Source: a virus
Length of the DNA stretch: 24,106 nt
Virus record (IMG/VR): IMGVR_UViG_3300033153_001426
Coordinates: 1-24,106 of that record
Reading direction: 5' to 3' (one strand)
Under the pieces are notes generated by a model. The model made no database searches and had not been told where the DNA came from. It was given only the letters and a program-made list of their open reading frames with translations. A program made the translations under genes and the position numbers. Below are positions 1-24,106 of this stretch, piece by piece. Each line of letters starts with the position of its first letter. Position 1 is the first letter of the stretch.

Positions 1-2
1 GA

Positions 3-974
3 GAGTTTAAGGGCGCAATAATAATAGATGACCCGCTTAAGGTGGATGATGCGGAGCGCGAGGGCGAAAGACTGCGTGTTAATCAGCGTTTAAACACAAC
101 GATTAAATCACGTAGGAATAATAGAAATACACCAATTATCATAATTATGCAGCGATTGCATGAAGATGATATGTCTGGGTTTGTTCTAGGCGGTGGAATG
201 GGTGAAGAATTTTATCACTTAAAATTACCAGCCATTTACGAAGGTGAGCCTTTGTGGAAGTTTAAACATACATTAGAAGACCTAGAGACTGAGCGCAAAG
301 CAGACCCTAGGACATTCTCTGGACAAATGATGCAAGAACCTAGCCCTGATGATGGTGAGTTCTTCAAACGCAATTGGTTTGAGCGTTTTGATATAGGCAA
401 TGAGCCTAATTTGTATAAATACGGCGCAAGTGATTATGCTGTCACAGATGGTGGCGGCGATTATACAGAACATGGCGTTGCTGGTTTTGATAAAGAAGAG
501 AATCTATGGATTGTAGATTGGTGGTCTGGTCAAACAACACCTGATGTATGGATTAATGAGGAAATAGAGCTTGTAAGACGACATGAGCCGTTTGTTTGGG
601 TAGCTGAGGGCGGAACAATCAGACGTAGTGTTGAGCCGTTCCTAAAGAAAGAGCAGCGCGTACAAGGTTGTTATTTTAGATTAGAATGGATTTCATCCAA
701 TAAGAATAAAGCAGCGAACGCAAGATCGTTCCAAGCGTTAGCGTCTCAAGGTAAGGTTAAGATACCAAATACGCCTTGGGGTGAGGAATTAATAAGCCAA
801 TTACTTAAGTTTCCCAATGGGAAGTACGACGATAAAGTCGATGTATGCGGATTGTTTGGCAGGATATTAGACCAAACATACTCACCTAGAGATATGATAT
901 TAACAGAAACCGCAAAAGCTATAGATAGCTATGATTTTGATGAAGAAAGCGATGACGAATGGAAAATGATGTAG
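3..974 (+). CDS. terL: Terminase large subunit, C-terminal part (5' end outside window)
   Basis: Packaging motor: ATPase plus nuclease that cuts and pumps phage DNA into the prohead. The reading frame is open from base 3, so the GTG at 42 is not the start; the residues before it (EFKGAIIIDDPLK) are the IDDP stretch of the ATPase domain in this family, followed by a coupling-type segment with IIIIMQRLHEDD. The RNase H-like nuclease domain shows the expected acidic residues: an Asp in YGASDYAVTDG (codon at about 432), a Glu in VWVAEGG (about 606) and an Asp pair in YDDKVD (about 828). The portal gene starts 16 nt before this stop, in another frame, which suggests coupled translation. No terminase small subunit is visible; it would lie upstream. 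The family call is firm; the packaging type (headful or other) cannot be told from here. Confidence 0.93.
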   Translation, partial: EFKGAIIIDDPLKVDDAEREGERLRVNQRLNTTIKSRRNNRNTPIIIIMQRLHEDDMSGFVLGGGMGEEFYHLKLPAIYEGEPLWKFKHTLEDLETERKADPRTFSGQMMQEPSPDDGEFFKRNWFERFDIGNEPNLYKYGASDYAVTDGGGDYTEHGVAGFDKEENLWIVDWWSGQTTPDVWINEEIELVRRHEPFVWVAEGGTIRRSVEPFLKKEQRVQGCYFRLEWISSNKNKAANARSFQALASQGKVKIPNTPWGEELISQLLKFPNGKYDDKVDVCGLFGRILDQTYSPRDMILTETAKAIDSYDFDEESDDEWKMM

Positions 975-2812
975 AGCAAATGGAGGACGTTAATAAGTTC
1001 CTTGAAGCGACATTATTCAATAGACGCTTGCAGGAGCGTGACCGCGACTATTATAATCATAATCAATGGACTGAGTCTGAGATTGCTAACCTAAAAGCTC
1101 GTGGGCAAGCTGCTATAATTGTTAATCGTGTAAAGCCTAAGGTCGAGGGGCTTGTTGGTATGTATATATTACGTGCCTCTGACCCTAAAGCATACCCGCG
1201 CACTCAAAAGCATGATGAGGCTGCACATGCCGTTACGGATGCATTGCGGTTTGTAACTGAGAACAACGACTTCGCAGATTTAAAAAGTGATGTAGCGGCT
1301 GATTTCTTTATTGAGGGCGAAGCAGGTGTTATTGTTGATGTGCAAGAAAACGGCGCTGGTGAGGTTGAAGTAAATATTGGACATATCCCGTGGGATAGCT
1401 TGTTTTACGACCCATACTCACGCAAGAAAGATTATAGTGATGCCCGCTATAAAGGCATGATGATGTGGATGTCTACTGATGAGATTAAAGAGAAATTCCC
1501 TAAAGCTGATATAGATGCAATTATGTCACAAGGTAATGGCGGGGATGAATGGGATTTTGAAGATAAGCCTGACTGGATCGACACAAGAGGCAAGCGAGCG
1601 CGCTTAACGCTAAAGTTTTACATACATAAATCTACATGGATGATGAGCATATTTGCTGGTAAGGTTGATGTTGTTAAGCCGCAAGAATCACCGTATTTAG
1701 ATGAATTCGGTCAACCAAGCTGCCCTATTGAGATTGTATGTGCAAACATTGATAGAGATAACCAGCGTTATGGTGAGGTTAGAGGCTTTATATCCCAGCA
1801 AGATGAGATAAACCATCGTAGGTCTAAGGCATTGCATTTGTTATCGCAGCGTCAAACGTTCGGGCGTAAGGGTGAGCAGAAAGATGTTAAGTCTATTAAG
1901 CGTGAGTTAGCAAAACCTAATGGGCATGTCGAGTTTATCGGTGAGACATTCGGTAAGGATTTTGGTGTATTGCCAACTGGGGATATGGCACAGGGGCAAT
2001 TCTTACTCTATCAAGATGCTAAAACAGAACTGGACGCTGTATCATTAAACGCACAATTATCTGGTGAGCGTCAATCTGGTGACTTATCAGGGCGCGCTAT
2101 TGAGAAATTACAGGGCGCAGGGGCGTTAGAGCTTAACAGGCAGTACCAATTGCTTAATAATTGGGAAAAGCGCGTGTACAGGCAAATATGGGCGCGTGTT
2201 AAGCAGTTCTGGAATGAAGAAAAGTGGATACGTGTTACTGATAACCAAGATAATCTAAGATGGGTTGGTTTAAACTATAAAGTAACGGCGCAAGACTGGC
2301 TTGAAGAGCAGGTCAACGACGAAAGTCTTGATATTGAGGTAAGGAAACAAGCCGCTGCATCATTCCAGTTCTTAATGAGCGCAGCGCAGAACCCAGAAAC
2401 AGCGCAGCAAGCACAAGAAAAGCTGCAAGAAATCGTTACCATTAAGAATAACACAACAGAATTAGATGTGGATATTATACTAGAACAATCATTCGATACA
2501 ATAAACGCACAGCAAGAGCAATTCAGTCAATTGTTGCAATTCGCTCAAGGCGCTGATGTTGATATTATCGAGCTTATTGATTTGTCGAATATACGGGGTA
2601 AAGATGAGATTATCGAGAAGATTGAAGCGCGTAGGCAAGCCGCAGCGCAAGCCGCTGGCGATGTTGCGCAGAAAGAATCACAAGCACTTGAGGTCAAGAA
2701 CGCCAAGACGTTTGCAGAAGCTCAGTACACTACTAAGAAAGCGGAACAGCTTTCAATAGAGAATATATCATTACTAAACTCACCTGATGAAAATCCACAG
2801 GTGATTGTTTAG
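959..2812 (+). CDS. Portal protein, P22-like
   Basis: Forms the dodecameric ring at the capsid vertex through which DNA is packaged and ejected. At 617 aa it is close to the usual size of P22-type portals. Recognisable family stretches are IVNRVKPKVEGLVGM at residues 54-68 and the HIPWDSLFYDPYSR segment at about 142-155 followed by DYSDARY. The C-terminal 150 residues are Gln/Ala-rich and helical-looking, in line with the helical barrel of P22-type portals. The start used is ATG 959, overlapping the terminase end by 16 nt; no strong Shine-Dalgarno is visible, and an in-frame ATG at 980 is an alternative. It sits directly after terminase and before the scaffold, as expected. Confidence 0.9.
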   Translation: MENDVEQMEDVNKFLEATLFNRRLQERDRDYYNHNQWTESEIANLKARGQAAIIVNRVKPKVEGLVGMYILRASDPKAYPRTQKHDEAAHAVTDALRFVTENNDFADLKSDVAADFFIEGEAGVIVDVQENGAGEVEVNIGHIPWDSLFYDPYSRKKDYSDARYKGMMMWMSTDEIKEKFPKADIDAIMSQGNGGDEWDFEDKPDWIDTRGKRARLTLKFYIHKSTWMMSIFAGKVDVVKPQESPYLDEFGQPSCPIEIVCANIDRDNQRYGEVRGFISQQDEINHRRSKALHLLSQRQTFGRKGEQKDVKSIKRELAKPNGHVEFIGETFGKDFGVLPTGDMAQGQFLLYQDAKTELDAVSLNAQLSGERQSGDLSGRAIEKLQGAGALELNRQYQLLNNWEKRVYRQIWARVKQFWNEEKWIRVTDNQDNLRWVGLNYKVTAQDWLEEQVNDESLDIEVRKQAAASFQFLMSAAQNPETAQQAQEKLQEIVTIKNNTTELDVDIILEQSFDTINAQQEQFSQLLQFAQGADVDIIELIDLSNIRGKDEIIEKIEARRQAAAQAAGDVAQKESQALEVKNAKTFAEAQYTTKKAEQLSIENISLLNSPDENPQVIV

Positions 2813-2845
2813 CTATCTGATTTAATTAATAAAATAGATTTATAG

Positions 2846-2883
2846 CGGACATAACCCCTTTTTTATATTTAGGGTTACGTCTG
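2846..2883 (+). promoter_or_regulatory. Hairpin in the portal-scaffold gap
   Basis: Bases 2846-2857 pair with 2872-2883: 12 positions with one mismatch and one G-U, closing a T/A-rich loop of 14 nt. No T-run follows, so this is not a standard intrinsic terminator; an RNA processing site, mRNA-stability element or attenuator are possibilities. The rest of the 163-nt gap (2813-2975) has a small GCAC/GTGC hairpin at 2894-2906 and a GC-rich stretch at about 2910-2930 unlike the AT-rich surroundings. No convincing gene lies there. Confidence 0.45.
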
Positions 2884-2975
2884 ATAAGAATACGCACGTT
2901 TAGTGCTTATGCTGCCGCCGAGCAAACGGGCGAATATGGACGACGCATTTACGGTCGCATTTCATGAGGTAAATT

Positions 2976-3014
2976 ATGACTACACTAGGAGAGGCTTTAG
3001 AGCCTGAAACCTGA
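2976..3014 (+). other. Probable true 5' end of scaffold gene, out of frame
   Basis: ATG 2976 has a good Shine-Dalgarno (GAGGT at 2966-2970, 5-nt spacer) and encodes MTTLGEALEPET before a TGA at 3012-3014. Skipping the single T at 3012 joins it to the scaffold frame (EQETETVESEVEES...), and the codon pattern GAA-ACC-GAG-CAA-GAA-ACC-GAA-ACG is then continuous. The open frame downstream has only a GTG at 3031 with no Shine-Dalgarno. This is either a one-base insertion (real or an assembly error) or a +1 frameshift at ACC-TGA. Confidence 0.6.
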
Positions 3015-3030
3015 GCAAGAAACCGAAACG

Positions 3031-3684
3031 GTGGAAAGCGAAGTCGAAGAGAGTGACGAAGCACAGGGCGAAGAACAAGAACCCGAATCTGATAAAGAGG
3101 AGGAAGCGGAGCCGCCAGCCGTAGAAGAAGTGAAGTCGATTCCAATCGCGGCACTGAAAGACGAAAGACAAAAGCGTCAATCAGCCGAGGCGGAACTTTC
3201 TAAATACAGACAGAAGTACGAAAAAGACATTGATGCACCCGATCCAGTTGATGATCCTGATGGCTTTAAAGAGCACGTCAGAAAGACTGTGATTGGTGAA
3301 GAGCGCACTAAGCGGTTTGATGCATCAAGAGAAACAGCGCTAGAAACTTATGATGACTACGAGAAGATGGAAACTACTTTCAAATTCCTCGCAAGTCAGG
3401 ATGAGACTTTAGTCACTAATATTAATGCTAATACTGACCCGTCTAAATATGCTTACGATACAGCGAAAGCTTATCTACAAGCGCAAAAGGATGAGTTAAG
3501 AGCGGAAATACTTGGTGAAGCTGGTGTGCAACCTGTTAAGAAAGAGCCGACCAAAGCTGAATTGCGTAATAAGTCTGCCGTTGCAGTGCCTAATTTAACT
3601 AATGCTACAGCCGCTGGTGCTAACTCAGTACCTGTGGTGAAAATGGATGATGTGGACGAAATGTTCGGGGATTCTGTATTCTAG
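3031..3684 (+). CDS. Head scaffolding protein
   Basis: Temporary internal scaffold that guides coat assembly and is released on DNA packaging. The main open frame gives 217 aa with a very acidic N-terminal third (Glu-rich repeats), a charged helical centre (for example KDERQKRQSAEAELSKYRQ) and a C-terminus ending in DDVDEMFGDSVF. This composition, and the position between portal and coat, is typical of phage scaffolds; primary sequence is poorly conserved in the family, so position carries much of the argument. GTG 3031 lacks a ribosome binding site; translation more likely initiates at ATG 2976 and shifts +1 (see the separate entry). Transcribed with portal and coat. Confidence 0.78.
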   Translation: MESEVEESDEAQGEEQEPESDKEEEAEPPAVEEVKSIPIAALKDERQKRQSAEAELSKYRQKYEKDIDAPDPVDDPDGFKEHVRKTVIGEERTKRFDASRETALETYDDYEKMETTFKFLASQDETLVTNINANTDPSKYAYDTAKAYLQAQKDELRAEILGEAGVQPVKKEPTKAELRNKSAVAVPNLTNATAAGANSVPVVKMDDVDEMFGDSVF

Positions 3685-3702
3685 CAATGAAAGGCTAAGA
3701 AA

Positions 3703-4860
3703 ATGACTAGTTCATCAATACATAGTGACAATCAGGTCACTAAATTTAGAAAAGAGGTTCGCCGCGAATATGTTCGTGGTGGGCGTTATGAGCCATATAT
3801 CGGCAATAACTCAAACTCGATTATTCAAGTAACTACCGAGAGTAAAAAAACATCAATCCCATTGGTTGCAAAACTATCTGGTAGCGGTGTTCGTGGTAGT
3901 ACACAACTTAGTGGTAATGAGCAACCACTTGCTAATTTCGCGGCAACATTACAACCAACATACCTTAGACAAGGTGTATTGATTGATAATGAGGAAAACG
4001 AAAAGGCTGAATTTGATTTGTTTAGTGAAGCTCGTCCAGCACTTATGAACTGGATGATGGAACTTAAACGCGATCAAATTACTCAAGCGTTTGGTGCTAT
4101 TGAAGCTGGTGGAACATATTACAATTATGGTGGTGGTGTTGGTACAGGTTCAACAGGTGCTACGGCTGCGTCTGGTGCTAATATGGATACATGGTTAACT
4201 AATAACGTTGACCGCGTGCTTTATGGCTCTGCTAAGGGTAATACAACTTCTGGGGATCATACTACTTCTCTTGCTACTATCGATACTACAAACGATAAGC
4301 TAGACACTGGTATGCTTTCTCTTATGAAGCGTATGGCTGCTGATGCTGATCCACTTATTCGCCCAGTTACACTAGATGGCGATGAGCCTTTCTATGTGTT
4401 CTTCGTTGGTAAGTATGGCTTCCGTGATCTTTCAGTTGATACAGTAATGACTGCGGCAAATCGTGACGCACGTACTAGAGGTCTTAATAATCCTTTGTTT
4501 AAAGGTGGTGACTTGATGTGGGATAATATCCTTATCAAAGAAGTTCCTGACTTAGACAAGTTTATTGATGGAACTGGTGCTGGTGCTTATCAAGGTAGCT
4601 GGGGCGCAGGCGCAACAGGCGACTCACTCGCAACTGGTGGTAATTCATCAAGTCGTGTTGGTGTCGGCTTCCTTTGTGGTGCACAAGCGCTTGGATTTGG
4701 TATTGGTAAAACAGCAGACTTTAAACGCCGTAAAGAGGATGATTATGATCACCTTAATGGTGTTGCGGTGTCTGCTAAACATGATATCAAAAAACTGTTC
4801 TATAACGGCAAGCAACATGGGCTTTTGACAAGTTACCATAGTGCTTCTGTTGACTCTTAA
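3703..4860 (+). CDS. Major capsid protein (N4 gp56/DUF4043-like)
   Basis: Main shell protein of the head. 385 aa, starting at ATG 3703 with an AAAGG ribosome binding site about 8 nt upstream. The N-terminal region (VTKFRKEVRREYVRGGRYEPYIG, then a GNEQPLANF... stretch and a DLFSEARPALMNWMMELKRD helix) resembles the N4 gp56-type coat family rather than P22 gp5. The centre has a Gly/Thr/Ser-rich segment (about residues 139-156) that may be a surface loop. A domain with YVFFVGKYGFRDL and a conserved-looking ILIKEVPDL follows. Position directly after the scaffold supports the call. The combination of a P22-like portal and tail with an N4-like coat would be a mosaic, to be confirmed by structure prediction. 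Confidence 0.8.
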   Translation: MTSSSIHSDNQVTKFRKEVRREYVRGGRYEPYIGNNSNSIIQVTTESKKTSIPLVAKLSGSGVRGSTQLSGNEQPLANFAATLQPTYLRQGVLIDNEENEKAEFDLFSEARPALMNWMMELKRDQITQAFGAIEAGGTYYNYGGGVGTGSTGATAASGANMDTWLTNNVDRVLYGSAKGNTTSGDHTTSLATIDTTNDKLDTGMLSLMKRMAADADPLIRPVTLDGDEPFYVFFVGKYGFRDLSVDTVMTAANRDARTRGLNNPLFKGGDLMWDNILIKEVPDLDKFIDGTGAGAYQGSWGAGATGDSLATGGNSSSRVGVGFLCGAQALGFGIGKTADFKRRKEDDYDHLNGVAVSAKHDIKKLFYNGKQHGLLTSYHSASVDS

Positions 4861-4881
4861 TCGTAGGAAAGGAAATTAAAT

Positions 4882-5370
4882 ATGCCTACTTCATATACAA
4901 TAAAAGCAACCAATCGTAAGGATGCCGTTGACGCGGTAGCTGGGAAAGGTGACGCTAATAGTTTGAAAGCTCTCATTGTGAGAACTGTAGAACTTGCAGC
5001 CGCAACCGCAGCAGGATCAACCGTTTATTTCGGTACAATCCCATCCAACGCACGCCTGACTGGATCGTCTCATGTTTACTGGGATGATTTGTCAACTGCT
5101 GGCGCACCAACTCTTGACCTAGGTCTTGGCGCGGTTAATGCTAACATTACGGATGATCCAGATGCTATCTCTAACGGTCACGCACTAGCAACTGCTAGTA
5201 GTGCAAGTGCTATTACTGGTATCGAGAATATCGGTCTACCAGCATGGGACTTCGTTAATGGTCAAACATCTGATCCAAAAGGTGAACTTGAAGTTTACGG
5301 TACTGTTGCGGATGCTGCGCATTCAACAACTGGTACTATTACTTTAGAGCTTTACGGTTACATTGATTAG
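4882..5370 (+). CDS. Small head protein, possible capsid decoration protein
   Basis: 162 aa, Ala/Thr/Ser/Gly-rich and beta-strand-like, with no TM segment or signal. It begins with a short basic N-terminus (SYTIKATNRKDAVDAV) and has a repeated pattern of hydrophobic strands (for example ELAAATAAGSTVYFGTIP and GTITLELYGYID at the end). It follows the coat gene by 21 nt with an AAAGGA ribosome binding site and is closed by a strong terminator, so it shares the coat transcript and is probably made in large amounts. Size, composition and location fit a decoration or head-stabilising protein, but no diagnostic motif is seen; the function is inference. Confidence 0.62.
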   Translation: MPTSYTIKATNRKDAVDAVAGKGDANSLKALIVRTVELAAATAAGSTVYFGTIPSNARLTGSSHVYWDDLSTAGAPTLDLGLGAVNANITDDPDAISNGHALATASSASAITGIENIGLPAWDFVNGQTSDPKGELEVYGTVADAAHSTTGTITLELYGYID

Positions 5371-5378
5371 TTAAGATT

Positions 5379-5411
5379 AGGGCGGGGGAAACCTTGCCCT
5401 TTTCCTTTTTT
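5379..5411 (+). terminator. Rho-independent terminator after the coat operon
   Basis: A 9-bp stem, AGGGCGGGG (5379-5387) with CCTTGCCCT (5392-5400) and two G-U pairs, closes a GAAA tetraloop. It is followed by TTTT, CC, then six T (5406-5411). This is a textbook intrinsic terminator and the clearest one in the window. Confidence 0.88.
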
Positions 5412-5422
5412 ACTAGTATACT
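5394..5422 (+). promoter_or_regulatory. Possible sigma70 promoter for the 5449 cassette
   Basis: TTGCCC (5394-5399, 4/6 to TTGACA) and TATACT (5417-5422, 5/6 to TATAAT) are separated by 17 nt. The -35 lies in the descending arm of the terminator, so the terminator and promoter overlap and would restart transcription just before ATG 5449. Pattern match only. Confidence 0.4.
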
Positions 5423-5448
5423 AAGGTGTATTAATAAAAGAGGAAAAC

Positions 5449-6225
5449 ATGAAAATAGCAATAGTTGGTGGTGCGCCAAGCACTGAAATGTTAGCCCCTT
5501 TTGATGATAGCTCATGGGATATATGGGTATTAGGTGTTAGAGCTAATATATATAGCCGTGTTGATAGAATATTTGAAATACATGAGGATTTAGGTCAAAG
5601 ACAGGATAAAACACCTGTTAAAGATCGCAAAAATGCTTTTGATGCTGATTATTGTAAGAAATTAGTTGCTCTTGAGAGAAGATTAATTGTAGGTGATAGT
5701 TTTCCTATCGAATCTGGTAATGTGACAAAGTTTCCATATCAGGAAGCAATAGAGTTATTTGGTAGTCAATATCTAACCTCGTCATGTGCATACATGATGG
5801 CTTATGCTATACTTATGGACGCAACTGAAATAGCCCTGTATGGCATTGATATGGCGGTTGATGATGATGAGTACTTTTACCAACGCCCTTGTATGGAAGC
5901 ATGGATTGGTTTCGCTAAGGGACGTGGAATTAAAGTAACTATTCCCGATGGCTCTGCGTTAGGTAAAGCGTCGTTTATTTATGGGAAAAACCTAGTAGGC
6001 GATATAAACACTGGTATATTTAACGAAACTGAATTCACTAAACTAGCCTTACAGCATCAATCAAAGATGGATGAGCTAGAATGCAGGATATCGCAACTTA
6101 AAACGTCTTACACGGCGCATGATGGCTGTAAACAAGCATATGAACGCATGGCAAAGACGGCAAGAGCGGTGCAAGCTGGCGTAGAGATAAAATCATTAAC
6201 ACAAACGGTATCTTTGAAAGGATAA
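5449..6225 (+). CDS. Rossmann-like phage protein of unknown function, moron-like
   Basis: 258 aa. The N-terminus KIAIVGGAPST is a Rossmann-type beta-strand/Gly loop, followed by DIWVLG, DRIFEIHEDLG, a Cys/Met-rich helix (SSCAYMMAYAILM, 111-123) and IALYGIDM (128-135). This layout resembles Rossmann-like proteins (MptE/DUF115-like) found near head genes of many tailed phages, with no proven role. Nucleotide, sugar or cofactor binding is possible but no catalytic residue can be assigned. The C-terminal 65 residues look coiled-coil. A terminator and candidate promoter lie just upstream (AGAGGA ribosome binding site), and the gene interrupts the P22-like order, so it looks like an added cassette with its own transcription. 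Confidence 0.6.
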   Translation: MKIAIVGGAPSTEMLAPFDDSSWDIWVLGVRANIYSRVDRIFEIHEDLGQRQDKTPVKDRKNAFDADYCKKLVALERRLIVGDSFPIESGNVTKFPYQEAIELFGSQYLTSSCAYMMAYAILMDATEIALYGIDMAVDDDEYFYQRPCMEAWIGFAKGRGIKVTIPDGSALGKASFIYGKNLVGDINTGIFNETEFTKLALQHQSKMDELECRISQLKTSYTAHDGCKQAYERMAKTARAVQAGVEIKSLTQTVSLKG

Positions 6226-6228
6226 ACT

Positions 6229-6522
6229 ATGCAATTTACTTATATTGGTGACGGTGACGATTGTCCGTCAAGAATAACATTTATGGGACGTGTTTATTTT
6301 GAGCTTAATATTCCTGTTGATGTTCAAGATGGCGAGCTTATAGCAAAACTTAATGGCAATAAATGTTTTAGGCATGGCGATAATGTGCAAGATAATATTA
6401 TTGATGTTGAGCCGACATATGGCGAGAAATACTCAGCTTTGAAGGCTGCTGGTGTTGAGCTAGAAAACAGAACAAAAAGCACAGTAAACGAAGCTTATGA
6501 GAAGTTAGAGCAAAATGTCTAA
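6229..6522 (+). CDS. Small conserved phage protein, unknown function
   Basis: 97 aa; starts 3 nt after the previous stop with AAAGGA upstream and ends 8 nt inside the next gene. The first half (MQFTYIGDGDDCPS, then GRVYFELNIPVDVQDGEL and AKLNGNKCF) is a compact beta-rich unit of a kind often seen between head and tail genes, starting with a Y/F-I-G-D-G strand and ending in an AKL.GN..F motif. The second half is a charged helix. Likely a small head-tail region structural or assembly protein; inferred from pattern and place only. Confidence 0.55.
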   Translation: MQFTYIGDGDDCPSRITFMGRVYFELNIPVDVQDGELIAKLNGNKCFRHGDNVQDNIIDVEPTYGEKYSALKAAGVELENRTKSTVNEAYEKLEQNV

Positions 6523-6865
6523 AACCAAGTCCGAGATTCGTGATTTAGCTGCAAATGAGTTGGGCGTATTGCCTCTTAATGGCTCATTGCAATCACAGGA
6601 CGCTACTAGAATTGAAACTGCGTATAATGTTGTCTATGCTAAGTTAAAAAGCAGTGGTGACGCTACGTGGGCGAGTACAGGATCAGTACCAGATGCTATC
6701 GTTGATAATGTTGTGTCTTTGGTAGCAGCAAGTTGCGCTAATACATACGGCGTATCGGATTCAAGATATATACGAATAAAAACTGATGCGACTATCGCTG
6801 AAAAAGAAATACGCAAATACACAGCAAATAATTACGTTTCCCAGAGCGAGGCTAAAGATTATTAA
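6515..6865 (+). CDS. Tail accessory / packaged-DNA stabilisation protein, P22 gp4-like
   Basis: 116 aa. In P22, gp4 binds below the portal after packaging and closes the head. The N-terminus KSEIRDLAANELGVLPLNG followed by an amphipathic helix with TRIETAYNVVYAKL matches the way gp4/gp6-type adaptors begin (..A...LGV...... plus a helix), and the all-helical profile fits. It is shorter than P22 gp4. It overlaps the gene before by 8 nt and the gp10-like gene after by 1 nt (TAATG), which supports it being the partner of gp10. Remote homology; a generic head-tail adaptor is the alternative. Confidence 0.68.
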   Translation: MSKTKSEIRDLAANELGVLPLNGSLQSQDATRIETAYNVVYAKLKSSGDATWASTGSVPDAIVDNVVSLVAASCANTYGVSDSRYIRIKTDATIAEKEIRKYTANNYVSQSEAKDY

Positions 6866-8271
6866 TGGCAACTATTGATGTAAATATCACTGGTGGAACT
6901 TATAAACATAAGTCGTTGCCGCTTTCAGCTCAAGTTACTCGCAATTGGTTTCCACAGAAACAAGATAACGCAGCAGAAAAAAGCCCGTATATATTAGAGA
7001 GCTTTCCAGCATTAAAGCTATGGACTGCCACAGTTGGTAATGCTGACCGTGGTATGTTTGAGCATAAAGGCTTATTGTATAAGGTAACAGAAACAACTCT
7101 ATATAGTATTGATTCCAATAAAGTAGTTACGGCACTTGGCACAATAACAGGAACTGAAAGATGTATTTTCTTTGGTCTTGGTGATAGCGTTTGTGTTGTT
7201 ACTGATGGTTCTGTGTATGAGTGGGACGGCGCGACATTAACACTGGCGACTGATGTTGATTTCGAAACTCCGAACACTGGTGCTAGTTTAAACAATAGAG
7301 CTATTTATGACGGTGACGATGCTAGATTTGGAGTTTCTAATGTTGGTGATCCTTTGGCTATTGATGGTCTTAATTATGCGACTGCTGAAAGTAACGCAGA
7401 TAACCTGTTGAGGGTATATGTTTTTAATCAAACTCTTTATCTGATGGGCGAAAAAACCATAGAAACATGGTGGAATTCAGGCGTTGGAGCACCGCCGTTT
7501 GATAGAATAGAAGACGGTGTGATGCCAATTGGTTTAGCTGCGATTCATTCAGTGGCTCAAAATGATAAAATTATGTATTTCCTCGCAGATGATAATCAAG
7601 TTTATGCTGTTATAGGCTCAACTGCGCAAGCTGTAAGCCCACATGCTATAAATAGAGCTATTAGTGAATACACAACCGTTAGCGATGCTATAGGTTGGAC
7701 TATGAATCTACAGGGGCAAGACGTTTATGTTTTGACATTCCCTATTGAGGGTAAGACATGGATATACCCAGAGGGCGGGCAATGGTTTGAATGGTCAAGC
7801 GGTAGTGTTGGCTCACGTAGTATAGCAAATTCATATGTATTCGCTTATAGAAAACACCTGTTAGGTGATTTTGCTAGTGGTAATATTTACGAACTTGATT
7901 TTGATAGTTACACAAATAACGGCGAGACTATCATACGAACACGTGATACAGCGCCATTACATGGTGGCTTATTCGGCGCGGCTGGTAAGCGAATAGAAAT
8001 GAACCGTTTTGAGCTGATCTTAGAAACTGGAAATGGTTTAATAACAGGTCAAGGGTCTGATCCTGTGATAATGTTGTCATTTAGTGATGATGGCGGGCGT
8101 ACTTTTGGTAACGAATATTGGGGTAAAACTGGCAAACTTGGAGAGTTCCAATGGAAAGTAGAATGGTTTGTGTTGGGTAGTTTTACAGAAAGAATTATAC
8201 GGATAAAAACATCTGATCCAGTTTATTATTCGATACATTCGGCAGTTATGGATATAGAAATAGGGATTTAA
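6865..8271 (+). CDS. Tail hub / packaged-DNA stabilisation protein, P22 gp10-like
   Basis: 468 aa. In P22, gp10 extends the channel below gp4 and holds the spike and needle. The N-terminus ends a strand with TRNWFPQ, then PYILESFPALKLW and GNADRGMFEHKGLLYKV: the typical opening of this family (a peptide claiming the mature particle, a LxxxPG/A-like turn, then R G - G - LY-V). Repeated short strand motifs (TTLYSID, GSVYEWDG, QVYAVIG, GNIYELDFD) suggest a beta-propeller body. The next strands include ..WWNSGVGAPPFDRIEDGVM. Starts on TAATG, coupled to gp4. Family call fairly secure from pattern plus synteny. Confidence 0.77.
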   Translation: MATIDVNITGGTYKHKSLPLSAQVTRNWFPQKQDNAAEKSPYILESFPALKLWTATVGNADRGMFEHKGLLYKVTETTLYSIDSNKVVTALGTITGTERCIFFGLGDSVCVVTDGSVYEWDGATLTLATDVDFETPNTGASLNNRAIYDGDDARFGVSNVGDPLAIDGLNYATAESNADNLLRVYVFNQTLYLMGEKTIETWWNSGVGAPPFDRIEDGVMPIGLAAIHSVAQNDKIMYFLADDNQVYAVIGSTAQAVSPHAINRAISEYTTVSDAIGWTMNLQGQDVYVLTFPIEGKTWIYPEGGQWFEWSSGSVGSRSIANSYVFAYRKHLLGDFASGNIYELDFDSYTNNGETIIRTRDTAPLHGGLFGAAGKRIEMNRFELILETGNGLITGQGSDPVIMLSFSDDGGRTFGNEYWGKTGKLGEFQWKVEWFVLGSFTERIIRIKTSDPVYYSIHSAVMDIEIGI

Positions 8272-8282
8272 GGAGAAAGAAA

Positions 8283-8963
8283 TTGGGATTTTTTAGTACA
8301 GGAGCAGGTAAAAGAGCTGCAGGCGCACTTGAATCAAGATTAAATGTTGCACAGGATATCTTAAAAGACACAACGGCAGCCGCACAAGCAGAGTTCGAGC
8401 CGTTCCGTGACAGGGCAATTGCTGGTTCACAGGGGCTTGAGTCATTAATAACTGATCCGACTGCGCAAAAAGCTTTTATTGAGGATAACCCGTTCTTTGA
8501 ATCGTTAGCAACTAGAGCTAGGGAAGATATATTTTCTAATAAAGCGGCACGTGGTAAGATTGGGAGCGGTGGAACTGCTGAGGCTTTACAGAATAGTTTA
8601 TTGTTACTTGGTAGCGATTTGTTAAATACAAGTATTGGTCAACGTGGCGCAATGTTTGATCGTGGGCAGGCAGCAGCAGGCAGTATAGCTGGGCTAGAAC
8701 AGCAGTTAGGTATTAACCGCGCGAATATACAAGGGCAAATCGGCGAGGCTGTAGCTGGCGGCATTCTTTCTAAAGATGCTGGTTTAAAATCACTTAGAAA
8801 TGATCTTATTAGTGCAGGGACAACAGCAGCAACTGGTGGTTTCGGTGATTTAGGTGGTATAGGTGATTTCTTTACTGGAACTACAAGAACTGGCGGCGGC
8901 GGATCAATCCGTGGTGGCGTACCGTCTCCTGGCAGAAAACCATCACAAACATTTTTAGGATAA
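8283..8963 (+). CDS. DNA ejection (injection) protein, P22 gp7-like
   Basis: 226 aa. TTG start at 8283, chosen because AAGGAG lies at 8270-8275, 7 nt upstream, and no in-frame ATG is near. Ejection proteins leave the virion with the DNA and form a conduit across the envelope. The sequence is Ala/Gly/Gln-rich and helical, with the DNA-transfer-protein style stretch QAAAGSIAGLEQQLGINR followed by GQIGEAVAGGILS, and a Gly/Ser/Pro-rich tail. It is the first of three consecutive ejection-type genes, in the place of P22 genes 7-20-16. No needle (gp26-like) gene is seen between the gp10-like gene and this one. Confidence 0.7.
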   Translation: MGFFSTGAGKRAAGALESRLNVAQDILKDTTAAAQAEFEPFRDRAIAGSQGLESLITDPTAQKAFIEDNPFFESLATRAREDIFSNKAARGKIGSGGTAEALQNSLLLLGSDLLNTSIGQRGAMFDRGQAAAGSIAGLEQQLGINRANIQGQIGEAVAGGILSKDAGLKSLRNDLISAGTTAATGGFGDLGGIGDFFTGTTRTGGGGSIRGGVPSPGRKPSQTFLG

Positions 8964-8968
8964 AAAAT

Positions 8969-10216
8969 ATGGGACTAGCAGAAATAATAGCTACACAAAA
9001 GCCAGTAGGTTTTGCGGATTCATTTAGAAGTGGTCTGCAAACAAGCCGTGCTTTAAAACAGGACAGACGGCAAGAGCGCCTTGATGTTGAAAAGCGCGAA
9101 GATATAGACTTTGACCGTGAAAGGCAGGGGCGGATTGATGCTATTGCTGCGGAGGATAGAGAATTTAATAACGAGATAAAGCGCTTTTCTTTTGAAAAAG
9201 AACGCGCTGGGGTTAAGCGATCTGATATTAATAAATCATTAGAGGATATGTTGCTTGCTGGTTCTATATCGAAAGAATTTCTTGATGCTGGCGATAATCA
9301 GGGTGCTATTGATTTTGTTAGCAATAGAGTGGCAGCATTAAACGCTGCTGGTGTTGATTCTAAAGATTCCCAAGAGTTGCTAGATGGGCTACAATCTGGT
9401 GATCCAGCTATAATAAATAGGCTAAATGCGCTGCATAATGTGGCTCTTAAAACTGGCGTGATAAAATCAGGCAGTGGGCAGGGCGCTGGTGCAACTGGTG
9501 GTTTGATTGATAGGCTTATCGCAGAAGACCCAGAATTATCACAAGCACAAGCATTAAGGTTGATAAAAGGTGGTTTTAATCAGAACCTAGCATTTGATGA
9601 TACTGGAGCTTTAATCCCTGCGGCTGGTGCGATTAGTGCTACCGGAGCTTTAGCAAAAGGGGAGGCAAAAGCAAAAGAGACAGGTAAATTAGAGGCAGAG
9701 TTGGAATTAGAGCCACAAGTTGCAAGCGCAGTAGAGGTGGCTAAAATAGTTGCAAAAGAAAAAGGTGAGGCTTTAACAAGTTTAGATGCACAAATGGCTC
9801 AATTACCTAATCTTGAAAAAGTAGTAAACAAACTAAGTGCTTTAGGTAAAAAAGCAACGTTTACAAAAGCTGGTCAAACTAGGGATGCGCTTTTGCGACA
9901 AGCTAACTTACCAGTTGGCGAAGGTGCTGTATCTAGGGCTGAATTTATTGCCACGGTTGATAACGAAGTTCTGCCGTTATTAAGAACAACGTTTGGTGCG
10001 GCATTTACTGCTGCTGAGGGTGATAGCTTAAGGGCTACTCTTGGTAATGTCGACGCAAGCCCAGAGGAAAAGGATGCTATATTAAAAGCCTTTATAGTTC
10101 AGAAAAGAAATCAAATAGAGTCTTTACAGAGGCAAACTGGGCAAGCACCTGTTGGTGATGAAGATTTAACCAACCTAACAGATGAAGAGCTTCAAGCTAT
10201 AGTCGGGGGTCAATAA
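8969..10216 (+). CDS. DNA ejection protein, P22 gp20-like position
   Basis: 415 aa, 5 nt after the previous gene (AGGA ribosome binding site). The N-terminal 100 residues are a highly charged coil (RALKQDRRQERLDVEKRED and onwards), the centre is Gly/Ala/Asp-rich, and residues about 230-290 are Glu/Lys/Ala-rich helix. No enzyme motif or TM segment. Composition and place suggest the second internal ejection protein; sequence alone would not identify it. The end overlaps the next start by 1 nt (TAATG). Confidence 0.6.
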   Translation: MGLAEIIATQKPVGFADSFRSGLQTSRALKQDRRQERLDVEKREDIDFDRERQGRIDAIAAEDREFNNEIKRFSFEKERAGVKRSDINKSLEDMLLAGSISKEFLDAGDNQGAIDFVSNRVAALNAAGVDSKDSQELLDGLQSGDPAIINRLNALHNVALKTGVIKSGSGQGAGATGGLIDRLIAEDPELSQAQALRLIKGGFNQNLAFDDTGALIPAAGAISATGALAKGEAKAKETGKLEAELELEPQVASAVEVAKIVAKEKGEALTSLDAQMAQLPNLEKVVNKLSALGKKATFTKAGQTRDALLRQANLPVGEGAVSRAEFIATVDNEVLPLLRTTFGAAFTAAEGDSLRATLGNVDASPEEKDAILKAFIVQKRNQIESLQRQTGQAPVGDEDLTNLTDEELQAIVGGQ

Positions 10217-11910
10217 TGCCTATTACGCCAGAGCAAGCAAAACAAGAACTTAGAAAACGAGCTGCTGTAAAGGAGTTAGAGCGCAGAAGTTCTTTAGTGC
10301 CGCAACAAGCGCAGCCTGTTAGTAGAGGTGATGGTCTAGCGTCAAGAATTGGTGGAGATATTCAATCAAGGCTTGGCACGCAGCGGGAGATTTTAGAGGC
10401 TAAGGGGCGCGGTGAGATTGGCGCTATCAGGTCGGGGTTACAACAAGCTGGTCAAGCGGCTGGTGGCATACTTGATGTTGGTGGTGAGGTTATCGAGGAG
10501 GGTGTTAGAGCTTTACCAGACCCAGCTGAACAATTTGTTCGCAAAAGCGTACAAGATGTGGCAAGCTTTTTCTCAAATTTACCATCAAATGTTGCATCTG
10601 AGCCTACAATCGGAGAGTTTTTAGGAAACAGAATCGCTGAGCTTAGGGAGTCGAACCCAAACGCTGCAAGAGATGTTGAGGCAGCATTAAATATAGGGGC
10701 GCTTATAGCGCCAGTAAAAACACCCAAACCAAAGCCTACTGGTGTAATTAGAGGTAAAATTTCAGAGCCAATTGGTAAGGCTGGAGATGCAGTGCAGCAA
10801 GCGAGCATTAAGCTGTCTTCGAAAGCGCCTGATGTTATAAAGAAATCGCCTATACCTAACGCTGACGATTTAAGAAAAACTGCGGGTAAACTCTATGATA
10901 AAGCGGATCAAAAAGGCGGGTCTTTATCGGTTGATTTTACTGATGATTTCATTAAACAAAGTGAAGAGATATTACTAGATATTGACCCAAAAGTTCGAGG
11001 ATTAAAAACCAATAAACCTTTGCTAGATGTATTTGATGATATTGAGGCATTTAAAGATGAGGGAATGACATTACAAAGAGCACAGGCAATAGATGAGTTT
11101 TTAGGTGATGCTATAGATGGATTCACAGAATTTGGGCGCGTCAAAAAACAAGGTAAAAAGGTTCTTGATGTTCAAAGTAATTTTAGAAAGATGATAGAGG
11201 AAGCGGCAGAGACTAGTGTGGTTGGTGGTAAAGAAGGGTTTAGGTCATTAGTCGAGGCTAGGGGTGTATGGTCGACATCACGTAAGCTAGATGATGTCGA
11301 AAGAATTATAACAAGAGCTGAGCTAATGGATAGCCCAGCGCAAGGCATTAAATCAGGTTTTAGAACATTATTAAATAATCCTAATAGAATAAAAGGGTTT
11401 AATAAAGTAGAGCGCGCAGCCATAAAGAATGCAGCAGAAACTGGTGTTATAGTTGATACGTTAAGAGTAGTTGGTAGTAGATTAAATCCAATTATAGCCC
11501 TTTCTTCTGGCGGTGGTTTAGGCGCGGCAGCCGCATCACAAGCCACATCATTGGCTACAAGAGGTGCTGCGACACGGGTTCAAGTTAATAAAGCAAAAAA
11601 ACTAGCGGAATTGATAGCTAGACAAGGCGCAGTAAAAGAAACTACAGCTCAAGCTATTGGTAGGCGAGCTAATAATATTGTATCTGATACTGTAAAGGGT
11701 TCCTCTAAAGCCACCAAAGAGCTTGGCGGGTTATTAAAAGCTACGGAAAAAGCCATTAAACAAGAAACTGATAAAAAAATTATAAAACAATTACGCGCGG
11801 ATAGAATATTTATTATTGAGATGTTGAAAGGTGATGCCACACAAGAACAAGGCGATTTATCTAATCTCAAGGAAAATAAACAGACATTAAAAGATTTGAG
11901 AGGAAATTAA
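10216..11910 (+). CDS. DNA ejection protein, P22 gp16-like position
   Basis: 564 aa. Begins on TAATG with the preceding ejection gene. N-terminus is helical (PITPEQAKQELRKRAAVKEL), then a Gly-rich stretch, a weakly hydrophobic section (ALNIGALIAPVK), a long charged helical middle, and a small-residue segment (IALSSGGGLGAAAASQ, about residues 427-442) that may insert in or cross a membrane. Lys/Glu-rich C-terminus. This resembles the large internal proteins that build the trans-envelope channel in podoviruses. No lytic transglycosylase motif is seen. Called from composition, size and order. Confidence 0.58.
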   Translation: MPITPEQAKQELRKRAAVKELERRSSLVPQQAQPVSRGDGLASRIGGDIQSRLGTQREILEAKGRGEIGAIRSGLQQAGQAAGGILDVGGEVIEEGVRALPDPAEQFVRKSVQDVASFFSNLPSNVASEPTIGEFLGNRIAELRESNPNAARDVEAALNIGALIAPVKTPKPKPTGVIRGKISEPIGKAGDAVQQASIKLSSKAPDVIKKSPIPNADDLRKTAGKLYDKADQKGGSLSVDFTDDFIKQSEEILLDIDPKVRGLKTNKPLLDVFDDIEAFKDEGMTLQRAQAIDEFLGDAIDGFTEFGRVKKQGKKVLDVQSNFRKMIEEAAETSVVGGKEGFRSLVEARGVWSTSRKLDDVERIITRAELMDSPAQGIKSGFRTLLNNPNRIKGFNKVERAAIKNAAETGVIVDTLRVVGSRLNPIIALSSGGGLGAAAASQATSLATRGAATRVQVNKAKKLAELIARQGAVKETTAQAIGRRANNIVSDTVKGSSKATKELGGLLKATEKAIKQETDKKIIKQLRADRIFIIEMLKGDATQEQGDLSNLKENKQTLKDLRGN

Positions 11911-13125
11911 ATGGGATATCAACCAATAGCACATACCGCCATTCAATACGTTGACGGATCAGGAGACCCATATTCTGGTGCTGTCCTTAAAGGATACGCC
12001 GCAGGAACGTCTTCAACTATATTAATGGCAAATGATACAGCAGGAAGCGTAACTGTTACCAGCGCGGCTTTAAATGCCAACGGTTACCCTGAAATATCAG
12101 GAACAATCATTATACCACATTTTGATGAATCGTATAAGATTGCGTTGTATCCAAGTCAAGCCGCTGCGGATAGTGACACTGGCGAAATATGGATGATAGA
12201 CAATAATGCGCTTGGTTTATCGTTTGGTGAGGGTACGGTTCTTATAACATCTAATACAGTGTTAACCTCTTCCGAGCATGCTAATAAACAAATTAACGTT
12301 ACTGGAACTACAACATTAACGCTCCCAGCTATTGCTAGTGTTTCAAATGCGTTTATTGCGACTATCTTTAATGCTGGTACTGGTGTTGTTACTATTGACG
12401 GCAACAGTATAGAAACGATCAACGGCGCAACAACGTGGACTATTCCACCGAATGGCAACGGTATGTTGGTTGGTGGTGATACAACGTGGCAATTCAACGG
12501 TAATATGGGGACTGTGCAAAGCCTCGCTGCTGGCGATATACTTTACGCTGATGCAAATACTCAAATATCTAGACTGGCAAAAGGTGATGATCTCCAAAGT
12601 TTAGTATTGGACTCTGGTCTGCCAGTATGGAGGGATGTTATTGGTGCATTGGTAGACACTCAAACATTCACAGCAGGTGGCACTTGGACGAAACCATCTG
12701 GGACAACTAAAGTTAATGTAGAGGTTGTCGCTGGTTCTGGTGGCGGTGGTGCGTCTAATGCGAACGCTGGCGGCGCTGGCGGGGCTTCTTCTTTTGGTGC
12801 GCATTGTACTGCGACAGGTGGTGCAGGTGGTGTAGGTGGTAACGCTATTCATCAAGGGCGTGGAACTGATGGTGTAGGCTCAAGTGGCGATTACAACGGC
12901 ATTTTGCTGCAAGGTGGTGACGCTGGTTATGACTATAAAGGTGGTTCGACATGGGACTTTGGGCAACACGGTGGAGCTGGTGGGTATTCACGTAAATATA
13001 TTACTTCTGGTCTTGGTGCAACTGAAACCATAACTGTTGGCGATGCTGGTGCGGCTGGTGCGGCTGGCACAGTGGCTGGCGATGCTGGTCAAGATGGATA
13101 TGTAATAGTAACATCATATAGGTAG
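11911..13125 (+). CDS. Tail fibre/spike with head-binding N-terminus and glycine-rich tip
   Basis: 404 aa, AGAGGA ribosome binding site. Residues 1-105 form the head-binding type domain: QYVDGSGDPYSGAVLKGYAAGT and following strands match the common (F/Y)VD.SG.PL.GG.L..Y.AGT opening of podovirus fibres. The middle (105-245) is a beta-rich shaft. From about residue 251, TFTAGGTWTKPSGTTKVNV introduces a glycine-rich C-terminal domain with many GG pairs, ending in a GYVIVTSYR strand; such Gly-rich domains are receptor-binding tips in many phage adhesins. Probably binds a host surface sugar or protein; the receptor is unknown. Confidence 0.78.
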   Translation: MGYQPIAHTAIQYVDGSGDPYSGAVLKGYAAGTSSTILMANDTAGSVTVTSAALNANGYPEISGTIIIPHFDESYKIALYPSQAAADSDTGEIWMIDNNALGLSFGEGTVLITSNTVLTSSEHANKQINVTGTTTLTLPAIASVSNAFIATIFNAGTGVVTIDGNSIETINGATTWTIPPNGNGMLVGGDTTWQFNGNMGTVQSLAAGDILYADANTQISRLAKGDDLQSLVLDSGLPVWRDVIGALVDTQTFTAGGTWTKPSGTTKVNVEVVAGSGGGGASNANAGGAGGASSFGAHCTATGGAGGVGGNAIHQGRGTDGVGSSGDYNGILLQGGDAGYDYKGGSTWDFGQHGGAGGYSRKYITSGLGATETITVGDAGAAGAAGTVAGDAGQDGYVIVTSYR

Positions 13126-13128
13126 AAA

Positions 13129-13392
13129 ATGACAATATTAAATCCACCACCTCAAAAAATACCCCAAGATTTAAATATCGGCGGGTTTATGCAGCGGCTT
13201 GTAAAATCAGTTTATCAGATTTTTGTTGCAGTCGGCGGGACTGGCGCTCCAAGATTATTTGAATTAGAGGACACACCAACCGTTGATGCTGGCTGGACTA
13301 GCTCAAGCACGGTTGACATGAGCGCGCCAGATACATATGTAAAAATAAATGTAAATGGGATTGATTACGTCATCCCGCTATGGGAGACATAA
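13129..13392 (+). CDS. Small tail-region protein, unknown function
   Basis: 87 aa, 3 nt after the fibre. Starts TILNPPPQKIPQDL, then an amphipathic helix with FMQRLVKSVYQIFVAVGG, then a beta-rich C-terminus with NGIDYVIPLWE. The Pro-rich opening followed by a helix is shared by small proteins that sit between fibre genes in many podoviruses. No named domain recognised; a fibre connector or chaperone is possible. Confidence 0.5.
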   Translation: MTILNPPPQKIPQDLNIGGFMQRLVKSVYQIFVAVGGTGAPRLFELEDTPTVDAGWTSSSTVDMSAPDTYVKINVNGIDYVIPLWET

Positions 13393-13393
13393 T

Positions 13394-13519
13394 ATGGCAT
13401 TAGGATTAAGGTTAGGAATAGGTTTAACAACTGCTATAGGTGCTGCTTTGGTGGCATTTACAGCAGATACAACTGCTATTACGGCAGATTCAACAACTAG
13501 AACAGCAGACGAGGAATAA
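13394..13519 (+). CDS. 41-aa small membrane-like protein in the fibre cluster
   Basis: ATG 13394 to TAA 13519. Residues 3-24 are hydrophobic/small (LGLRLGIGLTTAIGAALVAF), followed by TADTTAITADSTTRTADEE, where the TAD element recurs three times. It starts 1 nt after the previous stop and ends 1 nt before the ATG of the big fibre, filling the gap exactly, which argues that it is translated. Possibly a membrane or virion-tip peptide; function unknown. Confidence 0.5.
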   Translation: MALGLRLGIGLTTAIGAALVAFTADTTAITADSTTRTADEE

Positions 13520-13520
13520 A

Positions 13521-16325
13521 ATGGCTATAGATTTAATTGATTTAGGAACAACACCAAATGACGGCACTGGTGATCCAGCTAGAACAGCATTCGGCAAATG
13601 CAATTCTGCTATAACCTCTATAGTAGACTCGTCTCTACACGGCGTTGTGCTATCTGCCATTGAGGAAAACCCAATAACTCCTGCCGTGACTATTAATACA
13701 GACATCACTAAAACAGATATTACAGCAGTTGATTATTATATCGCAGGAACAAAATACACCTTCGCTGGTGAAACTGCTAGAGCTGGGGCTTTTTCGGCTG
13801 GTGAGAGTCGTTATTATATGGGCTTAGATGCTTCTGGTATCGTAGAGCAAGATACAGATTGGACAGATACGCAACTTAAAACCATTATTCCTATAGGAAG
13901 AGCACAGGCAGTTTCTGGTCAATCTGGGGCTGGTTCAGATATTGAAACTATAAGAGATGACAGGTATATCGTAAATCATGCAGGTTATTACGAAAGACTA
14001 GAGCGTAAGAATAATTACGGTGCAGTTTACGATTTTGCCCAAGGTAATGGCGTTATAACTGAAAATGGATCGACACCGTTCCAACTAGACGTAGCAGCTT
14101 TGAGTTATTGCGACCTAAGTTCTAAGTCTCAAACTGTTGCTCAGACTGACGACATAACTGGCTTTAGAATGGTGTCATACGCGCCTTTCTTGTTGAGCGA
14201 AGGTACAATAGTTAATCCGCAGCAATATGATGATGGTTCTGCTTTAGTTAATTTAGATACAGGGCGTTGGGCAGTACACTCTTTAATGAGAAGTGTGAAT
14301 CCTGAAGGCTCTTATTTCCTAAAGATATCTACGGCACAGTATGTGACCAGAGAAGATGCTAAAAAACAGCAGTTTGATTTCGGTATTTTTGGTTTATCTG
14401 ATATAGTCCCTGTAGCAAAAATAGTAGTTAAAGAAGGCGCAGCAGGTATAGATACTATTGTTGACCATAGACCTGTTATAGCAAGACATGTTGCGCAAGG
14501 CGTTAGTGATGGCGTTAGTAATATAGACAACTTCGCTAACGGTGCTGTAATTGATGATATTATAACAAGTATTACATCTAGTGGATCGGTTGTTACTTTT
14601 AGTGTTGAGCGTGATGGTGGGGATGATGTACGTGTTCAGTTTAACGGCACTAATTTTACTCTAGAAACTGACCCAACTCCTGATACTGTTGTATTGACTG
14701 CTGGTAGTGATACATCCCCAACAGCAAACTTTATTTACATCACTGAAAGTAGCGGGGTGCTAACATTAACCTCTAATACCACAGGTTTTCCAGCAACTAC
14801 TCATGCTCCAATAGCTACTTCCTTAATACAAAGTGCTTTAGGGGTTCAAACCGATGGAGCTTACAAACATCATCAATGGAATAATGAGATCGGTAATGGT
14901 AATGGTCACTTAGTTCATGCAAACGCTTGGATAAGAAGTCAAAACGCAACATGGCTTTCTGGTGTTGATCCTACTTCAACCGTTGTTGTGCAGGGTGTGG
15001 CTATTGACAACTTATATTTTTCCAATGTTTCAGGTACTGTTTTGCAGCTCCACAAGCACGTAATGCCAGCTAGAGATATGCAGACAGGTGATGAAGCGTT
15101 TGTTGTTAATGATTCCACAACTGCTTATGATAGGGTTACCGATCTCAGTACAATAGATACCGATTCATTAGGTGCAACTTTACGAGGTAATAATACATAT
15201 TATTCACTAGTGGTTTTTGCCGTAGCTTCTCAAAATGAAGCTGATTGTAAATTATATGTTAATACTCCTTCTGGTTCTTACAGTAACAGTACCGATGCTT
15301 TAAACGATCCACTAAATTACAGTAATACTGCTATGCCTGATGCCTTTATAGGTACAGGATTCTTAGTGGCTAGAATTGTTATTAGACATCAAACGGCTGA
15401 TTCTGGTACAATAACAGTTGTAGAGACAAAAGATTTACGCCGAGCATCTTTGGTTGGTGGGGGCGGGACTTCTGCGGTAGGGACAGAATTTTCAGATAAT
15501 CTTTTCCGTATATTCAATGTAGCTGACAACACAAAAGAGATTGATTATGATCTTAGTGCAATAAGCACAGCAACAACGCGCACAATCACAATGCCTGATG
15601 AGGATGTTGATCTTGGCGCGTTTTTAGATAATATTGTGGATGACACAACCCCACAACTCGGCGGCGCACTAGATACCAACTCAAAAGCCATAAACGAAAG
15701 CGAAGGCGCGCCAGTTGCCTCTGCGACAACCACGGAGATATTCGGCGGCGATGATGGTAATACGCTTCATATCACAGGCACAACCACGATTACGGACTTT
15801 ACCGATGCGTCAAGCGTTGGACAGTGGCGTAAGATTATCTTCGATGGCATTCTAACATTAACACACGGTAGCGGGATTACCCTACAGGGTGGCGCAAATA
15901 TCACCACGGCGGCGGGTGATTTCGGATTTGTATATGCGGATGCGGTGGATGCGTTTAGGGTTGTTTATTTCAAGGCGGATGGAACTGCGGTTGCAGGCGA
16001 AGATAAGACGGTAAACATTATCGGTTCGACTGGTGGGGGTACACAAGATATTGACCTTGATTTAGGACGTGCAGTCTCCGCCACAGTAGACACCTCTACT
16101 AATACTTTCACATTTAGTAACCCTCTTGCTGCGGGCAAAGATGAGGGGTTTACTCTCTATCTTACAAACGGGGGTTCTCAAACTGTTAATTGGTCGGCAT
16201 CCGTTGCTTGGGCAGGTGGAGCTGCTCCAACGCTTACAGCGTCGGGTGTGGATATCCTCGTATTCACTACTATTGATGGAGGCACAATTTGGAACGGATT
16301 TGCCTCTGGTTTGGATGTATCATAA
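13521..16325 (+). CDS. Large tail fibre/structural protein
   Basis: 934 aa from ATG 13521. The frame is open further upstream, but the sequence there encodes Leu/Gln-rich residues overlapping the 41-aa gene and is not part of it. The N-terminus carries IDLGTTPNDGTGDPARTAF, a motif widespread at the start of phage tail fibre and tail tip proteins. The middle is beta-strand-rich with Asp/Thr/Ser repeats and no enzyme motif. From about residue 705 it has DTTPQLGGALDTNSKAI, another recurrent fibre module, followed by strands ending in TIWNGFASGLDVS. That module (about 15600-16010) is visibly more GC-rich than the sequence before it, suggesting module exchange. Ends on TAATG with the next gene. 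Confidence 0.77.
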   Translation: MAIDLIDLGTTPNDGTGDPARTAFGKCNSAITSIVDSSLHGVVLSAIEENPITPAVTINTDITKTDITAVDYYIAGTKYTFAGETARAGAFSAGESRYYMGLDASGIVEQDTDWTDTQLKTIIPIGRAQAVSGQSGAGSDIETIRDDRYIVNHAGYYERLERKNNYGAVYDFAQGNGVITENGSTPFQLDVAALSYCDLSSKSQTVAQTDDITGFRMVSYAPFLLSEGTIVNPQQYDDGSALVNLDTGRWAVHSLMRSVNPEGSYFLKISTAQYVTREDAKKQQFDFGIFGLSDIVPVAKIVVKEGAAGIDTIVDHRPVIARHVAQGVSDGVSNIDNFANGAVIDDIITSITSSGSVVTFSVERDGGDDVRVQFNGTNFTLETDPTPDTVVLTAGSDTSPTANFIYITESSGVLTLTSNTTGFPATTHAPIATSLIQSALGVQTDGAYKHHQWNNEIGNGNGHLVHANAWIRSQNATWLSGVDPTSTVVVQGVAIDNLYFSNVSGTVLQLHKHVMPARDMQTGDEAFVVNDSTTAYDRVTDLSTIDTDSLGATLRGNNTYYSLVVFAVASQNEADCKLYVNTPSGSYSNSTDALNDPLNYSNTAMPDAFIGTGFLVARIVIRHQTADSGTITVVETKDLRRASLVGGGGTSAVGTEFSDNLFRIFNVADNTKEIDYDLSAISTATTRTITMPDEDVDLGAFLDNIVDDTTPQLGGALDTNSKAINESEGAPVASATTTEIFGGDDGNTLHITGTTTITDFTDASSVGQWRKIIFDGILTLTHGSGITLQGGANITTAAGDFGFVYADAVDAFRVVYFKADGTAVAGEDKTVNIIGSTGGGTQDIDLDLGRAVSATVDTSTNTFTFSNPLAAGKDEGFTLYLTNGGSQTVNWSASVAWAGGAAPTLTASGVDILVFTTIDGGTIWNGFASGLDVS

Positions 16326-17032
16326 TGAATAATACACGTAGATTAATGATGGGTGCGGCTGGTGGTATGGCTGGATATACAATTGCTACAGGTACATCAG
16401 CAACCACGGGTACAAATTACCTTTGGAGAACAAAATCAGGAGCACAGTCGACTTGGACATATTCTGTATGGCTTAAGCGAGATGTAATATCTGCTTATAA
16501 GAAGTTTTTCGGCTCGATGACATCGTCGCACGCTCAAAATCGTTTTGCTATTGGATTCAACCCCTCAAACCAGTTCAATATTAATAATAATTTCTTGGGT
16601 GGCTCTCTTACCAGCACTGAAACGTTTACGTCAACAGGTATTTGGTTTCATGTTTGTATCAAATGTTCAAGTAATACAATAACTGTTTATATTGATGGTG
16701 TAGCTCTTACAATGAGTGGCACAACAGTATCAGAATTTATAAATGGTGGACTCGTGACGGTTAGTGGATATGCTACAGGAAGCCCTACATGGTATTGGCA
16801 AGGTGATATGGCTGAAGCTCATTTTATTGACGGCACAGCAAAAGCTGTTACTGATTTTGGTGTGCTCGACGGTACATGGAAGCCGATTGAATATGCTGGC
16901 GCATACGGCTCTGATGGCTTCTATCTTAAAGATGATTTTTATATAGGCACTGACGTGTCGGGCAACGGCAACAATTTAACAAAAGTAGGCACTATAACTC
17001 AGGCAACGATTTCGCCACCGATAGGAGAATAA
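16325..17032 (+). CDS. LamG/concanavalin-like virion protein
   Basis: 235 aa, starting at ATG 16325, which overlaps the preceding stop by 1 nt (the open frame runs upstream to 16289). After a short Gly-rich N-terminus (MMGAAGGMAGYTIA), strands with YLWRTKSGAQSTWTYSVWLK, a TGIWFHVCIK strand and ITVYIDGV follow the LamG/lectin sandwich pattern (W-[x]-H-[V/I] then V-[Y/F]-[I/V]-D-G). The end, AEAHFIDGTAKAVTDFG and DGFYLKDDFYIGTDVSGNGN, matches phage structural proteins with a lectin-like domain. Probably a sugar-binding part of the tail. Confidence 0.72.
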   Translation: MNNTRRLMMGAAGGMAGYTIATGTSATTGTNYLWRTKSGAQSTWTYSVWLKRDVISAYKKFFGSMTSSHAQNRFAIGFNPSNQFNINNNFLGGSLTSTETFTSTGIWFHVCIKCSSNTITVYIDGVALTMSGTTVSEFINGGLVTVSGYATGSPTWYWQGDMAEAHFIDGTAKAVTDFGVLDGTWKPIEYAGAYGSDGFYLKDDFYIGTDVSGNGNNLTKVGTITQATISPPIGE

Positions 17033-17033
17033 A

Positions 17034-17462
17034 ATGTATATAGAAACAACAACAGAAGAAATTTACACCCTCCAACAATTAAGGCAAGAGCACAAAAACG
17101 TGAGCTTTCCAGCAACAGGTGCGAGTGAGGATTGGCTAGAGGATAACGGCTACGCGCCATTTACAGTTTTACCTATGTCTGAAACAGATGAGGGCTTTAT
17201 CGCTGAGGAAGACGGAGTTGAACAAGTCGAGGGCACTTGGCAAACTAAGTGGGTTATCCGCGCCATGATAGAGCAAGAAATAGCTGATAAATTATTGCAT
17301 GATTGGCAATCCGAAATAGCCGCCACAGACGCAGAGGTTATGAAGCAAGCCACGCGGTTTATCGAGGACTTCTATGACCAGAATCCTGCTATGCCAACAC
17401 GTCCTGAGTTTCGTGATGTGCTAAAGAAGCGCAAAGAGATTAGATCAAGAAAGCCTAAGTGA
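17034..17462 (+). CDS. 142-aa protein downstream of fibre genes, unknown function
   Basis: ATG 17034 with AGGAG (17023-17027) 6 nt upstream. Residues 1-50 form an unusual acidic/aromatic opening (LRQEHKNVSFPATGASEDWL then NGYAPFTVLP), followed by a charged helical C-terminal half ending RSRKPK. The first part resembles short proteins coded after tail fibres in many phages, sometimes annotated as fibre assembly or tail proteins. Role uncertain. It ends the structural block; the following 63 nt are AT-rich with no clear terminator. Confidence 0.5.
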   Translation: MYIETTTEEIYTLQQLRQEHKNVSFPATGASEDWLEDNGYAPFTVLPMSETDEGFIAEEDGVEQVEGTWQTKWVIRAMIEQEIADKLLHDWQSEIAATDAEVMKQATRFIEDFYDQNPAMPTRPEFRDVLKKRKEIRSRKPK

Positions 17463-17525
17463 AAAGATATTTACTAGCTATTTAATAAAAAATTGGTTAT
17501 AACTATATAGTGTGTATGTAAAATA

Positions 17526-17855
17526 ATGGGGTTTAAAGTGACTGAAACGACTGAGACATCTATAGCGGTCTTGCAAACTAATGTAGAGCATATCAAAGAT
17601 AAGGTGGACGGGGTGTCTTTGTCTTTGGGTAATATAACAAACATGTTGCATGAGTGTGAATCGCATCGTAGCGGTGTTATCTCTTCTGTTAAATACAACA
17701 AAGAGCAAATAGATAAACTACAGAGTACAGTGGAGAATTCAACAAGTGTTAAATCAAAGTTATCAGATTTATCAATTAGTGCTGCTGTTGGTGGCGTTGC
17801 TGGTGGTAGTGGATTGTTTGCAATATTGAAATCGTTAGGGATGTTGATAAAATAA
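17526..17855 (+). CDS. XhlA-like coiled-coil protein with C-terminal membrane anchor
   Basis: 109 aa from ATG 17526; GTG 17538 (GGGG 6 nt before it) may be the actual start, giving 105 aa. Residues 8-75 are coiled-coil (TSIAVLQTNVEHIKDKVDG opening, then KEQIDKLQSTVENS), and residues 85-109 are small/hydrophobic (SAAVGGVAGGSGLFAILKSL). This layout is that of XhlA-type hemolysin/holin-associated proteins. It is first in the lysis cassette and overlaps the lysozyme start by 1 nt (TAATG). Weak promoter-like boxes lie upstream (TTGGTT 17493, TATGTA 17515, 16 nt apart). Confidence 0.58.
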   Translation: MGFKVTETTETSIAVLQTNVEHIKDKVDGVSLSLGNITNMLHECESHRSGVISSVKYNKEQIDKLQSTVENSTSVKSKLSDLSISAAVGGVAGGSGLFAILKSLGMLIK

Positions 17856-18313
17856 TGTGTTGGTTGAGAAAAAAGAAAGATGAGCAACTTGATTTGAATC
17901 AAGTATTTTGTGACGATTTAAAAGCTGATGAGGGGTTTTCTCGTTATGCCTATAACGACCACCTAACATACCTTACTATAGGATATGGCAGGTTAATCGA
18001 TCGGCGCAAAGGCGGTGGTATATCAGAGGCAGAGGCAGAGTATTTACTAAAGAATGACATTGTGCGTTCTTATAACGAGCTAGGAAGTAAACTAGATTAC
18101 TTTACTAGCTTACCGTTCCCAGTGCAGCGTGCCTTATTGAACATGGCGTTTCAGCTCGGCATCAATGGTTTACTAAAGTTCAAAAATACGTTAAAGTATA
18201 TAAGTCAGGGTGATTATGAAGCCGCCGCAGATAATGCTTTAAAGAGTAAATGGGCGAAACAAACACCCGAAAGGGCAATCAGAGTTACTGATTGGATAAG
18301 AGAAGGAAAATGA
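17855..18313 (+). CDS. Endolysin, T4-type lysozyme (GH24)
   Basis: 152 aa muramidase that cleaves peptidoglycan at the end of infection. The catalytic triad is complete and correctly spaced: Glu26 (ADEGF), Asp35 (YND) and Thr41 (LTIGYG), matching E11-D20-T26 of T4 lysozyme. PVQRALLNMAFQLGINGL and TPERAIRVTDWI are further family stretches. The N-terminus (MCWLRKKKDEQ) is charged with no signal peptide or SAR segment, so release to the periplasm needs a holin; candidates lie on both sides. Coupled to the preceding gene by TAATG. Confidence 0.93.
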   Translation: MCWLRKKKDEQLDLNQVFCDDLKADEGFSRYAYNDHLTYLTIGYGRLIDRRKGGGISEAEAEYLLKNDIVRSYNELGSKLDYFTSLPFPVQRALLNMAFQLGINGLLKFKNTLKYISQGDYEAAADNALKSKWAKQTPERAIRVTDWIREGK

Positions 18314-18314
18314 T

Positions 18315-18488
18315 ATGACAGGATGGAAAACAGTAGTATTTAATATAATTGCGGCGATTATGCCAGTGCTTGAAGTAAGTGGAGTAGAGCTAGGGCTTGA
18401 GGGTAATCTTTTAGCTGCTTATGCTTTTGGTATTACAGTTATTAATTTAGCGTTGCGCTTTGTTACAAAAACACCAGTGTTTAAGTAA
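18315..18488 (+). CDS. 57-aa two-TM protein, holin candidate
   Basis: ATG 18315 to TAA 18488, AAGGA about 7 nt upstream, 1 nt after the lysozyme stop. Two hydrophobic segments, VVFNIIAAIMPVLEVSG (7-23) and LLAAYAFGITVINLALRFV (32-50), are linked by a short acidic loop; the N-terminus is MTGWKT and the C-terminus TKTPVFK. Such small two-TM proteins with GWKT...F at the start and R.VT.TP at the end recur next to endolysin genes in alphaproteobacterial phages. It most likely makes the inner-membrane lesion that frees the lysozyme. Its stop codon is inside the first 22-bp repeat unit. Confidence 0.66.
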   Translation: MTGWKTVVFNIIAAIMPVLEVSGVELGLEGNLLAAYAFGITVINLALRFVTKTPVFK

Positions 18489-18635
18489 CGTTTGCGCGTG
18501 ATATAAGTAACGTTTGCGCGTGATATAAGTAACGTTATGAAGTTAAGACGAGTTTAATCAGTTGTATCAAGATGTTGCTATAACTTTTATATAAGTAAGT
18601 TTTTGACAGGATATAAGTAATGACAAATATTAGCG
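18482..18635 (+). repeat. 22-bp phased direct-repeat array (about 7 units)
   Basis: Two identical 22-bp units (18482-18503 and 18504-18525, beginning TAAGTAACGTTTGCGCG) are followed by a third with 11 matching bases (18526), two strongly degenerate units (18548, 18570), then two recognisable units (18592 and 18614) whose TAAGTAA cores are still in 22-bp register: TAAGTAA starts at 18482, 18504, 18526, 18592 and 18614. At unit joints the sequence TGATATAAG reads as an extended -10 (TGnTATAAG). The first unit supplies the holin-candidate stop; the last supplies ATG 18620. A promoter array, operator array or replication iterons are possible. Confidence 0.72.
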
Positions 18636-18748
18636 ATGCAGTTAAAGAAGCTGTTAAAAAGATAGGTAAGAAGCACACGCCAAAACTCTACGAGAGTAAG
18701 AGTTATGGTGATCTTACTATTTTAACTCTTGTCTCGGTGGATAAATAA
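18620..18748 (+). CDS. 42-aa small protein before the spanins
   Basis: ATG 18620 to TAA 18748; AGGA 8 nt upstream. The protein (NISDAVKEAVKKIGKKHTP ... LTILTLVSVDK) has a basic amphipathic N-terminal half and a short hydrophobic C-terminus. Its stop overlaps the spanin start by 1 nt (TAATG), the same coupling used elsewhere in the cassette, which is the best argument that it is translated. No homology recognised; a lysis regulator or leader peptide is possible. Confidence 0.45.
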   Translation: MTNISDAVKEAVKKIGKKHTPKLYESKSYGDLTILTLVSVDK

Positions 18749-18954
18749 TGCTTAACACTTTATTAGCTTTTATCGGCGGATTATTCAAAGCGATTATTCC
18801 GCTGGTTCTTGCTCGTCATATTGGTAAGCAGGATGCTAAGCTAAAAGCCGCAGAGGAGACTTTAGATAATGTTAAGAAAACAAATGATGCTATTGCTCGT
18901 GCTAGGGCTGATGATTCCCTTGCTCGCAAGCTGCGTGACCGCTTCGGGCTATAA
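18748..18954 (+). CDS. Inner-membrane spanin (Rz-like), short
   Basis: 68 aa. TM segment at residues 5-22 (LLAFIGGLFKAIIPLVLA), then a charged coiled-coil periplasmic part with KLKAAEETLDNVKKTNDAI ending ARKLRDRFGL. This small i-spanin type is common in alphaproteobacterial phages and shorter than lambda Rz (153 aa). The call rests on the overlapping lipoprotein gene in the +1 frame, a spanin hallmark. Together the two proteins bridge inner and outer membranes and fuse them at lysis. Confidence 0.7.
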   Translation: MLNTLLAFIGGLFKAIIPLVLARHIGKQDAKLKAAEETLDNVKKTNDAIARARADDSLARKLRDRFGL

Positions 18955-19060
18955 TAATTACTGTTTGATTACGCGCCCTGAATGGATCGGATCAATAGAC
19001 GAAGCAGCAACATATGATTGCCTGTGCTCTGATAAGCCAGTTGACAAGGAATGTAGGTAG
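18869..19060 (+). CDS. Outer-membrane spanin (Rz1-like lipoprotein), overlapping Rz
   Basis: 63 aa, starting inside the i-spanin gene in the +1 frame and extending 106 nt past it. ATG 18869 is preceded by AGGAG (18854-18858, 10-nt spacer). Signal peptide with basic n-region (R3, K4), hydrophobic core, and lipobox L19-A20-S21-C22; the mature lipoprotein is about 42 aa. The mature start has VTASGYNNYCLITRPEW, close to the (F/Y)C.I..P motif seen in small phage o-spanins, plus extra cysteines in DCLCSDKPVDKEC. Its TAG (19058-19060) directly abuts the stop of the minus-strand gene. Confidence 0.77.
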   Translation: MLRKQMMLLLVLGLMIPLLASCVTASGYNNYCLITRPEWIGSIDEAATYDCLCSDKPVDKECR

Positions 19061-19234
19061 CTAAACTTCAATATCTAAACGTTTATTCAATAACCTGTAT
19101 TTAAGAATTTTTACCTCTTTTTCCAGACCGATGTTCTTATTCTTCTCGGCGTAGTATTTCAGCATGAATGTAATGTTCATCACTGCTGCGGCTATTACAA
19201 ATATGTTTAGCAGTATTATATCAGGTTGGTTCAT
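19061..19234 (-). CDS. 57-aa small membrane protein with C-terminal coil
   Basis: Read on the minus strand from ATG 19234 to TAG 19061, with AGAGGA about 7 nt upstream. One TM segment (IILLNIFVIAAAVMNITFML, residues 6-25), then a basic coiled-coil tail (YYAEKNKNIGLEKEVKILK). Its ATG overlaps, as ATGA, the TGA that would end the original full-length methyltransferase, so it was a translationally coupled operon member. Last gene of the minus-strand block. Function unknown. Confidence 0.6.
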   Translation of the reverse strand: MNQPDIILLNIFVIAAAVMNITFMLKYYAEKNKNIGLEKEVKILKYRLLNKRLDIEV

Positions 19235-19341
19235 AATAATTCCTCTTGTATTACTTGTTTCGGCGGCTCAATGAATAAATCTGGTTGTTCGTATGCTTCT
19301 TTAATGCGCTTACAAGTTATATCGAAATATGTTTCATCCAG
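19231..19341 (-). pseudogene. Out-of-frame remnant of the methyltransferase C-terminus
   Basis: The minus-strand frame from 19341 to TGA 19231 reads LDETYFDITCKRI and then 23 more residues ending QEELL. This is the normal ending of N6/N4 methyltransferases after AKLG..FIGIE. It is offset from the upstream frame at GGC (19343-19341). The expected R.FIGIE stretch is missing, fitting a deletion of about 22 nt. It is untranslated unless ribosomes shift. Confidence 0.75.
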
Positions 19342-19913
19342 CCTAGCTTTGCACATGCGACTCCTGTTGTGCCGCTACCCATGAATGGGTCGAGTATTGT
19401 TTCTGTATCTTTTGGCAGTTTTTCTATACACCACCTCATTACCTCAACAGGCTTTTGTGTAGGATGACCATTCCTCTCTTCGCCTCCTTTTCTAAGCATG
19501 CCGTTCCACATATGTTTAAATAACCGTGTAGATGTCTTAAGGTTTGTCCATGCCAACTCCGCATCGGCAAATGAAGTATCACCGTTTTCTTTATCCCAGA
19601 TAAGCCAACACCTAGTGACAGGTAAATCAAAATAATTGCCCCCGAAAATAACCTGATAATTACTAACGTTAAGCATAACGTTAAGCATTTCTTCTGAACA
19701 CGGTTCTGAATCCCAATCGGTTTTTCTGTAATTAGATTTTTTTGCAGCACCACCTTGTTTGCCAGAACAGGACGCGGCATACTTATCGTACCCTATCCCA
19801 TAAGGCGGATCTGTAACAACCGCATCGACCTTTCCAAGCGTTGGCATAACCTCCAAACAATCGCCAAGATACAGCGTGCAATCGCCTATAATTTCTTTAC
19901 GTTTATATTTCAT
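19317..19913 (-). CDS. Beta-class DNA adenine/cytosine-N4 methyltransferase, C-terminally truncated by frameshift
   Basis: 198 aa. Motif IV DPPYG (residues 35-39) comes before motif I DPFMGSGTTG (175-184), with the target-recognition region between: the beta-class order (HinfI/CcrM type). VIFGGNYFDLP and LIWDKENGD are typical of phage members. Methylates N6 of adenine or N4 of cytosine; target unknown. After G191 the frame runs into MKHISI and stops, whereas the family continues R.FIGIE.DE.YFDI; that ending is present downstream in another frame (19341-19231). The lost FIGIE strand carries the acidic residue that binds SAM ribose, so the product is probably weak or inactive unless the break is an assembly error. 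ATGA overlap with the gene upstream. Confidence 0.82.
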   Translation of the reverse strand: MKYKRKEIIGDCTLYLGDCLEVMPTLGKVDAVVTDPPYGIGYDKYAASCSGKQGGAAKKSNYRKTDWDSEPCSEEMLNVMLNVSNYQVIFGGNYFDLPVTRCWLIWDKENGDTSFADAELAWTNLKTSTRLFKHMWNGMLRKGGEERNGHPTQKPVEVMRWCIEKLPKDTETILDPFMGSGTTGVACAKLGWMKHISI

Positions 19914-20428
19914 AACAAAAACTCCATAACTAAAATAACATCAAGCACCACATAAGCTAGCGCGCCTGATACGTATTCACCAATGACCGTGTAATGTTTA
20001 ACGCCTAACTTTAGAGAAACACCATAACCCAACCACTTAAATAGCCCACCAATTGCCGATACCGCGCCCCACAATGGATTAACGAACAATAAGGCAACAC
20101 TAAACGCTAATACACTTGCAAGCCCTGTGATGGCTAATATGGCGCATTTATACCAATACACAGGAAGTATATAATAGACAGGGCGTAACAAGAACTCCAG
20201 CCGCTCTGATTTCCCAATCATTGTATTGGGTCTGTCTAGTGATAACCCTCTTCCATGTCCTGTTGCCTTACCCGCTGCACATGCGCCCAGCACAAGTAAG
20301 CACCACCAACCGATATAGAAATAAGCAAATACCCCAAACGGTAACGCCCATAATAATGATTTCCACACATGCCCTAATGGAAAAGGTGACCCGTGTAGTC
20401 TTGATAATAGTGCGCCGATTATGAACAT
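19910..20428 (-). CDS. Multi-TM membrane protein, unknown function
   Basis: 172 aa with about four hydrophobic segments: near residues 25-50 (ALPFGVFAYFYIGWWCLLVL), 85-115 (with CAILAITGLASVLAFSVALL), 118-138 and 150-172. Between the first two lies a short polar loop with AGKATGHGRGLSL, and the N-terminus is MFIIGALLSRLHGSPF. Similar LSR.HG... / K.TGHG proteins occur in alphaproteobacterial phages without a known role. ATG 20428 has AAGGA 9 nt upstream, inside the end of the GcrA-like gene; it overlaps the methyltransferase by 4 nt. It may act at the inner membrane, e.g. exclusion; that is a guess. Confidence 0.6.
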   Translation of the reverse strand: MFIIGALLSRLHGSPFPLGHVWKSLLWALPFGVFAYFYIGWWCLLVLGACAAGKATGHGRGLSLDRPNTMIGKSERLEFLLRPVYYILPVYWYKCAILAITGLASVLAFSVALLFVNPLWGAVSAIGGLFKWLGYGVSLKLGVKHYTVIGEYVSGALAYVVLDVILVMEFLL

Positions 20429-20429
20429 A

Positions 20430-21104
20430 TTAATATTTCCTTGCTGGGTCTTGTGTTTTCGGTTTCGAATTAGGTTTATAATTTATAGCGCAATGCTCCT
20501 TGCAGTAAGGCTTGCCATCCGCTACAGGGTCACCGCACCATGTATCATCATCTAACGGTGAGTGGCACTGCTTACGATCTAAGCTTATTAAGGTTCTGCT
20601 TAAATTGGTCTGTACTACGCACTTATGTTGTGGTGCAGATCCTCTTGGGTTAACTTTTATTCTTAAAGCATACAATGCCATAGCAGAAGTAATTTCACTT
20701 AATGGTCTACGCATTTTCTTTGCAACTGTTATTGGTGCGTACCTTGCGATTAGAGTTCTAAAGATTTCTATATCTTTGTCGTCCATAGGAGGTTTGCGCC
20801 TACCTTTAAAACCGCCATTTAATCTCATACGATTGGCTTTACCTATAACTGTATTGCGACTGACACCTAGTTTCTCTGCTAAATCTGCTGCTGTCATTAT
20901 TGTATAATTTTCACATAATATTTTTATTCGCTCGTCTGTCCATATATTGTGTTTAGGATGCGCCTTGCTAAGTCCTAGTTTCGCAACCAACGCCTTAATC
21001 CTAGCTTCTGTTAGATAGAGCTTGTCGGCAAGCTCTCTTGCGGTCATAGAGCTGTAATTCTTTCTGATGAAAGCTAGCTTCTTTGGGTTTGTTATTATAG
21101 TCAT
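20430..21104 (-). CDS. GcrA-like transcription regulator with three HTH-like repeats
   Basis: 224 aa. GcrA is the alphaproteobacterial cell-cycle regulator that binds RNA polymerase sigma70 and activates promoters carrying CcrM methylation. The centre (56-97: TDERIKILCENY..., SRNTVIGKANRM) is the GcrA N-terminal HTH; residues 6-47 are a gapless diverged copy (10 of 42 identical by eye) and 108-150 a third, weaker one. The C-terminus has the GcrA ending: C180, WCG (C190), KPYC..H (C201, H204) then INYKP, a possible zinc site. Ordinary GcrA has one HTH, so the tripled form is unusual. AAGGAAA ribosome binding site 8 nt upstream; 1 nt before the membrane protein gene. Likely rewires host or phage promoters. 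Confidence 0.8.
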   Translation of the reverse strand: MTIITNPKKLAFIRKNYSSMTARELADKLYLTEARIKALVAKLGLSKAHPKHNIWTDERIKILCENYTIMTAADLAEKLGVSRNTVIGKANRMRLNGGFKGRRKPPMDDKDIEIFRTLIARYAPITVAKKMRRPLSEITSAMALYALRIKVNPRGSAPQHKCVVQTNLSRTLISLDRKQCHSPLDDDTWCGDPVADGKPYCKEHCAINYKPNSKPKTQDPARKY

Positions 21105-21106
21105 GT

Positions 21107-21349
21107 TTAGATTTCCTTATCAAAATTACAAAATACGCAACCTTCTGGCACGCACGCGGGTTCTTTATTTATATCTGGACATTCAAAGAATAAACTCGCT
21201 GTGTAATATTCTGTGTCCAATATATAATTTAGTGCCGCCGCTGCCTCCTCTGTATTGGTAGCCCTTATATACGCAGTGCGAAGGCTGCTGCTTAAGACAG
21301 GATGCAATTGCGTTGCGTATGTGTTGAATTTAACTGTGTGGTTAATCAT
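21107..21349 (-). CDS. Small ECP-motif protein, paralogue A
   Basis: 80 aa, unknown function. Residues 16-77 align without gaps to the 88-aa protein at 21736-22002, with 26 of 62 positions identical by hand count. Shared features: PVL.S.LR....RA.N.EEA near the start, a NY....T..Y linker, FFECP, EP, and a C-terminal C.F.NF. This copy has extra Cys (C51, C59 region), giving four cysteines that might bind metal; the other copy has only two. AGGGG ribosome binding site lies in the tail of the upstream gene. Confidence 0.58.
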   Translation of the reverse strand: MINHTVKFNTYATQLHPVLSSSLRTAYIRATNTEEAAAALNYILDTEYYTASLFFECPDINKEPACVPEGCVFCNFDKEI

Positions 21350-21350
21350 A

Positions 21351-21515
21351 CTAATCCCCTGCTTCGTAATCTGCTGCGCTTGGTGATGCTACATTAACTA
21401 AATCTGCGCGAATGTATTTTACTGCGTTTGGGTTAATAGGCGCATAGAAAAATAGGTTTCCGCCTAATCCATTGTCCCATTCGGTAACCCATACTTCTTT
21501 ATGTGCTTTAGTCAT
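21351..21515 (-). CDS. 54-aa small phage protein
   Basis: Minus strand ATG 21515 to TAG 21351, with AAGGGG 7 nt upstream. Sequence TKAHKEVWVTEWDNGLGGNL, then FFYAPINPNAVKYIRADL and an acidic end. No TM segment. Overlaps the upstream gene by 8 nt and leaves 1 nt before the downstream ATG, so it exactly fills the space between two accepted genes. The YIRADLV element is recurrent in tiny phage proteins. Function unknown. Confidence 0.55.
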   Translation of the reverse strand: MTKAHKEVWVTEWDNGLGGNLFFYAPINPNAVKYIRADLVNVASPSAADYEAGD

Positions 21516-21723
21516 TATTCTGCCCCTTATGTATAGATACGCCTAACTCATCCGCTGTATCTGCTGCACAATCATGTAGTAATAGTGTTACGGATAAAGT
21601 AAATTCTATTTGCGCCAATTTATCTTTTGAGTATAACTCGGCTTTTTGTTTTATAATACTAAGGCAATCGGTCGCCGTTTCTTTAAATAGCGGATGTGTT
21701 ATATCAATTTTAGTTTTTGTCAT
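21508..21723 (-). CDS. 71-aa small protein, unknown function
   Basis: The start is taken as ATG 21723, 8 nt after AAGGAG (21737-21732). The earlier ATG at 21729 is only 2 nt from the same Shine-Dalgarno and is less likely. Helical, mixed charge: TKTKIDITHPLFKETATD, then a hydrophobic stretch with FTLSVTLLLHDCAADTADEL. Not clearly membrane-spanning. Overlaps the next gene by 8 nt. No family recognised. Confidence 0.52.
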   Translation of the reverse strand: MTKTKIDITHPLFKETATDCLSIIKQKAELYSKDKLAQIEFTLSVTLLLHDCAADTADELGVSIHKGQNND

Positions 21724-21735
21724 TCTCATTGCTCC

Positions 21736-22002
21736 TTAATTAAAATTATAAAATAAACAATCTTTCGAATGCTCAATTGGTTCGTGGTCTAAATACGGGC
21801 ATTCGTAAAACATTTCGCTTTTATAATGATCCGTATGTCTTAAATAATTAATCACTTCCGCCGCTTCTGTTTCGTTAGCTGCACGAACAAATATACTTCG
21901 CAGGTTGCTAGGTAGCACTGGAAACACTCGGTTACGCTCTTTTATCAGGTTAGCTTGTGCTTTGTGATAAGTGTTCTGCGCTTTTCTTAGTTCTTTATCC
22001 AT
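21736..22002 (-). CDS. Small ECP-motif protein, paralogue B
   Basis: 88 aa. Residues 27-88 are the paralogue of the 80-aa protein two genes downstream (26/62 identical, no gaps): FPVLPSNLRSIFVRAANE, then YECPYLDHEP and DCLFYNFN. The N-terminal 26 residues (KELRKAQNTYHKAQANLIK) are a lysine-rich helix not shared with the other copy. GGAG 8 nt upstream. Its stop lies in the ribosome binding site of the next gene; it overlaps the preceding gene by 8 nt. Function unknown; ECP...EP...C is the signature. Confidence 0.58.
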   Translation of the reverse strand: MDKELRKAQNTYHKAQANLIKERNRVFPVLPSNLRSIFVRAANETEAAEVINYLRHTDHYKSEMFYECPYLDHEPIEHSKDCLFYNFN

Positions 22003-22381
22003 CGCTTAACTCCATGTATTTACGTGCTGCTTTTAATATTGTCATGATAGTACCTCTTTCTAACATTGCCATATCTTCTATGTGTTCAAGGTCGTATCCG
22101 TATATATCTTTTAAAGCATCCTCCAAGCCCTCCACCTTATCTAGTGGTGCGCGTAAATAATTATTATCACGTAAATAGTCCAACGTAGCTATTATTACAG
22201 GTTTGGTGTAAACGTCTCTATCGCTTCCTGATTTTTTAAGATGCAGGTGCAGTTCTTGCATATCAACATCGACCTGCTCTGGTTCTTGTAGGGCTTCTAT
22301 ATAGTTATCCAATATTAAAGCTGCGGCATCATCAAAACCATGGTTTATCAAAAACCCTGCTATGTTTAATTTCTCACTCAT
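21995..22381 (-). CDS. 128-aa helical protein, unknown function
   Basis: Starts on ATGA overlapping the DUF551 gene; AGGAG 8 nt upstream. Acidic and helical: NIAGFLINHGFDDAAALIL at residues 6-24, a middle with KSGSDRDVYTKPVIIATLDYL, and an acidic C-terminal half. No catalytic motif, TM segment or cysteine cluster. Ordinary accessory early protein by place. Confidence 0.5.
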   Translation of the reverse strand: MSEKLNIAGFLINHGFDDAAALILDNYIEALQEPEQVDVDMQELHLHLKKSGSDRDVYTKPVIIATLDYLRDNNYLRAPLDKVEGLEDALKDIYGYDLEHIEDMAMLERGTIMTILKAARKYMELSDG

Positions 22382-22731
22382 CGTTCAATCTCCTGTGGTG
22401 GTTGTGGTAGTGGCGTCCAATGTGATGGTTTAAAGTCTTGTGTTCCTCCGCTCATTGTGCGAACAAAACTATTATATGTTGTGTTTCCACGCTTCCCCCA
22501 ATAACTACCAACAGCTTCAAGCCAATCTGATTTTACAACAGAAGATTTACCCATTAATATCTTTGTCCCATCTTTAGGCGCGCTTGATATATCCTGCCAT
22601 TCGCTCTCGGTTATGGCTTTTCGTATAGGTATCATGAGACTCCCCATAGTTTCTCCTAAACCATCTCCGCGTATTTCATCCCTAATTAGTTCAGCTAGTC
22701 TTTCGTACGCTTCCAGTGCTTCATTTGTCAT
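22378..22731 (-). CDS. DUF551-containing protein
   Basis: 117 aa. C-terminal half is a DUF551 domain: WQDISSAPKDGTKILMG (45-61) to FKPSHWTPLPQPP (100-112). DUF551 proteins are common in phages; the biochemical role is not known. The N-terminal 44 residues are an extra charged helix (EAYERLAELIRDEIRG). AGGAG lies in the end of the HNH gene, and the stop overlaps the next start as ATGA. Confidence 0.82.
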   Translation of the reverse strand: MTNEALEAYERLAELIRDEIRGDGLGETMGSLMIPIRKAITESEWQDISSAPKDGTKILMGKSSVVKSDWLEAVGSYWGKRGNTTYNSFVRTMSGGTQDFKPSHWTPLPQPPQEIER

Positions 22732-22734
22732 TGG

Positions 22735-23289
22735 TTAATCTCCTGTATAAGCTCTCGCCACATATGTTATTTTGTTAATTATATAACTTATTATCTGTAT
22801 AGACACATTGTAATCATCAGCTAGTGACTTTAGCCCGTTATCGGAACTACCCCTTACATATCTTTTGCGTATTTGTTCTGCTTGTTTGTTTGTTAATTTC
22901 GCTTGCACGCACGCTTCGCCGTAATGATATGTGCCGTGTGTCTTTCTATCTTGTTGATTTTCAGAAGGTGTTCCCCATTTTAAATTACACGGTTTATTAT
23001 TGCTTGGATTTCCATCTAAGTGCCTCGTGACCAGACCTTTAGGGCGCTTACCAATAAATGCTTCTAAAACCAATATATGCACGAGGCAAGTAATTTTAAT
23101 GTTATGCCTATTTAATGAAACTGTTTGATGTCCATGTTTTTCGGTAAATGGTGTTATTATTCTACTTTTATAAAACCTGACTGCGCCCAATCTATTTTTT
23201 ATAAATCTATCCATTGTTCTTACACGACCAATATTAGAGACCTCATTATAACCTTCATATCCTATTACCTCTCTCCACTCTTCAAGCAT
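22735..23289 (-). CDS. Free-standing NUMOD4-HNH homing endonuclease
   Basis: 184 aa from ATG 23289, chosen because GAGGG is 8 nt upstream and the NUMOD4 domain starts at once (LEEWREVIGYEGYNEVSNIG). A TTG at 23304 would add five residues. The HNH part follows: VHILVLEAFIG, RHLDGNPSNN (catalytic His and metal-binding Asn) and NLKWGTPSENQQD. The C-terminus, KLTNKQAEQIRKRY and ADDYNVSIQIISYII, is a helix-turn-helix DNA-binding tail. The gene is a selfish cutter that spreads by copying itself into cut alleles. It sits between two small genes with 1-3 nt gaps and does not visibly split one. Confidence 0.87.
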   Translation of the reverse strand: MLEEWREVIGYEGYNEVSNIGRVRTMDRFIKNRLGAVRFYKSRIITPFTEKHGHQTVSLNRHNIKITCLVHILVLEAFIGKRPKGLVTRHLDGNPSNNKPCNLKWGTPSENQQDRKTHGTYHYGEACVQAKLTNKQAEQIRKRYVRGSSDNGLKSLADDYNVSIQIISYIINKITYVARAYTGD

Positions 23290-23290
23290 A

Positions 23291-23671
23291 TCAACAACCC
23301 TCAATCTTATTTAAAATATCCTTGAGCAGCTTGCGAGCGTTGGCGGCTTTGGTTATGAATAAGTTATCTTTTTCTGTGACACAATCCGCAATTAGTTTGT
23401 GATTAAGTCCAGCGCCACGGTTTATTTCCGTCCAAAGATCATGTGCCTTATTCAACTCCCACTCACCTTCTGTAGCTAATTCACCACTCTCCACCAACTC
23501 CCGAAACTGCTCGCTTTCCGCAAGGTCGGAGCATATGGATAGGGCTTTCTTAACGGTAACCTGATAATCTTGCAGCCATTCGATAACATCTAATTCGTTA
23601 AAATCGTCCGCTGGATAAAATAGCTCACCTTTACGGTAATCCTCTAGCGCATCCTTAAATCTATTTGTCAT
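23291..23671 (-). CDS. 126-aa helical acidic protein, unknown function
   Basis: Starts at ATG 23671, 11 nt inside the preceding gene's end; AGG about 10 nt upstream. Acidic and almost all helical: RFKDALEDYRKGELFYPADD, then LDVIEWLQDYQVTVKKAL and a Lys-rich C-terminus. No TM, Cys cluster or enzyme motif. Ends 1 nt before the HNH gene, and its tail carries that gene's ribosome binding site. No family recognised. Confidence 0.5.
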   Translation of the reverse strand: MTNRFKDALEDYRKGELFYPADDFNELDVIEWLQDYQVTVKKALSICSDLAESEQFRELVESGELATEGEWELNKAHDLWTEINRGAGLNHKLIADCVTEKDNLFITKAANARKLLKDILNKIEGC

Positions 23672-23930
23672 TGTCGCATACCTTTACAATCTTATATCCG
23701 TTGGCGGTTAGGTGGCTTAAGCAGCTATCCCAGCCGCTGCAATGCACGCAGTTACAATAATCCTTATTTAAATTTTCAGCATCTACCACCTCAACAGTCT
23801 CACACTCTTCGATCATGGTTTTGTATTTTTCAATATCAAGTGCTATATTTCCGCTTATATATTGGCTCGTAAGATTCAACACCATCTCATCCGTGGGCTC
23901 AACTGGGCATAATTTCATCTTATTTGTCAT
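23661..23930 (-). CDS. 89-aa Cys-containing protein, unknown function
   Basis: ATG 23930 with GGAG about 10 nt upstream; 11-nt overlaps on both sides. N-terminus KLCPVEPTDEMV resembles the opening of small phage proteins starting ..RPVEPT.EM. A short cysteine group (YCNCVHCSGWDSC, about residues 58-70) could bind zinc. Role unknown. Confidence 0.52.
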   Translation of the reverse strand: MTNKMKLCPVEPTDEMVLNLTSQYISGNIALDIEKYKTMIEECETVEVVDAENLNKDYCNCVHCSGWDSCLSHLTANGYKIVKVCDNDK

Positions 23931-24106
23931 TAAAAGCTACTCCGCATAGTTCACCAACTGATTTAAAGAATTGCTCCAATTCAGGCGCGCGCCATGCGTG
24001 ATGAACATATGTCACGGCTTCACTTGAATAATGATAATGGTTTAATTTTAAGTGTTTTTCCGCGTCTGTTTCAGTAAAGAAAACACCTTTGTAAACATGA
24101 TGTTTT
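23920..24106 (-). CDS. C-terminal part of an unknown phage protein (runs off window)
   Basis: Open from the window edge to TAA at 23922-23920, 61 residues visible. The fragment (HHVYKGVFFTETDAEKHLKL, then SSEAVTYVHHAWRAPELEQF and KSVGELCGVAFNDK) matches a C-terminal pattern recurring in early phage proteins: FFTE..A..HL..N.HHY, then a W R . P E segment. Function unknown. It overlaps the next gene by 11 nt, like other members of this operon. Confidence 0.55.
   Translation of the reverse strand, partial: KHHVYKGVFFTETDAEKHLKLNHYHYSSEAVTYVHHAWRAPELEQFFKSVGELCGVAFNDK

Follow-up and report, generated by a model that had tools for sequence, protein, structure and literature searches.

A probable sporadic lesion breaks a phage scaffold gene just downstream of a conserved leader with two tandem pseudoknots

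The scaffold gene of a podovirus-like phage contig is most probably broken after its 12th codon by a sporadic lesion and not by a programmed frameshift. The DNA analyzed here, called the window below, is a 24,106-bp IMG/VR virus record. The gene begins at ATG 2976, just 3' of a conserved leader with two tandem pseudoknots, and the lesion would be a slip of sequencing or assembly or else a genuine defect of this gene copy. The leader most likely would control scaffold translation by folding next to the ribosome binding site, and it would possibly be an operator to which a virion-assembly protein binds.

Gene context and the start of the scaffold gene

The scaffold gene lies between the genes for the portal and major coat proteins, with terminase (phrog_38) and head closure (phrog_578) genes among the other neighbors, and the cyanophage Pam1 has the same gene order with an annotated scaffold in the same place. 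When the scaffold protein was compared with PHROG, no family match was obtained; the name "scaffold" is given from the position of the gene and from homology to the open reading frames (ORFs) that occupy this position in relatives. The region used as a nucleotide query found no match in phages and plasmids, and the scaffold protein used as a query found no relative among viral contigs and phages; relatives were therefore gathered via the coat and portal proteins. The features at the start of the gene and its two neighbors are as follows.

959 to 2812, + strand: portal protein gene (phrog_156, E 4.6e-76)
2966 to 2970, + strand: Shine-Dalgarno sequence GAGGT of the scaffold gene, read directly; the same TTCATGAGGTAAA stands in the relative L047
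2976 to 3014, + strand: scaffold ATG and first 12 codons, MTTLGEALEPET, a frame cut by TGA 3012-3014
2987 to 2994, + strand: internal Shine-Dalgarno-like sequence AGGAGAGG, 14 nt before ACC 3009, 17 nt before the TGA and 9 nt before CTG 3004
3001 to 3684, + strand: open frame with the rest of the scaffold gene, bounded on its 5' side by TAG 2998-3000
3003 to 3016, + strand: imperfect tandem repeat of 7-bp units, CCTGAAA/CCTGAGC, at the frame break, read directly
3703 to 4860, + strand: major coat protein gene (phrog_334, E 1.9e-56)

Some loci carry extra genes between portal and scaffold (L022, 5050-5544; L025, 4374-4868; L018, 2690-3910), the insertions being a homing-endonuclease-like ORF and a 415-codon ORF. 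In the window, a terminator-like imperfect inverted repeat, CGGACATAACCCC...GGGTTACGTCTG, follows the portal gene at about 2845-2885, just 5' of the leader, and a 22-bp unit, AAGTAACGTTTGCGCGTGATAT, is repeated about 2.5 times in tandem among short ORFs at about 18484-18535.

The first frame reads ATG ACT ACA CTA GGA GAG GCT TTA GAG CCT GAA ACC and then meets TGA 3012-3014. The first common start codon in the scaffold frame is GTG 3031, located 17 nt past this stop and without a Shine-Dalgarno sequence; CTG 3004 is also in the scaffold frame, 3' of the strong Shine-Dalgarno-like AGGAGAGG. Direct reading of the letters thus bears out the original prediction on two points, namely, that GAGGT and ATG 2976 open a 12-codon frame running to the TGA and that the scaffold frame itself lacks a good start. 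The further proposal, that loss of one base fuses the two frames, is workable, but the frames can be rejoined in several ways, and a small deletion is also possible.

Judged from sequence, the scaffold truly starts at ATG 2976 because the distance to the leader is conserved, the codon usage is of the coding type, and the leader-to-ATG segment is nearly identical in L047. The leader lies 18 nt from ATG 2976, compared to mostly 8 to 20 nt in relatives with two clear units, and this conserved spacing fits a start at 2976, not one at 3004 or 3031. From leader to ATG, L047 and the window (CGCAATTCATGAGGTAAACTATGACT and CGCATTTCATGAGGTAAATTATGACT, respectively) match almost base for base, and the leader and Shine-Dalgarno sequence of the window align with those of the relatives, supporting ATG 2976 as originally called. 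The codon log-odds of the 12-codon frame is +10.2, compared to +7.9 ± 4.1 for true in-frame pieces of 12 codons and −12.5 ± 8.3 for off-frame pieces; hence, the frame looks like coding sequence, and coding-type usage passes to the scaffold frame immediately past the break.

The N-terminal motif of the relatives, approximately LDDVFDD, scores −1.5 in the window peptide and 0.3 to 18.9 in the relatives. Homology of the 12-residue peptide to this motif was not significant (0.157 in peptide shuffles), and 90 of 449 ATG peptides of the window match the motif at least as well. Because the peptide is too short and divergent, motif homology is no proof of the start. Similarly, a hidden Markov model (HMM) of the relatives gives 189 bits to the fused scaffold and 184 bits to the protein started at GTG 3031, a gain of only about 5 bits that is not decisive. 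At the other end, the window scaffold frame (3001-3684) has the C-terminus DDVDEMFGDSVF, with DDLFADSPF as an example from the relatives; this end resembles the N-terminal DDVFDD motif, so a shared binding motif may be present at each terminus of the scaffold protein.

Nature of the frame break

In each of the 71 coat relatives that differ in their scaffold ends (30 to 76% coat identity), the scaffold gene runs in a single frame from an ATG start. The same is true of 61 of 63 further distinct loci, where the single-frame scaffold has an in-frame start adjoining the leader; these loci came from the leader-pattern search, and a few of them are the same phages as in the coat-relative set. The two exceptions are L240 and L221. 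In L240, an A inserted at position 2825, within the region for the scaffold N-terminus, creates an in-frame TGA. The frame is intact in its sibling L186, which differs by 26 substitutions over 4,096 bp (99.34% identity); the inserted A is the only indel between the two in 4.1 kb. A lesion like that of the window thus occurs in one phage copy and not in its sibling. L221 has its leader and scaffold start tandemly duplicated near 3622, with no shift.

From these comparisons we infer that the lesion is an error or a rare mutation. The stray base of the original prediction therefore holds up as a sporadic indel, backed by the 71 single-frame relatives and by the L240/L186 pair, while its identity as one extra base is less firm since a deletion would also serve. 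Several observations weigh against a sporadic lesion. The break lies outside any homopolymer, where errors are commonest. In the part of the window that could be compared with relatives (to about 8.8 kb), no other frameshift was found, which indicates that errors are not widespread in the contig. The LDDVFDD-like motif is weak or missing, and a simple one-base repair would still yield an unusual N-terminus. Finally, among 349 full-length hits to the coat and portal genes of these loci (199 for coat and 150 for portal, counting duplicates), a single one was broken; breaks near the scaffold N-terminus, like those of the window and L240, may be somewhat commoner than this background, although this excess is only a hint because it consists of two cases, one of them being the reason for looking. 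The coat gene of L021 matches in two frames near 7380, a possible frame break. A recent duplication of 7 bp is unlikely as the cause of the break in the window, as 2 of the 7 bases are different between CCTGAAA and CCTGAGC.

A small deletion, instead of a one-base insertion, could have removed the N-terminal motif and shifted the frame. We consider this somewhat unlikely; as it is a variant of the lesion reading, the weight given to it overlaps with that given to a sporadic lesion. The missing or weak motif is consistent with such a deletion, as is one DNA alignment that opens gaps at the break exactly where the relatives hold the motif, and the start-to-core distance, 61 residues, falls toward the lower limit of the values in relatives (49 to 115, median 73). 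This distance is still inside the relatives' range, however, and LGEAL stands in register with their L-x-D-V-F, whereas a second alignment puts the gaps elsewhere. Of these two, we infer the one-base lesion.

It is improbable that the break is a mutation fixed in the lineage, with a shorter scaffold made by internal initiation or re-initiation at CTG 3004 or GTG 3031. The placement of AGGAGAGG 9 nt 5' of CTG 3004 would suit internal initiation, a protein begun at GTG 3031 still fits the profile of the relatives with its 184 bits, and one other contig, L240, has its break in that region of the gene too. In P22, the scaffold tolerates N-terminal truncation, which would also favor a short product. 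On the other hand, CTG starts are rare, GTG 3031 has no Shine-Dalgarno sequence, and the product would lack the N-terminal motif kept by all relatives.

A programmed +1 frameshift at ACC-UGA of the RF2 or antizyme type, which would make the scaffold and set its dose as the original prediction proposed, is highly improbable, and we reject it as a real feature because the arrangement is unconserved and carries the wrong mechanistic marks. To our knowledge, ACC-UGA is not a bacterial shift site. Two overlapping frames of coding type do meet at the UGA, with the Shine-Dalgarno-like AGGAGAGG upstream of ACC-UGA, and the NCC-UGA form recalls the antizyme site UCC-UGA and the shift-prone CCC-UGA (PMC5009743). 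Among relatives, however, conservation of the UGA arrangement was absent: the two-frame arrangement was found in none of the 71 coat relatives and in 1 of the 63 further loci, namely, L240, whose sibling L186 is intact. Stimulation of a +1 shift requires a Shine-Dalgarno-like sequence 3 nt from the shift codon (PMC5009743), whereas AGGAGAGG ends 14 nt before ACC 3009. A shift from ACC to CCU would, as deduced from the sequence, leave the Thr-tRNA mispaired at the first position. The 96 nt downstream fold no better than shuffled sequences (z −0.23), arguing against a 3' structure. The stop codon itself is expected from composition, since, of the 466 stops that single-base insertions uncover in this stretch, 450 (approximately 97%) are UGA; UGA at the break is thus no clue to recoding. 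The sporadic lesion that we favor matters little in itself, and it warns that a one-off lesion at a metagenomic scaffold start can mimic recoding.

The tandem-pseudoknot leader

Upstream of the scaffold ribosome binding site, the window contains the following leader features.

2894 to 2906, + strand: putative small hairpin GCAC-GTTTA-GTGC on the 5' side of the leader, read directly; similar hairpins occupy this position in L047 and L038
2910 to 2932, + strand: leader pseudoknot 1, with stem TGCT/AGCA, loop GCCGCCG (2914-2920) and 3' strand CGGGCG (2927-2932)
2936 to 2957, + strand: leader pseudoknot 2, with stem ATG/CAT, loop GACGACG (2939-2945) and 3' strand CGGTCG (2952-2957)

The window (2910-2957) and most relatives have two tandem units of the H type. 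Each unit follows one plan: a stem of 3 to 5 bp carries a 7-nt loop G-N-[CGCC]-G and is followed, after a short spacer, by CG-[GGCG], which base-pairs with this loop; pseudoknot 2 of the window has CGAC/GTCG as a variant of CGCC/GGCG. In both units, the 3' strand pairs back to the loop, and the stem pairs as well as the loop pairs covary across relatives. When loop and hexamer alone decided which units were picked, leaving the stem free, 3-bp stem cells were paired in 99.0% of cases, compared to 59.6% after shuffling, and double-sided stem changes numbered 101, compared to 24.6. Stem covariation was 0.986, compared to 0.204 in shuffled data and 0.01 to 0.12 when the partners were slid by 1 to 3 columns. 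Conversely, with units picked by the stem and CGG only, loop and hexamer paired in 114 of 114 units. The pairing variants include CGCC/GGCG, CGAC/GTCG, CACC/GGTG, TGCC/GGCA, CGTC/GACG, TACC/GGTA, and AGCC/GGCT, and nine CGCC/GGTG units pair via G-U. By cmsearch, both units jointly scored 53.2 bits at 2909-2960, the window itself being a member of the model. By covariation, the leader is a structured RNA in leader position. No second copy of it was found within the window. In L060, L063, L069, L076, and L102, an extra hairpin with a GCCGCCG-like loop lies upstream of the scaffold leader and follows CGGGCG on its 5' side, like a third unit in the opposite order.

The element is shared by well over 100 sequences of related phages. 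A scan of all viral contigs for the exact pattern of its commonest form, which used no protein information, returned at least 119 stretches; among the matches listed, at least 94 are followed within 6 kb by a coat gene of the window's coat family, and most of the others by a scaffold ORF or the contig end. The leader is also present before the scaffold gene of the cultured phages Pam1, Pam5, and Pan3 and of CBW1004C-Prop1, with 27 to 32% coat identity, and it was sought but not found in KPP25 and Vibrio phage douglas 12A4. Its position is fixed before the scaffold or coat start. In about a dozen of the matches listed, e.g., L130, L133, L136, L139, and L142, the element stands directly before the coat gene and not the scaffold gene. 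Searches with Rfam 15 covariance models, STAXI included, gave only unrelated hits at chance level for the window leader (E ≤ 10) and for eight relatives (E ≤ 1). On the basis of Rfam 15 and the searches of this analysis, the pseudoknot pair is seemingly undescribed.

Because the leader adjoins the ribosome binding site, its position together with its covariation suggests translational control of the scaffold or coat. Keeping the scaffold in step with the coat is a long-standing question for tailed phages. The scaffold of P22 represses its own synthesis, which makes autogenous binding by scaffold or coat protein an attractive possibility. We propose, as a reading that is evenly balanced in our judgment, that the leaders form an undescribed family of structured RNA whose tandem H-type pseudoknots act as a putative switch matching scaffold or coat synthesis to capsid assembly, e.g., by binding free scaffold or coat protein. 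The dose of scaffold, which had been ascribed to the unsupported +1 shift, would have a better candidate for its control in this conserved upstream RNA, an element that the original prediction did not mention. If this is true, a compact covarying RNA at the scaffold or coat start would be a definite cis element for scaffold-coat balance.

Comparison with known systems

The window resembles the RF2 gene (prfB) in that a short first frame ends at UGA, the second frame is at +1, and a Shine-Dalgarno-like sequence lies upstream. It differs in the distance of that sequence (3 nt in prfB and 14 nt in the window), in the codon before the stop (CUU and ACC, respectively), in the stop context (UGAC and UGAG), and in that the arrangement of the window is without conservation; furthermore, the P-site codon of prfB re-pairs in the +1 frame (CUU to UUU), whereas ACC of the window would mispair at its first position. 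Compared to antizyme, in which a UCC-UGA site is joined by a 3' pseudoknot stimulator, the window has ACC-UGA and lacks a downstream fold, as given by the z value above.

The order of terminase, portal, scaffold, and coat is shared with the P22-type block, and the window coat likewise belongs to phrog_334. Unlike that block, however, the scaffold gene of the window is frame-broken, and P22 has only 13 bp between its portal and scaffold genes, too short for a leader of the window type. Pam1, whose coat is 32% identical to that of the window, likewise has its scaffold gene between portal and coat. For the leader, the nearest architecture known to us is that of the STAXI RNA motif (RF01728). STAXI is also a short pseudoknot repeated in tandem (PMC2864571); it is located near SSB, topoisomerase, antirestriction, and integrase genes of enterobacteria, whereas the window-type leader stands before the scaffold or coat gene.

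Follow-up and report, generated by a model that had tools for sequence, protein, structure and literature searches.

The window, a viral DNA fragment of 24,106 nt from the metagenomic phage record IMGVR_UViG_3300033153_001426 (IMG/VR), encodes a GcrA-family protein that we consider, with moderate confidence, to be a phage sigma70 cofactor which would recruit host RNA polymerase and read either host methylation or none. A beta-class methyltransferase encoded in the same row of genes most likely belongs to the early/replication module as a separate gene that no longer functions here. Phage-borne GcrA has already been known since phiCbK (2012). The phiCbK-like phages encode GcrA homologues that were proposed to change the replicative state of the host (PMC3556154), and in the Agrobacterium phage Atu_ph08 gp5 is a GcrA and gp7 a cytosine methylase (PMC6630229). 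In Caulobacter GcrA, the sigma-interacting domain (SID) binds sigma2 and the DNA-binding domain (DBD) binds methylated DNA (PMC7403470). The window protein is predicted to contain both domains, preceded by an additional HTH.

Gene organization of the leftward early operon

The fragment comes from a podovirus-like phage; it has a rightward structural arm and encodes a lysozyme, a terminase and a P22-type portal protein. Small early genes run leftward from the right end and meet the structural arm near 18.5-19.1 kb. The minus-strand ORFs for the GcrA-family protein, a membrane protein and the methyltransferase form the far end of this leftward row and are adjacent on one strand, as had been noted from the ORF list (Table 1). 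Each of them starts with ATG and the spacing between neighbors is -4 to +1 bases, so that one transcript for the three ORFs is likely. The promoter of the leftward operon, with its candidate target sites, lies outside the window, beyond 24106.

Upstream of the GcrA gene, two small early genes are paralogs and, by their similarity, are a local duplication; a PHROGs search placed them in no known family. A homing-endonuclease-like gene with NUMOD4 and HNH also lies within the early operon, and homing endonuclease genes flank the GcrA gene of the Manatee Spring podovirus MW202485 as well. From GcrA alone we infer that the host is alphaproteobacterial; a prophage search with the portal protein, aimed at the host, returned no match.

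Table 1. Positions of the window features and of the loci discussed in the text
Feature	Position or locus	Strand	Basis or remark
GcrA-family protein, 224 aa: HTH1, canonical GcrA HTH2, weak HTH3, SID	20430..21104	-	Pfam GcrA 1.8e-18
HTH1 (aa 6-48)	20961..21089	-	Similarity of repeat 1 to repeat 2; helices in both models
HTH2 (aa 54-98), canonical GcrA DBD	20811..20945	-	DBD HMM 9.6e-12
HTH3-like stretch (aa 108-150), uncertain	20655..20783	-	Two low-confidence helices
SID (aa 170-212)	20469..20597	-	Alignments; 5yix_B, Foldseek prob 0.99
Membrane protein, 172 aa	19910..20428	-	Hydropathy
Beta-class N6_N4 methyltransferase (DPPYGI), C-terminus cut by deletion and frameshift	19317..19913	-	Pfam, PHROG 67, alignment
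Out-of-frame remnant of methyltransferase C-terminus	19231..19341	-	Translation
Small downstream ORF, 57 aa, final gene of leftward operon	19061..19234	-	ORF list
Paralogous small early genes upstream of GcrA	21107..21349; 21736..22002	-	42.6% identity over 61 aa, 1.2e-18
NUMOD4 + HNH homing-endonuclease-like gene	22735..23304	-
GcrA with window methyltransferase family within 5 kb	G080/L103, G096/L119, G081/L104, G077/L100
GcrA-linked prophage loci	L183 (Phenylobacterium kunshanense), L157, L174, L158, L148		L183, one gene between; L148, cut by contig end
Broken methyltransferases near GcrA	L100:5274-5597, L104:5883-6504, L174:6001-6736		Internal deletion or frameshift
Two-HTH GcrA-like proteins	L174:1087-1713, L158:6863-7375, L041:1368-1928, L046:2488-3195		Two HTH-like stretches before SID

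Domain architecture of the GcrA-family protein

The assignment of the protein to GcrA is borne out by sequence and by predicted fold. Its match to Pfam GcrA (PF07750) reaches 67.8 bits (cut-off, 26.9), and a PDB sequence search found the GcrA chain of 7ye1 (2.4e-8). The GcrA equivalog model NF050816 gave 50.1 bits, far under its cut-off of 280. Judged by these sequence profiles, the protein is a member of the GcrA family and not the host cell-cycle regulator itself. An AlphaFold2 model, for which 33 viral GcrA proteins were aligned, showed a pLDDT of ~95 for residues 60-90 and 170-200. Residues 53-95 of the model superpose on the Caulobacter GcrA DNA-binding domain in complex with methylated DNA (5yiv) with a Z of 6.4 and 1.0 Å over 43 residues, and residues 169-210 on the GcrA SID (5yix) with 1.1 Å over 41-47. 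By the method's own warning, structure-comparison Z values below 8 can be common; we trust these superpositions because GcrA itself, at 40-44% identity, takes the first two places in that comparison. MarR-type matches, which topped the Foldseek ranking, were set aside for their rmsd of ~17 Å.

The residues expected of the two domains are largely retained. HTH2 keeps W55, R83, N84, G88, K89 and R92 together with the RNxVIGKxxR helix. In alignments, the SID keeps the invariant C180, C190 and C201, the nearly invariant H204, and P183, and this pattern and the fold predict a sigma70-binding domain. The common W and GDP of CxWPxGDP are absent from the SID, which reads CHSPLDDD, and their absence could weaken the contact with sigma.

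Three HTH-like repeats had been proposed for this protein, and two of them are firm. The local alignment of repeat 1 with repeat 2 scores 51, where shuffled sequences average 19.6 (P about 0.0005), and helices are seen at HTH1 in both structure models. HTH1 is related to HTH2, yet it is without the RNxVIGK recognition residues. The third repeat is a possible one: comparison with the other two gives P values of 0.28 and 0.67, short of significance, and it is HTH-like by its helices, which are modeled with low confidence. We therefore did not retain an arrangement of three full HTHs, as the statistics back two.

Like Caulobacter crescentus GcrA (5yiv, 5yix and 7ye1), the window protein has a canonical RNxVIGKxxR HTH, a linker, and a SID with CxxP...CG...YC..H. 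It differs from Caulobacter GcrA in having 224 aa, an extra N-terminal HTH, an HTH-like stretch in the linker, and a SID without W and GDP. It is phage-borne like phiCbK gp222, Atu_ph08 gp5 and the GcrA of MW202485, and the last of these is likewise encoded at the end of the early arm, where this meets the structural arm. In contrast to the window protein, most phage GcrA homologues have one HTH.

A broken beta-class methyltransferase

The methyltransferase matches Pfam N6_N4_Mtase (PF01555, 6.6e-20) and PHROG 67 (1.1e-39), with the motifs DPPYGI, HPTQKP and then DPFMGSGTTG. Both translation and alignment place the catalytic DPPY motif before AdoMet motif I, which confirms the beta class. Its earlier characterization as short and not obviously CcrM is also correct: the CcrM model NF050803 gave 41 bits where 830 are required, matching only aa 142-191 of the 198 aa, and the C-terminal CcrM domain is absent. 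What the enzyme has in common with CcrM is the beta-class architecture and a local match around motif I. With the short beta-class phage methyltransferases of PHROG 67, such as p097 of Rhizobium phage 16-3 (~47% identity), it shares DPPYGI, HPTQKP and DPFMGSG, and it differs from them in being frameshifted and without the GxxFIGIE region.

The break reported for this gene is real in the present sequence and consists of a deletion and a frameshift at about 19341. According to an alignment with 20 relatives, close relatives continue after DPFMGSGTTGVACAKLG with a GxxF(I/V)GIE-type strand followed by YFDIAxxRI. The window enzyme leaves the frame at this point with ~22 nt gone, including the GxxFIGIE strand (motif II region), and the tail (LDETYFDITCKRIKEAYEQPDLF...) is undamaged in another frame, in which it runs to a stop that overlaps the following gene's ATG. 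In class I methyltransferases, an acidic residue at the end of that strand contacts AdoMet. With that strand end lost, the product of the broken gene is probably inactive.

An assembly error or a minority variant could also account for the break, in which case the enzyme would be intact in the population and would most likely act against host restriction. We regard this as possible though doubtful. In its favor, the out-of-frame tail shows no further damage and its stop still overlaps the next start codon, relatives of the methyltransferase are mostly intact, and metagenome assemblies do contain small deletions. Against it, the GcrA-linked copies of L100, L104 and L174 are also broken, differently, and real decay seems to happen too. 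Broken copies amount to 4 of 10 among the GcrA-linked genes versus 9 of 74 flagged elsewhere (p 0.04), a crude comparison in which the latter flags include possibly terminal stops and partial matches to longer enzymes, and from which we claim neither a link of decay to GcrA nor its absence.

Linkage of GcrA and methyltransferase genes in other phages

A survey for co-occurrence of the three genes gave a divided answer. The block of GcrA, membrane protein and methyltransferase was found in no other record examined, while a looser link of GcrA with the methyltransferase recurs in unrelated phages and prophages of Alphaproteobacteria. A PF01555 methyltransferase is present somewhere in 17 of 46 viral GcrA records, on the same strand and within 5 kb in 12 of them, and the window's own methyltransferase family is found at such a position in four of the 46. 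One of the four, L103, reads DUF1064, GcrA, DUF6378, methyltransferase, DUF7768 and then a helicase gene judged DnaB-like from its sequence, and the methyltransferases of L103 and L119 are intact. In L099, a near twin of L103, GcrA and the DUF6378 gene are present and the methyltransferase is absent, which indicates that the pair separates easily.

Among 80 genome loci carrying the window methyltransferase family, five have a GcrA-like protein nearby on the same strand, and the copy in the Phenylobacterium kunshanense prophage is intact. All five are alphaproteobacterial, as are ~26 of the 80 going by titles. Since GcrA is an alphaproteobacterial protein, its restriction to such loci is expected, and the prophage-locus survey shows recurrence, not statistical association. 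Searches from other starting points were negative: GcrA was found in none of the 39 viral records carrying the closest methyltransferase relatives, neither GcrA nor a window-type methyltransferase in any of 24 portal relatives (many of which are short fragments), and a PF01555 methyltransferase in none of seven named GcrA phages (Atu_ph08 not among them). A direct search of viral contigs found no close relatives of the GcrA proteins of the window and MW202485.

Where GcrA and the methyltransferase lie close together, the surrounding replication module contains DUF1064, DnaA_C, DnaB or primase genes. Two kinds of gene are repeatedly found beside phage GcrA: directly upstream one with DUF1064 (L103 and L183), and directly downstream one with a DnaA C-terminal domain (L100 and L183). 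The membrane protein of the window is hydrophobic, with at least three TM-like segments in its hydropathy profile. Searches of Pfam, PHROGs, NCBIfam, phages and viral contigs found no relative of it. We therefore dropped it as a candidate member of a conserved module, and it offers no ground for a three-part system.

GANTC and other sites in the window

GANTC occurs 45 times in the window. Compared with synonymous-codon shuffles, it shows no enrichment and no significant depletion in the late genes (41 versus 48.4 expected, z -1.5) or the early genes (4 versus 6.6 expected, z -1.3), and only three sites, without pattern, lie within 100 nt of gene starts. Other sites behave differently. GATC is depleted in coding sequence (late genes, 40 versus 61 expected, z -3.8; early genes, 6 versus 11.7, z -2.4), and TCNGA is depleted in late genes (z -3.0), which suggests restriction pressure other than GANTC.

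Possible roles of the phage GcrA

As a sigma70 cofactor, the window protein would most likely bind domain 2 of the host main sigma factor through its SID, and its HTH domains would tether the holoenzyme at chosen promoters and thereby promote open-complex formation in the phage's favor. HTH2 keeps the host-type recognition helix and so may still read GANTC sites that the CcrM of the host has methylated, and the added HTH1, possibly with HTH3, would widen or shift the choice of sites. As the neighboring methyltransferase is no CcrM and probably does not function, this cofactor would be independent of a phage-made mark here. Common membership in the early/replication module of alphaproteobacterial phages would explain why the two genes lie in one operon.

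The preliminary description had suggested that the operon could be a phage copy of the CcrM-GcrA switch, with the phage GcrA reading a mark set by the phage methyltransferase, so that sigma70 transcription is redirected. We found this unsupported, given an enzyme that is not CcrM and has lost its motif II region, a window with no significant GANTC bias, and a three-gene set found in no other record examined. With its writer broken and not CcrM, this genome is unlikely to hold a phage-made epigenetic switch, and we give a self-contained switch of this kind a very slim chance. A reader-writer pair may still operate in relatives whose methyltransferase is intact. The one-strand arrangement of GcrA and window-family methyltransferases in L103, L119 and the prophages L183, L157 and L158 would fit it, and several Sinorhizobium phages do encode GANTC-specific methyltransferases, unrelated to CcrM (PMC5537653). 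These GANTC-specific enzymes, as described, are however not of the short DPPY kind, and other specificities are hard to guess (PMC5537653); moreover, most relatives of the window methyltransferase occur without GcrA, and L099 has no methyltransferase. A broader proposal would be that alphaproteobacterial phages carry a recurring reader-writer pair, formed by a GcrA variant, in which swapped or multiplied DNA-binding domains sit on a constant sigma70-binding SID, and an orphan m6A methyltransferase, with promoters gated by non-GANTC methylation. The window phage would then have lost the writer and kept the reader. We consider this decidedly improbable.

An opposite effect on the host is conceivable as well, although we judge it improbable: the protein may occupy sigma70 domain 2 or the sites of host GcrA, fail to activate, and so halt cell-cycle transcription. 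Its diverged SID and extra HTHs are compatible with such an antagonist, and most of the phage sigma regulators in the table of a review are repressors (PMC7403470). Those repressors, however, act on sigma4, whereas the sigma2 binders listed in the same review, GcrA included, activate (PMC7403470), and the kept recognition helix of HTH2 argues for site-specific action. The sigma70 cofactor remains our preferred reading, under which phage GcrAs would exemplify the capture of a host sigma cofactor by phages.

Variable DNA-binding parts in phage GcrA proteins

With our own DBD profile, nearly every viral GcrA protein shows one DBD, and two are seen in those of Brevundimonas phage Bajun (L046), L117 and the Manatee Spring podovirus MW202485 (L041). 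By reading the sequences, two HTH-like stretches were also recognized before the SID in the GcrA-like proteins of the prophage loci L174 and L158. A constant SID combined with a variable DNA-binding part therefore looks like a recurring phage design at the level of sequence, and no description of it was found in the literature searched. GcrA is one of the few known sigma2-binding activators and, among those in the review, the reader of methylated DNA (PMC7403470). Phage GcrAs that keep the SID and change or multiply the DNA-binding part would be a natural experiment on what sets promoter choice, and their recurrent loose linkage to orphan methyltransferases makes the idea of a phage reader and writer testable in prophages, e.g. 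that of Phenylobacterium kunshanense.

Three further observations concern the detection of GcrA. Pfam misses the GcrA-like protein of L158 altogether, so phage SID proteins are probably under-annotated. Conversely, Pfam GcrA passes its cut-off in the archaeon Sulfolobus acidocaldarius, a control genome, which is unexpected for an alphaproteobacterial family. Finally, Synechococcus phage Ssp-JY42 (L042) encodes a host-like GcrA with 48% identity to that of Caulobacter over the matched pieces, and its recorded Synechococcus host may be wrong, e.g. if an alphaproteobacterium was present in the culture.
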